Position numbers and translations under genes: made by a program. From contig JAOAJN010000006.1 of the NCBI GenBank assembly GCA_026414165.1, positions 31,350 through 95,349 on the forward strand: a stretch of DNA of 64,000 nt, read 5' to 3'. How positions within the stretch are numbered: position 1 is the stretch's first letter; each line of letters starts with the position of its first letter. Below, piece after piece: positions 1 through 64,000 of the stretch. Under the pieces are notes generated by a model. It worked only from the letters and a program-made list of their open reading frames with translations, made no database searches and was not told the origin of the DNA. This DNA comes from Candidatus Methanomethylicaceae archaeon (GTDB taxonomy: Archaea > Thermoproteota > Methanomethylicia > Methanomethylicales > Methanomethylicaceae).

Positions 1-281
1 TCAGGCTACAGATCTTAGAGTTTTTGAAGGATGGTGAGAAGTGCGTCTGTGAAATTATACCATTTATCTGCAGGTCTCAGTCCACGACTTCCAAGAATCT
101 AGACATATTGTATAGAGCAGGTATACTAGAGAGGAGAGAGAACGGGCGTCGGACTCTTTACAAAATAAAGAGTCCTAAAGTGCTAGAGCTCCTCAATCTG
201 ACGGATTCTTTGTTAGTTGACTGGCTGTCCACATATGCAAAGACTGTAGAATATTTGGGATTGCAAAAATCAAGTAAATAA
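1..281 (+). CDS. ArsR-family winged-helix regulator (5' end outside window)
   Basis: The reading frame is open from the left edge (first full codon at base 3) to the stop at 281, so the listed TTG start at 24 is probably internal and the protein is truncated by the window. The visible part is an ArsR-type winged helix: a 'CVCEI' segment in the third helix, a recognition helix ('SQSTTSKNLDILYRAGI') and a wing ('RRENGRRTLYKI'). The CVC pair matches the metal(loid)-binding position of ArsR/SmtB sensors, so metal or metalloid sensing is possible but not shown. It lies 75 bases upstream of a co-directional ABC exporter, which it may control. Confidence 0.8.
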   Translation, partial: RLQILEFLKDGEKCVCEIIPFICRSQSTTSKNLDILYRAGILERRENGRRTLYKIKSPKVLELLNLTDSLLVDWLSTYAKTVEYLGLQKSSK

Positions 282-330
282 ATGCTGATACAAGCAAAAA
301 ATAAAAAATAAGTTTATGAATAACTGTTCC

Positions 331-338
331 TTTTAAAG
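331..338 (+). promoter_or_regulatory. TATA box for the ABC exporter operon
   Basis: The sequence TTTTAAAG lies about 22-26 bases before the ATG at 357. Archaeal transcription normally starts some 25 bases after the TATA centre, which would put the transcript start at or next to the start codon. A leaderless mRNA is therefore likely. Confidence 0.5.
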
Positions 339-356
339 ACCAGCCGGCGATAGGCG

Positions 357-1319
357 ATGATGATTGAAACTTTCGGCATAACAAAAGTCTTCAAAACATT
401 GGTTGCAGTAGACCACATAGACCTCTCCGTGGAGGATGGAGAGATCTTTGGGCTATTGGGACCGAACGGCGCGGGCAAGACGACTCTGCTATCAATGCTT
501 GCTACGATACTCAGACCAACGGAGGGCAATGCGAAGGTCAATAGTTATGACATCATTAATCAGCCATCGAGAGTCAGAAAGTCGATAGGGATGGTCTTTC
601 AGGCTCCGAGCTCTGATGAGCTTCTTACTGGATGGGAGAACTTATACTTGCATGCCATGATGTACGGCGTTCCCTCTGAAGTTAGGCGGTCAAGAATAGA
701 CGAAGTGTTAGAGCTTGTGGATCTGAAGGACAGGGCAAAGGACCTAGTGAAGACGTATTCAGGCGGTATGAGGAGGAGGCTCGAGCTCGCGAGGGGGCTA
801 CTCCACAAGCCAAAAGTCCTATTCTTGGATGAGCCAACCTTGGGATTGGATCCCCAGACTAGGAGCCATATATGGGATTATATAAAGAGGCTATCAAAGG
901 AGGAAGGGGTCACGATTCTGATTACGACACATTATATGGAAGAGGCAGATGCCCTCTGCGATAGGGTTGCCATAATAGACCACGGCAGAATAAAGGCGCT
1001 CGACTCTCCAGCAAATCTAAAGATGAGGGTAGGGAAGAGCATGATAAGGGCTAAGGTAAAGGAGCCCAACTTAGAAAAGATAAAGACTTTGCCGTATGTG
1101 AGCAGGGTTGAGGCAAAAGATGGGGACGTTATAATAATACTATCGGAGGTGGGGGCGCACATTCAGGAAGTTCTATGCAATATCGGAGAGGCGTCCTTTG
1201 TGGAGTTGAGAGAGCCGACCCTGAACGACGTATTTTTGCAACTGACGGGGAGGGGTATAAGGGATGAGTCGGCAGAAGGTTGGGAGGATAAGTTAATTCA
1301 GGTGAGGCAGAATGGGTGA
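357..1319 (+). CDS. ABC-2 type exporter, ATP-binding subunit (DrrA-like)
   Basis: Cytoplasmic ATPase that would drive the membrane partner encoded next. Motifs in order are Walker A 'GPNGAGKTT' (about residues 35-43), signature 'YSGGMRRRLELARG' (near 136), Walker B 'VLFLDEPTLGLD' (near 158) and the switch histidine in 'ITTHYMEEA'. After the ATPase core comes the roughly 90-residue C-terminal extension typical of the DrrA/CcmA group. At 320 aa it has the normal length. Its stop overlaps the start of the permease by 8 bases, so the two are translationally coupled. The substrate cannot be told; drugs, lipids or metal complexes are exported by relatives. A second in-frame ATG sits directly after the first. 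Confidence 0.9.
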   Translation: MMIETFGITKVFKTLVAVDHIDLSVEDGEIFGLLGPNGAGKTTLLSMLATILRPTEGNAKVNSYDIINQPSRVRKSIGMVFQAPSSDELLTGWENLYLHAMMYGVPSEVRRSRIDEVLELVDLKDRAKDLVKTYSGGMRRRLELARGLLHKPKVLFLDEPTLGLDPQTRSHIWDYIKRLSKEEGVTILITTHYMEEADALCDRVAIIDHGRIKALDSPANLKMRVGKSMIRAKVKEPNLEKIKTLPYVSRVEAKDGDVIIILSEVGAHIQEVLCNIGEASFVELREPTLNDVFLQLTGRGIRDESAEGWEDKLIQVRQNG

Positions 1320-2058
1320 GCTTTCAGGACTTTATGCACTCTGGTATCGAGAGGTGAAAGTATTCCTTAGGGAGAGATCCAGGATAATATCATCAATTGT
1401 GAATCCAATTATTTGGTTGATCGCCTTTGGTGGAGGGCTGGGTTCAACCATATCCTTCGGGGGCGCAGACTACCAGACGTTCATATTCCCAGGAGTGCTG
1501 ATGCTCACAGTGCTCTTCACCTCAATATTCTTTGGCCTCTACATAGTATGGGACAAAAGGATGGATTTTTTCAAGGAGGTAATGGTAGCGCCCCTTAGTA
1601 GACTAACGCTCTTCACCGGTAAGATGATGGGAGGGTGCACCGATTCGCTATTACAGGGGTCGTTTCTAATAGTGATTGGGGTTTTCTTCAACATTAATTA
1701 TACGCCATACTCCCTTATTGTGGTAATTCTCTTCTTGCTATTCCTCTCCGCCGCCACAACGAGCTTGGGGTTGGCAATAGGGGCACAGATGAGTAGTTTT
1801 GAAGGATTCGGTCTTATTCAGAGCTTTGTAATAATGCCACTCTTCTTCCTCTCGGGCGCACTATATCCGCTAGAGAATCTCCCGGCTTGGTTGCTTTTTG
1901 TGACTAGGATTAATCCCTTAACTTACATAGTGGATGGTATGAGAGGGGCGCTATTGGGGCTTAATCATTTCCCGATCTGGATAGATCTCGGAGTTGCACT
2001 GGTATTCATGATCACCATGATTATTGCAGGCACTGTGAGCTTTATGAGAATGCACTGA
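1312..2058 (+). CDS. ABC-2 type exporter, permease subunit (DrrB-like)
   Basis: Integral membrane half of the exporter, 248 aa with about six hydrophobic segments. It carries the family hallmark of ABC2 permeases near residue 180, 'PLFFLSGALYPLENLP', just before the last membrane segments. The N-terminus 'YREVKVFLRERSR' is the amphipathic coupling helix usual in this group. It overlaps the ATPase gene by 8 bases, which supports a two-gene operon. Substrate unknown. Confidence 0.88.
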   Translation: MGELSGLYALWYREVKVFLRERSRIISSIVNPIIWLIAFGGGLGSTISFGGADYQTFIFPGVLMLTVLFTSIFFGLYIVWDKRMDFFKEVMVAPLSRLTLFTGKMMGGCTDSLLQGSFLIVIGVFFNINYTPYSLIVVILFLLFLSAATTSLGLAIGAQMSSFEGFGLIQSFVIMPLFFLSGALYPLENLPAWLLFVTRINPLTYIVDGMRGALLGLNHFPIWIDLGVALVFMITMIIAGTVSFMRMH

Positions 2059-2078
2059 AAATAGGAAAGTGTGAATAT

Positions 2079-2774
2079 ATGAGGTACAAGGCAACTATAA
2101 TTAGAGTTCTTAAAAGGGCCGAAGACATTAGAAGTTTTCAGTTCATTAAGCCGCGGGGGTTTGAGTTTTTACCTGGACAGTATTTGTTTGTTTCCGTACA
2201 AAAAAGTGGTAAAGCATTAACTAAGCCACTTTCTATAAGTAGCAGCCCCACCGAGGATTTTTTAGAGGTCACAAAGAGGCTTACAGGACACGAGTTTTCG
2301 AACGCGATGACAGAACTCCGTGTTGGCGACGAGATTTATATCGACGGACCCAACGGTAGTTTCACCTTTATGGGAGAGTACCCAAAGGTGGGGATGCTGG
2401 CAGGCGGTATCGGAATAACGCCCCTAATAAGCATGATAAAGTATTGTACACATAAACAAGTTCAGTCAAGCATAATATTATTGTACGGAAACAGGTCTGA
2501 GGAGAATATACCATTTTTTGAGGAATTGAATCAATTAGCAAAGAACAACAAGAATTTCAGAGTCATTCATACGCTTTCCCGTGCCGGGGATTCTTGGAAG
2601 GGTAGGAGGGGACATGTGGACTCTGAAATGATCAAGGAGCATATACCTGATTATGAAGAGAGGGTCTTCTATGTGTCAGGGCCTCCAGGACTTGTCAAGG
2701 ACTGTACTCAGCATTTAAGATCCCTAGGGGTAAATGAGGAAAAGATCAAGACAGAAAACTTCATTGGTTATTGA
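2079..2774 (+). CDS. Ferredoxin-NAD(P)H reductase-like flavoprotein
   Basis: 231 aa with an FAD-binding barrel followed by an NAD(P)-binding domain. The flavin motif is 'KPLSISSSP' (around residue 50) and the pyridine nucleotide loop is 'AGGIGITPLISMI' (near 108-120). The C-terminal 'YVSGPPGLVKD' is typical of the FNR superfamily. No 2Fe-2S domain follows, so it is a two-domain reductase using an external electron partner such as ferredoxin or rubredoxin. It overlaps the 3' end of the convergent disulfide-reductase gene by 7 bases. The exact partner cannot be read from sequence. Confidence 0.82.
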   Translation: MRYKATIIRVLKRAEDIRSFQFIKPRGFEFLPGQYLFVSVQKSGKALTKPLSISSSPTEDFLEVTKRLTGHEFSNAMTELRVGDEIYIDGPNGSFTFMGEYPKVGMLAGGIGITPLISMIKYCTHKQVQSSIILLYGNRSEENIPFFEELNQLAKNNKNFRVIHTLSRAGDSWKGRRGHVDSEMIKEHIPDYEERVFYVSGPPGLVKDCTQHLRSLGVNEEKIKTENFIGY

Positions 2775-4150
2775 AGGGGCTTGAAGAGGTTTGCTGCGGC
2801 TCGATCTATGACTTCGGAGAGTGCAGGGTGAATGTGAACGACCTTCCTGATGTTGTCCAAAGTTCCATCCCCACATTTCATCGCGACCAAGACCTCGTGT
2901 ATTAGGACTGAGGCGTCGTGTCCAAGTATGTGACAACCAAGAATCTTCCCTGATTTTCGATCCACCAAGAACTTTACAAATCCCTCATCATCGCCAATCG
3001 CATTTCCCATACCAGTATCAGCGTACCTGTAGAAACCGATCAGATATTCAGCACCTTTAGATCTGAGCTCCTGCTCTGTCTTACCAACACCGGCTATCTG
3101 GGGGTTCGTGAAAACCGCGTGCGGTATTGCGGTATAGTCAACAGGCACCATGGCATCGGGATTCATGATGTTATGATAGGCGTACTCAGCCTCTAGGTTT
3201 GCAGCATGTTTGAATTGATATCGTCCAATGATGTCTCCCAGTGCGAATATCCCGTCTACATTTGTCCTCAGGTACTCATCAACTATTATGAAGCCCCTGC
3301 TATCGGTCTTGACTCCGGTCCTCTCAAGATCAAGTAGGTCGGAGTTTGGAACCCTACCTGCGGCTATTAGAAGTTGGTCAGAACTTATTACACGCTGCTC
3401 TTTGGTCTCTATATTCTCGACCTTGACCTCATAGATTCCGCCATTCCTTGAGACGCCTATGGGGGCGTGTCCTGTGAGGACATTGAATTTTTTAGAGAAG
3501 ATATGCGTGAATTTTGATGATATTGATTCGTCCTCGTTCGGCAGTAGGATCTTTCTCCTCTGCACTATGTTAATATTGGCGCCTAATGAGCCGAAGAAAT
3601 GTGCGAGCTCTGCGGCAATGTATCCTCCTCCCAGAATTGTGAGTGTTTGGGGCAGTGTCTCGAGTCGAAGGGCTTCATCACTGGTTATGTACCCGGATTC
3701 CTTCAACCCAGGTATATTCGGTACCTCGGGCCTACTACCCCCAGCAATGAGAATTTTTTCAGCGCGGATCCTCTCTCCATTAACTTCTAAGGTCTTCAGA
3801 TCAACAAATCTGCCTACTCCCTTTAATAGAACAGGATTTGTTACTCTCCTCAGATTTCTTTCTATTTCTTGAGACTCTCTATCCACTTCATCCTTTACTC
3901 GCCGAACTATTCGCCTGAAGTCGATCTCAAAATCCTTTACATTAATGCCAAATTTATGGGCACTTCTCAAAGCCTCCATTATATCAGCGCTGTGAATAAG
4001 CATCTTTGATGGGATGCAGCCTCTGTTTAGGCAAGTTCCGCCCAGTGGCCCTTTCTCTATTATAGCAACACTCTTTCCAGCTTGGGCGACAGCAACAGCC
4101 ACATCCAGACCAGATCCGCTACCGATTACAATAAGATCGAATTCGCGCAA
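2768..4150 (-). CDS. Pyridine nucleotide-disulfide oxidoreductase (dihydrolipoamide dehydrogenase-like)
   Basis: 460 aa flavoprotein. It has the N-terminal FAD motif 'IGSGSGLDVA', the redox-active disulfide in 'GGTCLNRGCIPSK' (about residues 37-49), an NAD(P) motif 'ILGGGYIAAE', the second FAD motif 'DGIFALGD' and the C-terminal acid-base pair in 'HIHPALSEVI'. Those features fit dihydrolipoamide dehydrogenase. The 'GSGSG' start also resembles mycothione reductases. No lipoyl-enzyme genes lie nearby, so the physiological disulfide is uncertain. The C-terminal Cys pair of mercuric reductase is absent. The thioredoxin reductase gene is divergent next door. Confidence 0.8.
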   Translation of the reverse strand: MREFDLIVIGSGSGLDVAVAVAQAGKSVAIIEKGPLGGTCLNRGCIPSKMLIHSADIMEALRSAHKFGINVKDFEIDFRRIVRRVKDEVDRESQEIERNLRRVTNPVLLKGVGRFVDLKTLEVNGERIRAEKILIAGGSRPEVPNIPGLKESGYITSDEALRLETLPQTLTILGGGYIAAELAHFFGSLGANINIVQRRKILLPNEDESISSKFTHIFSKKFNVLTGHAPIGVSRNGGIYEVKVENIETKEQRVISSDQLLIAAGRVPNSDLLDLERTGVKTDSRGFIIVDEYLRTNVDGIFALGDIIGRYQFKHAANLEAEYAYHNIMNPDAMVPVDYTAIPHAVFTNPQIAGVGKTEQELRSKGAEYLIGFYRYADTGMGNAIGDDEGFVKFLVDRKSGKILGCHILGHDASVLIHEVLVAMKCGDGTLDNIRKVVHIHPALSEVIDRAAANLFKPLQ

Positions 4151-4259
4151 AATTCTTCCCCATTTAAAAACTTCGTGCTAAATATATATGAATTGAGTAA
4201 GCCTATTCTATTAGCATTATTAATTCTATATCTAGAGGCATTATACGGAAGGAGGACCT

Positions 4260-5192
4260 ATGAGTAAAAACCAGCAAAGCAATATTCATGATGTTATAAT
4301 AGTCGGCTGCGGTCCTGCAGGAGTCGCTGCGGCTATCTACGCCAAAAGGAAGATGCTTGATGTTTTGGTCATAAGTAAGGACATCGGCGGGCAGGTAATT
4401 TTGACAGGATTTATTGAAAACTACCCAGGTTTCAATGAAGTGAGGGGGGAGGCATTGGTTGAGATCTTCGAGAGGCAGTTGAAGGGACTAGAGGTTGATG
4501 TGAAAATTGGAGAGGTTGAGAGGGTGGAAAAGGAGGGCGAGATCTTCAAAGTCATTAGTAGTGAAGGGAACTTTTTTGGGAAGGCGGTCATTGTGACGGG
4601 CGGAAGTACGTACAAGAAGCTAAAAGTTCCTGGTGAGGACAGGCTAATAGGCAGAGGTGTTAGCTTCTGCGCGACCTGTGATGCTCCCTTTTCGAGGAAC
4701 AGGGAAGTCGCGGTTGTAGGAGGAGGGAATGCGGCTCTGCAGAGCGCCGAGCTTTTGTCCCGATATGCCAAAATGGTCTACGTCATCCATAGGAGAGACA
4801 AGTTTAGGGCGGATGAGGTGCTAGTTGAAAGGGTAAAAAAGCACTCGAATGTTCAGTTCATTATGAATGCCATGGTAACGGAGATTAAAGGGGATAAAAA
4901 GGTAGAAGGAATTACCGTGAAATATAAAGACGGAAATCTTGTAGACATGAAGGTGGACATGGTATTCATAGAGGTGGGCAGGGAGGTCAAGGTCGAATAC
5001 ATTAAACACTTGGTCAGGACGAATGAGTGGGGGCAAATAATTGTAGATAGAAGACAAAGGACTTCATGTGAAGGTGTGTTTGCTGCGGGCGACATCACAG
5101 ACAGACCGTATCAACAAGCAATAATAGCGGCGGGCGACGGCGCAGTTGCTGCTCTTTCAGCGTACGATTTCCTAATGGAAAAGGAGTTATGA
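4260..5192 (+). CDS. trxB: Thioredoxin reductase
   Basis: 310 aa, the usual size for low-molecular-weight TrxR. It has an FAD motif 'GCGPAGVAAAIYAKR', the redox pair in 'FCATCDAPF' (about residues 138-146), an NADPH motif 'VVGGGNAALQSAELL' followed by 'HRRDKFRA', and the C-terminal FAD motif 'GVFAAGDITDRPYQQ'. The HRR segment is the normal NADPH 2'-phosphate-binding pattern. A strong ribosome binding site, GGAAGGAGG, lies just before the ATG. It should reduce thioredoxin or a glutaredoxin-like protein disulfide reductase; neither is in the window. Confidence 0.93.
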   Translation: MSKNQQSNIHDVIIVGCGPAGVAAAIYAKRKMLDVLVISKDIGGQVILTGFIENYPGFNEVRGEALVEIFERQLKGLEVDVKIGEVERVEKEGEIFKVISSEGNFFGKAVIVTGGSTYKKLKVPGEDRLIGRGVSFCATCDAPFSRNREVAVVGGGNAALQSAELLSRYAKMVYVIHRRDKFRADEVLVERVKKHSNVQFIMNAMVTEIKGDKKVEGITVKYKDGNLVDMKVDMVFIEVGREVKVEYIKHLVRTNEWGQIIVDRRQRTSCEGVFAAGDITDRPYQQAIIAAGDGAVAALSAYDFLMEKEL

Positions 5193-5271
5193 AAATAATT
5201 CGTTCTTGGGCTGCAAAGAAGGAACTGAAAAAGATGGAAACATAGCGTTAAGTGGAGGGCATAAAACATTT

Positions 5272-5808
5272 TTAGACGGCTTTCTTCGCCAAGTTTATTG
5301 CCAATTCGGCGGCTTCCTCTGGGTTCTCTATAAAATGCAGTTTAACTAGATGTCGGTGGTCGATGTAACCATCTGGGAACATCAGCGGCAACTTGTCAGC
5401 CATCATCCCGCTGCCCTTTAAGACCACAATTGGCTTCTTCAGATTATAAGCAATAGAGACTTCGGTGAGCGTCCCGACACCTCCTGCAACGACTATAACC
5501 GCGTCGCTACTCCTGACCACAATAGAGCTTCTTGATGTAAAGGTCTGACCTGTCTTTATCTTTATGGTGTTATATGGATTGAACCAATGGTGTCCTGGTC
5601 CTATGTCCTCAAGTTCTATGGCTAGTATTCCGACAGTTAAACCGCCAGCTTTTCTTGCAGCCTCTGCCACCAAGGTCATCAGACCGCCGTTTCCACCCGT
5701 TATAAGTATGGCGCCCCGCGCGGCTAGTGCCATGCCCAACCTCTTTGCCTTCTCTTCCACATCGAGCGGTACAGGATCGTAAGTGGTGAGAACCCCAATT
5801 TGTACCAT
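5272..5808 (-). CDS. LOG / TIGR00725-type nucleotide-binding protein
   Basis: 178 aa Rossmann-like protein of the lysine-decarboxylase-like (LOG, Moco-carrier-like) superfamily. It has a glycine-rich 'ITGGNGGLM' loop (near residue 38) and the 'VAGGVGTLTEVSIA' motif (near 109), which corresponds to the PGGxGTxxE active-site motif of the LOG nucleotide 5'-monophosphate phosphoribohydrolases, here with Ala-Gly in place of Pro-Gly. The catalytic glutamate is kept. A phosphoribohydrolase or nucleotide-binding role is the family expectation; the archaeal substrate is unknown. It stands alone between trxB and sfsA. Confidence 0.75.
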   Translation of the reverse strand: MVQIGVLTTYDPVPLDVEEKAKRLGMALAARGAILITGGNGGLMTLVAEAARKAGGLTVGILAIELEDIGPGHHWFNPYNTIKIKTGQTFTSRSSIVVRSSDAVIVVAGGVGTLTEVSIAYNLKKPIVVLKGSGMMADKLPLMFPDGYIDHRHLVKLHFIENPEEAAELAINLAKKAV

Positions 5809-5922
5809 AATAATTACTCAGGTCTGGAGTATTTTTAAGACTGCTGGCTTTTTACCGCAGTTATTGGTTTTTGATAGGTATTTCATTAATTTTTCAAGTG
5901 GTATAGAAAAATAGAATTTAGC

Positions 5923-6654
5923 TCAATCCACTGTTACTGGAATATTGCCCCTGAAGCATATAATGCGTTCATTTTCAAGCGAGACTTTGAAAGATGTTGT
6001 AGAAAGCCCAAGCCTTAGCCCCTCCTTGAGCGTCTGGTAGAAAAGAGGATCTGTTTCCATATTTGGGCGCAGATTGTTTGCATCAGGCCGCATTACTACG
6101 AAAATAAGCAGGGGGCAAGCTCCAGGGTATTCTAACATTCTCTTGATTTGTCGGCTCCCCCTTGACGTGGGCGCGTCAGGAAACAGTGCAGTGCCACCTC
6201 TGCAGAGCGTGCATCCCTTCACTTCGGCAATGAATCTTGTTCCATCTTTCTCTAAAAGGTAATCGATTCTCGAGTCCCCGCATTGTACTTCCTTGTCAAT
6301 AATCTTATAGTTAAGAATGGAAAGTTCAACGACCCTCCTCAAGATAATATTTGGCATCCTTGAATCTGTGATCACCCAAAATCCTGGCGAGCGTATCGCC
6401 AAAATGTCATACTGGGTTTTCCTTCCAGGGCTTTGAATGTCCCTGAAGAGAACGGGAACGCCTGGCAGGAGTAGTTCGCTGAGTCTGCCAGGATCATGGA
6501 GGTGGCACTGCAAAAGACTACCATTATACTTCAACAAGACCGTAAACCTATTCACTCTAGTTACGAAAAGACCTCTTCGAATGTTTCCAGTTATCTCGAG
6601 TAGGGGCACATGGAATGACCGGTTTTCGCCCTCCATTATAATTGCCCCCATCAA
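5923..6654 (-). CDS. sfsA: SfsA family protein
   Basis: 243 aa. The N-terminal OB-like part carries 'RVNRFTVLL' and 'CHLHDPGRLSELLLPG', both hallmarks of SfsA. The C-terminal half holds a nuclease-like signature, 'SRIDYLLEKDGTRFIAEVKGCT', with the D...ExK arrangement of restriction-endonuclease folds, and 'FPDAPTSRGSRQIKRM'. SfsA was named from maltose-regulation phenotypes in E. coli; its biochemical role is unclear and a nucleic-acid function is plausible. A second Met codon follows the first. Divergent from the Lhr helicase gene with only 40 bases between starts. Confidence 0.88.
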   Translation of the reverse strand: MMGAIIMEGENRSFHVPLLEITGNIRRGLFVTRVNRFTVLLKYNGSLLQCHLHDPGRLSELLLPGVPVLFRDIQSPGRKTQYDILAIRSPGFWVITDSRMPNIILRRVVELSILNYKIIDKEVQCGDSRIDYLLEKDGTRFIAEVKGCTLCRGGTALFPDAPTSRGSRQIKRMLEYPGACPLLIFVVMRPDANNLRPNMETDPLFYQTLKEGLRLGLSTTSFKVSLENERIICFRGNIPVTVD

Positions 6655-6694
6655 TCAATATTAGGAAGTTCCCCTTTATCCTCTTTGACGGATT

Positions 6695-9562
6695 ATGGAT
6701 GAAATTCTCTCATACTTCTCAAAGCCGATTCAGAGGTTGTTAGAGGAGAGAGGGTTTGGAAAGTTCACCGAGCCTCAGAGGAGGGCTATACCGACCATCC
6801 TTAAAGGAAGTAACGTTTTAATAATTGCGCCCACTGGAACGGGCAAGACCGAGGCGGCCTTCCTGCCAATCTTGGACAAGATAGTCAGGGAGGGAGGAAG
6901 AGGAGGCATAAGGGTACTTTACATAACACCATTGAGGGCGTTGAACAGAGACCTTATGGAAAGGTTACAATGGTGGTGCAGCAGGCTGGACCTGAGGGTG
7001 GCTGTGAGGCACGGGGATACAGAGACTAAGGAGAGAGGTAAGCAGGCGATGGCGCCTCCAGATGTTTTGATAACTACTCCCGAGACACTTCAAGCAATTC
7101 TCCCCGGAAGGAGGCTTAGAAAACACCTCTCCAAGGTGAGGTGGGTGATAGTTGACGAGGTGCATGAGTTAACAAACGACAAGAGGGGTAGTCAGCTTTC
7201 GGTCGGGCTGGAGAGGTTGAGGAGGATAACTGAGGCAGAGCCTCAGATAATCGGGCTCTCCGCAACAATAGGATCCCCCGAAGAGGTTGCCAAGTTCTTG
7301 GTCGGCGTAGGAAGGGACTGTGAAATTGTGAGGGTCTCGGTGGCAAAGGACATGGAGTTAGAGGTGGACATGCCAGAGGCGGACGAAGAAGACGTGAGGT
7401 TGGCGGAGAAGATAGCAACCTTCCCCGAGGTCGCAGCGAGGCTGAGGAGGATAAGGGATCTGGTGGAGAGGTATAGGTCCACGCTGATCTTTACTAATAC
7501 CAGGTCTGAGGCCGAGATCCTTGCCAGCAGGTTCAGGGTTTGGGATATGAACATGCCAGTTAGCATACACCACGGTAGCCTGGCAAAATCCTCAAGGGTC
7601 GAGGCGGAGACAAGTCTCAAGAAGGGGGAGTTGAAGGGCGTGGTTTGTACTTCATCCTTGGAGCTAGGAATCGACATCGGAAGCGTCGATCTTGTGGTTC
7701 AGTACAATTCCCCGAGGCAGGTGACCAGACTCCTCCAAAGAGTGGGGAGGGCGGGACATTGGGTTGGTGGAACCTCGAAGGGGGCAATTATTACTATGGA
7801 CTCGGATGACGCGCTTGAGTCCTTGGTAATAGTCAAGCGTAGCCTTAGAGAAGAGTTGGAAGAAGTGAAGATAATTCGAAAACCCCTAGATGTACTAGTC
7901 CACCAGATAGCAGGCTTGTTGCTGGAATACGGCAGACTCACCGTTGATGAGATTATGGAGATCGTCAGAAGCGCTTACCCATTCCAAGACCTAACTGAGG
8001 AGGAGCTCAAAGAGGTGCTTAAATACATGAGTGAGAGGAGACCGAGGCTCGCTCTCTACGTGCCAGAGGAGGGCGTTGTGATCAAGACGAGACCTTACGA
8101 GAGCATCTTCAGGTACTATTTTGAAAACCTCTCAATGATACCTGAGGAGAAACACTACCTAGTAATTGATGAGGAGAAGGATGAGCCCATAGGTACGCTG
8201 GACGAGGCTTTTGTGGCAGAATATGGTGAGCCAGGAGTGAAGTTTATAGTTAGGGGATCGCCATGGAAGATTGTCCAAATCTACAAAGATGTGGTTTATG
8301 TTAGGGCGGAGGAGGATCCAACAGGTGCTATACCTGATTGGGTGGGAGACGAGATACCCGTGCCCTTCGAAGTGGCACAGGAAGTAGGTAGGATAAAGGG
8401 GAGAGTATGCGAGCTTTTGAGAGTTGGCACACCATTTGAGGATTTGGTCCAAGAGCTCAGGAAGGAGTATCCCGTATCGAGAGAGTTGCTGACCAAGGCG
8501 CTGACAGAAGTAAAGGAGCAAGCTGAAGGTATATGGGAAGTTCCGACTGACAGACTTATCACGGTGGAGGGGTGGGAAGGATACGTAATAGTGAGTTGTT
8601 CCCTAGGGCTCATGATAAACAAGACGCTCTCGAGAGTGCTGGCTTATTTGATCACCATAAGGACTGGGAGCGGTGTTGGGGCTTCTCAGGATCCCTACAG
8701 GATCTACCTGAAGACTTCGGTTGATGTGGATATTGTGGCAGAGGTATTGAAAAGCCTCGATCCAAAAGATGTTGCCAGGCTGGCTGAAGTGTCCGTAGAG
8801 AAGACGGGACTTTTCAGGAGGCGGCTGCTCCATGTGGCAAAGAGGTTCGGCGTTGTAGAGAAGGGGGCCGATCTTAGCGAGATGGGTATGCAGCAACTGG
8901 TGGAAAGTATGAAGGGAACTGTGATATGGAGAGAGGCGATGAAGGAGGTCTTATTCAAGGATCTGGATGTTGAAGGGCTAGAAAGGTTTGCAAGGGGTCT
9001 GAAGGATGGGATCTTCAAGGTCGTCGTTATGGAGAGAGACCTGCCTTTATCACCAATATCGAGAGTCGGCATAAGGAAGTTGAGCTGGAAGACAGACCTA
9101 GTTCCAGCGGACCGGTTGAGGAGGATCTTAATAGAGGCTGGAAAGGCCAGACTTCTGAACGAGGCAAGGGTCGCAGTTTGCTCAGAGTGCTTCAGGTACG
9201 TGGAGAATGTGAAGATCAAGAGGTTTTTGGGGGATTTTGTCTGTCCAGAGTGTGGGTCCAAGAAGATAGGTTTAGTGGATGGAGATCTCCTAGAAGTAGC
9301 ACAGATGGTGTCAGAGAGGGCGGAGAGAGGCAAAGTCTCTGACAAATTCAAAGAGATTTATAAGACAGTACTGGAGAGTGGAGAGCTTATAGGGATCTAT
9401 GGGCTGCCAGCGGCCCTTGTGTTGGCAGCCAAAGGACTCTCTAAGACTGCAATTGTGACGCTAGCATCCTCAAAGACACCAGACATCGATTTCCTCGTAG
9501 ATATGATCCTGAGGGAGGAGAGGGAAGTACTAAGAAAGAGATACAGAAGAACGCACCCATAA
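6695..9562 (+). CDS. Lhr-type superfamily 2 DEAD/DEAH helicase
   Basis: 955 aa. RecA domain 1 holds Walker A 'APTGTGKTEAAF' (about residues 45-56), 'TPLRALNRDL', the DEVH box 'VDEVHEL' (near 152) and 'LSATIG'. RecA domain 2 holds 'SLELGIDIGSVDLVVQ' and 'RLLQRVGRAGH'. A winged helix and the long Lhr-specific C-terminal domain follow, and near residues 830-860 there is a four-Cys zinc motif (CSEC...CPEC). This is the archaeal Lhr-core architecture, proposed to act in DNA repair or RNA processing. A TATA-like CTTTAT about 23 bases before the ATG suggests a leaderless or nearly leaderless transcript. Confidence 0.92.
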   Translation: MDEILSYFSKPIQRLLEERGFGKFTEPQRRAIPTILKGSNVLIIAPTGTGKTEAAFLPILDKIVREGGRGGIRVLYITPLRALNRDLMERLQWWCSRLDLRVAVRHGDTETKERGKQAMAPPDVLITTPETLQAILPGRRLRKHLSKVRWVIVDEVHELTNDKRGSQLSVGLERLRRITEAEPQIIGLSATIGSPEEVAKFLVGVGRDCEIVRVSVAKDMELEVDMPEADEEDVRLAEKIATFPEVAARLRRIRDLVERYRSTLIFTNTRSEAEILASRFRVWDMNMPVSIHHGSLAKSSRVEAETSLKKGELKGVVCTSSLELGIDIGSVDLVVQYNSPRQVTRLLQRVGRAGHWVGGTSKGAIITMDSDDALESLVIVKRSLREELEEVKIIRKPLDVLVHQIAGLLLEYGRLTVDEIMEIVRSAYPFQDLTEEELKEVLKYMSERRPRLALYVPEEGVVIKTRPYESIFRYYFENLSMIPEEKHYLVIDEEKDEPIGTLDEAFVAEYGEPGVKFIVRGSPWKIVQIYKDVVYVRAEEDPTGAIPDWVGDEIPVPFEVAQEVGRIKGRVCELLRVGTPFEDLVQELRKEYPVSRELLTKALTEVKEQAEGIWEVPTDRLITVEGWEGYVIVSCSLGLMINKTLSRVLAYLITIRTGSGVGASQDPYRIYLKTSVDVDIVAEVLKSLDPKDVARLAEVSVEKTGLFRRRLLHVAKRFGVVEKGADLSEMGMQQLVESMKGTVIWREAMKEVLFKDLDVEGLERFARGLKDGIFKVVVMERDLPLSPISRVGIRKLSWKTDLVPADRLRRILIEAGKARLLNEARVAVCSECFRYVENVKIKRFLGDFVCPECGSKKIGLVDGDLLEVAQMVSERAERGKVSDKFKEIYKTVLESGELIGIYGLPAALVLAAKGLSKTAIVTLASSKTPDIDFLVDMILREEREVLRKRYRRTHP

Positions 9563-9714
9563 AGCCCAAAGCATATGCAGGTTTAGAGTTGTTAAGCCGA
9601 TGGAACCAAATTAGGGTTAAATCTAAACATAATTCATTCCCAGTCATTTTGAATGAGACGAGGGTGAAAAGAATTTATTTTAAATAATTTTTTGGGAACT
9701 TATTATTCGGGTGA

Positions 9715-10362
9715 ATGGTTTTGGTAACCATCAGGTGGCTTGGGCACGCAGCCTTTCAGATCAAAGGTAAGGATAAAATAATTTACATAGACCTTGGAAA
9801 GGATGCGAAACCTTATGATAAGGCAGACCTATTACTCGCCACTCATTCCCATTGGGACCACTTTGATCCTAAGGTCATAGAGAGCGTCATGAAAGAGGGC
9901 ACCATCATAATCGCCCCAAAAGATTGTGCCCAGAAGATGAAGGCAAAAGTAAAGACTGTTGAGCCCGGAGATAGTCTGAAGATCGACAATATTGAAGTCA
10001 GTACAGTACATGCCTACAACGTAAAGAGGTACAGGTCTCCGGGCGTTCCCTTCCATCCTAAAGGATTTGGTGTGGGCTATATCTTGACCATAGAGGGCAA
10101 GAAAATATACCATGCAGGCGACACGGACTTCATACCTGAGATGATGGGGTTTAAAGGTGTTGATGTGGCCATTTTGCCGACCGGGAACACCTACACAATG
10201 GATAATTCAGAAGCTGCCGAGGCTGCTGTGACAATAAGCCCCAAGATAGCGATCCCCATGCACCGCTGGACAACAGATCCAGAGGAGTTCCGCAAAAAAG
10301 TTGAGGCAGCATCTAAAGTAACAGTCAAGGTGTTAAAGGAAGGTGAAGAGATAGAGCTGTAA
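9715..10362 (+). CDS. Metal-dependent hydrolase, metallo-beta-lactamase fold (UPF0173 type)
   Basis: 215 aa. It has the fold's metal-binding HxHxDH as 'THSHWDHF' (about residues 43-50), a further histidine and aspartate in 'YHAGDTDFIPEM', and a late histidine in 'IPMHRW'. The start 'IRWLGHAAF' is characteristic of the UlaG/UPF0173 group. The natural substrate is unknown; UlaG hydrolyses a lactone phosphate, and other members act on phosphodiesters. It is a single gene, convergent with the Smc5/6-like operon. Confidence 0.85.
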   Translation: MVLVTIRWLGHAAFQIKGKDKIIYIDLGKDAKPYDKADLLLATHSHWDHFDPKVIESVMKEGTIIIAPKDCAQKMKAKVKTVEPGDSLKIDNIEVSTVHAYNVKRYRSPGVPFHPKGFGVGYILTIEGKKIYHAGDTDFIPEMMGFKGVDVAILPTGNTYTMDNSEAAEAAVTISPKIAIPMHRWTTDPEEFRKKVEAASKVTVKVLKEGEEIEL

Positions 10363-10405
10363 GTCCGCGGAGTATTCGATCAAGCGCCGCTCAAATACGC
10401 AAGTG

Positions 10406-10975
10406 CTAAAGCTGTTGAGTCTGAGAAGATCCCGCAATAATGCTGACTAAGGTTTTAAGGTCTATCTCGGCGCGAGTCCTCCATCCAATGTAGAGGTTGC
10501 CCTCCTCATCCTCGTCCAAATACCCCTTCCTTATAAACCTGTTGAGGTCTTGGTCGACCTTCCAGTCTGGGAATTTCTCCCTCAGAAGGCCCTCAACCTC
10601 ATTCCTTGTAGCCCTGCCCTGCTTTGAAGTTATATAAGCCAATGCTGCCGCCAATACGGCAAGTGTGTCTATCCTCCAGCCTGAAAGCGAGACCTCGCCG
10701 ATCTGAAGTGGGGACCTGCAGATAACATAGAAGCGAGCCTGCTCAAGATCCTCCTCTGTGGGAGTTTGGTGGTCTATACCGTCCTCATATACGATCTTTA
10801 TCTCCAGCCCTAGCTCATCTAAACGCCTCTCCAGAAGCTTTATTATCTTCATGTAATCCTTGCCCAATACCTTCCTCAGCTCCCACCCCTTAGCACCTGG
10901 TAGGCGGTGATGTTGAAAGAGAAGGAGCTGGGCAGCCTTCTTGAGCTTTCTTGATATGGTGACGTCCTCACTCAT
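10406..10975 (-). CDS. MAGE/Nse3-like KITE protein (tandem winged helices)
   Basis: 189 aa, third gene of the SMC operon; its start overlaps the end of the kleisin-like gene by 8 bases. Two winged-helix units are visible, about residues 8-65 and 102-180. The second closely follows the MAGE homology domain pattern: a hydrophobic helix 'TLAVLAAALAYI', a helix 'ATRNEVEGLLREKF', then 'FIRKGYLDEDEEGNLYIGWR' and 'TRAEIDLKTLV', comparable to the Nse3/MAGE ending (YLEY...YEFLWGPRAxAE). Known Nse1, Nse3 and ScpB are KITE partners that bind kleisins of SMC complexes. The Nse3-type assignment is my reading of motifs plus operon context; ScpB- or Nse1-type is the alternative. Confidence 0.68.
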   Translation of the reverse strand: MSEDVTISRKLKKAAQLLLFQHHRLPGAKGWELRKVLGKDYMKIIKLLERRLDELGLEIKIVYEDGIDHQTPTEEDLEQARFYVICRSPLQIGEVSLSGWRIDTLAVLAAALAYITSKQGRATRNEVEGLLREKFPDWKVDQDLNRFIRKGYLDEDEEGNLYIGWRTRAEIDLKTLVSIIAGSSQTQQL

Positions 10976-11828
10976 TTCTTATCCCTTCAGTTTTTATGCT
11001 ATTTTTCATCGTCATCCATTTCTCATAGGTTATGGAGATGGGCACGGATTTGCCTCCCTTCCTTTGCGTCTGCTTTCCCGCGGTCTCGATCATAATACTC
11101 TCCTCCACAGGGTTGATGATGAGGTTGGCATAGCCGTTCGATATGATGAAGCTTAGTGCGTATGCCCTCAACAGCGTCTCCTCATAGGTATCCCTGATCA
11201 CGAACTTCCAGTAATCAATGGGTCCTCCCTTTGACTCGTAATCTTTAGTCAATTCTTCTTGAAGTCTCCTAACCTCTTCATTGAAAGCGCGCTCAGAAAG
11301 GAATTTCAATCTGATGAGTTCCGAGACCGCCAAGGTCTTTTCCTCTGGGAACTGGGCTGCCTCGATTTCCTTCATTCTCTGGGAAAGCGGGAGGAGCACC
11401 CTCCAGTAATCCAAAGCCTCTAAGAGTCTCTTTGGGGTCAGTTGCTCGGCGGCAATCAAAGGTCTCCAAGCGGCAAGAAGGGCGGATGCAAGCTCTTCCT
11501 TACCTAGGAGCTTTATCTTGACTTCTACGAGGAACGGATCAATAAAGAGTCCTGAGGCACGCCTCTTCACCCAGTCACTCTGAAGTTTTACCATTAAAGA
11601 GAGCTCCTTTAGAGCCTCGGCGTCCATGAGTAGCTCATCGAGAAGCTTCCACTGAGGCAAGAGCCTCTTGAGTACCTGTAACTTTTGGGGAACGTCCACA
11701 AGGAATGGATCCTCCCCTTTGGCCCTTATGCTCTGACACAAGTTTATTATGCGGGCGAGTTCCTCGTAGTACTCTTCTTTACGCGCTCGCTGTGGCAGCT
11801 TTGGCCACCTCCGATCTTCCGTGCACAT
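10968..11828 (-). CDS. Nse4-like kleisin subunit of the SMC complex
   Basis: About 286 aa from the ATG at 11828; the tracked start at 11837 is a TTG three codons earlier. The last third (about residues 202-272) has the order of conserved positions of the Nse4 C-terminal domain: 'GPIDYWKFVI', then 'TYEETLLRAYALSFIISNG', then 'VPISITYEKW'. The N-terminal part is helical and carries a possible counterpart of the Nse4 neck-binding region ('LMDAEALKELSLMVKLQSDW'), which is weaker. Kleisins bridge the two SMC heads. The gene overlaps the SMC gene by about 50 bases, an unusually long overlap that implies tight coupling. No other function is suggested by the sequence. Confidence 0.7.
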   Translation of the reverse strand: MCTEDRRWPKLPQRARKEEYYEELARIINLCQSIRAKGEDPFLVDVPQKLQVLKRLLPQWKLLDELLMDAEALKELSLMVKLQSDWVKRRASGLFIDPFLVEVKIKLLGKEELASALLAAWRPLIAAEQLTPKRLLEALDYWRVLLPLSQRMKEIEAAQFPEEKTLAVSELIRLKFLSERAFNEEVRRLQEELTKDYESKGGPIDYWKFVIRDTYEETLLRAYALSFIISNGYANLIINPVEESIMIETAGKQTQRKGGKSVPISITYEKWMTMKNSIKTEGIRNE

Positions 11829-13542
11829 TTTGGACAAATATTATGTTCGCGAACTCGCCGACCGCGCTGAGCTGACTCGGGGTGATCACTATAAACTGCA
11901 CATCTGAACTGTCATTCATGAAGGAGAAGAGCATCCTCATCATCGACTCCCTGTTGTGCGGATCCATATGCACATCGAACTCGTCGACGGCCCTCACCGG
12001 TGATTTCAGGTGATCCTGCAATGCCAGAAGGAAGGCCATGGTTGCCACAGCCCTCTCCCCTCCGCTCTGAGAATAAGCATCCAATAGTACAGGCGATGTG
12101 CCCCGAAATCCAACCGTGATCTCCACCCCGGCCCTGTCTGGGTCGTCCATATTCAGTAGACGTATGGCGCCAGTTCCGCCGACCCTTCCCAAGACAGAAC
12201 GGTATGTCGGGTTGATATCGTCTATGAGCTTTTCCATTACTCCTCTCCAGACCCTCTTCCTCTCCTCCAACTCTTCGATGGTTTTCCGCCTATTCTCACC
12301 TACGACCTGAGCCTTCTGCTTCAACTCGTTGTAGGTTTTCAAGTAGGTTTGGTACATGGAGGGGGCATCCTCGGGGACGTCGCCAAGGGATAGCAGATGA
12401 GCATTCACAAACTTTATCTCGTCGGAGATCTCCAAGATTGTCCTACTGGTCTCGATCCTTTCACCTGCCTTATCCTTGAACTTCTCGGACTCTGTCAGAG
12501 ATGCCTTGGCCTCCTGCAAAGAATTTTGCAATTCCTTTAGCTCCCTCTCGAGTTCGCCCTTGCGGTAGCGCATCACCGCCTCATCCACCCTCAGCTCTAC
12601 ATACCTCTTGACAACCTCGTCAAGTCGCTCGTCTACTAGTCCCAGCTCCTTCAGTTCCGCTTCTCCTTTCTTGACATCCAGAAGTATGTTCCTGAACTTT
12701 TCCTTCAATAACAGATAATCTCCCCAGAGGTCTTTCGCCTCCTCGCTCTTTGTGCGGATCCCCTTCTCTATCGCCTCGAGCTGGGACGACTTGAGGCGGA
12801 TCTTCTCCTCGATCTGTGATACCGCACGCTCATTCTTCAATATCTGGGCCCATATCAATTCCCTCTCAAGGTAGGCCTTCCTCTCTAGTAGGGACTTCTT
12901 CTCGTTATACTTGTCGTTTAGCTCCTTCCAGTATGCCAAGGTTTGCTCGGCACTGGTAAGAAGCTGTGATGTAGCCTCCTCCTCACCCAGTATCCTGTTG
13001 AGCCTCTCCTCAGACTCGTAAATGGCGCGCCTATACTGGGAGAAGCCAACCGCCTCCTCCACCATCTTGAGTTTCTCTTCAGGTGAGGTAATAGCGAACT
13101 CTTCTATCATATTTTGGTGCATTATTATGAGCATGTTATCGGGGTTCATCCCAACACTCTTAAAGAGTCTATTCACATCAAATTTGCTAGCTTGCCTGCC
13201 ATTTATCTCAAACCAGTAGGCACCATCCCTCTTCAGATACCTCGAGACCGAGATAATGTCGTTGTTTATGTAGGGGACGGGGCGCTTTCCATTTTCTGCT
13301 CTGTTATCCAGCAACAGAGTGACCCTGGCAGTTTCCTTGCCCCTTCGGATGAGGTCTGCCAACTTCCTAGAACGCTCGGTGTAGCTTTGTCCTGTTGCCA
13401 CGGATATCGCGATTAGTATTGATGACTTTCCAGCACCGTTGGGACCGCAAATCAGATTGAGTCCGCGTCTGAGGGGCACCCTAGCGTACTCATAAGACAT
13501 GAAGTTCTCCAGTACCACCTCGAGTATTGTGAGAGAGCTCAT
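11779..13542 (-). CDS. Short SMC-family ATPase with Smc5/Smc6-type head motifs
   Basis: 587 aa, about half the length of canonical SMC proteins. The N-terminal head has Walker A 'GPNGAGKSS' (residues 33-41) followed by 'LADLIRRGKETARVTLLLDN', the pattern seen in Smc5/Smc6, and 'SPEEKLKMVEEAVGFSQYR'. A coiled coil fills about residues 170-440, with no clear hinge. The C-terminal head has the signature 'SQSGGERAVATMAFLLALQD' (491 on), Walker B 'VRAVDEFDVHMDPHN' (D520, E521) and 'QFIVITPSQL'. The signature and Walker B combine features of eukaryotic Smc5 and Smc6. Genes for a kleisin-like and a KITE-like protein follow. It probably works as a homodimer in chromosome repair or maintenance. Confidence 0.82.
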   Translation of the reverse strand: MSSLTILEVVLENFMSYEYARVPLRRGLNLICGPNGAGKSSILIAISVATGQSYTERSRKLADLIRRGKETARVTLLLDNRAENGKRPVPYINNDIISVSRYLKRDGAYWFEINGRQASKFDVNRLFKSVGMNPDNMLIIMHQNMIEEFAITSPEEKLKMVEEAVGFSQYRRAIYESEERLNRILGEEEATSQLLTSAEQTLAYWKELNDKYNEKKSLLERKAYLERELIWAQILKNERAVSQIEEKIRLKSSQLEAIEKGIRTKSEEAKDLWGDYLLLKEKFRNILLDVKKGEAELKELGLVDERLDEVVKRYVELRVDEAVMRYRKGELERELKELQNSLQEAKASLTESEKFKDKAGERIETSRTILEISDEIKFVNAHLLSLGDVPEDAPSMYQTYLKTYNELKQKAQVVGENRRKTIEELEERKRVWRGVMEKLIDDINPTYRSVLGRVGGTGAIRLLNMDDPDRAGVEITVGFRGTSPVLLDAYSQSGGERAVATMAFLLALQDHLKSPVRAVDEFDVHMDPHNRESMMRMLFSFMNDSSDVQFIVITPSQLSAVGEFANIIFVQNVHGRSEVAKAATASA

Positions 13543-13584
13543 ATCGGGGACCCCTCAGGGCGCCTCAAATTCCACAGAAGACCC

Positions 13585-13612
13585 TTATAAGCATCACTTT
13601 CACCCTTTATAG
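13585..13612 (-). promoter_or_regulatory. Candidate TATA boxes for the SMC operon
   Basis: Read on the minus strand, two TATA-like elements precede the SMC start: CTTATAAGG at about 13585-13592 and CTATAAAGG at about 13605-13612. The nearer one would place the transcript start near 13563, about 20 bases before the ATG. Which is used cannot be told from sequence. Confidence 0.45.
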
Positions 13613-13799
13613 GTCGACTCCTTGAAGTTTTGTGATGTGAGAGTATTCAAATGCGTATAGATTGTATATCGTGATTATTATTAAAATTTTTTACTTATAT
13701 AATTTCAATATTAATTTAATATTTTCTTTTACTGACAAAAAGTCGAGTAAAGTTTATGTAACGAGATTCATTTTAAATTGGTGTTCATGGCGATCTTGG

Positions 13800-15338
13800 A
13801 TGGCGAGCATCGAGATAAAACAGCTTATACATAATGGAGTCCTCATACCTGTTTACAAGCCCGTAGGATTCAAGATAAAATTCAGGGGAGAGGAAATCTT
13901 ACTTACCCCAGAGCAGGAAGAGATGGCGGTGGCTTGGGTTAAGAAGCTATCTACAGATTACGTGAAAGATAAGGTGTTCGTTAGAAATTTCTTCAAGGAT
14001 TTCGGAAAAGCATTAGGTATAAAGGGCAAGATCCAACCTGAAGATTTTGATTTCTCGGAGATAATCGCTTGGTTGGAGAGGGAGAAGGCAAGAAAAGAGG
14101 CTATGAGTAAAGAGGAGAAGAAGGCGCTGGCACAGGAGAGAAAGAGGATAAGAGAAGAGAACAAGAAAAAGTATGGATTTGCAATTGTGAATGGAATGCC
14201 GATGGAGATCTCTAATTATATGGTAGAACCGGCCTGCATTTTCATGGGTAGAGGAGATCACCCCCTTAGAGGCAGATGGAAGCCAGGGGTTAAACCGGAG
14301 GACATAACCCTGAACCTCTCTCCGGACGCGAAGGTGCCTGATCCACCGAATGGGGGGTCTTGGAAGTCTGTTGTATTCGACCCGACCTCGCTCTGGATCG
14401 CCAGCTGGAGAGACAAGCTCAGGGGCAAGATGAAGTATGTATGGCTCTCTGATACAGCGTACATAAAACAAGTAAGGGATATTGAGAAGTTCAACAAGGC
14501 ATGGGAACTGGAAAAAATAATCGATAAGGTCAGGGAGCACATAAAAAGGGGTTTAGAGTCGCACGATCTGCTAGAGAGAAAGATCGCTACAGTATGCTAC
14601 CTCATTGATGAACTGAAACTCAGGGTCGGCGATGAGAAGGACGAGGATGAGGCAGACACTGTTGGCGCGACGACCCTCAGACCAGAACATCTGAAATTCA
14701 ACCCGGACGGTACAATAACTTTTGACTTCCTCGGTAAAGACTCAGTTCGATGGGTCAGCACTATCAACCCACCTGAGGTCGTCTATAGGAATCTAAAGGA
14801 GTTCATAGCAGAAGGAAACGAGACCATATTTAACGGTGTGAGATCTCAGAAGGTAAACGCTTACCTAGCCGAAGTTATGCCTGGACTGACTGCCAAGGTT
14901 TTCAGAACCTACCATGCATCCACAACCGCAAAGAGGGCACTCCAAAGTGCCGATGTCAAAAAAGATGATCCTTTATACGTCAAGAAGTACTATGCGACCA
15001 TGGCGAATTTGGAGGCTGCCAAGGTTTGTAACCACAAGAGAAAACTGCCCAAGAATTGGGAGGAGAGCCTCAGGAAGAAGATTGAAAGGTTGAAGGCGCT
15101 AAGGGAGAAGAATGCCAAAAAGGAGAAGATAGAAGAACTCAAACTCAAGATCAATGCGATGAAAGCGACGAGAGATTACAACTTAAACACCTCCCTGAAG
15201 AACTACATTGATCCTAGGGTCTATGCAGACTGGGGGAGGAGGATAGATTTTGACTGGAAGCTCTACTATTCGAAATCCCTCCAGAGAAGGTTTGCGTGGG
15301 TGGACGGGGGAGACCTCGGAGCAGGGTCAATTTTTTAA
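13800..15338 (+). CDS. DNA topoisomerase IB (eukaryotic type)
   Basis: 512 aa from the ATG at 13800 ('MASIEIKQ'). The tracked start at 13662 would add a hydrophobic, low-complexity leader encoded by AT-rich DNA and is unlikely; a TATA-like AGTTTATG near 13751 also fits the later start. The core domain contains 'LRVGDEKDEDEADTVGATTLRPEHL', matching eukaryotic Top1, then 'KVFRTYHAS', a charged linker of about 90 residues, and the active-site tyrosine in 'NYIDPR' near the C-terminus. It relaxes supercoils by a 3'-phosphotyrosyl intermediate. In archaea this enzyme type is known mainly from Thaumarchaeota and relatives, so it is a lineage marker. Confidence 0.93.
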   Translation: MASIEIKQLIHNGVLIPVYKPVGFKIKFRGEEILLTPEQEEMAVAWVKKLSTDYVKDKVFVRNFFKDFGKALGIKGKIQPEDFDFSEIIAWLEREKARKEAMSKEEKKALAQERKRIREENKKKYGFAIVNGMPMEISNYMVEPACIFMGRGDHPLRGRWKPGVKPEDITLNLSPDAKVPDPPNGGSWKSVVFDPTSLWIASWRDKLRGKMKYVWLSDTAYIKQVRDIEKFNKAWELEKIIDKVREHIKRGLESHDLLERKIATVCYLIDELKLRVGDEKDEDEADTVGATTLRPEHLKFNPDGTITFDFLGKDSVRWVSTINPPEVVYRNLKEFIAEGNETIFNGVRSQKVNAYLAEVMPGLTAKVFRTYHASTTAKRALQSADVKKDDPLYVKKYYATMANLEAAKVCNHKRKLPKNWEESLRKKIERLKALREKNAKKEKIEELKLKINAMKATRDYNLNTSLKNYIDPRVYADWGRRIDFDWKLYYSKSLQRRFAWVDGGDLGAGSIF

Positions 15339-15364
15339 GGAAAATTTTTAAGGACAATTTTTAA
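15329..15364 (+). terminator. Tandem T-run terminator after topoisomerase IB
   Basis: Three T-runs (six, five and five bases) are spaced about 14 bases apart in near-repeats of the unit CAATTTTTAAGGA, beginning at the stop codon. Archaeal RNA polymerase terminates at such oligo-T stretches without needing a hairpin. Confidence 0.5.
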
Positions 15365-15454
15365 CCTAGTCGTTTAAATATTGATATTAATATTTATATT
15401 ATGATATTTCTTTTAATTCATGTCCTTGAATAATCACAATAGTTGGTGTCATAG

Positions 15455-16138
15455 ATGGTCCTTGCAGGGAAGGTCTTCAAGATTAAAGAGGATGTGGACC
15501 TAGCAACGATCTCGGGAAAGCTGAAGGGATACCGACAGGAGGAGGAATTCACGCATGGGGATGAAAAGATTACACTTGTTACAGAGATAGGAGATCTCGT
15601 TTTGGGCTCAGACTACCTTGAGGGGACTTTTTTCCAAGATGTTCCGTTTACCGTACGGCATAGGGGCGGAGAAAGGCTCGTGGTCAAGACTTTGGAGGCA
15701 CCATTCCTGTTTCAGGTCGATAGGGAAAGAATTTTGCTCATTATTCTCGAGAAGAAGAGAACTGCAAACAACATAGCAAATCAGCTGAGCAAGATATTAT
15801 TCATCTCTGCGGGGAGCATCGTCGAAGCAAAGATCCCACCCGAGACGCTCAGAAAATTTCATGAAGCGAACCCGGAGGACACGAAGGTCATATTCTTTGA
15901 CGGTGTGGATATACCAAATGTGGATAAACTCTCGCTTTATGGATCTCAGCTCGCCGACACTGCGCTGTACAATGAGTACCTGACCCACGGAACCATATGG
16001 TATATCGTATTCAAGTCAAGGAAATATAGTATAGTTGCAGGAGTGACTAGAAACTCGGTTGTAACGGCATTCAGCGAGGTCAAGCCGAAGGATTTCCTTG
16101 ACTACATCAGAGATGAGATCTTCCCTCTCATCGAGTGA
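15455..16138 (+). CDS. Conserved-looking hypothetical protein
   Basis: 227 aa, not recognised. It is mixed alpha/beta, soluble and acidic, with no signal peptide or membrane segment. The N-terminal half is rich in beta-type segments ('ITLVTEIGDLVLGSDYLEG', 'LVVKTLEAPFLFQV'), and the C-terminal half ends with 'KPKDFLDYIRDEIFPLIE'. No catalytic motif stands out. It is a single gene after topoisomerase IB and overlaps the end of the convergent membrane-protein gene by 11 bases. Codon use looks like its neighbours. Confidence 0.65.
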   Translation: MVLAGKVFKIKEDVDLATISGKLKGYRQEEEFTHGDEKITLVTEIGDLVLGSDYLEGTFFQDVPFTVRHRGGERLVVKTLEAPFLFQVDRERILLIILEKKRTANNIANQLSKILFISAGSIVEAKIPPETLRKFHEANPEDTKVIFFDGVDIPNVDKLSLYGSQLADTALYNEYLTHGTIWYIVFKSRKYSIVAGVTRNSVVTAFSEVKPKDFLDYIRDEIFPLIE

Positions 16139-16499
16139 CTGCCACATTGAAGTAATCCCGGACAGACCCACTCCTAAGGCAGAATATTATCAACAGTCGC
16201 ATAAAGAGTAGGATTACATAAAGTGCTATAGGGTCGGAAAGGAAGGAGAGGGTATAATTGATTATATTGATACCACTGAAAATCAGTCCAAAGAACCAGG
16301 ACCACCTAGACCCGCGCATGAAGCCAATGATAAGTATGAAGTCAAGAACCCCCATTAGGTAAGACACAAGAAACTCGACCCCACTATAGTAAATGAAGGT
16401 GCCAGTCAGGAAGGGGGCTGCAAGATCGAATATCACAAACAATGCCTGTAGGAATGCCATAATGTATACGAGACTCGGGCGACGTGCCATTTGGGGCAC
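16128..16499 (-). CDS. Small four-helix membrane protein
   Basis: 123 aa with about four hydrophobic segments ('LVYIMAFLQALFVIFDLAAPF', 'LVSYLMGVLDFILIIGFM', 'WSWFFGLIFSGINIINYTL', 'ALYVILLFMRLLIIF'). The loops are short and positively charged. I cannot assign a family. It lies downstream of the 125-aa hypothetical gene on the same strand with a 34-base gap and may be co-transcribed with it. Confidence 0.6.
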   Translation of the reverse strand: MPQMARRPSLVYIMAFLQALFVIFDLAAPFLTGTFIYYSGVEFLVSYLMGVLDFILIIGFMRGSRWSWFFGLIFSGINIINYTLSFLSDPIALYVILLFMRLLIIFCLRSGSVRDYFNVAVTR

Positions 16500-16533
16500 C
16501 TCACAACATAAAAGAATAGGGAGGTGTTAGCAT

Positions 16534-16911
16534 TTAAGCTGATCTTTCCTTGGAGGGCGAACAGTCTTTACAGCCCTCTACTTTTGGTAGTTCGAGAGAG
16601 CCTAGCCTCGTTGAAGACTTGATGATCTCGTGAGTTCCGGAGATCTGCCTCTCCTCGCTGCGAATTATGAAGGCGGCGTCGTATATTATGTAAACCTCGT
16701 AAGAAATTATCCTGGTGTCCCCCCTAGATTCCTCGATCTGCTCTCCATAGATTATCTTCGATCCTTCCATCTCATGGTCGTGAAGGAAGTGATATATCTC
16801 ATGAAGTTCAATTTTGTTCTCTTCAACCCACTTTTCAATGAGCTCCATATCGTTCTTTGGAATGTTAAGCTCATCAGGAGTACCATACCACTCTATCATA
16901 AGCAAAACCAA
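16534..16911 (-). CDS. Hypothetical protein with C-terminal Cys pair
   Basis: 125 aa, or 121 aa if translation starts at the later ATG ('MIEWYGTPDE'). The N-terminal half is acidic and helical ('DMELIEKWVEENKIELHEIYHFLHDHE'), the middle is beta-rich, and the tail has 'CKDCSPSKE', a lone CxxC. No family is recognised. It is soluble by composition. It sits between two membrane-associated unknown genes on the same strand. Confidence 0.55.
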   Translation of the reverse strand: MVLLMIEWYGTPDELNIPKNDMELIEKWVEENKIELHEIYHFLHDHEMEGSKIIYGEQIEESRGDTRIISYEVYIIYDAAFIIRSEERQISGTHEIIKSSTRLGSLELPKVEGCKDCSPSKERSA

Positions 16912-16947
16912 GTTTTTAAAGCGAGACAGGAGTAATAAATATTCCCT

Positions 16948-17838
16948 TTAGAGGCCCATGAGTACTGATCTGATCTCCGATGGGGAGTATGAAAAGTCCC
17001 CAAATATGAAGTAATCGCTCTTGTAGACGCTCTTTGATTTTGCAAAGATGTTCTTGACCACATCCGAATATTTCGAGTTTAGGTCAGTTGATGAAGGGAA
17101 GTGTAGTAGATAACGAACCGTCAAGCCCGACTTGACGCTTCGCATCTCCCAATCTACATTATAAGAGTTGTTCCCAGATTTGAAGTAAGAGAAGCTTAGC
17201 TGATCATCCCCTAATGATGATAGGAGGTATCCGATTTTTAAGGAGTCGTTTGCGAAGAAAGGATTGGAGTTAGAGTCGATTATCAATCTTATGGCGTCTG
17301 TCTTCTTGCCCTCACTGAGTATGAGGGCGCCTCGGTGAAGGCAGATCCAAGCAGAATCCTGCATGGTTATCGGTGATGAAGGCAGTAAGTAAAAGGTGAC
17401 GTTTTTATAAGTTGTACTTTCAAGCGAACTAGCATTAAGCATGAAGGAAACCTGATCAAGAATCGAAGTTCTAAGTGCGATGACGCTGACGATCATATCA
17501 TCGCCTATGAGCATATCAAGACCGTATGTCACCTCGGATAGACTGATGCTTAGATTGATCTCGGGAATTGAGAGTATCGTCTCCCCAGAGAACAGGTTTG
17601 GATACGAGGAGAGCGAGGTAATGTTCAAGTACCTGAAGCCCTCAACTTGTGATGGTATTAATGACATCCATTCGGCCTGTTTGAAGGAAGAAGGAGGAGG
17701 GGGAGTTACATAGTTCGATGAGAAGAAATAGGCCACATAACTCAAAACCAGGATCAGGATAATTAAGGGGATGAATGCTTTCGTGATCTTTGATGGTCCG
17801 GATTTTCTTTTACTTTTTTGCGGCAAATCTTTCACCAA
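16948..17838 (-). CDS. Membrane-anchored extracytoplasmic protein, unknown function
   Basis: 296 aa. The N-terminus is lysine-rich ('KDLPQKSKRKSGPSKITK') and is followed by one membrane segment ('AFIPLIILILVLSYVAYFF', about residues 22-40). A large Ser/Asn-rich region outside the membrane then follows with several potential N-glycosylation sequons (NxS/T). That is a signal-anchor topology. No enzymatic motif is seen. A surface or secreted-side binding role is only a guess from topology. Confidence 0.6.
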   Translation of the reverse strand: MVKDLPQKSKRKSGPSKITKAFIPLIILILVLSYVAYFFSSNYVTPPPPSSFKQAEWMSLIPSQVEGFRYLNITSLSSYPNLFSGETILSIPEINLSISLSEVTYGLDMLIGDDMIVSVIALRTSILDQVSFMLNASSLESTTYKNVTFYLLPSSPITMQDSAWICLHRGALILSEGKKTDAIRLIIDSNSNPFFANDSLKIGYLLSSLGDDQLSFSYFKSGNNSYNVDWEMRSVKSGLTVRYLLHFPSSTDLNSKYSDVVKNIFAKSKSVYKSDYFIFGDFSYSPSEIRSVLMGL

Positions 17839-18014
17839 TTTGCTCCGGAAATTATTCTGTTATGCGGATAGTAACCTCGCTCTTAATTATTTTTATTGCC
17901 GGATCTGTCAGAACAATATCTTTATTGGAGGAGATTTCGATATAATGCTTGGAGAAGATCCAACCCATAAAAAGGTCGTTTGCATTGAATAGATATATAA
18001 CAGATTTTTGTATC

Positions 18015-18371
18015 ATGAATCTCGTTACATTTTTGGTTTCAGCAATAACCTATCTTTTAGGAAAGGATTTCTTTAGCGCTTTTATGCTACTCCTGCTTGT
18101 AGAGAGCTCTGTTGCACTGATAATCGGAGGGGTTTATGGCTCAATAGTTTCAAGCGCTTCTTTTCATGGAATTGATCGATATTTCAAAAGAGCAGGGTTT
18201 GGAAAATTAAAGGTTGAAGTGCCAAGTATACAAAAAGATCAAGAAGAAAAAGAGCTGAAAAACGAGATAGAGAGAACAAAGAGAGAAGTCAGGATGGGGA
18301 AGAGATTTGTAATACTTGGAGCGACCTTATTATTGGAGTCTATTTTTATAGCATTAATTTTGATGATATAA
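18015..18371 (+). CDS. Small membrane protein with cytoplasmic coiled coil
   Basis: 118 aa from the ATG at 18015; the tracked start at 17949 adds 22 residues of doubtful sequence. Two hydrophobic segments form an N-terminal hairpin ('NLVTFLVSAITYLLG' and 'AFMLLLLVESSVALIIGGVYG'). A charged helix of about 40 residues likely to be coiled coil follows ('QEEKELKNEIERTKREVR'), then a final membrane segment ('ILGATLLLESIFIALILMI'). Function not recognised. It is convergent with the peptide-binding protein gene. Confidence 0.55.
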   Translation: MNLVTFLVSAITYLLGKDFFSAFMLLLLVESSVALIIGGVYGSIVSSASFHGIDRYFKRAGFGKLKVEVPSIQKDQEEKELKNEIERTKREVRMGKRFVILGATLLLESIFIALILMI

Positions 18372-18414
18372 TACTTCATCAAAATTAATAAAAAAGAAAA
18401 AAGAGGGTTATTTT

Positions 18415-20814
18415 TTATTTCTTACGCATGCCAAGAATTGCAGCTATGATTATCGCAATGATGGCTAAAGCGATGGCGCCATAGGCTATGCTAGTGAGTG
18501 ATGCTACCTGGGAGTTTAGGGATGCTACTTGGGAGCTCAATGAAGATACTTGGTTCTTGTATGTGGTTAGCATCTCATCGACGGAAGTTATTGTTACCTT
18601 AACCGAATCTGTTTTCTGGGACGGAATTGCTAAAGTTAATCCGCTGTACGGAAATGTTGGACCGGTCGCTGTCGAGGCAGCTGCGGTCTTGGCTCCTACT
18701 CCTGGCAGGGTTACCCTGAAGTAATATGTTCCAGTGCTTGTAGGAACATAAACTAGCTGGTAGTATCCACCAGTTGTTGTTATCGTCTGAGCTACTGGTG
18801 TAAAGGTTGAGTTGTCGGTACTCATCTCCAAGAGTGCTACGAACCCACCCTCCTGAATTGCAATCACGGGGTCAACACTGAACTGCCCTGTAAACACGAT
18901 GGGCTCATTCACAAGATATGTGGCGCCCACAGCAACCTGTCCTGCCGCAGCTGGCACTTTGTATCCGGCCTTGGCTAGATACTCTTTGGCCTTGGCGGGG
19001 TTGTATTCTCTTGGTACACATTCAGTGTTGTAGTATGGGCTCAGTGGATTAACATGCACAGAGGCGGGTTCTGCGAATCCGCTAAGGAGATTGTCTATGA
19101 TAAGTTTACGAGGTATGAGATATTCAAAGGCAAGTCTTACATATCTTGCCGCCTCAGCAGCCCTCGATGGATCTTGTTTTCCAAGTGGAGTGGCAGTACC
19201 AGTTCCAAAGACAGGGTGCCTCATGTTGTACCCAAGCTGTTGAATTCCTGAGCCTCTCAGTATGTAGTTAGTGGCAAAGTTGAGGTTACCAGCCTGATAG
19301 TCCCTGGAGAGCTGATAGTTCTGGTCGAGTATGTGTACCTCTCCATTCTTGAGGGCGGCAATGGCAGCATCCTTCTCTACTATGTATCTCACATAGAACT
19401 TCTGAACTTGGAATAGACCTTGTGACTCCAAAGCGGCTTTATTCCAGTAGTTATTGAACTTCTCAAGTGTGGCTATTGCCTTTACAGGATCGTATTTCAC
19501 GAACTTGTATGGACCACATCCGATAGGACCTGAGAAGGTCTGCCCATTAGAGGTGTACGTTCCAGTGCCCTTGTTAAATGGATGCTCTTTCCATTTCTCA
19601 AATGGAACGTTGCCCAGAACATGTTTCGGAAGTATGGCTACACCATCGCCTTCTGGATGGAATGTTGCTGCTGGCTTACCAAGCCCTCCAAAGTCCGCGA
19701 TAGTGATCCTTACTGTGTACTTATCAACGGCTTCTATTGTGGCCTTCCTTGGATTGCTCACATTAGCTGGTGCAGGGTAATAGCCCACACCATTTTCAAG
19801 GTCGATTACAAGCCTTGTTGTTGTTCCGTCAAGCCATTTGAAAGTTATATCCTCACCAATATAGCCCGCCTCATAAGCTGATTGCTGCGATCCAGACTGC
19901 GGGTTAAGGTATGCCAAAAATGAGAAGACTACATCGTCAGCGGTGACTTCTATGCCATCATGGAAGTAGACGCCGGACCTTATTTTGTATGTAAAGGTTC
20001 TTCCGTCAGCTGAAACAGTCGGGTGGTCTAAGGCTATGGCAGGCTTAAACTCGTAGTTTGAGTCAAGGTAGTAGAGGGAGTCAAATATGGAGTTGAAGAC
20101 CAGAGTGTCGTACCAAGAATTGGATAATGGTGGACAGAGGTCCAACAATTCACCAGTGGTTGCAAGTACTACTTCACTCCTTCCAGTAAGGAACTGAGGT
20201 GTCGGACCGATGTTGTCGAAGATCCACTCGTAGCCGTGGAAGTTTAGGGCACTGTCTGCTGTGAAGACAGCCTGTGAGAAGAATATCTGTGATGCGGGGA
20301 CATCATTGTACTGGACCATCTGCCAGTCCTTGAATGCCTTTATGCCCTCGGGAGTGTATCCCTTTGTCATAAAAGATTCTATTAATCTATCACTCTGAGG
20401 GTTATTCCAGAGGAAGTAGTTTGAGTTTGGTGGAAGGTTCTTGCTGTAGTAAATTTGGAATGTGCCAGAGAAGGGTGTTGAAGGAGCTCCAGGCGTCCAT
20501 CCGATGAATAAGGCGTCCCAACCGCCCTCGTCCCAAGTCTTTCCAATTTTCTCGGGAGGCGGGGTCAATATCCTGTCATAAACAGAGCCCCAACCCAAGA
20601 AGACGACCCTAGCATCAATGCCTACTGACTGAAATGAATTAGCAATGATAAGACCCCACTGTCTTCTTAGTAAGTTGGCTGTTCCAGGTGCCACAAGTGT
20701 CATTTTGAATAGTGGTTGATCTGCGGAAAGCACCAAAGGTTGTACGAAGGCAAACACCGACACTACCATCATCCCTGCCATTGCTATTGCAAAAATAGAT
20801 TTTCTTTTCATCAA
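18415..20814 (-). CDS. Peptide ABC transporter binding protein (family 5), circularly permuted, membrane-anchored
   Basis: 799 aa. A signal peptide ('AIAMAGMMVVSVFAFVQPLVLSA') precedes residues of about 33-200, which correspond to the part that normally forms the C-terminal end of an OppA/DppA domain ('LVAPGTANLLRRQWGLIIAN', 'WDALFIGWTPG', 'FLWNNPQSDRLI'). The usual N-terminal part follows (about 210-617), with 'ADGRTFTYKIRSGVYFHDG' and 'DDVVFSFLAYLNP', ending at 'NPAKAKEYLAKAGYK'. Then come an Ig-like beta domain (about 620-735), heptads 'SSQVASLNSQVASLTS' and a C-terminal membrane anchor. It should bind oligopeptides or similar ligands at the cell surface for the permease encoded upstream. 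The order of parts looks like a circular permutation. Confidence 0.85.
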   Translation of the reverse strand: MMKRKSIFAIAMAGMMVVSVFAFVQPLVLSADQPLFKMTLVAPGTANLLRRQWGLIIANSFQSVGIDARVVFLGWGSVYDRILTPPPEKIGKTWDEGGWDALFIGWTPGAPSTPFSGTFQIYYSKNLPPNSNYFLWNNPQSDRLIESFMTKGYTPEGIKAFKDWQMVQYNDVPASQIFFSQAVFTADSALNFHGYEWIFDNIGPTPQFLTGRSEVVLATTGELLDLCPPLSNSWYDTLVFNSIFDSLYYLDSNYEFKPAIALDHPTVSADGRTFTYKIRSGVYFHDGIEVTADDVVFSFLAYLNPQSGSQQSAYEAGYIGEDITFKWLDGTTTRLVIDLENGVGYYPAPANVSNPRKATIEAVDKYTVRITIADFGGLGKPAATFHPEGDGVAILPKHVLGNVPFEKWKEHPFNKGTGTYTSNGQTFSGPIGCGPYKFVKYDPVKAIATLEKFNNYWNKAALESQGLFQVQKFYVRYIVEKDAAIAALKNGEVHILDQNYQLSRDYQAGNLNFATNYILRGSGIQQLGYNMRHPVFGTGTATPLGKQDPSRAAEAARYVRLAFEYLIPRKLIIDNLLSGFAEPASVHVNPLSPYYNTECVPREYNPAKAKEYLAKAGYKVPAAAGQVAVGATYLVNEPIVFTGQFSVDPVIAIQEGGFVALLEMSTDNSTFTPVAQTITTTGGYYQLVYVPTSTGTYYFRVTLPGVGAKTAAASTATGPTFPYSGLTLAIPSQKTDSVKVTITSVDEMLTTYKNQVSSLSSQVASLNSQVASLTSIAYGAIALAIIAIIIAAILGMRKK

Positions 20815-20972
20815 ATATCACCCATATTGGTGGTGTATTGAAATATTGGTCTTAAAGTGTATTTAAGATCTGTCATTCTCATTGGCTTGTTTAAAAAATA
20901 CTTATGGTAAATATAAAACAAGAAATTTAAATGAAATGGGTGTCTCCAAACTTAAGTGTCGGCATTTTAGAT

Positions 20973-21965
20973 TCAGAGAAACTTATTCCAGTAGTGACAT
21001 GAAACGAAGTGATCTAAATCCACTTGAGATAGCACAGGCTTCTCTTCTTTACACTTAGAATCCGCATATTGACATCTTGGGTGGAACCTGCAACCAGGGG
21101 GAGGATTAATAGGACTAGGTACTTCGCCCGGAAGGACAATAATGTTCATCTTTCTTTTCGGGTCTGGTATCGGAACCGCAGACATAAGTGCCCTCGTATA
21201 AGGATGCACAGGATGATCAAACAGCTTCTCCGTCGGAGCATGTTCAACAATCTCTCCAAGATACATCACAATTACGCGTTGTGAGATCTGCCTAACTGAA
21301 CTGAGATCGTGGGATATGTATAGGTAGGACATCCCCAGTTTTTCTTGAAGTTCCATGATCAAGTTCAGTATTTGAGCCCTTATCGACACATCCAATGAGG
21401 AGACGGGTTCGTCCGCAATAATGAACTTTGGCTCGACAGCCAACGCGCGTGCAATGCAGATCCTTTGCCTTTGTCCTCCGCTGAATTCGTGTGGGTATCT
21501 CTCTGCGTGATAGGGCTCAAGACCAACCATCTCTAGTAGTTTGTAGACCCTTTCCTTCCACTCGCTTGAGGGTACATGTCTATGTATTTTGAAGGGCTCA
21601 CTTATGATGTCGTATACAGTCATCCTCGGATCTAAGGATGCATAAGGATTTTGGAATACCATCTGCATAGATCTTCTGAGTTTAAGCTGTTCTTCCCTGG
21701 ATCCTTTTGAGAAGGTCTGGATGATGTCCTTTCCGCCGAAGAAGATCTGCCCTGAGGAGGGCTTCTCTAAATAAAGAATTAGCTTTCCAGTCGTGGTCTT
21801 TCCACAGCCACTCTCGCCCACCAGCCCTATAGTTTCCCTTTCATTTACAGTAAATGAGATGTGATCTACGGCATGGACGTTGCCAATTATCTTTTTTCTA
21901 AAGATTCCCCTAGAGTACACTGGGAAATATTTCACAAGATCCCTAACTTCAAGCAGTGGCGGCAT
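20973..21965 (-). CDS. Peptide ABC transporter ATP-binding protein (OppF-like)
   Basis: 330 aa. Motifs are Walker A 'GESGCGKTTTGK', Q-loop 'QNPYASLDPRMT', signature 'FSGGQRQRICIARAL', Walker B 'FIIADEPVSSLDVS' and the C-terminal oligopeptide transporter tail with Cys residues 'PPGCRFHPRCQYADSKCKEE', which in relatives binds a 4Fe-4S cluster. It ends just before the divergent-looking gap that separates the binding-protein gene. The neighbouring OppD-like gene ends one base upstream of its start. It powers import together with OppD. Confidence 0.93.
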   Translation of the reverse strand: MPPLLEVRDLVKYFPVYSRGIFRKKIIGNVHAVDHISFTVNERETIGLVGESGCGKTTTGKLILYLEKPSSGQIFFGGKDIIQTFSKGSREEQLKLRRSMQMVFQNPYASLDPRMTVYDIISEPFKIHRHVPSSEWKERVYKLLEMVGLEPYHAERYPHEFSGGQRQRICIARALAVEPKFIIADEPVSSLDVSIRAQILNLIMELQEKLGMSYLYISHDLSSVRQISQRVIVMYLGEIVEHAPTEKLFDHPVHPYTRALMSAVPIPDPKRKMNIIVLPGEVPSPINPPPGCRFHPRCQYADSKCKEEKPVLSQVDLDHFVSCHYWNKFL

Positions 21966-21966
21966 T

Positions 21967-22941
21967 TCAGGATCTACCTCCTTGTAGCTCCCGCCATCTA
22001 TGGCAGGAAATAAAGTGGGAGTTGCCGACTTCTTCCAGTGGCGGCTTTCTTTCCTTGCAAAGGTCTATGGCATACTGGCAGCGTGGATGGAATCTGCAGC
22101 CAGAAGGCGGGTCAATCAGGTTTGGAATGTTGCCTGGGATTGAGATCAGCTTTCTCGTCTCGTCAAGTCTTGGGACCGCCTTTAGTAGCGCTTCGGTGTA
22201 TGGGTGGGGTCTCTCAAAGATGTCTTCTATACTACCGCTCTCCATGACATTTCCTGCGTAGAGAACGACTACATTCTTACACATTTCTGCAACAATTCCC
22301 ATGTCATGAGTGATCATTACCAAGGTCATGCCCAGTTCTTTCTGAAGATCCTTGAGAAGGGCAATAATCTGTGCCTGAATTGTCACATCCAAGTTCGTGG
22401 TGGGCTCATCTGCAAACAGAAGTTCAGGGTTTAGTAGTAGGGCTCTGGCTATACATATTCTCTGTTTCATACCGCCGCTGAACTGATGCGGGTACTGATA
22501 TATGGCATGTTCAGGGTCTGGAAGTTTCACGATTCTAAGTGCTTTAACCACCCGTTCCATGGCCTCGTCCTTCTTAACCTTCTCATGTTCGATTACAATG
22601 TCTGCTAACTGTGAGCCGATGGTGAATAGTGGATTTAATGAACTTGTAGGATCTTGAAATATGAGAGAGATCTTTTTACCCCGGTACTTCCGCATCTCTT
22701 CCTCTTTTTTGAGAAGGAGATCCTCACCATTAAACAGTACCTTGCCACCGATTATTTTTCCGGGTCTTGGTACAATTCTAAGTACGGATTGTGCAGTGAC
22801 TGATTTTCCGCTTCCGCTCTCCCCAACCAATCCAACAGTGCTGCCCTTTTCCACAGAAAGGGTCACATCATCAACTGCCTTGACTACTCCAGCCTCGGTG
22901 AAAAAGTAAGTCTTAAGATACTCTATCTCAAGCAAATTCAT
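21967..22941 (-). CDS. Peptide ABC transporter ATP-binding protein (OppD-like)
   Basis: 324 aa. Motifs are Walker A 'GESGSGKSVTAQ', 'IFQDPTSSLNPLFTIG', signature 'FSGGMKQRICIARAL', Walker B 'LLFADEPTTNLDVT' and the same Cys-bearing tail 'PPSGCRFHPRCQYAIDLCKE'. It is placed six bases after the OppC-like permease gene and directly before the OppF-like gene, the classic oppBCDF order. It pairs with OppF as the ATPase heterodimer. Confidence 0.93.
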   Translation of the reverse strand: MNLLEIEYLKTYFFTEAGVVKAVDDVTLSVEKGSTVGLVGESGSGKSVTAQSVLRIVPRPGKIIGGKVLFNGEDLLLKKEEEMRKYRGKKISLIFQDPTSSLNPLFTIGSQLADIVIEHEKVKKDEAMERVVKALRIVKLPDPEHAIYQYPHQFSGGMKQRICIARALLLNPELLFADEPTTNLDVTIQAQIIALLKDLQKELGMTLVMITHDMGIVAEMCKNVVVLYAGNVMESGSIEDIFERPHPYTEALLKAVPRLDETRKLISIPGNIPNLIDPPSGCRFHPRCQYAIDLCKERKPPLEEVGNSHFISCHRWRELQGGRS

Positions 22942-22947
22942 TTTGAA

Positions 22948-23898
22948 CTACTCCCTTAGTCTTGGATTTAGCGCGTCTGAAAGACCATCACCAACAAGGT
23001 TGAATGCGAGAACTGTTAGGAAGACTGCTAGTCCTGGAAATACCTCAGCCCACCAGACTGTCGAGAGGTCCTGCAAACTCTCCTCCATCAGGCGACCCCA
23101 CGTTATAGTGTTGGGGTCTCCAAATCCCAAGAAGCTCACAGCTGCCTCGACTAGAACAGCAGAGGCCATTGTCAAGGTTGCCAGCACGATTACCTGAGGC
23201 AATATGTTGGGAAAAATGTGGCGCAGCATAATCCATCTAGAACTTGCGCCTAGGCTTTTTGCTGCTTGAATAAACTCACACTCCTTCATCCTCAAAACCT
23301 CGCCTCTTATCACACGCGCGTAGGACGCCCAACCGAATATAGAGACTATAACCACCACTATTGTGAGACCGACCGGAATTTTTATGCCAAAAACATTCCA
23401 AAATGGCTCTGCTACTCCCAACTGGTAAATCCTTGAGAATAAGAGTATGAAGAGCAGAGATGGAAATACAAGAAACACCTCAGTAATCCTCATCAAGACG
23501 TCGTCAACGAGACGTCCAAAGTAGCCCGATACTATTCCGACCCCAACCGAAAGTGCCATACTTATAATAGTAACGGCCACGGCAACATAGATGGTGTAAA
23601 TTGAGCCATGAATAACTTCGCTGAAGACATCCGTCCCCATGACCGTGGTTCCAAATGGGTGTTTCCATGATGGTGGCTGCGCAGATTCCCCTTCGTAGAG
23701 GGGCTTGAAGGCGTCAGGATGAGGTCGGGCAGGGTAAGGTGCTATAACATTGTGAAAAGCCGCGATCGTCAAAAGTACGATAATCATGCCCAGTCCAACA
23801 AGACCAGACCTGTGCTTCTTGAATCTGCGCCAGGCAACCGCCCACTGGCTAGCACCCCTTTCTTTTATTTCTTTGTCAGATCTACGTCTAAGGTTCAC
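22948..23898 (-). CDS. Peptide ABC transporter permease (OppC-like)
   Basis: 316 aa, about six membrane helices. The N-terminal cytoplasmic helix carries 'WAVAWRRFKKHRSGLVGLGM', typical of OppC/DppC, and the EAA loop reads 'ECEFIQAAKSLGASSRWIMLRHIFPNI'. The C-terminal 'WWAEVFPGLAVFLTVLAFNLVGDGLSDALNPR' is diagnostic of this permease type. It follows the OppB-like gene after 12 bases. It forms the membrane channel with OppB. Confidence 0.93.
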   Translation of the reverse strand: MNLRRRSDKEIKERGASQWAVAWRRFKKHRSGLVGLGMIIVLLTIAAFHNVIAPYPARPHPDAFKPLYEGESAQPPSWKHPFGTTVMGTDVFSEVIHGSIYTIYVAVAVTIISMALSVGVGIVSGYFGRLVDDVLMRITEVFLVFPSLLFILLFSRIYQLGVAEPFWNVFGIKIPVGLTIVVVIVSIFGWASYARVIRGEVLRMKECEFIQAAKSLGASSRWIMLRHIFPNILPQVIVLATLTMASAVLVEAAVSFLGFGDPNTITWGRLMEESLQDLSTVWWAEVFPGLAVFLTVLAFNLVGDGLSDALNPRLRE

Positions 23899-23910
23899 TC
23901 TTAAAACCTC

Positions 23911-24891
23911 CTAGTCTATAGTTACCCTAGGATCAACCCAAGCGTAAACCAAGTCGGTAATAAGGTTCGCAATTAGAATCATTATTGTTATGATCATTGT
24001 TATGCCCATTATAAGGGGGAAGTCCAGCCTTAGAGACGCAGTTACATAAGCTCTACCAAGTCCAGGCCAGCTGAATACAGTCTCAGTTACGGGCGCTCCT
24101 GCAAGCATTCCACCTATGGAAAGCCCAAGCAGAGTTAAAAGAGGTGTTATTGCGTTCTTCAGTGCGTACTTGTAAAGAACTTTTCTCTCGGGAATTCCAC
24201 TTGCCCTTGCTGCCATAATGTAGTCTTGCCTAAGAACCTCGAGCATGCCAGCCCTGAGCAGACGAACATTATAAGCCAAATTTGCGAATGTGAGGACCGT
24301 TACTGGTAACACGAGATGGGCAAGTTCGTCTAAAAATTCATTCTTTATACCAAAAACTGGCCAAAGATAAGGCGCACCATGTGCACCAGCCGATGGTAGC
24401 CAGCCAAGATGGTAAGAGAATATTAGAATTAACACGATTCCGAACCAGAAGACGGGCACAGAGATACCAAATATAGCTATGCTGGAGACCGTGTAGTCGG
24501 CAGCTGAACGTTGCTTTACTGCCGAGTACACTCCAGCAGGAATTGATATGAAGAAGGCAAGGAGAATGGATATGATCTGTAGTTTAGCAGTCTCCCATAT
24601 AAGAGACGAGATTATCTCATTGACAGGTCTGCCACCGTAGAGAGATTTTCCAAAGTCTCCATGGATGAAGTGGTCGAGCCATCTTAGGTATTGGATCGGG
24701 ATAGGATCGTTAAGACCGTAGTATTCCCTTAAGAATTGTCTTTGGGCCTCGGTTATGCTGGGATTTCCCGCTGTGGCAAGTTGAATAGGATCTCCAGCAG
24801 CATACATGACGAGAAAACTAACAAGGGAGATACCAATAATCAAAGGGACCATGTATATTGTCCGCCTTATAATGTACTTGGCTAGCCCCAA
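23911..24891 (-). CDS. Peptide ABC transporter permease (OppB-like)
   Basis: 326 aa, first gene of the importer operon. It starts 'KYIIRRTIYMVPLIIGISLVSFLVM', the OppB/DppB N-terminus, and has an EAA loop 'RQDYIMAARASGIPERKVLYKYALKNAITPLL' and the ending 'LITDLVYAWVDPRV'. On the minus strand a TATA-like TTTAAATA near 24935-24942 probably drives the operon. The binding-protein gene is last, separated from oppF by about 158 bases, and probably has its own promoter for higher expression. Confidence 0.93.
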   Translation of the reverse strand: MGLAKYIIRRTIYMVPLIIGISLVSFLVMYAAGDPIQLATAGNPSITEAQRQFLREYYGLNDPIPIQYLRWLDHFIHGDFGKSLYGGRPVNEIISSLIWETAKLQIISILLAFFISIPAGVYSAVKQRSAADYTVSSIAIFGISVPVFWFGIVLILIFSYHLGWLPSAGAHGAPYLWPVFGIKNEFLDELAHLVLPVTVLTFANLAYNVRLLRAGMLEVLRQDYIMAARASGIPERKVLYKYALKNAITPLLTLLGLSIGGMLAGAPVTETVFSWPGLGRAYVTASLRLDFPLIMGITMIITIMILIANLITDLVYAWVDPRVTID

Positions 24892-25047
24892 GCAATGACA
24901 CCTTTTTTCTCAACTAATAGACTTTAGTATTTAAATTTTTGCAGAATTTTAACTGGATTTTATTTTTGATTTTTTGTATTTTACTCCATCGCGAATGTAA
25001 CCCTAATCTGAAAAAGGTCTTTTTTTAGTATCAATAATGGGGATTAT

Positions 25048-25917
25048 TTATTCTGCAATTGCTTCATATGCCCTTATGAGGGCCTGTGTCCCCTTCTCGC
25101 CTAGACCCTTTGCCTCTGCGATCCTGAATATCTGGTGTGCCAGTCCCGTGGCGAGTAGAGGTGCTCTAAGTTCCTCTGCAAGCTGAAGTGCCAACCGGAG
25201 ATCCTTCTGTTGGAGCCTTAACTTGAAGCCTGGCTCCATGTCGCCTGAAAGTATCTTCGGGGCAAGGTTTGATATAATGTTCGAAGCGCCAAGACCGCCA
25301 CTGACGACCTCGATCATCTTTCCAACATCCACAACAGTTCTCTTGCAAAGAGCGATCCCCTCACACATGGATACGATGTTCAACGCACAGATCACTTGAT
25401 TGCAGAGTTTGACGATCTCGCCAGCACCATTTCCTCCTACGTGGACAATTACTCGTCCCATTGCCCTGAATATTGGCAAGCACCTTTCAAAGACTTCCTT
25501 CTTGCCACCAACCATTATTGAGAGGGTGCCCTCGATCGCCCCCTTCTGACCACCGCTAACCGGCGCGTCCAGCATGTCAACACCTTTGGCTGCAAGCGCG
25601 TTGGCGATCTCGACGGAAACTTTGGGAGAGATTGTGCTCATATCTACCACCACCATTCCAGGACGGACGCCTTCGATCACGCCATTTTCGCCCAGAATTA
25701 CCTCCTTTACGTCTGGCGAGTCCGGAAGCATGGTTATAATGACGTCTGTTTTCTCGGCGACCTCACGACCTGAAAGTGCAGGTTTTGCACCTAATGCGAC
25801 AAGCTCGTCTACCGGCTTTCTGCTTCTGTTGTGCACTACAAGAGCGTAGCCATTTTTCAATAGATTTTTTGCCATTGGGAGGCCCATTATCCCAAGACCA
25901 ATAAATCCGATCTTCAA
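25048..25917 (-). CDS. Beta-hydroxyacid dehydrogenase (3-hydroxyisobutyrate / tartronate semialdehyde reductase family)
   Basis: 289 aa NAD(P)-dependent enzyme. It has an N-terminal Rossmann motif 'GFIGLGIMGLPMAKNLLKNG', the substrate-binding signature 'DAPVSGGQKGAIEGTLSIMVGG' (near 117-138), and the catalytic lysine in 'GAGEIVKLCNQ' (near 170). These are the three conserved elements of the family. It may interconvert 3-hydroxyisobutyrate or 2-hydroxy-3-oxopropionate, or reduce succinic semialdehyde-like or glyoxylate substrates, as related plant and bacterial enzymes do. The substrate cannot be set from sequence alone. Single gene between the peptide importer and the OFOR operon. Confidence 0.88.
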   Translation of the reverse strand: MKIGFIGLGIMGLPMAKNLLKNGYALVVHNRSRKPVDELVALGAKPALSGREVAEKTDVIITMLPDSPDVKEVILGENGVIEGVRPGMVVVDMSTISPKVSVEIANALAAKGVDMLDAPVSGGQKGAIEGTLSIMVGGKKEVFERCLPIFRAMGRVIVHVGGNGAGEIVKLCNQVICALNIVSMCEGIALCKRTVVDVGKMIEVVSGGLGASNIISNLAPKILSGDMEPGFKLRLQQKDLRLALQLAEELRAPLLATGLAHQIFRIAEAKGLGEKGTQALIRAYEAIAE

Positions 25918-26054
25918 AGTTTTAAGACCCCCATTCTCAAACGTCTTTAATTATGTATAAGAGTTGTGTCTCATGTACTAAATTTACTGATATTATAATC
26001 TGCAATCGATGATTCTCCCAAATTTTATATTTCATTGAACGATTAATATCTTAA

Positions 26055-26330
26055 GTGGTTAAATTGAAAGTATGTAAAGAGTGTAGGTGGTGGAGACCCG
26101 ACGCGGTTCTGATATACGTGGGCGAGTGTGAAAGAAAGCAAATCTCAACGAAAGAGCTGGACGGTCCTTGCGAGGTTTTTGCCAAGAAGGTTGAGTCGGA
26201 GTTTATGTGGTGTAGTGATTGTAGAGAAACTTTTCATAAAAGTGAGGCAAAACGGCACAGAGAGCATAACACATACCAAGAGGTACACGTTGATGAGGAT
26301 GTACACGAGTATATATCGGCTGGTGACTGA
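26055..26330 (+). CDS. Small protein with two putative zinc-binding units
   Basis: 91 aa with a GTG start; a TATA-like TTTTATAT lies about 33 bases upstream. The first half has 'CKECRWWRP' with further Cys in 'GECERK' and 'GPCEVF'. The second half is a C2H2-like finger, 'CSDCRETFHKSEAKRHREH'. The tail is acidic. Its stop codon directly abuts the ATG of the OFOR alpha gene, so it leads that operon. It could be a regulator or an assembly or stability factor. No family name is known to me. Confidence 0.7.
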   Translation: MVKLKVCKECRWWRPDAVLIYVGECERKQISTKELDGPCEVFAKKVESEFMWCSDCRETFHKSEAKRHREHNTYQEVHVDEDVHEYISAGD

Positions 26331-28229
26331 ATGGATTTAAATATAATAATAGGAGGGCCTCAAGGGGGAGGCGTTGAGACTGCAGGAATGCTATTGGTAA
26401 GGGCAACTGCCAGCGCCGGACTTGAGGTCTTCGGTATCAGGGAATATCATTCCAACATAAAGGGGAAACATAGTTATTTCCACGTGAGAGTCGCCGATAA
26501 GCCTGTTAACAGCATAAAGCTCCCTGCGGACATTCTTGGAGGGCTAGACCCTGAGACGCTGGCGACGCACTTCTCTGAGGTGAGAAGGGGAGGGACCGTG
26601 GTATACGACGAAGCTATCAAGGAGAAGGTGTTGACAAAGTCACCTTCCATGGACCCCGCGAAACTCAATAGACTCAGATCGGCGCTCGCAGAGAAGGGTA
26701 TAAAGGACACCATTGAAGGCCTGAGGGGGCATTTGGAAGGGGAAGGTGTTAGAGTCTACGCTTTTCCCTTTTCAGAGATTATATCAGAGATCCTCAAGGG
26801 TACGAAGATCCCCATCGAGAGGACCATGAATACTGCTATTACATCGGCAATACTCTCCATTATGGGCTTTGAGAAGCACATTGTTTATGAGGCTGTTGAT
26901 GGTCTCTTCAGGGGCAAGGCTGAAGTCGTAGAGATCAATAAGATGGTCATAGATGCCGTCTATGAAGAGTTTAAAGTTAAGTTTCAAGTTGAAAATAGGG
27001 ACAAAGAGGAATATGAAGGAGATAAGTATAGAGATAAGGTAAAGAAGAGACTTTTGCTTGCGGGAAATGACGCAGTAGCGATAGGCAAGATAGTTGGGGG
27101 GCTGAGGTTTCAGACATATTACCCCATAACCCCGGCCGCAGACGAGTCCCTGGCAATAGAGGAGTCTGCAAAGATATTCAATGAAGAAGGGAACGTAATT
27201 GGATCGCCCATAGTCATCCAGAGCGAGGACGAGATATCTGCCGTGGGGATGGCAATCGGCGGAGCTCTGATTGGTGTTAGGAGTGCTACTTCTACCAGCG
27301 GACCAGGCTTTTCCCTGATGGTCGAAGGGCTTGGGTGGGCAGGGATTAATGAAGTTCCTTTGGTAATAACATACTATCAAAGAGGTGGACCCTCGACTGG
27401 TCTACCAACGAGGCACAGTCAGTCAGATCTACTCTTCTCGATATTTGCAGGGCATGGAGAGTTTTCTAGGATTGTGATAGCATCCGGGGACCATCGTGAG
27501 GCAATAGAAGATGCTGTCAAGTGCTTCAATTACGCAGAGATGTTTCAGGTGCCAGTGATTCACCTACTCGACAAGGGTCTTGCGAACTCTGTCACAACAG
27601 TGCCAATTCCGTCTATCGAGATACCAATTGTCAGAGGGAGTATCGTTAATGGTGGGGAAGATTATGAAAGGTTCAGGCTTACGGAGGATGGAATCTCACC
27701 CAGAGCCTTCCTCGGGAGGGCAATCCAGTGGTACACGGGGGATGAACATAACGAACGTGGAAACATATGCGAAGATCCATTCGTTAGGGAGGAGATGTAC
27801 AGGAAGAGGATGGAAAAGAGTAGGACGATCCTCAAGGAGGTACCAGACGAAGATAAGGCGAGGTTTTATGGTAATGAGAAATATGACGGCCTGCTTCTCA
27901 CATGGGGGACGACCAAGGGAGCCGTCGTGGACGCTCTGCCGACGCTCAACGCCCTTGGGGAGAGGGTTTCGGTGCTCCAAGTTAGACTGATGGAGCCATT
28001 CCCAGCCGATTACATCTCTAAGTTCATTGCCAGTTCCAAAAGGGTCGTTTCAATAGAGGCCAACTACACAGGGCAGCTTGCTTGGTTAGTAGAGCGTTAT
28101 TTTATGAGAGAGGTAGATTGTAGAGTGCTTAAGTATACCGGAAGGATGGTATCAGAGGACGAGGTAGTCAGCGCCTACAGGCGAATCAGAGGCGGGGAGA
28201 GAAGAGTTGTTTTAACAGGGGGGGAATGA
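26331..28229 (+). CDS. 2-oxoacid:ferredoxin oxidoreductase, fused gamma-alpha subunit
   Basis: 632 aa. The N-terminal gamma domain begins 'IIGGPQGGGVETAGMLLVRA' (residues 5-24). The alpha domain holds the 'YPITPAADES' motif (near 263) that is conserved for substrate and CoA chemistry in this family, and 'SIEANYTGQLAWLVERY' near the C-terminus. The fused arrangement matches Sulfolobus-type OFOR and KorA. The enzyme oxidatively decarboxylates 2-oxoacids (pyruvate, 2-oxoglutarate or others) to acyl-CoA and reduces ferredoxin. Substrate preference is not fixed by the motif. The beta gene follows after one base. Confidence 0.93.
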   Translation: MDLNIIIGGPQGGGVETAGMLLVRATASAGLEVFGIREYHSNIKGKHSYFHVRVADKPVNSIKLPADILGGLDPETLATHFSEVRRGGTVVYDEAIKEKVLTKSPSMDPAKLNRLRSALAEKGIKDTIEGLRGHLEGEGVRVYAFPFSEIISEILKGTKIPIERTMNTAITSAILSIMGFEKHIVYEAVDGLFRGKAEVVEINKMVIDAVYEEFKVKFQVENRDKEEYEGDKYRDKVKKRLLLAGNDAVAIGKIVGGLRFQTYYPITPAADESLAIEESAKIFNEEGNVIGSPIVIQSEDEISAVGMAIGGALIGVRSATSTSGPGFSLMVEGLGWAGINEVPLVITYYQRGGPSTGLPTRHSQSDLLFSIFAGHGEFSRIVIASGDHREAIEDAVKCFNYAEMFQVPVIHLLDKGLANSVTTVPIPSIEIPIVRGSIVNGGEDYERFRLTEDGISPRAFLGRAIQWYTGDEHNERGNICEDPFVREEMYRKRMEKSRTILKEVPDEDKARFYGNEKYDGLLLTWGTTKGAVVDALPTLNALGERVSVLQVRLMEPFPADYISKFIASSKRVVSIEANYTGQLAWLVERYFMREVDCRVLKYTGRMVSEDEVVSAYRRIRGGERRVVLTGGE

Positions 28230-28230
28230 T

Positions 28231-29133
28231 ATGGCGACTGAATGGGCTTCTGAAGTATGGCCTGATTGGTGCCCAGGCTGCGGAAATTTTGGGATACTCT
28301 CGGCATTAAAGTTAGCACTCTCAGAATTGGGCGTTAATAGAAGAGAATTCGTTATAGTCTCGGGTATAGGTTGCAGCGGGAAGATAGCGCACTTTGTGAG
28401 AACAAACGGAGTCCACACCCTACATGGAAGGGCGATACCTTTTGCAAGCGGCATAAAGATAGCAAATCCAGAGCTAAAGGTAATAGTTCATGGAGGAGAC
28501 GGCGATCTGCTCGGGATAGGTATGGGGCACTTCATAGCGTTAGGAAGAAGGAACATAGACATCTTGGTTGTAGTACATAATAATGGTGTTTATGGACTCA
28601 CGAAAGGGCAGGCATCACCAACTTTAGGTAAGGGAATAAAGACTAAAGGTCTTGCGCTCCCCAATATTGCAGAACCCGTCAATCCAATCCTTTTAGGGAT
28701 GATGGCAGGCTATACCTTCCTTGCAAGAGGGTATGCGTATAATGTAGAACATCTAAAGACATTACTTAAGGCAGGGATAAACCATAAAGGCGCTGGTGTG
28801 CTCGAGATTATCCAGCCGTGTCCAACATGGAACAATGTGATCACTGTGGAATGGGTCTCTAACAATACTTATTACCTGAAGGATTGGAACCCGTTAGTCG
28901 ATAAAAAGGAAGGACTTGTTAAGAAAATGAATGAAATCATATCTATGGAATATGGAGACATGAGACCACTTGGGATAATCCTTGAGGACAATTATAAAGA
29001 AACTTACCAAGAACGCATAGCGAAGTTAAATGAGGTCTACGGCAAATATCCGCCAGCAAAACAAAAGATTGAATCAAATGGGAAAACCCTGCCAATAAGT
29101 TTCGAAAAGACCTTCGGAAGATATCTAATTTAA
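28231..29133 (+). CDS. 2-oxoacid:ferredoxin oxidoreductase, beta subunit
   Basis: 300 aa TPP- and 4Fe-4S-binding subunit. Conserved Cys residues are in 'WCPGCGNFG' (near 13-21), 'GIGCSGKI' and 'IQPCPTWN'. The thiamine diphosphate motif is 'HGGDGDLLGIGMGHFIALGRRNIDILVVVHNN'. It follows 'YGLTKGQASPT', as in other beta subunits. It starts one base after the alpha stop and completes the enzyme with it. Confidence 0.94.
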   Translation: MATEWASEVWPDWCPGCGNFGILSALKLALSELGVNRREFVIVSGIGCSGKIAHFVRTNGVHTLHGRAIPFASGIKIANPELKVIVHGGDGDLLGIGMGHFIALGRRNIDILVVVHNNGVYGLTKGQASPTLGKGIKTKGLALPNIAEPVNPILLGMMAGYTFLARGYAYNVEHLKTLLKAGINHKGAGVLEIIQPCPTWNNVITVEWVSNNTYYLKDWNPLVDKKEGLVKKMNEIISMEYGDMRPLGIILEDNYKETYQERIAKLNEVYGKYPPAKQKIESNGKTLPISFEKTFGRYLI

Positions 29134-29190
29134 TTTTTAAAAATGGGCATGTCTCGAAACATGATTATGGTTCAGAATATGATTTACAAA

Positions 29191-30300
29191 TCAGAAGATC
29201 CATCTGTCAATGATCTCAAAAAACCCTTTTTTCACTTCCACTGCATCGAACTCGCAGACCTCATGACAAACGTAGCATTTGATGCATTTCGATCTATCAA
29301 TCTTCGCTATATCATCTAGCGCTATTGCATCTGCTGGGCACGCCTCTGCACAATTTCCACAGCCAGTGCACCTTTCTGGAATTATGCTAGGAGAGGCCGT
29401 GACCAGAGGCGTAAAGTAGCCTGCAAGAGAGGAGACCCTAGATATAAAAGTAGAAGGCAGTACAAATTTTACTTCCTCTAGAGAGTCGCCCAGTAAATCT
29501 ATTTCGCCCAAGGATTTTGGCCCGAGCCCTCTCTGAGAGGCTTCGCGAATATAGGGAACTTTGAAGGGATCTATGCCAGCCATCTTGAAGGAGATCATGT
29601 CCAGTGCCAAAGCGTCTTTGCTTGTCAAGATTTTATTCACCCTTAAAGGATTCCCGCCAGTAGGACCATTTCCATCCATGCATACGATAGCATCCATTAC
29701 ATTGAGGGAAACAAATGGGCGGACAGCGGAGTACACATCAACCATGGCTTTGGCCATCCTATTTGGGGTGACCCCCACTTGATGTAATATGCCCTTACCA
29801 GAGCCAGGGATACACCCGAATACGAGGTTTTTGATCGCGCCAGTCATCAATGTTTGCATGTGAGTTTTGAGTTTTGGGACGTTTATTATACGGTGCTTGA
29901 ATATACATGAGGCCAAGCCGATTGATCTTATAACCACACCATTTGTCTGAACCACCTTAGGAGGTTCGCCCTCGAACTCTAAAAACTCGGCGCCGCTCTC
30001 CTCAATAGCTTTGAGCATGCCAGTGAGGGAAAAGACCTCACGGGCCTTGCCTGGGTGGGCGTTTCCTGGCGAGTCGCCCACATATACCTTGCAACCAAAA
30101 TCCTTTACGATCTCGATCAAAGCTGAAACAATTGTTGGATCAGTGGTTACACCCTCCTCTGACGTTTTGGAGTTAATCATGTTAGGCTTGATAAGAATAG
30201 ATTCGCTTGGAGAACAGCTCCAGTCAACGAGTTTAACTGCTCTCCGAACGGCTTCCTTCACATCGCCTTTGAAATCCACGACTGCGACAGAGTACTTCAC
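29191..30300 (-). CDS. DUF362 protein with two 4Fe-4S clusters
   Basis: 369 aa. The N-terminal DUF362 domain contains 'ILIKPNMINSK', 'GDSPGNAHPG' and 'INVPKLKTHMQTLMTGAIKN', all characteristic of the family. The C-terminus has two ferredoxin motifs, 'CTGCGNCAEACPADA' and 'CIKCYVCHEVCEFDA' (from about residue 315). DUF362 proteins are widespread in anaerobes and their reaction is not established; an electron-transfer or radical-linked role is assumed. It is convergent with the OFOR operon, which produces reduced ferredoxin. On the minus strand GCTATAAAC near 30370-30378 is a possible TATA box. Confidence 0.88.
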   Translation of the reverse strand: MKYSVAVVDFKGDVKEAVRRAVKLVDWSCSPSESILIKPNMINSKTSEEGVTTDPTIVSALIEIVKDFGCKVYVGDSPGNAHPGKAREVFSLTGMLKAIEESGAEFLEFEGEPPKVVQTNGVVIRSIGLASCIFKHRIINVPKLKTHMQTLMTGAIKNLVFGCIPGSGKGILHQVGVTPNRMAKAMVDVYSAVRPFVSLNVMDAIVCMDGNGPTGGNPLRVNKILTSKDALALDMISFKMAGIDPFKVPYIREASQRGLGPKSLGEIDLLGDSLEEVKFVLPSTFISRVSSLAGYFTPLVTASPSIIPERCTGCGNCAEACPADAIALDDIAKIDRSKCIKCYVCHEVCEFDAVEVKKGFFEIIDRWIF

Positions 30301-30500
30301 AAATGATCACCTTGACGATTTTTACTGCTAAGTTAATGATTTTTCGCTCGTATTCTTGATCAGCATTATGTTTATAGCTTTTGGCTTCATCAACTTATTT
30401 GTATATTAGTAATAATTACGCCTTAAGTCTGGTTTTTAGCCTTCTTCAGAATCTTTAGTTTTCGAGCTTATTGGTGAAGAGGTGATCCGAGTAATGCAAA

Positions 30501-30995
30501 TCAGCTCTTTTCTATGACTCTTATTGCCATTAATAGTGAGAATACGGCTTTAGTTCTATTTGCCAAGATCTCAACTGTACTATTACTGATGTCGATATTT
30601 CTTATCTCGTTGATGATGTTTTCAAGTCGTTCAAAGTGCTTTGCCCCATTTCCTGAAAGCGTATCTTCGAATGGTAAAATCAGATCTTTAGAGTCGCTCT
30701 TAATGATGCCATCATATGCCCTATACATGAACCAAATATACGATGCCAACTTTAGGCGTTCAATGGACTCTTCCAGCGGTGTGTTTGGGAGGATCTTTGT
30801 TAGTAAGTCTCTCAAAACTGTGGAAATATCACAGTTTGCAAAAGAAGAAAGGCTAGTTGGGAGCTCTACCGGATCATGCTTTGTTGGAGTATCAAATTTG
30901 ATCCTGTCTGATAGCGCGGAATCAGGGGCTCTAAAGGCGTAGCATTCAGATTTTTCGCAGAGAGGAAGACATTCTAGGGCAGGAGATGAGCTCAT
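30501..30995 (-). CDS. Hypothetical protein with N-terminal Cys cluster
   Basis: 164 aa from the ATG at 30995, whose codon overlaps the upstream stop as ATGA; the tracked start at 31037 would overlap that gene by 46 bases. The N-terminus has 'CLPLCEKSECYAF', three Cys close together, possibly a metal site. The rest is helical, with 'RLKLASYIWFMYRAYDG' and a C-terminal helix ending 'AVFSLLMAIRVIEKS'. Not recognised. Coupled to the Fe-S motif protein and cysteine desulfurase upstream, which suggests a role in Fe-S or sulfur metabolism. Confidence 0.6.
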   Translation of the reverse strand: MSSSPALECLPLCEKSECYAFRAPDSALSDRIKFDTPTKHDPVELPTSLSSFANCDISTVLRDLLTKILPNTPLEESIERLKLASYIWFMYRAYDGIIKSDSKDLILPFEDTLSGNGAKHFERLENIINEIRNIDISNSTVEILANRTKAVFSLLMAIRVIEKS

Positions 30996-31525
30996 TGGGC
31001 AGATTCGGCCCGGATCTTCCGGTTTACCGTTGCCCATAGGAGCCTAATAGCCTTACCGATCTCCCAGAAAGCCCTCCTCTCGTCTGCACCCCTTCTTATA
31101 ATGACTTTACCTTCTGAGAAGATCATCACATCCCCGGCTTCCGACTCGATCCTGGCAATCCCAAGGGACGGAGAGATCTTTAGGTTCGATATTTGGTGAT
31201 CGAATATTTTATCAGCGGTGATCATGTCGAAGTATCCATAAGGAGAATGAATTTTGGGTAGGACGTTCACCTCTATTGTGACTTTAGTAGGCTCACTTGG
31301 ACATGGGCGGATGTAGGAGATATTTTCGGCAGGAGGTAATCTAAGGGGAGGAGGCGAATAAGAGATCTTTGGGGTTTGACGCTCTCCTGATTTGAAGTAA
31401 ATGCAGCTATTCAGATCGGAATTTCCTAAACAATATCTTCTCAGCATTGTAAGACATGAAGTATTTCCACAATAGCCACAATCTGTATGAGGGAAGAGCT
31501 TGTAGTAATCATATAGAGTTCTCAT
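30992..31525 (-). CDS. Fe-S motif protein (PF04060-like cluster domain)
   Basis: 177 aa from the ATG at 31525, which lies 11 bases after the stop of the cysteine desulfurase gene; the longer tracked start would run back into that gene. The N-terminal 'DCGYCGNTSCLTMLRRYCLG' fits the C-x2-C-x4-C...C cluster motif found in RnfB and in the large Fe-S subunit of acetyl-CoA decarbonylase/synthase. The rest of the protein, about 140 residues, matches no family that I know. Operon position after a cysteine desulfurase makes an Fe-S related role likely. Confidence 0.65.
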   Translation of the reverse strand: MRTLYDYYKLFPHTDCGYCGNTSCLTMLRRYCLGNSDLNSCIYFKSGERQTPKISYSPPPLRLPPAENISYIRPCPSEPTKVTIEVNVLPKIHSPYGYFDMITADKIFDHQISNLKISPSLGIARIESEAGDVMIFSEGKVIIRRGADERRAFWEIGKAIRLLWATVNRKIRAESAQ

Positions 31526-31535
31526 ATCTAACACC

Positions 31536-32741
31536 TCATGCAAGAGTTTTAGAGATCTCCTCAAGGGTCTCCAAGAATACATCCACATCCTCATTATTAT
31601 TATATAGATAAACCGATGCACGTACCGTGCCGTTTGGAGCGTTTAGTACGTGTTTGTGGAGTGGAAGAGCACAATGGTGACCAGACCTCACCATGACTCC
31701 GGATGCGGTATCCAAAGCAACGGCAACATCGTGAGGGTTCATACCCTTAAGGTTAAACGAGACAATTCCAGCCCTCTTCTCTGCATCCCTTGGTCCATAC
31801 ACGACGATTCCATTGATATTGGCAAGCCCTTGAAGCATCCGTTTTGTGAGTTTGCGTTCGTGTTCCTCGATGTTCCCCATACCGACATTCATAAGATATA
31901 CGGCGGCAGCACCCATTCCTATGGCCTCGGCTATCGGAGGAGTTCCGGCTTCATACTTGCCTGGACCACTCCTAAGTCGATAATACTCGATTCCAACATC
32001 TTCTATTGAGCCGCCGCCTATACAAAGAGGTTCGACAAGTTCTTGTAGATCCTCCTTGATGTAAAGAGCACCCACGCCTGTGGGACCGCACATTTTATGA
32101 CCTGAGAACGCCAAGAAATCGCAGTCAAGTTCTTTTACATCGACCTTCGCATGTGGGACCGATTGTGCTCCGTCAACCAAGACGAACGAGCCCTCTTCGT
32201 GTGCCAGCTTTACTATATCTTTAACGGGAGGGCGAACACCAAGGACGTTTGAAGTTTGCGTCACTGCAACCAGCCTAGTGCGTCTATCAATGTGTGAAAT
32301 AAAGTCTGAGGGCGATAGGAGCCCCTCCTTATCACTCTTGACTATGCTCAGTCCTACTTTCTTGGCATTTTTCAATCTTAGCCAGACGATGTAGTTAGAA
32401 TGGTGTTCAAGAATTGTCGTGACTATCTTTTCGCCTTCTTGAAATTTGAGTCCGTTCGCAATGAGATTTATGGCCTCGGTAGCGTTTCTAACAAAGATGA
32501 CTTCGTTGGGCTTGGCATTTATCAGTTTGGCAACCTCGGCCCTAGCATTCTCATAGGCAAAGGTTGCAGCTTGCGCAGCATTATATATTCCCCGCCCTAC
32601 ATTCGCCCTATATTCATGGTAATATTCTAGAACCTTTCTCAGGACTGGCTCAGGAGTTAAACTGGTCGCTGTTGAATCTAGATATATTCGCCCGCTTCTG
32701 AGGAAAGGGAAGTCTTTTCTAACATTATTTATATCGAGCAT
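31536..32741 (-). CDS. Cysteine desulfurase (SufS/CsdA class)
   Basis: 401 aa PLP enzyme. It has 'YLDSTATSLTPEPVL', 'FVRNATEAINLIA', 'DGAQSVPHAKVDV', the PLP lysine in 'AFSGHKMCGPTGVGALY' (near residue 225) and the catalytic cysteine in 'VRSGHHCALPLHKH' (near 357). It takes sulfur from cysteine as an enzyme-bound persulfide for Fe-S cluster or other thio-compound assembly. It heads a three-gene cluster with two small Cys-rich proteins. No SufBCD genes lie in the window. Confidence 0.92.
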   Translation of the reverse strand: MLDINNVRKDFPFLRSGRIYLDSTATSLTPEPVLRKVLEYYHEYRANVGRGIYNAAQAATFAYENARAEVAKLINAKPNEVIFVRNATEAINLIANGLKFQEGEKIVTTILEHHSNYIVWLRLKNAKKVGLSIVKSDKEGLLSPSDFISHIDRRTRLVAVTQTSNVLGVRPPVKDIVKLAHEEGSFVLVDGAQSVPHAKVDVKELDCDFLAFSGHKMCGPTGVGALYIKEDLQELVEPLCIGGGSIEDVGIEYYRLRSGPGKYEAGTPPIAEAIGMGAAAVYLMNVGMGNIEEHERKLTKRMLQGLANINGIVVYGPRDAEKRAGIVSFNLKGMNPHDVAVALDTASGVMVRSGHHCALPLHKHVLNAPNGTVRASVYLYNNNEDVDVFLETLEEISKTLA

Positions 32742-32950
32742 TGTATCACCAATATTCTTAAGTCAATATCTCAAAATTAGTATATTAGAGTTGTTTGAAG
32801 GATTGTTCGCCATCTGAGGTTTTTGTCATTGAAATATTCGCAACATAGTTGATTGATTATATTCTAATCATGGCTTAGGTTTCTTCGTTTTAGAAAATTC
32901 ATAATGTTTATATTGACCATAAAATAAAAAAGTCGTCGAGGAGGATTAAT

Positions 32951-33157
32951 GTGGGCAGAGTTGCTGTATTAACGGCTTTTGCCGTAATAGGCTACTTCCT
33001 TGGAGTGGCTGCATATTACATGGGCAAGAACCTTACACCATGGCTCGAGAAGATCTCGCCTTTCCTTGTAAATGCGGATTGGTTCATAGCGGGAATAATA
33101 GGCGCAATTGTTACAGTTATAGTGGTCGTGGTCTGGTCTTATACAACAAAAAGTTAA
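32951..33157 (+). CDS. Small two-helix membrane protein
   Basis: 68 aa with a GTG start behind GAGGAGG, a good ribosome binding site about six bases upstream. Two membrane segments ('AVLTAFAVIGYFLGVAAYYMG' and 'WFIAGIIGAIVTVIVVVVWSY') are separated by a loop of about 20 residues. A TATA-like TTTATATT lies near 32907. Unknown function. It overlaps the end of the convergent TrmB-like gene by 4 bases. Confidence 0.65.
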   Translation: MGRVAVLTAFAVIGYFLGVAAYYMGKNLTPWLEKISPFLVNADWFIAGIIGAIVTVIVVVVWSYTTKS

Positions 33158-34482
33158 GTGGGTATTGTGCTTTTTTCTGTCAGCTTTATTCCCTCTTTAC
33201 TCTTTGGTTTACTAATTAGTTTGTATTGAATGAGCCAATGGTTCTCTTCTGAATTGAATATGCTATCAACCCTTACTGCGTCAAAGCCAAATACATCAAG
33301 CAGACCCAAGAGATATAGGCCCCATATAGATGGAGGGATATCAAAGCCCCTTTCATATGCCATTTTATAATAGGTCGAGAGATTTCCTGAGAGTTCGCAT
33401 GTCAGTATGTGTGGCTCAGCATCATAGGTGAGTTTAGATTCCACACCCTCGTATAATAGATATAGGGATCCCAAGAGGTTTAAGGATTCTTGCAGATCTG
33501 GGAGGATTAGCGAGTACTTTGTGGAGTTTATAATTCTGCTCCCAAGCTCACCCAAGAAGGAGATCATCTTCTTTCCCATCTTTACGGAAAGGGCGTCCAT
33601 CAGGACAAAGAAGAAGATCGGCTCAAGTGGATTAGTTCTGGTGCCTGCAAAATATTCTCTTAGTTGAGGGTCGTGGATGAGCGGGAGCATTGTAGGCAGG
33701 TCAACTGCAATGCTCCAGTCTATCCCGGATATTAGAACGTCAAGGGAGGCGCAAGCCTCCACTCCGGTGAAGTATTCTGCCATTAGGCACTTAGTTTTTT
33801 TATCGTTAAGAGTTATTCGTTTGAATACCAAGAGGTCACGACCATCGGCAAGTATCAAGTTGTTTTTGGGAGAGAATGGAATGTATTTTATATCTATGAG
33901 ATCCGAAAACCTACTGAGCAGGACAGAATCATCCTGTCCAGCCTCCATCATAATTTGAATTTGAATGTCGGACTTTGAAACCGAGTTCAGTGAGTCGTAA
34001 CAGTTATAAAATATGACTTCCAGCCCCTCATGGTTGAGCAATAGGCGGATGTCCTTCGAAGCGTTCGTTAAGATCTCTTTAATCCGCTTAATAGTCTCTT
34101 CGTCGCTTCTTGTGATCCAGTATTTTCGCTCCTCCAGTTTTTCTGATGATGATGATGTTTCGTGTATCTTCCTCAATTCCATTATGGCGCTCTTCATGAG
34201 CTTCAAGTCTTTTTCCAATTCCTTTATCGGATCCACAAGGGCGTTTATGGGAATGAGCGCCTTTGCTTTTTGTGGTTTGCCTGGAAAGAGTGTGACGAGC
34301 TGGCGCTTTTCTAAATTCTTAAGGACAGGATAAACCTTCGTTCTTGGAACCTTACTATGGGCAGCGATCTCTTTTATACCGCAGGCCCCTCTCTGTAAAA
34401 GGGTGAGGTAGACTCTAGATTCGTACTCAGTTAGACCAAACTTGGTCAATGCCTGAATCAAGTCTTTGGGTTGTAACTCCAA
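33154..34482 (-). CDS. TrmB-family transcriptional regulator
   Basis: 442 aa. The N-terminal winged helix (residues 8-75) reads 'FGLTEYESRVYLTLLQRGA' and 'SKVPRTKVYPVLKNLEKRQL', typical of TrmB. A helical linker follows (about 85-115) and then a PLD-like middle domain (about 135-270). The C-terminal 150 residues are not the sugar-binding domain of TrmB itself and I do not recognise them; they may bind a ligand. The gene is divergent from the cdvB-type gene. A long inverted repeat lies in the shared promoter region, so it may control itself and the division genes. Confidence 0.85.
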   Translation of the reverse strand: MELQPKDLIQALTKFGLTEYESRVYLTLLQRGACGIKEIAAHSKVPRTKVYPVLKNLEKRQLVTLFPGKPQKAKALIPINALVDPIKELEKDLKLMKSAIMELRKIHETSSSSEKLEERKYWITRSDEETIKRIKEILTNASKDIRLLLNHEGLEVIFYNCYDSLNSVSKSDIQIQIMMEAGQDDSVLLSRFSDLIDIKYIPFSPKNNLILADGRDLLVFKRITLNDKKTKCLMAEYFTGVEACASLDVLISGIDWSIAVDLPTMLPLIHDPQLREYFAGTRTNPLEPIFFFVLMDALSVKMGKKMISFLGELGSRIINSTKYSLILPDLQESLNLLGSLYLLYEGVESKLTYDAEPHILTCELSGNLSTYYKMAYERGFDIPPSIWGLYLLGLLDVFGFDAVRVDSIFNSEENHWLIQYKLISKPKSKEGIKLTEKSTIPT

Positions 34483-34486
34483 TAAC

Positions 34487-34533
34487 TGTCACCGGAGTAA
34501 CAGGCTCTGCGGTTACACTATACTCTGGTCACA
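34487..34533. promoter_or_regulatory. Inverted repeat between trmB-like and cdvB-like genes (candidate operator)
   Basis: TGTCACCGGAGTA at 34487-34499 and TACTCTGGTCACA at 34521-34533 are inverted copies that match at 11 of 13 positions, centred 34 bases apart. One copy sits at the probable transcript start of the TrmB-like gene, and the other is seven bases upstream of the cdvB-type TATA box. A related half-site, GAGTGGTGACCG, is at about 34565-34576. Confidence 0.5.
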
Positions 34534-34539
34534 CGAGCC

Positions 34540-34547
34540 TTATAAAG
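34540..34547 (+). promoter_or_regulatory. TATA box of the cdv cluster
   Basis: TTATAAAG is a near-perfect archaeal TATA box. It predicts a transcript start near 34568, with a short leader that includes a GGTGA ribosome binding site before the GTG start at 34580. Confidence 0.65.
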
Positions 34548-34579
34548 TTTGGGATTTTACCGTAGAGTGGTGACCGAAA

Positions 34580-35218
34580 GTGAGCAAATTTGTGGAGAAA
34601 TGGGAGGCTAAAGAGACTCCCAGCCTAGGAACTAGAGTTAAAGAGACCATCAGACCACCAGGTCCACTTAAGCCACGCTTGGACGCGGCCATTAGATCGA
34701 TACAACTCCAGATACAGAAATTGGAAATTGCCAACCAGAGGTTCCAAGAAAGGGACAGGGTGATGTTCAGTAAAGTCGTGGATGCTTACTCAAAACATGA
34801 TATGGATCATGCTAAAATTTATGCTAATGAGTTGGCCGAAATCAGAAAGATGTCAAAGATGTTGATGCAAGCCAAGATGGCTCTCGAGCAGATAGTGATG
34901 AGGCTTAGCACTGTTACAGAGCTTGGCGACATTGTGGTTACACTTGCACCAGCGATGGGCGTAATTAAGAGTGTAAAAACTGGAATCTCAACGCTGTTGC
35001 CGGAGGCAGAGAAGGAGTTCAGCGACATTAGCACAACGCTCAGCAGCATACTAGTAGATGCAGGACAGAGTGCAGGACTCAGCCTCAACTTCGATGCCGC
35101 TAACGAGGATGCAATGAAGATCATCAACGAGGCAGCGGTCGTAGCCGAGCAGAAAGTGAGAGAGAAGTTCCCAGAGTTGCCAACAGGTGTGGCCGCAGGA
35201 GAGAAAACAGGATTCTAG
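34580..35218 (+). CDS. ESCRT-III-like CdvB paralogue (short form, without winged helix)
   Basis: 212 aa with a GTG start preceded by GGTGA. It has the Snf7-type basic helical hairpin ('LKPRLDAAIRSIQLQIQKLE', 'RDRVMFSKVVDAYSKHDMDH') and 'AKIYANELAEIRKMSKMLMQAKMALEQIV', closely parallel to the CdvB gene that follows. It ends after the helical core with 'FPELPTGVAAGEKTGF' and has no winged helix. Such short paralogues (CdvB1/B2-type) build the contractile division ring in Sulfolobales with CdvB. It is followed by T8, which may terminate part of the transcripts. Confidence 0.88.
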   Translation: MSKFVEKWEAKETPSLGTRVKETIRPPGPLKPRLDAAIRSIQLQIQKLEIANQRFQERDRVMFSKVVDAYSKHDMDHAKIYANELAEIRKMSKMLMQAKMALEQIVMRLSTVTELGDIVVTLAPAMGVIKSVKTGISTLLPEAEKEFSDISTTLSSILVDAGQSAGLSLNFDAANEDAMKIINEAAVVAEQKVREKFPELPTGVAAGEKTGF

Positions 35219-35249
35219 GAGCGCAAAAAAATGGCCACATCGAGACCTC

Positions 35250-35257
35250 TTTTTTTT
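35250..35257 (+). terminator. T8 run between cdvB paralogue and cdvB
   Basis: Eight consecutive T after GAGACCTC in the 129-base gap. Oligo-T is the main archaeal termination signal, so expression of the first gene may be uncoupled from cdvB-cdvC. Confidence 0.45.
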
Positions 35258-35347
35258 ACAGTAACGCTAACCTACATAGAGAAGGTGTTTGAAAGCTTAC
35301 AAGGAGCCCCATATCCCCAGACAGCCTAGTCCGAGAGGTGGAGTCGC

Positions 35348-36157
35348 TTGTTTAAGAGATTTTTTAAGCGGGCTCCACCTCTCAAGGACGCCCTAAATGA
35401 TGCAATAGTTAGGCTTACTCAACAGAAGAGAAAACTGGAGATCCTAAATTTAAAGATAAAAAGCAGAGAGAAAGCCCTCTTTGATTCAGTCACCATGGCA
35501 ATAGAGAGGAAGGATCCAGAGAGGGCAAAGATATATGCCAACGAATTGGCAGAGGTTAAGAAGGTTCAGAAGAACGTTAGGAAGAGCATCCTAGTTTTGG
35601 AACAATTGGTAATTAGGATGGAGACGCTAAGGGAGTTCGGAACGGCTTTTGCTCAGCTAAAACCAACCCTGGAGGTAGTTAAGCAGGTCTCTGACCAGCT
35701 GTCAGAGGTAATGCCAGAGGTTTCCAACGAGCTCTCTAACATTGGAAGTGTTTTAGGGGATGCCCTGATAGGCGTAAACATAAACTTGATGCAGGAGGAA
35801 CTCCTCATCAAGATGCCAAACTGCGACAAAATCATTGAAGAGGCAGCCACATATCTTAGCGAAAAGATTGAAAATGAATTGCCAGTACCGCCTATCGGTG
35901 TAAGGATGGCGGTTGCTATAGGGGGCGAAGGTGACGAAGAGTTTTTGGTTTCAAGTAACGGAATCATAGATCCAGATGAGGCAGTTCTTTCATACTTGAA
36001 GGAGAATCAAGGTAGATTGAATATAAAAGAATGTAGCAGACTATTTCAAATTCCAGAGGAAGAAATACCCAAAATTGTGGAAAGCTTATCAAGGAAGGGA
36101 TTGATTAAGATAATGATAGTTGAGGGAATAACACATGGCGTTCGCAGCAGCAAATGA
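35348..36157 (+). CDS. cdvB: ESCRT-III-like division protein CdvB
   Basis: 269 aa with a TTG start behind GAGGTGG. The helical ESCRT-III core spans about residues 8-180, with 'AKIYANELAEVKKVQKNVRKSILVLEQLVIRM' shared with the preceding paralogue. An acidic linker follows ('GGEGDEEFLVSSNG'), and a C-terminal winged helix spans about 205-262 ('LSYLKENQGRLNIKECSRLF', 'ESLSRKGLIKI'). In Sulfolobus the winged helix binds CdvA. The gene overlaps cdvC by 23 bases. It should polymerise at the division site and be remodelled by CdvC. No cdvA-like gene is visible in the window. Confidence 0.9.
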   Translation: MFKRFFKRAPPLKDALNDAIVRLTQQKRKLEILNLKIKSREKALFDSVTMAIERKDPERAKIYANELAEVKKVQKNVRKSILVLEQLVIRMETLREFGTAFAQLKPTLEVVKQVSDQLSEVMPEVSNELSNIGSVLGDALIGVNINLMQEELLIKMPNCDKIIEEAATYLSEKIENELPVPPIGVRMAVAIGGEGDEEFLVSSNGIIDPDEAVLSYLKENQGRLNIKECSRLFQIPEEEIPKIVESLSRKGLIKIMIVEGITHGVRSSK

Positions 36158-37325
36158 GATAGAGGCAGCGGCTATAAAGTATGCCAAGGAAGCGACAAGA
36201 CTGGATCAGCAGGGTTCCAAGGGTCTTGCCATCACCTATTACCAGAAGGCCATCGACGCATTCCTGAAGCTTGTGAATCTCTACCCAAATTATGAGCTGA
36301 ACAAAGTGTACATTCAGCGAGCCATGATGTACCAAGAAAGAATAAAGGTCTTACAGGTCGGGGCGGCGGCTGAGACGCCCGAGGAGACATTGGAGATAAA
36401 GCCCATAAATAAAGAGGTTGAGCAGAAGACAGAAGGCGCAGCGCCCCAGAGAAAGGCAGCTTATGAGGACCTTTTGATAGTGGAAAAGCCAAATGTTAGA
36501 TGGGAAGACGTGTCAGGGCTTGAAGAAACTAAAAAGGCGCTCAAGGAGGCCATAATATACCCATCAAAAAGACCAGATCTCTTTCCATTAGGCTTTCCGA
36601 GGGGGATACTGCTCTACGGGCCGCCTGGATGCGGTAAGACTCTTACTGCCGCGGCTGTGGCTACAGAGATAGACGCAGCATTCTATTCTGTCGATGCGGC
36701 ATCAATTATGTCAAAATGGTTGGGTGAGGCTGAGAAGAATGTGGCTAAGTTGTTCAGGTCAGCTAGAGAGTCTGCCCTCAGTCAAGGTGCCGCGATCATA
36801 TTTATTGACGAGATAGACTCCCTATTGGGAGTGCGTTACAACGAGGTCGGAGGGGAGGTCAGGGTTCGAAACCAATTCCTAAAGGAAATGGACGGGATAC
36901 TTGACAAGGGCAAGAGTTGGCCACTCTACGTCATTGGTGCTACAAATAAGCCATGGGCCCTGGATTGGGCATTCATAAGACGGTTCCAGAAGAGGATTTA
37001 TGTGCCTGTTCCCGACTTCGAGACGCGGCTCAAGATCTACCAGTTGTACACACAGAAACTTGTCATGGAAGGGGTTGACCTGAACGAAGTGGCCAGACTC
37101 TCAGAAGGTTATTCGGGCAGCGATATCAGGGACATTTGTCAGGCTGTGCAGCTCAGGGTTGTCAGTGAACTTTTCGAGTCGGGGAGGATCTCTGACATGA
37201 AAGCCAAACCTCGACCAATTACAATGGATGATTTCAGATACGTAATTTCGAGACGGAAACCCAGCATCACTCAGGAAATGATAAAGGCATACGAAGTCTG
37301 GGCTGAAAACTTCAAGGCGACATGA
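36135..37325 (+). CDS. cdvC: Vps4-like AAA ATPase CdvC
   Basis: 396 aa. An N-terminal MIT domain (about residues 1-80) is followed by a linker and a single AAA domain: Walker A 'LLYGPPGCGKT' (near 160), Walker B 'IIFIDEIDSLLG' (near 221), sensor and arginine finger 'GATNKPWALDWAFIRRF', and a Vps4-like C-terminal helix ('VISRRKPSITQEMIKAYEVW'). It disassembles or remodels ESCRT-III filaments during division. The long overlap with cdvB implies coupled translation. Confidence 0.95.
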   Translation: MAFAAANEIEAAAIKYAKEATRLDQQGSKGLAITYYQKAIDAFLKLVNLYPNYELNKVYIQRAMMYQERIKVLQVGAAAETPEETLEIKPINKEVEQKTEGAAPQRKAAYEDLLIVEKPNVRWEDVSGLEETKKALKEAIIYPSKRPDLFPLGFPRGILLYGPPGCGKTLTAAAVATEIDAAFYSVDAASIMSKWLGEAEKNVAKLFRSARESALSQGAAIIFIDEIDSLLGVRYNEVGGEVRVRNQFLKEMDGILDKGKSWPLYVIGATNKPWALDWAFIRRFQKRIYVPVPDFETRLKIYQLYTQKLVMEGVDLNEVARLSEGYSGSDIRDICQAVQLRVVSELFESGRISDMKAKPRPITMDDFRYVISRRKPSITQEMIKAYEVWAENFKAT

Positions 37326-37389
37326 TTTCGGAAAATATTCATTTTTTTATTAGAATTGTGAATTTTAAACGGATTTTGGATGGACCTCT

Positions 37390-38370
37390 ATGAAGATAAA
37401 TATTGATTGGGTACTAGCACATGGAGACAGTGATGGGATATGTTCAGCGGCGATTGCTCTCTCGGCATTTAAAAATGCCAAACTCTTCTTTTCACACCCT
37501 GTTGGACTTGCAACAGATCTGAGACAAGTTAACGGCAACCTTCTAGTTGTGGACATAGCATTACCATCGAAGGATCATCACGAAGTGGTTGGCGAGTTGC
37601 GAAGGATCTCCGACGCAGGGTACAAAATAATATACATAGATCACCATCCATACCCACCAAACTTCTCTTCGGAGGGCTTTCCAGGAGAGCTGATCCATTC
37701 CCTGAATGCCAGCGCTTCAGAACTAACCTTCATGAGGTTCAGGAGCCGTCTCGATATAGACATGAGCAGGGTAGCCATCTATGGGGCTATAGGTGACTAT
37801 TTGGACAGAACCTACAATATAGAGCGCCTGTTAGAGCTCTGGGATAAAAGGTTACTTTATCTCGAGAGCGGATTGCTTGTTCAGGCCATAGAGTCCATGG
37901 GCAGAAACCATGATGCAAAAAGGGAGTTGGTGAGGTACCTATCTGAGAATAACCTCCCCAGCGCAGACGAGAAGATCGTAAAAAGGGCGATCTCAGAGAC
38001 AATTGTGGAGGAGGACATGCGTAAGGTCATAGAGGCGGAGGCCAAGGTTATAGGCAACATTGCGTATGTTATAGATCTCAAATGGTCGCTGGGAAAGTCT
38101 GCTATTTATGCCAGGGCGGCAAAAAATGTTATGGTAGGGGTCGGTGCCGAAAGTAGAAAGGATTTTGTAGATATGAGTCTGAGGACGCCCATAGAAGGGC
38201 TTGAATTAAATAAGGCTGTAATTGAAATATCGGGCAGGTTGGGAGGTAGTGGCGGAGGACATGCCAAAGCAGCGGGTGCAAGAGTGCCAAGGGAGAGGTT
38301 TAAAGATTTTTTGGAGGAGTTAAACTCCGCTATAGTGAGCAAAACCAAGAATAAAACTGTGGAGTATTGA
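37390..38370 (+). CDS. DHH/DHHA1 family phosphoesterase
   Basis: 326 aa. The DHH domain has 'AHGDSDGICSAAIAL' (residues 10-24), 'VVDIALP' and the DHH motif in 'IYIDHHPYP'. The DHHA1 domain ends with 'RLGGSGGGHAKAAGARVP', the GGGH substrate-binding motif. Members include RecJ-like exonucleases, nanoRNases and cyclic dinucleotide phosphodiesterases. At this size it resembles archaeal NrnA/RecJ-like or GAN-type nucleases. The cleavage target cannot be decided from sequence. It lies alone between the cdv cluster and lysWX. Confidence 0.86.
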   Translation: MKINIDWVLAHGDSDGICSAAIALSAFKNAKLFFSHPVGLATDLRQVNGNLLVVDIALPSKDHHEVVGELRRISDAGYKIIYIDHHPYPPNFSSEGFPGELIHSLNASASELTFMRFRSRLDIDMSRVAIYGAIGDYLDRTYNIERLLELWDKRLLYLESGLLVQAIESMGRNHDAKRELVRYLSENNLPSADEKIVKRAISETIVEEDMRKVIEAEAKVIGNIAYVIDLKWSLGKSAIYARAAKNVMVGVGAESRKDFVDMSLRTPIEGLELNKAVIEISGRLGGSGGGHAKAAGARVPRERFKDFLEELNSAIVSKTKNKTVEY

Positions 38371-38461
38371 ATTAAACATCGATATTTGACTAATAGAATT
38401 TTACAGAAATCTTTATTAATAAAAATAACTGTTAAGCAAAAATGCTCAAGGAGGGATTCTC

Positions 38462-38632
38462 GTGAAATTGAAGTGTCCAGAGTGTGACGGAGATATCGAG
38501 GTAAAGGAGGTCATAGAGGGAGAGATCCTAAGCTGCAACGACTGCGGTGCTGAACTCGAGGTAAGCAAGAAGAAGGACGGAAGCATAGAGCTGAAGGTCG
38601 CAGAGTCAGAGGGCGAAGATTGGGGAGAGTAA
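38462..38632 (+). CDS. lysW: LysW amino-group carrier protein (missed by ORF track)
   Basis: 56 aa with a GTG start at 38462 and an AAGGAGGG ribosome binding site about seven bases before. The translation begins 'KLKCPECDGDIEVKEV', with a second Cys pair 'CNDCGAEL' forming a zinc site, and ends in 'EDWGE', the conserved C-terminal motif whose last glutamate is coupled to the alpha-amino group of aminoadipate or glutamate. LysW then carries the intermediate through lysine or ornithine synthesis. lysX starts seven bases after its stop. Too short for the track. Confidence 0.93.
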   Translation: MKLKCPECDGDIEVKEVIEGEILSCNDCGAELEVSKKKDGSIELKVAESEGEDWGE

Positions 38633-38638
38633 GATTAG

Positions 38639-39499
38639 GTGCCGACACTCTCTCTCCTTTATGATAGAATTAGGACCGAGGAAAAAGTCCTAATCAATGC
38701 TGCTGAGAAGAAAGGAGTTTTCCTTAAGCCAATAGATGCCAAGGAACTTCACCTAACAATTACTGATTTTTCAAGTGAAAGGGAATTATTTGGCGATGTG
38801 GCATTAGAACGGTGTGTGAGTCACTTCAGAGGACTTCACCTTACGGCGGCGCTGGAAAATAAGGGAATTACGGTAATAAACCCCTACTCCGTTTCCAGCA
38901 TCTGCGGAAATAAGATGCTTACAAGCATCGTACTTGCTAAGAGCGGAATACCAACCCCAAAGACTGTCGTAGCATTCACAAAGGAAGAGGCGATGAAGGC
39001 AGCGGAGGAGCTGGGTTTCCCATCCGTGATCAAGCCAGTTTTCGGGAGCTGGGGAAGACTGATAGCGCCCTTAAAGGACAGGGAGACTGCCCAAGCGATA
39101 CTCGAGCACAGGGAAGAGATGGGCAACCCTCTCTACCAGATATACTACATACAGGAGATGATAAAGAGACCGCCAAGGGACATCAGAACCGTCGTTGTGG
39201 GAGAGGAGATAGTGGCATCAATTTACAGATACTCAGGACCAGAAGACTGGAGAACAAACATAGCAAGGGGAGGGAGGGCAGAGGCTTGCAAGCTCAGCGA
39301 AGAGAATGTAGAGATCATACTAAAAGCCGCGAAGGCCGTGGGTGGCGGAGTGCTTGGCGTAGACGCTATGGAGAAAGAAGAGGGCATCGTAATTCATGAA
39401 GTAAATAGTACTGTAGAATTCAAAGGAGCTATGTCTGTCTCAGAGGTCGACATACCGGGCAAGATAATAGAGTACGCCCTCAATCTAGTTAAAAGGTAG
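38639..39499 (+). CDS. lysX: LysX/ArgX-type ATP-grasp ligase
   Basis: 286 aa, GTG start. ATP-grasp enzyme of the LysX group with 'SICGNKMLTSIVLAKSGIPTPKT' (near residues 82-104), 'YYIQEMIKRPPRDIRTVVVG', 'WRTNIARGGRAE' and a C-terminal 'HEVNSTVEFKG'. It ligates the amino group of alpha-aminoadipate (LysX) or glutamate (ArgX) to the terminal glutamate of LysW. Which of the two substrates is used cannot be decided safely here. The rest of the pathway (LysZ, LysY, LysJ, LysK) is not in the window. Its 3' end overlaps the convergent PadR gene by 11 bases. Confidence 0.9.
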   Translation: MPTLSLLYDRIRTEEKVLINAAEKKGVFLKPIDAKELHLTITDFSSERELFGDVALERCVSHFRGLHLTAALENKGITVINPYSVSSICGNKMLTSIVLAKSGIPTPKTVVAFTKEEAMKAAEELGFPSVIKPVFGSWGRLIAPLKDRETAQAILEHREEMGNPLYQIYYIQEMIKRPPRDIRTVVVGEEIVASIYRYSGPEDWRTNIARGGRAEACKLSEENVEIILKAAKAVGGGVLGVDAMEKEEGIVIHEVNSTVEFKGAMSVSEVDIPGKIIEYALNLVKR

Positions 39500-40061
39500 A
39501 CTTAGAATATTTAGAGCTGGTTCTTGATACCTTTAATTCGTTTATCTTAGCATCAGTTTCCTCTAAAAGCTTCTGAAGGCACCTCATGATCTCCAGTATC
39601 ATCTCCTTACGCTCCTGGAGATCCTCAAGTTCATCAAACGCTTCATAGTCGGGCAGCAGAATTTTGAGCACACTTGGGGGTGTGACGAGAGGGTTTTCAA
39701 TTCCGAAGACGTCTCTCAAGAAGTTTTCGAACAGTCTGTTGATGCCAAATGCAATCTCGCTCTGCTTTAGGATTACTCGTTCTAGCACTCTTTTTCCACT
39801 CTCGGTTATTGCGTAGACCTTCTTCTTCCTACCCTTATATGAGAGCCACTCCCCTTTTACTAGTCCTTCTTTCTCAAGTTTTTTAAGTACGGGGTAGACC
39901 CCACCAGGGGTTGGCTTCCAAGACCCCTCTGTGATTTCGCGCATAACCTGCATTATCTCATACCCAGTCATAGAGCGTTCGTTTATCATTAGGAGGAGAG
40001 CCATTCCCATGTAGCCTTTTCTACTCCACTCAAGACTTCTGGTGACGGGATCGCTGAACAT
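39489..40061 (-). CDS. PadR-family transcriptional regulator
   Basis: 190 aa from the ATG at 40061; the longer tracked start lies before the promoter palindrome and is unlikely. The winged helix reads 'SRKGYMGMALLLMINERSMTGYEIMQVM' and 'TPGGVYPVLKKLEKEGLV', followed by the wing 'KGRKKKVYAITESGKRVLE'. A C-terminal dimerisation helix follows ('FDELEDLQERKEMILEIMRCLQKLLEE'). A perfect inverted repeat sits 15 bases upstream of the start, suggesting autoregulation. The target outside itself is unknown; leuC-type genes are divergent. Confidence 0.88.
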   Translation of the reverse strand: MFSDPVTRSLEWSRKGYMGMALLLMINERSMTGYEIMQVMREITEGSWKPTPGGVYPVLKKLEKEGLVKGEWLSYKGRKKKVYAITESGKRVLERVILKQSEIAFGINRLFENFLRDVFGIENPLVTPPSVLKILLPDYEAFDELEDLQERKEMILEIMRCLQKLLEETDAKINELKVSRTSSKYSKSTF

Positions 40062-40076
40062 AGCACACCCTTTTGA

Positions 40077-40097
40077 ATATATTTGAGTGAAATATAT
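40077..40097. promoter_or_regulatory. Perfect inverted repeat upstream of padR-like gene (candidate operator)
   Basis: ATATATTT-GAGTG-AAATATAT is an 8-base perfect inverted repeat with a 5-base spacer. It starts 15 bases upstream of the PadR-like ATG (minus strand) and overlaps the likely TATA element CATATATTT, so a protein bound there would block transcription. Confidence 0.6.
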
Positions 40098-40339
40098 GAA
40101 TCTTACGATGTGGAAGTCCCTTTGGGGCAAGTAAAAAAGGGGATTTTTAATCACCCTCACAATCCAAAGGACAGGACACAATCAGGTAATTCTAAAGACA
40201 GGAACACTTGGTTAGTATATAAAATTCATAACAGAACCTTTTAAATTTAAGGCATATAGCGTACGGGGCGATTATCTTATTACAGAGGAACCCTTTAAAA
40301 GAGGGAAAATGTTAGAACATTAAAATCTGGTGGTCTTCG

Positions 40340-41593
40340 ATGGGGATGACCATTGCAGAAAAGATCTTGGCAAGAGCCTCTGGAAAGAGCAAGGTAGAGC
40401 CAGGCGACTATGTCGTCGGGAAGATCGACCTTGCAATGGTTCACGATTTAACCGGTCCTTTGACTCTTAATGTTTTAAAGGAGATCGGGTATGACAGACC
40501 ATGGGATCCTAGAAAGATTGTGATAATCTTAGATCATCAAGTTCCTGCAAATTCGACAGTAACAGCCTCGCTCCACCAACAACTCAGAGAGTATGCAAAT
40601 AAGTACGGCACAAATTTTCATGATGTAGGAAGACAAGGCGTATGCCACCAAATACTAGCTGAGAGTTATGTTAAGCCCGGAATGTTGGTAGTCGGCGCAG
40701 ACTCACATACTTGCACGTTAGGTGCCTTGGGATCTTTTGCAACTGGCATAGGCTCCACTGAGATGGCCTCTGTATTCTTGACCGGCGAGCTCTGGTTCAG
40801 GGTTCCAGAAACCATAAGATTTGAGCTCAAAGGGACCTTAAAGCAGGGAGTCTCGGCTAAAGACATAATACTTTACATTATCGGGAAGATGGGGGTGGAT
40901 GGAGCCCTTTATTGTGCAACCGAATTCACTGGTGAAGGTGTGGAGAGGTTGAGTATTGATAGTAGACTGACCATATGTAACATGGCCATAGAGATGGGCG
41001 GAAAGACGGGGATCGTAAATCCTGACGCTAAGACGCTCGAGTATACGAAATGCGATTCGTGTGAGATCCTCAGGAGCGATAAGGATGCAGAGTACCAGAG
41101 GACCATTGAAGTTGTCCTAGAGGATCTGGTCCCGCAGGTGTCGCTCCCCCATTCTGTAGATAATGTAAAACCAGTCTCTGAGGTGGAAGGGATCGAGGTA
41201 GATCAGGTTTTCATAGGCTCATGCACAAACGGCAGACTTGAGGACTTGGAGGCGGCTGCTAAAATTCTCCATGGGAGGAAGGTCAAAGAAGGAACGAGGT
41301 TGATCGTTATACCAGCATCGCCAAGTGTGTACATTGAGGCAGAGAGAAGAGGCTACATTAAGACATTCATAGAGGCAGGGAGCGTGGTCTGTAACCCCAA
41401 TTGTGGACCATGTCTTGGAGGACATATGGGCATCCTCGCGGACGGGGAGGTCTGCGTGAGTACGTCCAACAGAAACTTTATCGGAAGGATGGGGAGCCCC
41501 AAGTCCAAGGTGTATTTGGTCTCTCCCGAGACCGCAGCGGCCACAGCGGTTGAAGGAAAGTTGACAGATCCTTTAAAATATGTAAGGAGTTGA
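40340..41593 (+). CDS. 3-isopropylmalate dehydratase / homoaconitase large subunit
   Basis: 417 aa, archaeal LeuC/HacA type. It has 'DHQVPANSTVTASLHQQLRE', 'VGADSHTCTLGALG', and the 4Fe-4S cysteines in 'GSCTNGRLEDL' and 'CNPNCGPCLGGHMG'. With the small subunit it isomerises 2- to 3-isopropylmalate or homocitrate to homoisocitrate. The operon with a small subunit and an IPMDH/HICDH homologue fits both leucine synthesis and the aminoadipate route. lysWX lie 1 kb upstream, which leaves the pathway open. A TATA-like TTTAAATTT near 40240 and a further TTTAAAAG near 40292 are candidate promoters. Confidence 0.88.
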   Translation: MGMTIAEKILARASGKSKVEPGDYVVGKIDLAMVHDLTGPLTLNVLKEIGYDRPWDPRKIVIILDHQVPANSTVTASLHQQLREYANKYGTNFHDVGRQGVCHQILAESYVKPGMLVVGADSHTCTLGALGSFATGIGSTEMASVFLTGELWFRVPETIRFELKGTLKQGVSAKDIILYIIGKMGVDGALYCATEFTGEGVERLSIDSRLTICNMAIEMGGKTGIVNPDAKTLEYTKCDSCEILRSDKDAEYQRTIEVVLEDLVPQVSLPHSVDNVKPVSEVEGIEVDQVFIGSCTNGRLEDLEAAAKILHGRKVKEGTRLIVIPASPSVYIEAERRGYIKTFIEAGSVVCNPNCGPCLGGHMGILADGEVCVSTSNRNFIGRMGSPKSKVYLVSPETAAATAVEGKLTDPLKYVRS

Positions 41594-41598
41594 TAGTA

Positions 41599-42105
41599 AT
41601 GAGTGCTATTAAAGGAAAAGTATGGTTATTTGGAGACAACATAGATACAGACGTCATACTTCCAGGCAAATATCTCGTCCTTACAGATCCGAATGAGTTG
41701 GCTAAACATGCACTTGAAGGGCTGGTACAAGACTTTTACAAGAAAATCTCGAAGGGCGACATCATAGTAGCTGGAAAGAACTTTGGATGTGGTTCCAGCC
41801 GGGAGCATGCGCCTCTTGCGCTAAAGTATGCAGGTGTGGGAGCGGTTGTTGCAGAGTCTTTCTCCAGAATATTCTTCAGGAACTCGATAAATATTGGTTT
41901 GCCAGCAGTTATCTCAAAAGGGGCGAGAGGGATAATCAAAGAAAATGAGCATATTTCCATACATCTGGACGAGGGCTACATTTTAAGGGAAAATGGTGAA
42001 AAATTACCCATAGAGCGCTACCCAGACTTTCTGTTGGAGATCTTGAAGGATGGGGGCCTCCTACAAAACCTTAAGAGGAAGTTTGCTAGGAGAGGAGAAG
42101 TATGA
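41599..42105 (+). CDS. 3-isopropylmalate dehydratase / homoaconitase small subunit
   Basis: 168 aa from the ATG at 41599, seven bases after the large-subunit stop; the tracked TTG start at 41590 overlaps that stop and is less likely. It has '[17 protein letters not shown]' near the start and '[17 protein letters not shown]' in the middle, the family hallmarks. The loop 'YLVLT' is where isopropylmalate and homocitrate enzymes differ (Arg is reported in the methanogen homoaconitase), so Val here leans towards isopropylmalate. That reading is tentative. Confidence 0.87.
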
Positions 42106-43103
42106 AGACCTACAAGATAGCGTTAATGAGGGGAGACGGGATAGGGCCTGAGCAGACCGAGGCAACACTTAAGGTCCTATCTGCCCTTGAGGAGATTTCC
42201 AATTTTAGGCTAGAATTCTTGGAAGTGGAAGGTGGAGACGAGTGTCTCAAGAAGAGGGGCGTAGCCCTACCAGAAGAGAGCATAGAGACTATAAGGAAGG
42301 CTGACGCTTGTCTGAAGGGACCTGTTGGAGAGAGTGCTGCAGATGTAATCGTAAAGCTGAGGATCCTCTTCGATCTTTATGCTAATCTTAGGCCCGTGAA
42401 GTCGTATCCTGGCATATCTGCGCTCAGACCAGACATAGATATGCTATTTGTCAGGGAGAATACGGAGGATCTTTACAAAGGCTACGAGTTCTACGTGGGG
42501 GAGGACACAGTCGCGCTCAGGATAATAACCAAAAAAGGCTGCACTAGGATAGCAGAGATGGCATTCAAATATGCCATGAGAAGGAGAAAAAAGGTCACGG
42601 CAGTACACAAAGCAAACGTTATGAGAATAACGGACGGGTTATTCCGCGATATTTGTAGAGAGACTGCCAAGAAATACCCAGAGGTGAACTTCGAGGAACT
42701 TTATGTTGATGCGGCATCTATGCATCTTATCAAAAGACCACATGAGTTTGATGTAATAGTAACGCCAAACATGTTCGGCGATATACTATCAGATGAGGCG
42801 GCACAAATAGGGGGAGGACTGGGGATGGCTGCAGGAGCAAACATTGGAGACAACTACGGACTTTTTGAGCCTATTCATGGTTCTGTTCCTTCTAAGGCAG
42901 GTAAGAGAGTTGCGAATCCGACCTCCATGATACTGGCATCAAAGCTCATGCTGGAATGGCTAGGCGAGAGTCAAGCTGCAAAGATAATCGAAGATGCTGT
43001 TATAAAGACCCTCGCGGAGAAAAAAGTCCTCACTTATGATTTGGGAGGTACCGCAAGTACAGACGAGATGGGCGAAGAGATCGTAAGAAACTTGCGCGGT
43101 TGA
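42102..43103 (+). CDS. 3-isopropylmalate / homoisocitrate dehydrogenase
   Basis: 333 aa, starting at an ATGA overlap with the small-subunit gene. It has 'GDGIGPEQTEATLKVL', 'KGPVGESAADVIVKLR', the substrate-recognition stretch 'LFVRENTEDLYKGYEF', the catalytic Lys in 'VHKANVMRITDG' and 'DILSDEAAQIGGGLG'. The pattern is very close to the Sulfolobus-type isopropylmalate dehydrogenase. Homologues of this type also act on homoisocitrate, so LeuB versus HICDH is not settled. NAD is the likely cofactor. Confidence 0.88.
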   Translation: MKTYKIALMRGDGIGPEQTEATLKVLSALEEISNFRLEFLEVEGGDECLKKRGVALPEESIETIRKADACLKGPVGESAADVIVKLRILFDLYANLRPVKSYPGISALRPDIDMLFVRENTEDLYKGYEFYVGEDTVALRIITKKGCTRIAEMAFKYAMRRRKKVTAVHKANVMRITDGLFRDICRETAKKYPEVNFEELYVDAASMHLIKRPHEFDVIVTPNMFGDILSDEAAQIGGGLGMAAGANIGDNYGLFEPIHGSVPSKAGKRVANPTSMILASKLMLEWLGESQAAKIIEDAVIKTLAEKKVLTYDLGGTASTDEMGEEIVRNLRG

Positions 43104-43246
43104 ATTCGTTAAGCCCCGAACGAACGGGCAACTTGACTAATTTTTAACTTAATTATATCATATATCGAAAAATTCTAATTTATTTTAATCTTAAGAGAGT
43201 ATTGTGGACGAATAAAGTTAAAATAATAAATAATAAAGACGTTTAA

Positions 43247-44203
43247 TTAGCGCGGCTCTTCGACGTCCACCAGTCCTTCTGAGGTTATTGCAAAGAGGCA
43301 CTCACTCTCGGGGTGCATCGGCGAATCTATTATTCTGGCTATTCTGCGATTTTCCTTAGACTTCCTCAACCATATCCTGTAAGTGGATCCATGAGCTAGA
43401 ATATTCCCTCCAGCAGGCTTGTTGGGGTTGCCAAAGAAAACATCTGGGGCAGATTGGATCTGGTTCGTAACGACCACTGCTATGTTAAATATATCAGACA
43501 TCCTCAGCAACTGGTGCAGATGTTTATTCAGCTTCTGCTGTCTAGGAGCTAACGCTTCTCGCCCAGGGTATTCTGATCTAAAATGAGTAATCACAGAGTC
43601 GACTATGACGAGGCGGACGTTGTTGGCAGGTATCAAATTTGTGGCTTCGTCAACCAAGAGTATTTGATGGTCAGAGTTGTATGCTCTGGCGTATATAATA
43701 TTCCCCAGGGCCTCATCAGGATCTACGCCGAGCCCCTTGGCAATATTCATAATGCGCTCTGGTCTGAATGTCCCTTCGGTATCTATATATAATGCCCTGC
43801 CACCAAGACCACCTCGCTCAACAGGTAATTGGACTGTAACTGCTAATTCATGACAGATCTGTGTTTTCCCAGACCCGAACTCGCCTATGAGTTCTGTAAT
43901 CGCCTGCGTTTCTATACCTTTGCCAAGCAAATTATCCAAGGATTTTGTACCAGTAGTTATAAATCCAATGTTTGCCCTCTTCGACAAAACATCCTTTGCG
44001 GTCGTAAATTTTATGTTGAGTAAAGCCCTAGCATTTTGGGTTATTATCGAAGCTTTTTCTTCTGTCAGTTCTGCTATCTCAACTAAGGTGCGCGGAGGCG
44101 TTACAGCAAGGGCCTCAACCGAAGTTATCCCGACGGATCTGAGCTTCTCAGCGGTGGCAGGCCCAACACCCTCAACATCCTCTAATTCGTGTCTTAATGC
44201 CAA
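43247..44203 (-). CDS. radA: DNA repair and recombination protein RadA
   Basis: 318 aa archaeal recombinase. The N-terminal helix-hairpin-helix is '[20 protein letters not shown]' (residues 7-26), then comes the polymerisation motif region. Walker A is 'GEFGSGKTQ' (near 108), Walker B '[11 protein letters not shown]', and loop 2 '[20 protein letters not shown]'. The length is normal and no intein is present. It forms filaments on single-stranded DNA for strand exchange. On the minus strand a TTTAAA box at 44243-44248 predicts transcription from about 44222. Confidence 0.96.
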
Positions 44204-44242
44204 CTCTCTTCTTCTCCTAATTTAGAGGGCGGCTGGGGAGGA

Positions 44243-44297
44243 TTTAAACCTTTCAATCATAAAAATTAACTTAGGTAATAATGGTATGTCGTACCAT
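44243..44297 (-). promoter_or_regulatory. radA promoter with upstream palindrome
   Basis: A TATA-like GGTTTAAATCC (TTTAAA at 44243-44248) precedes radA. About 33 bases further upstream lies ATGGTA-TGTCG-TACCAT (44281-44297), a perfect 6-base inverted repeat. It could be an operator of radA; being beyond the iorB stop, it could also belong to that transcript's end. Confidence 0.4.
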
Positions 44298-44369
44298 ACT
44301 TTTGAGTGTACAATAAACTGAAAGAGGGGCGGGCGAAAATATAGGGTTTTGTTTTAGTATTTGAATTTT

Positions 44370-44993
44370 TCAACTTTGATTCTTCATTTTCATGTTACCG
44401 ATCGAGCAGCCAGCATCAAATGCTCGGAGATTCTCTTCCAAGAACCGGGGGATGTTTTCCTTTATGGCGTCCCTCAGTAACTCAGCTTCGAATGGGAGTG
44501 CCCCAGAGCCAGCCAGCACCCCCAGCATTACTATATTAGAGGCTATGGGTAGTCCCGAATCTTTAGCTACTTCGGTTGCGTCTAATGTAATCACCCACCC
44601 AGCAACCTTACTTATCGCGGAAAGCATTTCGCCGACATCAGGGTAGACAGCCTTGCCTATATTGACCTCGACTGGATATATCGGTCTTGTGTTCATAATC
44701 ACAAGTCCACCGACCCTCAAGAATTTTGCAACTGCCCTAAGAGCCTCCATAGGTTCGAGACCCAAAACGATGTCAGCCTTATTCTCCTCAACAAGAGATC
44801 CGTAGATCTCTTGTCCTATCCTAATATGGCTGACAACAGGACCTCCCCTCTGAGCAATTCCGTAAACATCCGAGATTCTGACTTTGTATCCAGCTTTTAT
44901 CGCTGCTGCTCCAAGGATTTGAGCCGCCTTGACATTTCCCTGCCCACCCACACCAGATATTATAATGTTGATTTCCAATTCAGATTTTTTCAT
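44370..44993 (-). CDS. iorB: Indolepyruvate:ferredoxin oxidoreductase, beta subunit
   Basis: 207 aa, gamma-type domain of the oxidoreductase family. It opens with 'IIISGVGGQGNVKAAQILG' and has 'YGIAQRGGPVVSHIRIG' (near residues 43-59), both typical of IorB. It follows iorA by three bases. With IorA it oxidises aryl pyruvates derived from aromatic amino acids to aryl-acetyl-CoA, reducing ferredoxin. Confidence 0.92.
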   Translation of the reverse strand: MKKSELEINIIISGVGGQGNVKAAQILGAAAIKAGYKVRISDVYGIAQRGGPVVSHIRIGQEIYGSLVEENKADIVLGLEPMEALRAVAKFLRVGGLVIMNTRPIYPVEVNIGKAVYPDVGEMLSAISKVAGWVITLDATEVAKDSGLPIASNIVMLGVLAGSGALPFEAELLRDAIKENIPRFLEENLRAFDAGCSIGNMKMKNQS

Positions 44994-44996
44994 GTT

Positions 44997-46934
44997 TTAC
45001 CACTCCGATTGTTTTATCGCGCCGTACGGGCAGACTGCTATGCAAACCTTACATCCCGTACAGTCCAAGGCATTTATGTAGGACTTTTTCTTTACAGTGT
45101 TGAAGCCCATCGCAGGGCAGCCAAAAGCAGCCACGCAAGTCCTGCAACCGATGCACTTCTCCTCCAAGACCACGCAGGGGATTATCTTTTCGCTCTTCCT
45201 CCTTGCGATTCTAAGGTACTCTTGTGCGCATATCCTCCTGAAGATTACTACCGCAGGACCTGGGAATTTCAGAGCCTCCTCCATCACAGCTACACTACCT
45301 TTTTGATCGTAAGGATCGACAATCTTTATGAAATCAATTCCGCAGGCGCGGGATATGTCTTCAATATTAACTTTTTTGGTTTGTGAGCCCATTGCTGTCT
45401 GCCCACTGCCTGGGTGAGGTTGGTATCCGGTCATACCAGTCACATAGTTATCGAGAACCATGACCTTAATGTTTGCTTTGTTAAATGTTGCGTTTATTAG
45501 GGCAGGCACCCCAGCGTGGTAGAACGTGGAGTCGCCGATTGTGGCAATAACTGGATCATTTATACCAGTCTGGGCTATTCCATTTGCTATTCCGATGCTT
45601 CCACCCATACAAAAAACATCCTGCATAAATTTCAACGGAGGATACATCCCCAATGTATAGCACCCTATGTCACCAATTGCAATGTACCGTCCTTTGGAAA
45701 CTGTCTTTATTGCCTTCCTCGCCGCATAGTAGGCCGCCCTGTGTGGGCACCCAGAGCACATAGTGAGTGTCCTTGGAGTTAGCATTTTTGAAGACTTTTC
45801 CAAGATCTCCAGCTTTTCCTTGGGAGGTGAGGTATCGTATTTTATTCCTAAGATTAAGGAGAAAGCCTTTCCCACAGCAGAGAAGTTGAGTTCGCCTGTT
45901 CTCGGAAGGTGATTTGAGAGTTTTCCGAAAATTTTAAGCCGCGGATTATGGTCCTTTGCTACCCCTATAAGTTGTCGTTCTATAAAGGGTTCTCCCTCCT
46001 CAACGACAATTACCGATTCTAGCCCCTCTATGAAGTCGGAGACTGTGCTCTCGGGAAATGGATTGGTCATACCAAGTTTTAGAAGGTTTATCTTGCCCCT
46101 TAGGTCATTATACTTAAGAAAGTCCATTACATAATTCAGCGCCACTGATGATGAGATAACACCGACAGAAGCAAAGGGACCATCAGATGCTCTCTCAATC
46201 CTGAAGAGCGACTTCTCTTTGGCTAGATTCTCAACTCTCTTAAGCTTCTCGTGAAGGATCTCGTGAAGTTGCGGTATGACTTTTGGACCGACTATACCCT
46301 CTCCAAGGACAAAATCTCTATAGTAATCGTCATGAAAGTTTGGCTCAGCGGGATGGTGCTCTATCTCTCCAAGTATCACATCACCTCTCGAATGACATAT
46401 TCGGGTGACCAACCTTATCATGACGGGGAGGCGAATTTTTTCTGAGAACTCGGCGGCTATCTTGACATAGTCTTTGGCCTCTTGCACGCCTGAGGGCTCC
46501 AATGCTGGAATCTCAGCCATCAATGCCATGTATCGATTGTCTTGTTCGTTTGCTGAGCTGTGACCTGATGGATCGTCTGCTGACACGATTATTAAAGAAC
46601 TGTTGAAGCCGTGGTAGACGGCATGCATGAGCGGATCCATTATCCAGTTTGCACCGATGTGTTTCATGGATGCCATTGATCTCTTGCCACAAAGCGCCCC
46701 TCCTATAGCAACTTCAAAGGCCACCATCTCGTTTGTGGACCATTCTACATGCATATTGAATTCATCAGCGATGAGGGCGAGTGTGTCGATAATTTCAGAG
46801 GCAGGGGTGCCAGGGTAGGAGGCGGCGATTTCAATATTTGACTCTATGGCACCCCTCGCGACTGCTTCATTGCCAAGTAAGAGAACCCTCTCGCCTGGAG
46901 AATTTTTTGTTATAATATGTTTCATTACCTGCAC
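44997..46934 (-). CDS. iorA: Indolepyruvate:ferredoxin oxidoreductase, alpha subunit
   Basis: 645 aa. The N-terminal pyrimidine-binding part contains 'LGNEAVARGAIESNIEIAASYPGTPASEI'. The TPP-binding part has 'TMCSGCPHRAAYYAARKA' and 'TIGDSTFYHAGVPALINA...NNYVTG'-like segments (here 'DNYVTGMTGYQPHPGSG'). Two 4Fe-4S motifs end the protein, 'CIGCRTCVAAFGCPAM' (first cluster irregular, as usual in IorA) and 'CTGCKVCIAVCPYGAI'. It fits peptide or amino-acid catabolism together with the Opp importer and OFOR in this window. Confidence 0.95.
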   Translation of the reverse strand: MQVMKHIITKNSPGERVLLLGNEAVARGAIESNIEIAASYPGTPASEIIDTLALIADEFNMHVEWSTNEMVAFEVAIGGALCGKRSMASMKHIGANWIMDPLMHAVYHGFNSSLIIVSADDPSGHSSANEQDNRYMALMAEIPALEPSGVQEAKDYVKIAAEFSEKIRLPVMIRLVTRICHSRGDVILGEIEHHPAEPNFHDDYYRDFVLGEGIVGPKVIPQLHEILHEKLKRVENLAKEKSLFRIERASDGPFASVGVISSSVALNYVMDFLKYNDLRGKINLLKLGMTNPFPESTVSDFIEGLESVIVVEEGEPFIERQLIGVAKDHNPRLKIFGKLSNHLPRTGELNFSAVGKAFSLILGIKYDTSPPKEKLEILEKSSKMLTPRTLTMCSGCPHRAAYYAARKAIKTVSKGRYIAIGDIGCYTLGMYPPLKFMQDVFCMGGSIGIANGIAQTGINDPVIATIGDSTFYHAGVPALINATFNKANIKVMVLDNYVTGMTGYQPHPGSGQTAMGSQTKKVNIEDISRACGIDFIKIVDPYDQKGSVAVMEEALKFPGPAVVIFRRICAQEYLRIARRKSEKIIPCVVLEEKCIGCRTCVAAFGCPAMGFNTVKKKSYINALDCTGCKVCIAVCPYGAIKQSEW

Positions 46935-47100
46935 CTTTGAATGACTAATAAAAATTGCAGAACATTATTTAAAGTTTTATTGTGACCTTTACTATCGCCG
47001 ATTTCTGCTCTTATGCCACATTGAGGATGTATCCTAACGCGTTCCGGAAATTTCCAGCCGATAAAGTTAAATCTTGATGTTAATTATATTTAGAGCAATC

Positions 47101-47189
47101 TGCTACTTTCGGAGGAAGGACTGGTGACCGCCTACCAAACCCTTTAATTTGCGTTTATGGAAGTGATTTGCATACTCCGGAGAGTAGCA
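47101..47189 (+). repeat. Long inverted repeat in the asd-lysC upstream region
   Basis: TGCTACTTTCGGAG (47101-47114) can pair with CTCCGGAGAGTAGCA (47175-47189) over 14 pairs, one of them G-U, with one bulged G, around a 60-base loop. A TATA-like TAATTATATT at 47081-47090 would start transcription near 47112, inside the left arm, so whether the full hairpin exists in RNA is open. It ends 25 bases before the TTG start of asd. Confidence 0.5.
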
Positions 47190-47213
47190 AAATGCCAAAG
47201 GAGGGTTCTATTT

Positions 47214-48284
47214 TTGGATAAAGTCAGAGTCGGAATTTTGGGATCCACAGGATCCGTAGGGCAAAGATACGTTAGTATGCTAGAGTCTCATCCATGGTTT
47301 GAGATAACTGTGTTGTCTGCGTCCAGCGCCTCAGTAGGTAAAAGGTACGCAGAGGCAGCGAAGTGGGTTCTTGACAGTAGTATGCCAGAGAGTGTCAGAG
47401 ACATAGTGATACAGCCTGCAGATACCGACGCTCTCAAAAAGGAGGGGGTCGAACTCGTCTTTTCTGCACTCCCATCAGAAGTTGCCAAGGTAGTAGAGTC
47501 GAAGATCGTGGAGGCAGGATTTCCAGTGGTCGCGGATACGAGCGCGCATCGAATGGATCCAGATGTTCCGCTTCTCATACCTGAAGTGAATAGCGAACAC
47601 CTTGCGGTATTGGATGAACAGAGAAAGAAGGGAAGAGGCATTATTGTTACAGGACCGAACTGTACGACCATAGGTCTAGCAATGTCACTCAAGCCGATCC
47701 AGCAGAAATTCGGCATCCGGAGAGTCTTGGTTTCGACCATGCAGGCGCTGTCGGGTGCTGGATTTTTCGGGGTTCCTTCAATGGCGATCTTAGACAACCT
47801 AATCCCATACATAAAGAACGAGGAAGAGAAGGTTGCGCTAGAGTTATTGAAAATCCTCGGAGAGTATAAAGATGGCTTTAAGTTTGCCAACATAAAAGTC
47901 GGCGCAAGTTGTCATAGAGTCTGCGTCTTGGACGGGCACACTGAGGCGGTATTCCTAGAGACTGTTGAAGAAACTACGCCAGAGGCTGTTAAAGAGTGCA
48001 TGAGGGAGTTCAGAGGGGAGCCGCAGAGGCTGTCTTTGCCATCGGCCCCTGTTAGACCCGTAATAGTGAGAGATGAGCCAGACAGACCGCAGCCAAGACT
48101 AGACAGAATGTCTGGAACGCCCGAGAGAGCGCGAGGTATGGCAACGGTGGTAGGTCGGGTGAGAAGCGAGCCCGCACTTGACAATGGAATAAAGTATGTG
48201 CTCCTCAGCCATAACACAATCAGAGGGGCTGCAGGGAACGCCATATTAATAGCCGAACTCTTAAAAGCAAAAGGTTTGATATGA
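47214..48284 (+). CDS. asd: Aspartate-semialdehyde dehydrogenase
   Basis: 356 aa from the TTG at 47214, which has AAAGGAGGG about ten bases upstream; the tracked start at 47157 has no such site and lies in the inverted repeat region. It has the N-terminal NADP motif 'GILGSTGSVGQRYVSML', the catalytic cysteine in 'TGPNCTTIGLAMSL' (near residue 150), and 'ASCHRVCVLDGHTEAVFLET'. This is the archaeal/fungal-type Asd. It reduces aspartyl phosphate to the semialdehyde for threonine, methionine or lysine. Its stop overlaps the first possible lysC start. Confidence 0.93.
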   Translation: MDKVRVGILGSTGSVGQRYVSMLESHPWFEITVLSASSASVGKRYAEAAKWVLDSSMPESVRDIVIQPADTDALKKEGVELVFSALPSEVAKVVESKIVEAGFPVVADTSAHRMDPDVPLLIPEVNSEHLAVLDEQRKKGRGIIVTGPNCTTIGLAMSLKPIQQKFGIRRVLVSTMQALSGAGFFGVPSMAILDNLIPYIKNEEEKVALELLKILGEYKDGFKFANIKVGASCHRVCVLDGHTEAVFLETVEETTPEAVKECMREFRGEPQRLSLPSAPVRPVIVRDEPDRPQPRLDRMSGTPERARGMATVVGRVRSEPALDNGIKYVLLSHNTIRGAAGNAILIAELLKAKGLI

Positions 48285-48304
48285 AATTAAAGATTGGTGA
48301 TAAT

Positions 48305-49699
48305 ATGAGGGTCGTCATGAAGTTCGGCGGAACTTTGATGGACGGTGCGGAGCAGATAGAGAACTCTGCTAACCTTGTGGTAGAGAGGGTGAGGAAGGGC
48401 GATGAAGTTGTTGTTGTGGTCTCCGCTATGGCAAACGTGACGGACGATCTCGTGGCGATGGGAGAGGGTGCAAGGATCGGAGACATGGAGCGTGTTAGGA
48501 AAAAGATATCAGAACTTGAGAAGAGGCACCTAGAGGCTGCGGAGAAACTTTCTAAGGGTGATTTGAGGGGGGAGACCGTTTCAAAGATAAAGAGCCTCCT
48601 TGACATACTCAACCAATGCCTTACAGGAGTGTTTCTCCTAAGGGAGCTTACACCAAGATCAAAGGACCTAATAGTTTCATTCGGTGAGAGGCTTTCTGCG
48701 CCCCTAATGAAGGCAGCACTGGTATCCAAGGGTATCAAGGCAATAGACCTTACGGGAGGAGAGGTTGGAATAATAACAGACAGTAATTATGGCAACGCAA
48801 AGCCTCTTCTGAATATAACAGAGGTCATGGTAAAGGACAGACTGCTCCCCATACTGAAGGGAGGAGTGACGCCAGTAGTCACCGGGTTCATTGGGCAGGA
48901 CGAGAACGGCGTAGTGACCACTTTGGGCAGAGGCGGATCAGATTACACTGCGACCATACTTGCATCCGCCCTAGAGGCTGACGAGGTCTTGATCTGGAAG
49001 GATGTGGATGGCATAATGACAGCCGACCCTAAGTTGGTCCCGTCAGCAAAGACCATACCCACTCTATCCTATGCTGAAGTCATGGAAATGGCATACTTCG
49101 GAGCAAAGGTCCTTCACCCATTAACCGTGACGCCTGTTCAAGAGAGAAGAATACCCATCAGGATAGCTAATGCATATAATCCAAGCAACCCAGGAACGAT
49201 AATAAGGGAGAAAGGAGAAGGCACAAAGAAAGTCAAGGCGGTAACCGCGATCAAGGACCTGAGCATTATAACAACTGGGGGCGCGGGCATGATCGGCGTT
49301 CCAAGTGTTGTGGCAAGGGTCTTCTCTACTCTGTCGGAAAACAACATTAATGTAACTATGATTTCGCAGAGCTCCTCTCAGGCAAATATCTCCATGGTTG
49401 TGAAGACCGTAGATCTGGAGAGGGCATTAAAGGCGCTCAAAGTGGAGTTTAGAAATGGTGATCTGATCAGGGACATTCATGCAATTTCAAAGGTGGCGGT
49501 GATAGCAATAGTCGGCGAGGGTATGAGGGGCACCAAAGGCATTGCAGCGAAGACATTCTCAGCCGTTGCAGAGGCAGGCGTCAACGTCCTTACCATAGCC
49601 CAAGGCTCCTCTGAGTTAAACATATCCTTCGCTGTGCTTGAGGAAGATATGCAAAAAGCTGTGGAGGCAGTTCATCGAGCCTTTGAGCTAGATAAATGA
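48305..49699 (+). CDS. lysC: Aspartate kinase
   Basis: 464 aa from the ATG at 48305 (start 'MRVVMKFGGTLMDG', preceded by GGTGA); a start at 48281 overlapping the asd stop (ATGA) is possible and adds eight residues. It has the kinase motif 'KFGGT', 'LGRGGSDYTATILA' (near 215) and 'WKDVDGIMTADPKLVP'. Two ACT domains in the C-terminal 160 residues ('VVARVFSTLSENNINVTMIS', 'IAAKTFSAVAEAGVNVLTIA') indicate allosteric control by an end product. It forms a two-gene operon with asd and feeds the threonine synthase encoded 9 kb on. Confidence 0.94.
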   Translation: MRVVMKFGGTLMDGAEQIENSANLVVERVRKGDEVVVVVSAMANVTDDLVAMGEGARIGDMERVRKKISELEKRHLEAAEKLSKGDLRGETVSKIKSLLDILNQCLTGVFLLRELTPRSKDLIVSFGERLSAPLMKAALVSKGIKAIDLTGGEVGIITDSNYGNAKPLLNITEVMVKDRLLPILKGGVTPVVTGFIGQDENGVVTTLGRGGSDYTATILASALEADEVLIWKDVDGIMTADPKLVPSAKTIPTLSYAEVMEMAYFGAKVLHPLTVTPVQERRIPIRIANAYNPSNPGTIIREKGEGTKKVKAVTAIKDLSIITTGGAGMIGVPSVVARVFSTLSENNINVTMISQSSSQANISMVVKTVDLERALKALKVEFRNGDLIRDIHAISKVAVIAIVGEGMRGTKGIAAKTFSAVAEAGVNVLTIAQGSSELNISFAVLEEDMQKAVEAVHRAFELDK

Positions 49700-49760
49700 G
49701 ACGCACTTTCAGTTGCCAAAATGGGTTGGAAGAAGTCATGAGATTTCCTGGAACAGAGTA

Positions 49761-49804
49761 GGTAATCTGTGAGGTCCGACAGATTACCCTCTTTCCGATT
49801 TTTT
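49761..49804 (+). terminator. Hairpin terminator after lysC
   Basis: GGTAATCTGT and ACAGATTACC form a perfect 10-base-pair stem with an 8-base loop (49761-49788). CTCTTT and then a T6 run at 49799-49804 follow. The 3' arm covers the stop codon of the convergent CbiO gene. It resembles a bacterial intrinsic terminator for the plus strand. Confidence 0.65.
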
Positions 49805-50623
49805 AAGAGCTTCCTCGACAATTTTTTCAGCCTCATCTATTGTCAAAGGGATTTTTTGTATCAGACCTTTTGATTTTAACTTTGCAAAGAGCCGAACCAA
49901 CAGAGGAGGCTCCATTGACACTTTCCGAAGGAGTTGCTCTTCATAAAGCATCTCCCTCGTGATGCCAGAGGCCAAAATTCTTCCACCAATCATCAGGATA
50001 GCTCTCTCAATAAAGTCGGGTAAAATTTCTACATCATGTGTAGTAAGTACTATAGTTGTGCCTTCCCGGTTAATATCTTTTAAAAGCGTTAGTAGCTCAT
50101 TCTTTGACTTTGGGTCTAAGTTGGCGGTGGGTTCGTCTAGAAGGAGGATTTTTGGTTTCATTACAATTGTAGTGGCTATTGCTACCTTTTTCTTTTCGCC
50201 ATAGCTAAGGCGGTGTGGCGAACGATCTGAGAGGTGGGATATGCCCATGATCTTGAGGGCTTCGTCTACATGTCTTTTAACCTCGTTCTCATCCATTCCG
50301 AGGCTTCTGGGACCATAGGCAACATCGTCAAAAACAGTATTATTGAATAGTTGGTCGTCAGGGTCCTGAAAGACCACGCCTATATCTCGCCTAATATTCT
50401 CAAATTCCCTAGAGCGCGTATCTTTTCCAAAAACTTTGACGTGTCCTTCAACAGGCCTCAGCAAACCTGCCATCAGCAGTGTGAGTGTCGATTTTCCGGC
50501 ACCGTTAGGACCGAGAATAGCTAATCGTTCGCCCTCAAACACATCAAATGAGATGTCCGTTAAAGCTTTGATATTACCGGCGTACGTGTATTCTAGGTTT
50601 CTTATTTCTATTATATTTTTCAA
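49784..50623 (-). CDS. cbiO: Cobalt/nickel ECF transporter ATPase (CbiO-like)
   Basis: 279 aa. It has Walker A 'GPNGAGKSTLT', 'VFQDPDDQLFNNTVFDDVAYGP' (Q-loop typical of ECF ATPases), signature 'LSYGEKKKVAIATTIV' and Walker B 'ILLLDEPTANLDP'. It is the last gene of the cbiM-N-Q-O type operon, 12 bases after cbiQ. It energises uptake of Co2+ or Ni2+. Confidence 0.92.
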   Translation of the reverse strand: MKNIIEIRNLEYTYAGNIKALTDISFDVFEGERLAILGPNGAGKSTLTLLMAGLLRPVEGHVKVFGKDTRSREFENIRRDIGVVFQDPDDQLFNNTVFDDVAYGPRSLGMDENEVKRHVDEALKIMGISHLSDRSPHRLSYGEKKKVAIATTIVMKPKILLLDEPTANLDPKSKNELLTLLKDINREGTTIVLTTHDVEILPDFIERAILMIGGRILASGITREMLYEEQLLRKVSMEPPLLVRLFAKLKSKGLIQKIPLTIDEAEKIVEEALKKSERG

Positions 50624-50635
50624 GCATACCCCTCA

Positions 50636-51439
50636 TTATGCGACATTCGTGAGAGCTAAAAAAATGACGATCAAAACAGCAAAAACGAATGGGAGATCGC
50701 TCAATTTTAGAGGGCTTTTATTGAAAGACCTACTTCTCTCAATTGTGAAGCCTCTTGCTTTCATAGCGAGATAGACGCGTTCGGATCGCTCATAGGTCCT
50801 TATGAAGAGCGCCGCCAGTATCTTTCCAAGATCTCTTAGGTCCTGTGAATTGATGAATTTTTTATTTTTGTAACGTCTTGCTTCCCTCGCCAAGAGCATT
50901 TTTTGGGCTTCGTGGATAGAAACGAAGAGGTACCTATAGGTTAAAGAGATTGTCTGGAGGACTATCTTGGGGGCTCTAGTTTGATATAAAATGTTTAAGA
51001 TTCCATCAATTCCCAATATTGAAGTTGGTAATATTAGCGCCCCAATGCAAACCCATACCCTCAAAACGAATTGAAGTACCCTATATGTGCCCTCTGATGA
51101 GGGAGCTATGGTAAAAGGACCTAAGTTAATCGCGAACAAAGGAGCACCCTCCGTCAAGAAGGCTGCAGGAAGAGAGATCAGAAGCATTAAGAGTGCAAAT
51201 ATTGCGGGTTTGATTAAATATCTCTTGGGACGGATTCTTAGGGAGATCCCTAACAGCAGGTTTAATCCTCCCATAACTAGAAGTTGTATAAAGGAAGTTG
51301 CAATAAGCGCGGATGCGATTATCAAAGAGGCGATTACGATCAAGGCTAACGGGCTGATGTCCTTTTTTAAGCTACCCGGCGTCTCTACCTCAAGGATCTC
51401 CTCTAGTCCTTGAACCAAGTCCTTTATTGTTGAAGACAT
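50636..51439 (-). CDS. cbiQ: Cobalt/nickel ECF transporter transmembrane protein (CbiQ-like)
   Basis: 267 aa with about five membrane segments. Near the C-terminal third are the coupling helices of the family, 'AREARRYKNKKFINSQDLRD' and 'RTYERSERVYLAMKARGF', the second being the conserved (E/S)RxxxAMxxRG motif. Its start codon overlaps the stop of the upstream small membrane protein. It is the T-component that links CbiM to the ATPase. Confidence 0.9.
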   Translation of the reverse strand: MSSTIKDLVQGLEEILEVETPGSLKKDISPLALIVIASLIIASALIATSFIQLLVMGGLNLLLGISLRIRPKRYLIKPAIFALLMLLISLPAAFLTEGAPLFAINLGPFTIAPSSEGTYRVLQFVLRVWVCIGALILPTSILGIDGILNILYQTRAPKIVLQTISLTYRYLFVSIHEAQKMLLAREARRYKNKKFINSQDLRDLGKILAALFIRTYERSERVYLAMKARGFTIERSRSFNKSPLKLSDLPFVFAVLIVIFLALTNVA

Positions 51440-51735
51440 TAATTAGTCTCACTCTTTTCTCGAACTTTTGCTAATAGCTTTCCAATGCCGTATGTTATAG
51501 TAAAGATTATGATTGTGGAGATCATCCCTAACATTAAAGAGACCCAAACGCTGTCGAACCATGGAAAAGTATACTCGGGGAAGGGTGCTGTAAGTAAATT
51601 CTCACCAATAACTCCTAGACGCTCTGCCACCATGTCAAGTGTCTCATTCGACTCATAAAAAACGAAAGTCCCTAATAAAACGAAAACAAGAGCGCTCATC
51701 AGTCCGCAGAGTATCCATTTATCAAGATTTTTCAA
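51439..51735 (-). CDS. PDGLE/CbiN-like small subunit of the Co/Ni transporter
   Basis: 98 aa with two membrane helices. The external loop reads 'NETLDMVAERLGVIGENLLTAPFPEY', which follows the PDGLE-domain pattern (PDGLEWVAE...APLPDY) with Asn-Glu-Thr-Leu in place of the PDGL residues. Such subunits stabilise or assist CbiM/NikM. It overlaps both neighbours, so the four genes are one operon. Confidence 0.75.
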   Translation of the reverse strand: MKNLDKWILCGLMSALVFVLLGTFVFYESNETLDMVAERLGVIGENLLTAPFPEYTFPWFDSVWVSLMLGMISTIIIFTITYGIGKLLAKVREKSETN

Positions 51736-52426
51736 TTTTTAAACCTCCGCCGTGACTAATTTTTAAATCTAATGAGAGGGATTTGAATGTGGGACTAAGG
51801 CTCAGTACTTCTGGTCTTGATGTGATTAGAAGTCTCAACAGTGCAGCGGTCACAAACCCTTCTGCCACTCCTATAATGGAATGGTGAATTGCCATAGCGG
51901 GAACCGCTATGGAAACGCCGTAGATAAAAGTGGGGACAGAAAGTCCCAACTCAAGTCCTGCCAAGACTGCTGCTAGAACGTCTCCCACTAGCCCCCCTAT
52001 AAATGCGCCTATAAAGAGCTGCTTACCTTTCGTAGCTCGCACTATTAGGACAAACAGAACGTAGGGTATGATGACGCCTGCCACGCCCATATTGAGAACG
52101 TTCGCCCCTAATGCGGTTATGCCACCATCTCCAAAGAGAAGGCACTGAAGCACCAATATAATAGTCATTGAGGTAAGACCTGTTGAAGGGCCAAGCAGTA
52201 TACCAAGCGAGGGCCCGCCAAGGAGGTGCGCGGTCGTGCCCCCTATCACGGGATAGTTCATCATCTGGGCGGCAAAGAAGAGCGCTGTGAGTAGAGCCAT
52301 TAGCGGGACCATTCTCTCGTCAAGTTCGCGCCTCACCTTCCTGAAAGAAATAGCCCAAAAGATTAGTACGAGTATGTATGTCGTCAGGATTACTGAAGGG
52401 CTCAGAAAGCCGTCCGGAATATGCAT
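51722..52426 (-). CDS. cbiM: Cobalt/nickel substrate-binding membrane protein CbiM
   Basis: 234 aa from the ATG at 52426. That start gives 'MHIPDGFLSPSVIL'; CbiM/NikM need the free N-terminal Met and His2 to bind the metal, so the tracked start three codons earlier is rejected. Further features are 'MNYPVIGGTTAHLLGGPSLGILLGP', with the conserved His of the metal site, and 'GVAEGFVTAALLRLL' near the C-terminus. Co versus Ni cannot be decided. A repeat-rich promoter lies upstream. Confidence 0.93.
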   Translation of the reverse strand: MHIPDGFLSPSVILTTYILVLIFWAISFRKVRRELDERMVPLMALLTALFFAAQMMNYPVIGGTTAHLLGGPSLGILLGPSTGLTSMTIILVLQCLLFGDGGITALGANVLNMGVAGVIIPYVLFVLIVRATKGKQLFIGAFIGGLVGDVLAAVLAGLELGLSVPTFIYGVSIAVPAMAIHHSIIGVAEGFVTAALLRLLITSRPEVLSLSPTFKSLSLDLKISHGGGLKIEKS

Positions 52427-52441
52427 AGGAATCACTTTTGG

Positions 52442-52477
52442 TATTACTAATTTGAGTAAAAATATTACTATAAAAAC
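52442..52477 (-). promoter_or_regulatory. cbiM promoter with alternating TTACT/AGTAA repeats
   Basis: TATTACTA occurs at 52442-52449 and again at 52463-52470, exactly 21 bases apart, with AGTAA between. This gives TTACT-N6-AGTAA-N5-TTACT. On the minus strand the right copy abuts a TATA-like TTTTTATAG (about 52468-52476), and the left copy lies near the predicted transcript start. This is the layout of a repressor operator, plausibly metal-responsive. Confidence 0.5.
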
Positions 52478-52543
52478 TTTCGCCTCTTATAGATTGACTT
52501 CAGTAATTTTCATTTTGTCGGTAAAAATCTAGGTCAGAGTACA

Positions 52544-53215
52544 TTACTTTGTTTGGAGCAACCTACCCCTTTCCATCCTGTGTATTTGATCAGCAATCTT
52601 TATCAACTCGGGATCATGAGTCGATACGACTATGGTCTTTCCTTTGTCTCGCAGATCTTGTAAGAGTCGGTATATTATTCTTGAGGTCTCCTCATCCACA
52701 AACACTGTTGGCTCATCAGCAAATAGATACTTTGGATCCTTTATTAGCGCCCTAACAAAGGCCACCCTCTGCTGTTCCCCTCCAGAAAGCTGCTCTACGA
52801 GGTGATTTGCCCTCTCAATAACGCCTAGCTTCGAGAGTAGCTCGACTGCTCTCTCCATAAAGTCTGAGGGATCAGAATCCCTGGCGTAAAGAGGGAGTAG
52901 GACATTTTCTAAAGCGGTATATTGGGGCAGGAGGTTTATATGTTGAAATACGAATCCAAAGTTCTCTCTCCTGAAGATCGTCTTCCAGTAGTCAGAGTAT
53001 CCCAAGACAGGCTCACCATCATACAAGATATCACCAGATGTCGGCGTCAATATTAGACCCATAATACTCAGGAGGGTTGTCTTTCCACAGCCGCTTGGAC
53101 CCGTCAAAACTACTATCCTGCCGTCTTCGATCTTCAGATTCACATCCTGAACTGCCACAACCTCATTGAACTTTCCCTTATTGTAAATCTTTGAGACCCC
53201 GCGGAGTTCTATCAT
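52544..53215 (-). CDS. ABC transporter ATP-binding protein (LolD/MacB-like)
   Basis: 223 aa. It has Walker A 'GPSGCGKTTLLS', Q-loop 'FGFVFQHINLLPQYTALENVLLP', signature 'LSGGEQQRVAFVRAL' and Walker B 'YLFADEPTVFVDE'. The 'TALENVLLPL' stretch is typical of the MacB/LolD type. The downstream partner permease starts upstream on the same strand with a 4-base overlap. Such pairs extract lipoproteins, export peptides or do mechanical work across the membrane. Confidence 0.9.
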   Translation of the reverse strand: MIELRGVSKIYNKGKFNEVVAVQDVNLKIEDGRIVVLTGPSGCGKTTLLSIMGLILTPTSGDILYDGEPVLGYSDYWKTIFRRENFGFVFQHINLLPQYTALENVLLPLYARDSDPSDFMERAVELLSKLGVIERANHLVEQLSGGEQQRVAFVRALIKDPKYLFADEPTVFVDEETSRIIYRLLQDLRDKGKTIVVSTHDPELIKIADQIHRMERGRLLQTK

Positions 53216-54396
53216 GCGGCAGCCCTCCTCATTGCAAGCTCAGGATCCGTGATCGCATTCAACCATGCTGGTACGACGGTGGTTATCATAAGAGGAATAA
53301 CGGTCACTGCATAGATTGAGAATACTGAGGTCCAGCTGACAAAGACAGGCAACCTGAATTCTCTTGGGAGAAATGCCCACCCAAGCAGAATGTCGACTAA
53401 ACCAGGTGCATTTAAATAGGCGGCGTATATATACCCAAGAACCATACCCAAGGATGTTGCAAAGAAGCCAAGTACTAAGCTTTCCACAAGCCTCACTTCT
53501 ATAATGTCGAGTGTAGAGAAGCCAAAAGTCTTAAGGAGTCCGACCTCAAACTTCGATTCATGACCAACAACAACTGCTTGGCTGAATGCAACTAGTGCAG
53601 CCCCTACCAGTAAGATTGTCCACAAAGTCACAAATATGCCACCCCTCGCGCCGTAGGCAGCCTTGTAGCCCCGGAGGAGAAGATCCTGATCAAGGATTCT
53701 CACATTCGGCAGGAACGACATCTTGGTTGCAACGTTTGCAGGTTGTTCATAATCCTCTACATAAACTGCAAAATCCGTGACATAACCCTCGGGCATCCTG
53801 AAAAATTGCCTCGCGTCTTGTATTGACATCACAATCATGTCCGCGGTGTATATGGATGAAGCGTCAGAGAATAAGCCCACTACATGAAATTTGTTGGCCT
53901 CCACAGATTCGCTCAGTAAAATTATGTCATCTCCGACCTTTACATTCAACAGACCTGCGATCAGTTTCCCAATTACGATATTTCCCTTTCCCGCATCATC
54001 TGGTTTGAGAAAGCGTCCGCTCTCTATACTTCCAAAAGTTGCATATGGGATTAATGAGGTGTCGAGTCCAATAACCGTGAATGTGTAGGTCGATATTCCA
54101 GCATACCCCCATATTCGGGGGACTACCGATTTAACTCCCTCTACTTCCGCGATAGTGTTAGCGTAATCTAAGGGAATGGGCGCGACTCTTCCTGCCTTGA
54201 GGTACTGTACGGTAAGATCTGGAGCCATCCTGACACTGATCTCTGCCTCCTTTTCTAGACCTTCCTTTGTAAAGAGGACTGCAGAGACCATCGTAGTGGC
54301 TATAAGGAAAGTCACTATGATGACTGCGCTTCTCATCCGATATCTACTGAGACAATCGAAGGAATAACGCAGTAAATTTTTGTGCTTCTTGATCAA
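53212..54396 (-). CDS. ABC transporter permease, FtsX/MacB-like
   Basis: 394 aa. One N-terminal membrane helix (about residues 20-42) is followed by a large extracytoplasmic domain (about 45-245), then three helices (about 250-380), the FtsX/MacB topology. The periplasmic-type domain has 'GRFLKPDDAGKGNIVIGKLIAGLLNVKVGDDIIL', conserved in MacB_PCD domains. It overlaps the ATPase gene by four bases. Grouping of FtsX-type ABC systems with NosL-like genes is seen in other organisms, so copper or other cofactor handling is one idea. Confidence 0.87.
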   Translation of the reverse strand: MIKKHKNLLRYSFDCLSRYRMRSAVIIVTFLIATTMVSAVLFTKEGLEKEAEISVRMAPDLTVQYLKAGRVAPIPLDYANTIAEVEGVKSVVPRIWGYAGISTYTFTVIGLDTSLIPYATFGSIESGRFLKPDDAGKGNIVIGKLIAGLLNVKVGDDIILLSESVEANKFHVVGLFSDASSIYTADMIVMSIQDARQFFRMPEGYVTDFAVYVEDYEQPANVATKMSFLPNVRILDQDLLLRGYKAAYGARGGIFVTLWTILLVGAALVAFSQAVVVGHESKFEVGLLKTFGFSTLDIIEVRLVESLVLGFFATSLGMVLGYIYAAYLNAPGLVDILLGWAFLPREFRLPVFVSWTSVFSIYAVTVIPLMITTVVPAWLNAITDPELAMRRAAA

Positions 54397-54397
54397 T

Positions 54398-54721
54398 TTA
54401 GCTCCTCCTTATTGTTATGTTGAAACCTGGTACACTTTCATAATACTCCTTTAACTTCAGTGGTGTGTCTATGAAACTTGAAGGTACGACATAGTCATAT
54501 CCCCCTGGTATGTCGTAAAGTGAGCGGACAAAAACTTCTAAGAGAGGGTTTCGGGTACCCTCGTAGTTGGTCCCGATGGCTATGCTAGGGAGGCCTATAG
54601 CATATCTAAGGTCATTATAATATTCGCGGTTCTGCCAAGATGCCTGATTAGTGACGCAAATGACCATGACTGTGCATGTTAAAATTATTGCCATAATTGG
54701 CATCAAATAGATTTTTCTCAT
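54398..54721 (-). CDS. Small exported or anchored protein, unknown
   Basis: 107 aa. The N-terminus is a signal peptide or anchor ('MRKIYLMPIMAIILTCTVMVICVTNQ'). The rest is an outside domain with 'NREYYNDLRYAIGLPSIAIGTNYEG', not recognised. It ends one base before the FtsX-like permease gene starts, so it is very probably part of that operon and may be an accessory subunit. Confidence 0.6.
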   Translation of the reverse strand: MRKIYLMPIMAIILTCTVMVICVTNQASWQNREYYNDLRYAIGLPSIAIGTNYEGTRNPLLEVFVRSLYDIPGGYDYVVPSSFIDTPLKLKEYYESVPGFNITIRRS

Positions 54722-54733
54722 ATGTGTCCCTCA

Positions 54734-55222
54734 CTATTTTTTGGTAGGGATTATTACAAGGTACCTAAATTTACCTTCATAGCCATAAGACGTCAACTCC
54801 ACAACATTATCCACTCCAGCCTGAATCAGTGTGATAAAACAGCATGATGCTATTGAAGTGTTAACTACTTGGGTGGTCTCGATCCACGTCTCACCCAAAG
54901 GAATGCCGTTGAATTTTATGAAGAGATTGCCTTTTCTCTCAACACTCAAAGGCTGAATCCCAAGTATCATTACAGACTGTCCGCCTGCACCTGCATATTG
55001 AAAGATGTCTTTAAAGGTCTCTCCGTTCCTGATTGTGAAGTTATTTGAGACGTAAGTGTTCTCATCGATCCATCCGCGCGGAAGAGGGGTCTTTTGGAAG
55101 GGATTGAAATATGGATGGGCATAGAGAAAGACCCCTATAACTGCAGAGATGCCAAAAATAGATATAACAGCAACAAGCAATAGCACTCTGAAGGGATGTG
55201 CGATACCTCTCAATTTTATCAA
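54734..55222 (-). CDS. Membrane-anchored beta-rich protein with CC pair
   Basis: 162 aa. One N-terminal membrane segment ('VLLLVAVISIFGISAVIGVFLYA') is followed by an external beta-rich domain containing 'FNGIPLGETWIETTQVVNTSIASCCFITLIQAG'. The adjacent Cys pair is notable because other products of this cluster also carry paired cysteines. No family is recognised. It is the first gene of the four-gene minus-strand cluster with the ABC system. Confidence 0.6.
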   Translation of the reverse strand: MIKLRGIAHPFRVLLLVAVISIFGISAVIGVFLYAHPYFNPFQKTPLPRGWIDENTYVSNNFTIRNGETFKDIFQYAGAGGQSVMILGIQPLSVERKGNLFIKFNGIPLGETWIETTQVVNTSIASCCFITLIQAGVDNVVELTSYGYEGKFRYLVIIPTKK

Positions 55223-55336
55223 CCAGTATTTTTTTAAAGTGGTTCTAATAAATATGCACCCTTAAGTCCATATTATAAGAATTCAATTCCATAATGTTTA
55301 TGTTTTTTAGTCAATAGGCCTACACAGGTGAATTTA

Positions 55337-56029
55337 ATGAAGGGCAAGTATATAATAGTAGGAGTGTTCGTAGCAGTAGCATTGCTATTAATAGGCACAG
55401 GCGGGTATTACTATTATAACTACTATGGGACGCCGAGATGCGAGGCTTGTGGTATGATCATAACATCAGAGATGGATGCCAATATAAAAATAATCGATCT
55501 GAACACTAACCAAAGAGTATGGACTTGCTGCCCCGGGTGTATGTTAAGGTCTGTCGCAGCGCACCCGAACATACATATAGAGGCCCTTGACAGCTGGTAT
55601 GGAACTTCAGCGCCTAAGATAGTAATAGAAATCAGGAACGGCGAGGTTGTGAGTGCTAACCCAGAGACGGCGAGGATACTCCTTGGCTCGAAGGTAGTGA
55701 AGAGCTGCGCCAACAACAGGATTGCTATCAATGAGACGTCCGCGGCGCTTCTCCTCAAGAATGGCTGGAACCCCAACAATCCGTTGGCGGTCTTCAAAAA
55801 CACAGTACCTGAAGGGACCCCTGTACTGACTGTGGCTCAATCGCTGCCAGGACTCAAGCAGATGGGCATCCAGTATGTACCCCCATCGGCGGCTTTCTTG
55901 GGAGGGATTGTGGTTATCGGAGTGCTGGTACTCTTAATGGGGATATTGGCTTGGAAGAAACTGGTAGTACACTCAACAAAACAGACAAATGCACCACAAT
56001 CCACCACAGAACCAATAAAAGAGGCATGA
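55337..56029 (+). CDS. NosL-like membrane protein with CxxC motifs
   Basis: 230 aa from the ATG at 55337, preceded by GGTGA; the tracked GTG start overlaps that site. An N-terminal membrane helix leads to an external domain with 'CEACGMIITSEMDANIKI' (NosL-type CxxCGM, a Cu(I)-binding motif in NosL) and 'TCCPGCMLRSV', a second Cys/Met cluster. A C-terminal membrane helix follows ('AAFLGGIVVIGVLVLLMGILAW'). NosL is a copper chaperone of nitrous oxide reductase, but no such reductase is in the window. Cu handling or thiol redox is likely. Confidence 0.7.
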   Translation: MKGKYIIVGVFVAVALLLIGTGGYYYYNYYGTPRCEACGMIITSEMDANIKIIDLNTNQRVWTCCPGCMLRSVAAHPNIHIEALDSWYGTSAPKIVIEIRNGEVVSANPETARILLGSKVVKSCANNRIAINETSAALLLKNGWNPNNPLAVFKNTVPEGTPVLTVAQSLPGLKQMGIQYVPPSAAFLGGIVVIGVLVLLMGILAWKKLVVHSTKQTNAPQSTTEPIKEA

Positions 56030-56033
56030 TAAG

Positions 56034-56825
56034 ATGATATGGACGCCTCTGACGGCTGTGATGGTCATATTGGGCGCCTTTGGGCTGGCGCTCACGCTAT
56101 ATACAGTTCCAAAAGCCTACAAGATTGGTAAAAGATTATCAAGAGCATCGCTCGAGGAGAAGTATGGGCTTGAGAAAGAGTATTACCTCCTCTCCACAGT
56201 CGTCTGGGTCGTGCTAATTACTAGGATAGTTGCCAGTGTACTATTCTGGGCGACCAACGAGAGTCTCATCCCTCTAATACCGGGAGCTATGTGTCAGTTC
56301 GGTGTAAATCAGGTAGGAGCGCCATACTCTTGGATTGACAACGGGGTTAAGCTGATCGTTCTACTGGTATACGGAATATGGCTAAGCCTCGACTTTCTCA
56401 ACAGGAGAGTGAAGGGCGCTCCTTTGATTAAGGCGCTCTCTAGACTCTTCCTATTATTGGTACCGATCCTTATACTTGACCTCGCTGTGGATATTGGGTT
56501 ATACTTTACCGTCAGTGCTGTGACTGTGCCATGCTGCAGAGTGGTATTTACGGCTGAAAGCCCAATTCCATGCCCATACTGCTTCGTATTCCATGATGCG
56601 CCAATGTTCATCGTGGTTATTGCATGTTATGGACTTGCCATCTCGCTTGTGGTTTGGAGCTTCGTAATTAGATATTTCATGAAAAAGGTGCCTGAGATAG
56701 AGAATGTAGGAATGGAAGCAATCCGGAGGCTGGTCACGCTATCGCTGGGATTTGCGATAATGGGAACTGTGGCACTCATACCGGCAATAATGCAGGTAAT
56801 GGGACCTACTGTACCATTTCACTAG
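56034..56825 (+). CDS. Multi-helix membrane protein with paired cysteines
   Basis: 263 aa with about six membrane helices. Conserved-looking residues are 'GAMCQFGV' and 'PYSWIDNGVKLIVLLVYGIWLSLD' in the first half, and 'VPCCRVVF' and 'PCPYCFVFHDAP' on an outside loop. Four cysteines and a histidine near the outer face suggest metal binding or disulfide exchange. It starts four bases after the NosL-like gene. I cannot name a family. Confidence 0.65.
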   Translation: MIWTPLTAVMVILGAFGLALTLYTVPKAYKIGKRLSRASLEEKYGLEKEYYLLSTVVWVVLITRIVASVLFWATNESLIPLIPGAMCQFGVNQVGAPYSWIDNGVKLIVLLVYGIWLSLDFLNRRVKGAPLIKALSRLFLLLVPILILDLAVDIGLYFTVSAVTVPCCRVVFTAESPIPCPYCFVFHDAPMFIVVIACYGLAISLVVWSFVIRYFMKKVPEIENVGMEAIRRLVTLSLGFAIMGTVALIPAIMQVMGPTVPFH

Positions 56826-57236
56826 GTGATCACGGTGAAGGTCTCCACCCCCAAGCTAGTAATAATCCTAACAGCCCTGGCGATTGTAATCACTGGTACA
56901 ACTTATGTATACATTAGGACGCAGCAGTCTTCTATTGCCCTTGAGCAGAACGTCGATGTGGTGGAGATCGAGGTGAACAGAAGGACAGCAGTATTGGTGA
57001 GTGTAACGCTCCGGAACAACGGCCCACCCTTGATTTTAGAGGGGGCGAGCCTTGTCAAGATCCAATCAGGGATAACTTTGGTATCATCGAAATTCGCCCC
57101 ACCCATAATACTTTACACGGGCAATCTCACAAGAATCCCCATATCATACCAGCTCGATAGGGAAGGCGCGGACTATTTCCTGCAGCTATTCACAAACAAA
57201 GGTACGGCTATAAGATGCACAATCTCCTATCCTTAG
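56826..57236 (+). CDS. Signal-anchored protein with immunoglobulin-like domain, unknown
   Basis: 136 aa, GTG start directly after the preceding stop; a GTG three codons later is also possible. One N-terminal membrane segment ('LVIILTALAIVITGTTYVYI') is followed by a single external beta domain ('VEVNRRTAVLVSVTLRNNGPP'-like strands, here 'EIEVNRRTAVLVSVTLRNN'). It carries one Cys near the C-terminus. Third gene of the plus-strand cluster with the NosL-like protein. Confidence 0.6.
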   Translation: MITVKVSTPKLVIILTALAIVITGTTYVYIRTQQSSIALEQNVDVVEIEVNRRTAVLVSVTLRNNGPPLILEGASLVKIQSGITLVSSKFAPPIILYTGNLTRIPISYQLDREGADYFLQLFTNKGTAIRCTISYP

Positions 57237-57322
57237 ACTGTGTCTTTTTTAAAAATGATAATGTTCCATATCTTAAAATTTTTAAGTATTTTAACATATA
57301 ATTAAAGTTTAGGGAGTACTTT

Positions 57323-58531
57323 ATGGACTGGAAGAAGTATGCATTAATTGTGGCCATTACGGTCGGCTTCATCCTCGGCCTGGGGGTCGGAGTCGCCGCC
57401 GGTAAGTCTGCAGCAGTTCTAAAGCCGCTGGGCGACCTGTTCATAAGATTGATGCGCATGATAGTGACTCCGCTAGTGATAATAACCATAGCGGCAGCCG
57501 TTGCGCAGATTGCAGACCTTCGCCGACTTGGCAAACTCGTTATTGGAATGTTCGTGCTCTTCATACTTTTATCTGCACTCGGGGCTTCAGTAATGCTACC
57601 GGCCGCACTTGCTTTCGGTCCAGGAGTTGATGTTGGTCTAAAACCTCCTGCCGGATACACACCACCGACGCCCCCCTCTGTAGTGGATCTCATACTGGGA
57701 GTGATACCTTATGACTTTGTGGATATCTTCTCTGTTGGAGGTCTACTAAAGGCCATATTCTTCTCCATCATACTCGGCCTTGCCGTGAGTCTGGCCGGAG
57801 AGAAAGGGGAGCCTGTCGCGAGGGGGCTTCGTTATCTCTCGGATGTTATTCTGAAGGTTGTTGTAATAGTTATGTGGGTCGCACCGATTGGTGTCTTCGG
57901 CTATGCGGCTTGGCTTATGGGCACGTATGGGACTTCGATATTAGTAGCTTATGGGAAACTGATAACACTTGACTACGCGGTTAGCTTAGCATTCTTCTTT
58001 GTAGCTTACACAATTGTGGTTGCCCTGAGCAGACTCAATCCTATAGTGTATTGGAGAAATATAATCGAGCCTGCTCTTGTAGCCTTTACGACTAGAAGTA
58101 GTGCCGTGACGCTCCCTGTAAATATAAGGGCAGCACAGAGAAGCGGAATACCAGATTATGTAACAAATTTGGTTTTGCCAGTGGGAGCGACTTGCCATAT
58201 GGACGGGACGGCGATGTACCAAGTCCTCTGTGCAGTATTCATAGCACAGGCATTTGGGATAACATTGGATCCCACACTTTACGGGACAATCATCATTGTG
58301 GGCACTCTGGCTGCAGTTGGTACTGCTGCGATACCAGGTGGAGGTCTATTGATGCTCGCAATGACAGTGGCCGCTGCAGGACTACCGCTTGAGGGAATAG
58401 CACTCATTGTGGCAATAGATCCTATTCTGGATATGCTCAGAACTATGATAAATGCAACCGGGGACGTTGCCGTCGCCACATTAATGGCCAGAATATTAGA
58501 GGGGCCCAATTGGTATATTAGAGGCCCCTAA
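57323..58531 (+). CDS. Dicarboxylate/amino acid:cation symporter (GltPh family)
   Basis: 402 aa, eight membrane helices plus two re-entrant hairpins. Hairpin 1 reads 'FTTRSSAVTLPVNIRAAQRSG'. Helix 7 reads 'LPVGATCHMDGTAMYQ', where GltPh and EAAT proteins have NMDGT. Helix 8 reads 'DPILDMLRTMINATGDVAVATLM', keeping the Asp, Arg and Asn that bind the amino-acid substrate in GltPh (LDMxRTxxNxTGD). It should take up aspartate, glutamate or a dicarboxylate with Na+ or H+. The Asn-to-His change touches a residue of the Na+ sites. A terminator hairpin overlaps its end. Confidence 0.92.
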   Translation: MDWKKYALIVAITVGFILGLGVGVAAGKSAAVLKPLGDLFIRLMRMIVTPLVIITIAAAVAQIADLRRLGKLVIGMFVLFILLSALGASVMLPAALAFGPGVDVGLKPPAGYTPPTPPSVVDLILGVIPYDFVDIFSVGGLLKAIFFSIILGLAVSLAGEKGEPVARGLRYLSDVILKVVVIVMWVAPIGVFGYAAWLMGTYGTSILVAYGKLITLDYAVSLAFFFVAYTIVVALSRLNPIVYWRNIIEPALVAFTTRSSAVTLPVNIRAAQRSGIPDYVTNLVLPVGATCHMDGTAMYQVLCAVFIAQAFGITLDPTLYGTIIIVGTLAAVGTAAIPGGGLLMLAMTVAAAGLPLEGIALIVAIDPILDMLRTMINATGDVAVATLMARILEGPNWYIRGP

Positions 58532-58536
58532 TTTTT
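58500..58536 (+). terminator. GC-rich hairpin terminator after the GltPh-like gene
   Basis: AGGGGCC (58500-58506) and GGCCCCT (58523-58529) form a perfect 7-base stem around a 16-base loop. TAATTTTT follows directly. The hairpin lies within the last codons of the gene. Confidence 0.6.
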
Positions 58537-58636
58537 CTGGTATAATGGTTTCAAGAAAATTAGCCAGAAAATTAGTAAAGAAAATAAGTAGAATTCTTTT
58601 ATCAAATACCAAGAAATAGCTTTTGGAGAATGTCCT

Positions 58637-59737
58637 ATGAGTTTCAGACTTTTGTGCAAAGTGTGTGGTAAAAATTATTCCCTCAAAACAAATCACTGGA
58701 GATGTGTATCCTGCAATAGACCGCTTAACCTGGTTACAGAACTTCCAAGATGCGACCAGTTCGATCAACTGGTAGAGAAAAATGAAAGAGGGATCTGGAG
58801 GTATAAGAGGCTAATTCCATTCTCCGAAGAATCAGTCTCATTGGGGGAAGGCAATACTCCGGTTGTTGAGATGAAAGATGAAGGGGCGAAGTTGAAGCTG
58901 GAGTATTTTTCGCCCACGGGGTCATTTAAAGACAGAGGGGCGGCGGTGAGTGTGAGTAGGGCAAAATGTATCGGTGTCAGAAGTATTGTTGAGGATTCCT
59001 CGGGAAATGCTGGCATCGCAGCAGCGGCTTATGCAGCTAGGGCGAGCATCAGAGCCAGGATCTATGTCCCTAAGGATGCTCCTTTGGCAAAGCGTGTTAT
59101 GATTCGTGCGTGTGGTGCAGATGTCGTGGAGTGTGAGAGTAGGAAAGATGCGTCTGCACGGGCAGTAGGCGAATTAAAAGAAAACGAACTGTATATAGGG
59201 CATACGTGGGATCCTTTTTATATTGAAGGGATGAAGACCGTAGCGTTTGAGTTGTTTGAAAGTAAATGCATCCCTGATGCTGTTATGATACCTGTTGCCA
59301 GCGGAACTCTCTTTTTGGGACTCTTTAAAGGTTTCCTCGAGTTGAATGAGTTAGGTTTCCTTGACAAGATTCCGAAATTTTATGCTGTTCAAGGAGAAAG
59401 CTGTGCGCCGCTATACGAGGCGATGTATGGACCAATAAGGGCAATTAGGGGAAGCGCGCTCGCTGACGGTCTCAGGATAGACGCCCCCCCAAGAAAAGAG
59501 GAGATCTTGAACGCGATAAGAAAAACCTCTGGGGAGGTTCTTACAGTAAATGACGACGAGATTATAGGGGCTCTTAAGGATCTCTATAAAAAGGGCATAA
59601 TTGTGGAGCCTACATCCGCAACTGCATATGCAGCATTTAAGAGGGGCAAGGACCTTAAAAATGAAAATGTTTTGATTCCTATGACTGGGACGGGAATAAA
59701 AACCGTAGACAAAATAAGCAAGCTTTTCATATTTTGA
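58637..59737 (+). CDS. thrC: Threonine synthase
   Basis: 366 aa PLP enzyme. An N-terminal zinc ribbon ('CKVCGKNYSLKTNHWRCVSC') precedes 'SLGEGNTPVVE', the PLP lysine in 'SPTGSFKDRGAAVSVSRA' (near residue 97) and 'DSSGNAGIAAAAYAARA'. It ends with 'GIIVEPTSATAYAAFKRG' and 'MTGTGIKT'. The zinc ribbon and short form match archaeal threonine synthases; a related PLP lyase cannot be ruled out. It converts O-phosphohomoserine to threonine, downstream of the asd-lysC operon. Confidence 0.88.
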   Translation: MSFRLLCKVCGKNYSLKTNHWRCVSCNRPLNLVTELPRCDQFDQLVEKNERGIWRYKRLIPFSEESVSLGEGNTPVVEMKDEGAKLKLEYFSPTGSFKDRGAAVSVSRAKCIGVRSIVEDSSGNAGIAAAAYAARASIRARIYVPKDAPLAKRVMIRACGADVVECESRKDASARAVGELKENELYIGHTWDPFYIEGMKTVAFELFESKCIPDAVMIPVASGTLFLGLFKGFLELNELGFLDKIPKFYAVQGESCAPLYEAMYGPIRAIRGSALADGLRIDAPPRKEEILNAIRKTSGEVLTVNDDEIIGALKDLYKKGIIVEPTSATAYAAFKRGKDLKNENVLIPMTGTGIKTVDKISKLFIF

Positions 59738-60121
59738 TATCTCACTAAATTAAATCATTTTCTCCATTTTTGGGAAATGCCGGTAAATTGAAGTTATTGC
59801 ATCTGTCTCCTGAGCCTTTCAGATCTTGCTTCAGTCCTCATGTGTGCGACTACTTTTACAGGAAGTCTCCGTTGGGAGATTGAAGCAAAGAGTTAGAAAA
59901 CTTTGGATTAATGATGATAATGAGAGCAAATAGTGAAAACTAACAGATAGGATAGAGACAAAGGGATAGAGGGGGCAAGGACATAAACTATATCCTCGTT
60001 TTTTATAATTATCAGACGAGCCCTCCGCAAGGATCTTAAGCCTTTCAAATATAGGAAGTCAGCACATCAAGAAGTTTTTTATAGATTTCGAAGGGGGCTC
60101 GTTGTTATAACTACTAAACCA
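59738..60121. other. Intergenic region without recognised gene
   Basis: About 380 bases. I see no ORF with family features, no tRNA-like cloverleaf and no strong promoter pattern. A short hairpin, TCTCC-GTTG-GGAGA, lies near 59867-59880. The region before the DUF134-like fragment may contain decayed coding sequence. Confidence 0.5.
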
Positions 60122-60334
60122 GTGCAGATATGCAACCTTACCTCAGCAGAATTTTTGATATCATGCATAAATGAGTTAGGCATGCCAGTGAATTTGGATC
60201 TGGCAGAGCTCGAGGCACTCCGTCTTGTGGAGTTGAAAATCTCTTATGATAATGCAGGAATGGTTGCGAGAGTTTCAAGGAAAACCATATGGCGCTTGGA
60301 GGTTGGAAAAAAGGAGGCGATATCGGCGCTCTGA
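60122..60334 (+). CDS. DUF134-like helix-turn-helix protein, probably truncated
   Basis: 70 aa with a GTG start. The sequence 'LDLAELEALRLVELKISYDN' followed by 'ARVSRKTIWRLEVGKKEA' follows the DUF134 (UPF0251) DNA-binding pattern (LDELEAIRLKDLEG...MGVSRPTFxRLL). The usual N-terminal part is missing or weak; the frame stays open upstream with no start codon ('HQEVFYRFRRGLVVITTKPV'). It may be a small intact regulator or a remnant. Confidence 0.45.
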   Translation: MQICNLTSAEFLISCINELGMPVNLDLAELEALRLVELKISYDNAGMVARVSRKTIWRLEVGKKEAISAL

Positions 60335-60373
60335 GTGTAGAAAGATCGAGGTACATAATTTCTTAGTGTTTGA

Positions 60374-61327
60374 TCAAAATCTTGACGGCGTTGTCTTAAC
60401 TATAACCTCGGCGAGCGATTCAAAAATGATGCTCTTTGCCCTCTTATACATCTTGCCTCCTATTATGCCAGCAAGCCTTCCATTCTCCGCAATGAGGTAG
60501 ACATTGTTTGATAGGCATACGCCCACTTGTTGTCCATTAATAATTATTTTGTCGCCAACCTCTGCATATTGTATTTGTCTGATCTCTCTGTTGCCTTCCT
60601 TGCTGACCTTCTTAACTTCCAAACTTGGACGTATTATATCGAGACCCGTGGCTTTTTTAATCGCTTCCAAAAGCTCTGCAAAGGAATCATTCCAGAGTAT
60701 TATCGCGCCATCGTGCTTTCCAGACCTCTCTACTTGAACTAGAGGTAGAGATGGAATGTTTTTAAGCAGTTTTGTTTTGGAAACCATTTGAGCCACATAT
60801 AGTATCCCGCTCTGCGTACTTCTGCCAGAGTTCAATATCACTAAGCCGTCGATGTCCATCAGCGAGATCTCGTCAAGAAGGCGACTGAGGCTCTTTTCAT
60901 ATTTTTGTTTTCTCTCTTTGGACAGAGCTTTTGCAGCGCTTTCCCCGACTGGGACGATCATGACCTTGAAACCCAAACTTTCCAGGGCAGACTTTATTTT
61001 CTCGTGCCATCCCTCATAAACTGGTTCGGCTGAAAGTGGTGCCAACACGATCTTTTTAGACAGATTATAACCTAAGGCATCATTAATAGTCCGAGGCAGC
61101 CACTCCATGATCTTGACAGAGCCGCCAGCACACCTTAGCTCGTCCAAGATCTTTCTCAGGCGATCGTCAAAATGCTCCACAATCCATGAAGATCTCTGGA
61201 TTTGGAAAGCGCCAACACCTCTTAGGGCGCGTACCAACCTTATCCGTATCCCGTGCGGGTCTTTCTTGCCTTCAATGTCGTAAAGTAAAAGAAACATATT
61301 TATCAATTTAGTATTAATCACCGTCAA
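60374..61327 (-). CDS. Cas2-like N-terminal domain fused to a DUF2117-like protein
   Basis: 317 aa. Residues of about 11-75 look like a Cas2/VapD ferredoxin fold: 'MFLLLYDIEGKKDPHGIRIR' with the strand-end Asp, helix, 'GAFQIQRSSWIVE', helix and 'GSVKIMEW'. Residues of about 88-230 form a Rossmann-like alpha/beta region ('KKIVLAPLSAEPVYEGWHEK', 'DIDGLVILNSGR'). The C-terminal 70 residues ('KIIINGQQVGVCLSNNVYLI', 'IIGGKMYKRA') resemble DUF2117-type archaeal proteins. There are no CRISPR genes nearby. Function unknown; nucleic-acid binding by the first domain is a guess. Confidence 0.6.
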   Translation of the reverse strand: MTVINTKLINMFLLLYDIEGKKDPHGIRIRLVRALRGVGAFQIQRSSWIVEHFDDRLRKILDELRCAGGSVKIMEWLPRTINDALGYNLSKKIVLAPLSAEPVYEGWHEKIKSALESLGFKVMIVPVGESAAKALSKERKQKYEKSLSRLLDEISLMDIDGLVILNSGRSTQSGILYVAQMVSKTKLLKNIPSLPLVQVERSGKHDGAIILWNDSFAELLEAIKKATGLDIIRPSLEVKKVSKEGNREIRQIQYAEVGDKIIINGQQVGVCLSNNVYLIAENGRLAGIIGGKMYKRAKSIIFESLAEVIVKTTPSRF

Positions 61328-61360
61328 CTTTAACTTTAACTAAATTAAAAGAGATAAACA

Positions 61361-62275
61361 GTGATTCGAATGGCTTCATTTTCGGTAAAGTCCATAGCCC
61401 GGCACCCACCAGCTGTTGTTTTCCCATCCAGTACAAAGATCATAGACGCAGTAAAGATGATGCATGAGAAGAGCGTAAGACATGCAATAGTGTCGGACGA
61501 CGGACATAGATTGGACGGCCTCGTCTCGGCTAAAGACATACTTAACTATCTTGGCGGCGGGGAGAAATTTAGAATCCTCAAGGACTTGTACCAGGGAGAC
61601 GTATACAAAGCCCTCCACTCACCCATAGAACCCATAGTCAACAAAAGCCCCATAGTGGCTCGGACAACAGACTCGCTCCCAGAGGTCATGTCCATTATGG
61701 CAAAGAAAGATATAGGGATGATCCCTCTGTTAGATGAACAGTCCAAGATCTGGGGATCTCTTTCTGAAAGGCACCTCTTCAAGCTGTTTGAAGACAACCA
61801 GATGTTTGTAAAAGTCTTTGAGGTGATGTCCAAGCCCCTTATTACGCTTGATACGAAAGCTACGCTACTCGACATCTCAAGGGTCATGATAAGCAAGGAC
61901 ATAAGGCGAATCCCAATAATGAGTGAAGGAAAACTCTGGGGAATAGTGACTGTCAAGGATATTATGAGGTTTTTGGCGAGTAGTTACGTGGAAGACGCAA
62001 TAAACATGGGGCTGTCTGAGTATATTCTTAACACCAATGTGTCCAAGATTGCGACATTAAACCCAAAAATAGTTAGTCCTGATGCGGACCTAAGCGACGC
62101 CGTTAAGATAATGAATGCAAATAACGTCGGATCGCTTATTGTGGTCTCTGCTGGAAATCCAGTGGGAATCGTGACGGAACGGGATCTCTTGCTGAAGCTC
62201 CCCAGGCTTAGAGGCGTGGAATTTATGACAGATGTTGCCAAAAATAGAGTCATTGTCGGTAGGATACACTTTTAA
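61361..62275 (+). CDS. Protein of four CBS domains
   Basis: 304 aa, start GTG at 61361 with an ATG three codons on. Four CBS units are readable: 'AVKMMHEKSVRHAIVSDDGHRLDGLVSAKDIL', 'EVMSIMAKKDIGMIPLLDE', 'DISRVMISKDIRRIPIMSEGKLWGIVTVKDIM' and 'DAVKIMNANNVGSLIVVSAGNPVGIVTERDLL', each quoted in part. No catalytic domain is attached. CBS pairs bind adenine nucleotides such as AMP, ATP or SAM, so it may be an energy or cofactor sensor. Divergent from the Cas2-like gene with 33 bases between. Confidence 0.85.
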   Translation: MIRMASFSVKSIARHPPAVVFPSSTKIIDAVKMMHEKSVRHAIVSDDGHRLDGLVSAKDILNYLGGGEKFRILKDLYQGDVYKALHSPIEPIVNKSPIVARTTDSLPEVMSIMAKKDIGMIPLLDEQSKIWGSLSERHLFKLFEDNQMFVKVFEVMSKPLITLDTKATLLDISRVMISKDIRRIPIMSEGKLWGIVTVKDIMRFLASSYVEDAINMGLSEYILNTNVSKIATLNPKIVSPDADLSDAVKIMNANNVGSLIVVSAGNPVGIVTERDLLLKLPRLRGVEFMTDVAKNRVIVGRIHF

Positions 62276-62280
62276 GGTGT

Positions 62281-63330
62281 ATGATTTCTGTAATGTCCCA
62301 TTCAGAACAAAATATGGCAAATTCTGAAAATAATTGGCTAAATTACAATAGAGTGCTTGCTTCGTTCTATGGAATTTTGGCGTTAGTGGCAATCAGCACA
62401 TATGTTTTGGCATTTGTTTTAGCGCTTTTCATGTTTTTCTCTCCCGAGGGGGTCTCCTTTGCTTATCAGAGTTACAAGACAATTAGGATAAACGTGCTAT
62501 ACTTCTGGACCGCGAGCTTTCAAATAGAGACGAGGGCATGGCAACTATTCATCGTGCTTAATATCATCTTCGCTTTGTCTTTTTGGTCGGCATTCTTTTC
62601 AAATAATAAGTTCTGTGCAGTAATAAAAGATTTGTTTGTTAGGGGAGATCTAAATGAAGTTCGAAGAAACTTCTTGATCCTAATGCCCGGGGCCTCCTCT
62701 GCGATGCTTTTGATAACCACTGCGCTGAACGTTTTGGGAGAGAGGGCGGGAGCAGGTGTAGGAGGACCGTCCTTTTCCGATCCTTTCTCAGAGATCTTCA
62801 CTCTATCTTACGCGGTGATCTCAGAGGAGATCGGATTCAGACTTGTGCCGATACTTGTACCCATAGCAATCTACCTGCTTTTCAAGACAAGAAACTCAAT
62901 AAGAGGCATGCCAAGAAGAGTCAAGATCTTTATGACTTTGGCTGCGGTGCTCAAGCCCGAGTCATACAGACGCAGGATAGGGAGTGGTGCTGACCATACG
63001 CTTACAGTTTTAAAGACGTTACTTATCGTAGCATCTTCAATCATGTTTTCTTATGCGCACATTTTGTTTGGGTCGTGGGGTTGGGGGAAGGTTCCATCAA
63101 CATTCATTGCAGGACTTGTGATAGGGTACTTTTCAGTCAGATATGGATTTGACAGTGCCATTCTTTTGCATTGGTTCTTTAACTACTATTGGAGTGCACT
63201 TTCATCAGAGATCATTCTAGGAGCCTCTTTGATAAACGAAATAGTATATATCGTTACGGTTTACTTAGGGCTTTTTACGGTCATCTATTTTGTATTTAGT
63301 TATTTGGAAAGATGCAGAACCCTAAATTAA
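62281..63330 (+). CDS. CPBP-family intramembrane metalloprotease-like protein
   Basis: 349 aa with about seven membrane helices. The CPBP (CAAX protease/bacteriocin-processing) motifs are present: EExxxR as 'SEEIGFRL' (near 180), a histidine in 'MFSYAHILFGSW' (near 258) and HxxxN in 'AILLHWFFNYYW' (near 300). It is a Rce1-like fold. The substrate could be prenylated or other membrane proteins. It starts five bases after the CBS-protein stop, so the two are probably co-transcribed. Confidence 0.83.
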   Translation: MISVMSHSEQNMANSENNWLNYNRVLASFYGILALVAISTYVLAFVLALFMFFSPEGVSFAYQSYKTIRINVLYFWTASFQIETRAWQLFIVLNIIFALSFWSAFFSNNKFCAVIKDLFVRGDLNEVRRNFLILMPGASSAMLLITTALNVLGERAGAGVGGPSFSDPFSEIFTLSYAVISEEIGFRLVPILVPIAIYLLFKTRNSIRGMPRRVKIFMTLAAVLKPESYRRRIGSGADHTLTVLKTLLIVASSIMFSYAHILFGSWGWGKVPSTFIAGLVIGYFSVRYGFDSAILLHWFFNYYWSALSSEIILGASLINEIVYIVTVYLGLFTVIYFVFSYLERCRTLN

Positions 63331-63777
63331 TCCGTAAAGTCAAAATCAGTAGACAGCGAAATAATAAGACGCGAGCACTTTGATTACCACATAATCATAA
63401 AAGAAGTTGGAGAGCCCTTAGTAAAAGAGGCTTTTGGGGACTTGTTATCAAATAAAATAGGTTCCAAGACTGCCTTGAAGATATTAAAAGAGTATTCAAG
63501 GAAGTGGAAGGACTATTTCAGACCTGCCTTGATGATATTTGCCTGTAAATCTGTTGGTGGAGATCCCTCGAAAGTCCACCCAGCAGCAAAGGCGTTGATA
63601 TTGACTAGTGGTGGACTTGATATTTATTAGGATATTATTGACGCGTCATACTTCAGAACGAAGAAAATGTACAAGACAATGGTCGGTCAGTACGGAGTTT
63701 CAAAATCGCTACTGATAGGCGACTGCCTTATCCCTCTTGGTGGAAAGGGAAGTTTGGCATTTGATTTGTTGGGTTGA
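63331..63777 (+). pseudogene. Polyprenyl (geranylgeranyl) diphosphate synthase remnant
   Basis: The frame has no start codon before a TTG at 63442, then runs 'FRPALMIFACKSVGGDPSKV', a clear polyprenyl synthase segment. It hits a TAG at 63628 exactly where the aspartate-rich DDxxD motif should begin ('LDIY', stop, 'DIIDASYF'). After the stop it continues in frame with 'GQYGVSKSLLIGDCL' and loses similarity before a TGA at 63777. Most of the enzyme (second Asp motif) is missing. The start, a catalytic residue and the C-terminal half are lost, so it is a pseudogene. Confidence 0.7.
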
Positions 63778-63997
63778 TTTTGCATCTTTGTTTATCATCC
63801 CCGCGAATGAGGTAATTAAGGTTACATTGTTACTGGCTGTTGGACCAATTTTATTAGGGCTTTATATACCATGCATGCTGACTCTGATAATAGATGGGGC
63901 GGGTTTTGAAAATAGAGGAGCTGTTGCAGGATTATTTACATTTCTGGTATTTGTACTAGCAATTTTAGTATCTACCTATTGCGGTTGGATTGTTTGA
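63737..63997 (+). pseudogene. Possible MFS transporter C-terminal fragment
   Basis: 86 codons with a TTG start that overlaps the synthase remnant in another frame. It has three hydrophobic stretches and 'GAGFENRGAVAGLFTFLVFV', reminiscent of the loop and helix near the end of MFS transporters (ERRGAVSGLF). It may be a gene fragment or a short membrane protein; evidence is thin. Confidence 0.3.
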
Positions 63998-64000
63998 GTT

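Follow-up and report, generated by a model that had tools for sequence, protein, structure and literature searches.

The intergenic region between a trmB-family regulator gene and a group of ESCRT-III (cdv) cell-division genes is best explained as an operator at which a dedicated TrmB-family protein regulates ESCRT-III genes and which has been passed down within Methanomethylicota and Nitrososphaeria, a reading to which we assign a probability of about 0.8 from sequence comparisons. We infer that the binder of the ordered half-sites found in this region is the TrmB protein itself. The presence of regulator and sites across a large part of the phylum points to an old, dedicated cell-division switch. 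Little is known of how archaea that divide with ESCRT-III switch their division genes on, and the prediction covers the regulator, its exact sites and its target genes for marine and soil ammonia oxidizers of the Nitrosopumilus and Nitrososphaera types as well as for Methanomethylicota.

The locus and its half-site array

The window, i.e., the whole 64-kb stretch of DNA that was analysed, belongs to a methanogen-related archaeon, a member of Candidatus Methanomethylicota (Verstraetearchaeota). The genes are arranged in the order class-V aminotransferase (minus strand), trmB (minus strand), intergenic region, cdvB, second cdvB, cdvC/Vps4, DHH protein and RimK-like protein. The trmB-family gene (nt 33,154–34,482, minus strand) has a TTG start and codes for a protein of 442 aa, the closest named relatives of which are in the Methanomethylicota MAGs WYZ-LMO10 and JZ-2_bin_200 (94% identity). 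On the plus strand, the first cdvB paralog (nt 34,580–35,218; 212 aa, GTG start) is CdvB1/B2-like (NCBIfam cell_div_CdvB1_B2, E 9.5e-59), and the second (nt 35,348–36,157; 269 aa) carries a C-terminal extension and matches both CdvB1_B2 (E 3.1e-30) and CdvB (E 3.3e-26); neither gene reaches an equivalog cut-off, which leaves their assignment to a paralog class provisional. They are followed by a Vps4-type AAA ATPase gene, cdvC (nt 36,135–37,325, plus strand; 396 aa, NCBIfam CdvC E 4.6e-154), with MIT and Vps4_C domains. The combination of cdvB-type ESCRT-III genes with a cdvC carrying an MIT domain identifies the locus as a Cdv (ESCRT-III) division operon.

Five GTNAC half-sites lie in and next to the intergenic region. 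Half-sites A (TGTAAC, nt 34,472–34,477, within trmB codons 2–4) and B (TGTCAC, nt 34,487–34,492) point forward, while C (GTAACA, nt 34,497–34,502), D (GTTACA, nt 34,512–34,517) and E (GTCACA, nt 34,528–34,533) point backward. A to D make up an array (nt 34,472–34,517) with a spacing of 15-10-15 that is mirror-symmetric about the B/C dyad. This core dyad, TGTCAC-CGGA-GTAACA (nt 34,487–34,502), is the closest of the dyads and has the family consensus TGTNAC-YNNR-GTNACA. The extra, promoter-proximal half-site E is present in Methanomethylicota loci and ends 5–6 nt before the TATA box of the cdvB operon. Within 76 bp GTNAC occurs five times where 0.7 would be expected, which makes this the densest and only such cluster in the window.

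The TATA box, CTTATAAA (nt 34,539–34,546, plus strand), is conserved in the alignment at a near-fixed distance from the array, and its position right beside the second arm of an inverted repeat agrees with the preliminary description of this region. That account had also placed a trmB promoter between the two arms, where no separate conserved trmB promoter was found; no TATA box other than CTTATAAA is conserved in the intergenic region, and this one, being near-symmetric, could serve trmB too. A promoter scan of the sigma-70 type carries no weight in an archaeon. The sequence GGTGACC (nt 34,569–34,575, plus strand), formerly regarded as a third half-site, did not hold up as one: it is not conserved as a half-site, and genera of the WYZ-LMO11 and SKYB85 types have GGGTGA or GGTGAG instead. 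Since 4 nt separate it from the GTG start that follows (nt 34,580), it is better read as the Shine-Dalgarno sequence of cdvB. GGTGA is contained in archaeal Shine-Dalgarno sequences.

Conservation in two classes and association with cdvB and TrmB

An alignment was made of 19 Methanomethylicota loci, 18 from the family and one from another family of the order. The array was alignable in all 19, while the flanks and trmB diverge, with TrmB protein identities between genera of about 46–59%. TrmB homologs are divergent to cdvB throughout the family and in the other family of the order. With a profile built from all operators, each Methanomethylicales genome gave a single strong site, after which the scores dropped to chance level. 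Other exact dyads in the host genome, such as that before the EF-1alpha gene (L206), were considered as part of a wider regulon and rejected, being neither conserved nor above chance-level scores. Exact or near-exact dyads also occur in one similar context, TGTAACTGAAGTAACAATAAGAAATAGATAC (L043, L187, L191, L333, L353); these are probably chance matches within conserved coding sequence and could mislead simple motif scans. At the unlinked cdvB paralogs of Methanomethylicota the operator is absent. These genes (L224–L231; G000:C37:123712-124302 in the host genome) have a different conserved promoter in common, CTCGAAACTCTTTTTAACTACTTTCACC, without GTNAC half-sites, and are therefore probably under separate control.

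The best TrmB matches outside the class are from Nitrosopumilaceae, likewise encoded divergently from an ESCRT-III gene together with cdvC, and their TrmB–cdvB intergenic region contains TGTAAC...TGTTACTGCGGTTAC...GTGACA. When 84,980 species genomes were scanned with a TrmB alignment as the sole query and the best 80 loci were taken, 76 of these TrmB relatives had a divergent cdvB and/or cdvC neighbour; the cdv-linked loci include Nitrosopumilus, Nitrosotenuis, Nitrosotalea, Nitrososphaera and hot-spring Nitrososphaeria. Of the 66 loci with a cdvB neighbour, 62 have the dyad at 9–10 of 10 positions (the exceptions being L081, L083, L093 and L124), against 0 of the 10 with cdvC only; the information content of the dyads is inflated by their selection as best matches. 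The outer half-sites, which were not picked by the dyad match, are conserved at 15–16 nt, so that the spacing in Nitrososphaeria (15/16-10-15/16) is that of Methanomethylicota.

A profile restricted to the Nitrososphaeria operators matched a single locus in the window (nt 34,471–34,518, E 3.9e-7; other strand 7e-6), with no further match there up to E 10. It matched 10 of the 10 other Methanomethylicota loci tried, and gave no match upstream of the cdvB genes covered from other classes, at the unlinked Methanomethylicota cdvB paralogs or at the cdvB of a Nitrosopumilaceae genome without TrmB. The operator is also lacking from the regions before cdvB in the phylum's other classes (L157–L165, L168–L185). 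In the Thaumarchaeota isolate APA_bin_56 (L126, TrmB–cdvB), the half-site is expanded to a 15-bp tandem array, TGTGTCACTATGGTA, of about seven copies.

Within Nitrososphaeria the site accompanies cdvB even where this gene is not adjacent to trmB. Both of the exact dyads found genome-wide in two Nitrososphaera genomes are upstream of cdvB, one linked to TrmB and one unlinked. Nitrosopumilaceae with the regulator have a second site upstream of an unlinked cdvB (21/21 genomes), comprising most or all of half-sites A–D with a TATA box close behind, and in most genomes a TTTAAA TATA box comes after the arrangement A-16-B-10-C-15-D. Where TrmB is beside cdvC only, the site is missing there and half-sites are found upstream of cdvB elsewhere (8/8), either as TGTAAC and GTTACA 25 nt apart, which is the A–C distance, or as a longer part of the array (L238–L245). 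Some Nitrosopumilaceae cdvB paralogs without the GTNAC array (L272, L273, L277, L278) share another upstream motif, (G)TTAGCTAAATTTA, and in linked intergenic regions (L021–L029) trmB is closely preceded by a related sequence, AGCTAAATTC...TTTACAC; these motifs are possibly the sites of a second division-gene regulator.

The operator also follows the regulator. In a sample of 40 genomes scored for the operator and the long TrmB protein, it was found in all 24 with TrmB (E 6e-10 to 0.016), and the 16 genomes without TrmB gave chance-level matches only (E 0.04 or worse), a co-occurrence that is partly phylogenetic because the TrmB-less genomes are mostly from other classes. More informative is the one TrmB loss seen inside Nitrosopumilaceae, a complete 1.2-Mb genome (G133), the cdvB of which (L265) has no site. 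A PRTKxY recognition helix is present in every cdv-linked TrmB tabulated, compared with 2 of the 25 remaining TrmB-family proteins. The maximum-likelihood tree places the cdv-linked proteins in two clades that lie near each other, one from Methanomethylicota and one from Nitrososphaeria, with one unlinked row inside; they do not form a single clean clade (2 label changes, long branches), and the deep branching is not resolved. The preliminary description had proposed phylogenetic footprinting of the intergenic region, and among relatives the region tracks cdvB genes as well as TrmB. Its central proposal, that a TrmB-family regulator and the ESCRT-III genes share a palindromic region through which it controls them, is favoured by a conservation that reaches far beyond the genus and by the fixed spacing of the half-sites.

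Several other explanations of the region were weighed. The preliminary description had centred on a 13-base inverted repeat, and its arms, TGTCACCGGAGTA (nt 34,487–34,499) and TACTCTGGTCACA (nt 34,521–34,533), do exist with 11/13 complementary positions, a quality that is matched by 1% of the sequences obtained when the 98-bp region is shuffled by dinucleotides. They are not the conserved unit, since they pair B with E and skip the conserved half-sites C and D. That the functional operator consists of these arms together with GGTGACC is thus very improbable: E is not general outside Methanomethylicota, and in place of GGTGACC other GGTGA-type sequences precede the start codon. It is scarcely credible that the conservation has nothing to do with transcription control and reflects coding overlap, RNA structure or chance. 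Isolated GTNAC dyads are indeed common in the host genome (5 for the pattern, 6 for the reversed control), and the overlap of half-site A with trmB codons 2–4 means that its conservation in Methanomethylicota may in part be coding. The same spacing, however, recurs in the Nitrososphaeria arrays, which are non-coding, and at unlinked cdvB promoters, and the middle base of the half-site varies freely while GT.AC is fixed. A further alternative, which we regard as unlikely, accepts a real operator that controls cdvB but has another conserved transcription factor as its binder, TrmB being a mere neighbour or co-target. It would account for a site that follows cdvB rather than TrmB, absent beside TrmB genes with cdvC only and present at unlinked cdvB, and the regulators of division already known from archaea, CdrS and aCcr1, belong to the RHH proteins (PMC7617429). 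Against it stand the genome-wide co-occurrence with TrmB, including the absence of both in G133, the divergent adjacency retained in two classes, the conserved TrmB recognition helix, and the similar form of TrmB-family operators such as TATCAC-N5-GTGATA (PMC4158304).

The regulator and its proposed action

The structure model of the window protein comprises a wHTH (recognition helix VPRTKVYPVL), a coiled coil, a PLD-like domain and a separate C-terminal domain, in an arrangement that is not reliable at a whole-protein pTM of 0.40. The wHTH belongs to the TrmB family (PF01978, 66.7 bits against a cut-off of 25.6, E 1.6e-18). The TrmB sensor family PF11495 matches the first half of its domain only and falls below the cut-off in the window protein (18.6 against 22.2 bits; best relative E 4.7e-8), and the equivalogs of sugar-sensing TrmB/TrmBL1, NF040851 and NF047390, score far short of theirs (66.2 against 600 and 64.2 against 650 bits). 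PDB profile searches matched TrmBL2 and TrmB by sequence in the N-terminal half only, and the PLD-like first half of the effector domain matches the TrmB structures 3qph and 2f5t (Foldseek). The C-terminal 188 residues (nt 33,157–33,720, minus strand) match no Pfam family; modelled alone (pTM 0.73), they resemble TRAPP Bet3-like proteins, H-NOX domains and the MopR aromatic sensor in weak but consistent matches (E about 1e-3 to 2e-2), giving a TRAPP/H-NOX/V4R-like prediction. With a C-terminal half of a different predicted fold and such matches, a sensor function of this domain is plausible and sugar-sensing is unsupported. The metabolic ligand formerly suggested for the protein is not supported by PF11495 or by the predicted fold; a ligand and a link to metabolism are possible.

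As a mechanism, we propose that at least two TrmB dimers would occupy the ordered half-sites (A forward, 15, B forward, 10, C backward, 15, D backward), plus E in the window lineage. In most lineages, where the TATA box is readable, the last half-site ends about 5–7 nt before it, at the upstream BRE edge. TrmBL1 of Pyrococcus activates when bound upstream of BRE/TATA and represses when bound downstream (PMC4706686), and by this positional rule the regulator is probably a promoter-proximal activator, which might raise cdvB–cdvC expression by aiding TBP/TFB binding. The opposite sign, repression of cdvB by occlusion of BRE/TATA, is a variant of the same explanation rather than exclusive of it, and we give it somewhat less than even odds. 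The closeness of the last half-site to the TATA box and BRE edge would suit it, as would the precedent of Pyrococcus TrmB repressing malE from a BRE/TATA site (PMC4158304), but the array extends upstream and not over or downstream of the TATA box, and TrmBL1 sites upstream of BRE/TATA activated two of three templates (PMC4706686). Besides the proposed activation of cdvB, half-sites over the trmB start could confer autorepression in the window lineage, a weaker suggestion made because half-site A lies in trmB codons 2–4 and the only conserved TATA box facing trmB is the near-symmetric one of cdvB. The C-terminal domain, at about residues 285–425, could sense a signal. In its widest form, which we put forward tentatively and consider rather doubtful as a whole, the proposal is of a phylum-deep division factor with one or two ESCRT-III target promoters per genome, the sensor of which couples division in Methanomethylicota and ammonia-oxidizing archaea to a small-molecule or redox/gas signal.

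Comparison with known regulators

TrmB-family regulators and Cdv division are each known; as far as the literature searched goes, their pairing as a dedicated regulon has not been described. No relevant paper on TrmB with Cdv/ESCRT-III was found in this search of papers available without subscription, and a study of Cdv gene clusters went no further than to note that one cdvB is near cdvC in Thaumarchaeota (PMC8970359). Of the known systems, TrmBL1/Tgr of Thermococcales (PMC4158304) resembles the one proposed here in having a TrmB-family wHTH and a palindromic site with a GTGA-type half-site. It differs in its operator, the TGM (TATCAC-N5-GTGATA), whereas the sites at the ESCRT-III genes are TGTNAC-N4-GTNACA arrays, with GTNAC half-sites, a 4-bp spacer and outer half-sites at a fixed 15/16 nt. 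The targets here are ESCRT-III genes rather than sugar metabolism, one or two clear ones in each genome where TrmBL1 has dozens, and the window protein has another C-terminal domain. With TrmB of Pyrococcus and Thermococcus it shares the wHTH, the coiled coil and the PLD-like first half of the effector domain, but that regulator acts on mal genes through the operator TACT-N3-AGTA, and in the window protein no sugar-binding second half is recognised. TrmBL2 (PDB 5bpd) matches the N-terminal half best, in structure as in sequence, yet it is a chromatin protein of 264 aa, compared with 442 aa for the window protein with its one-site operator. Parallels in function are aCcr1 (Saccharolobus, cdvA) and CdrS (Haloferax, ftsZ), named in a 2024 review as transcription factors on division genes (PMC7617429). 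Like the proposed regulator, they are archaeal transcription factors aimed at division genes, but they are ribbon-helix-helix proteins of an unrelated fold and have other target genes.
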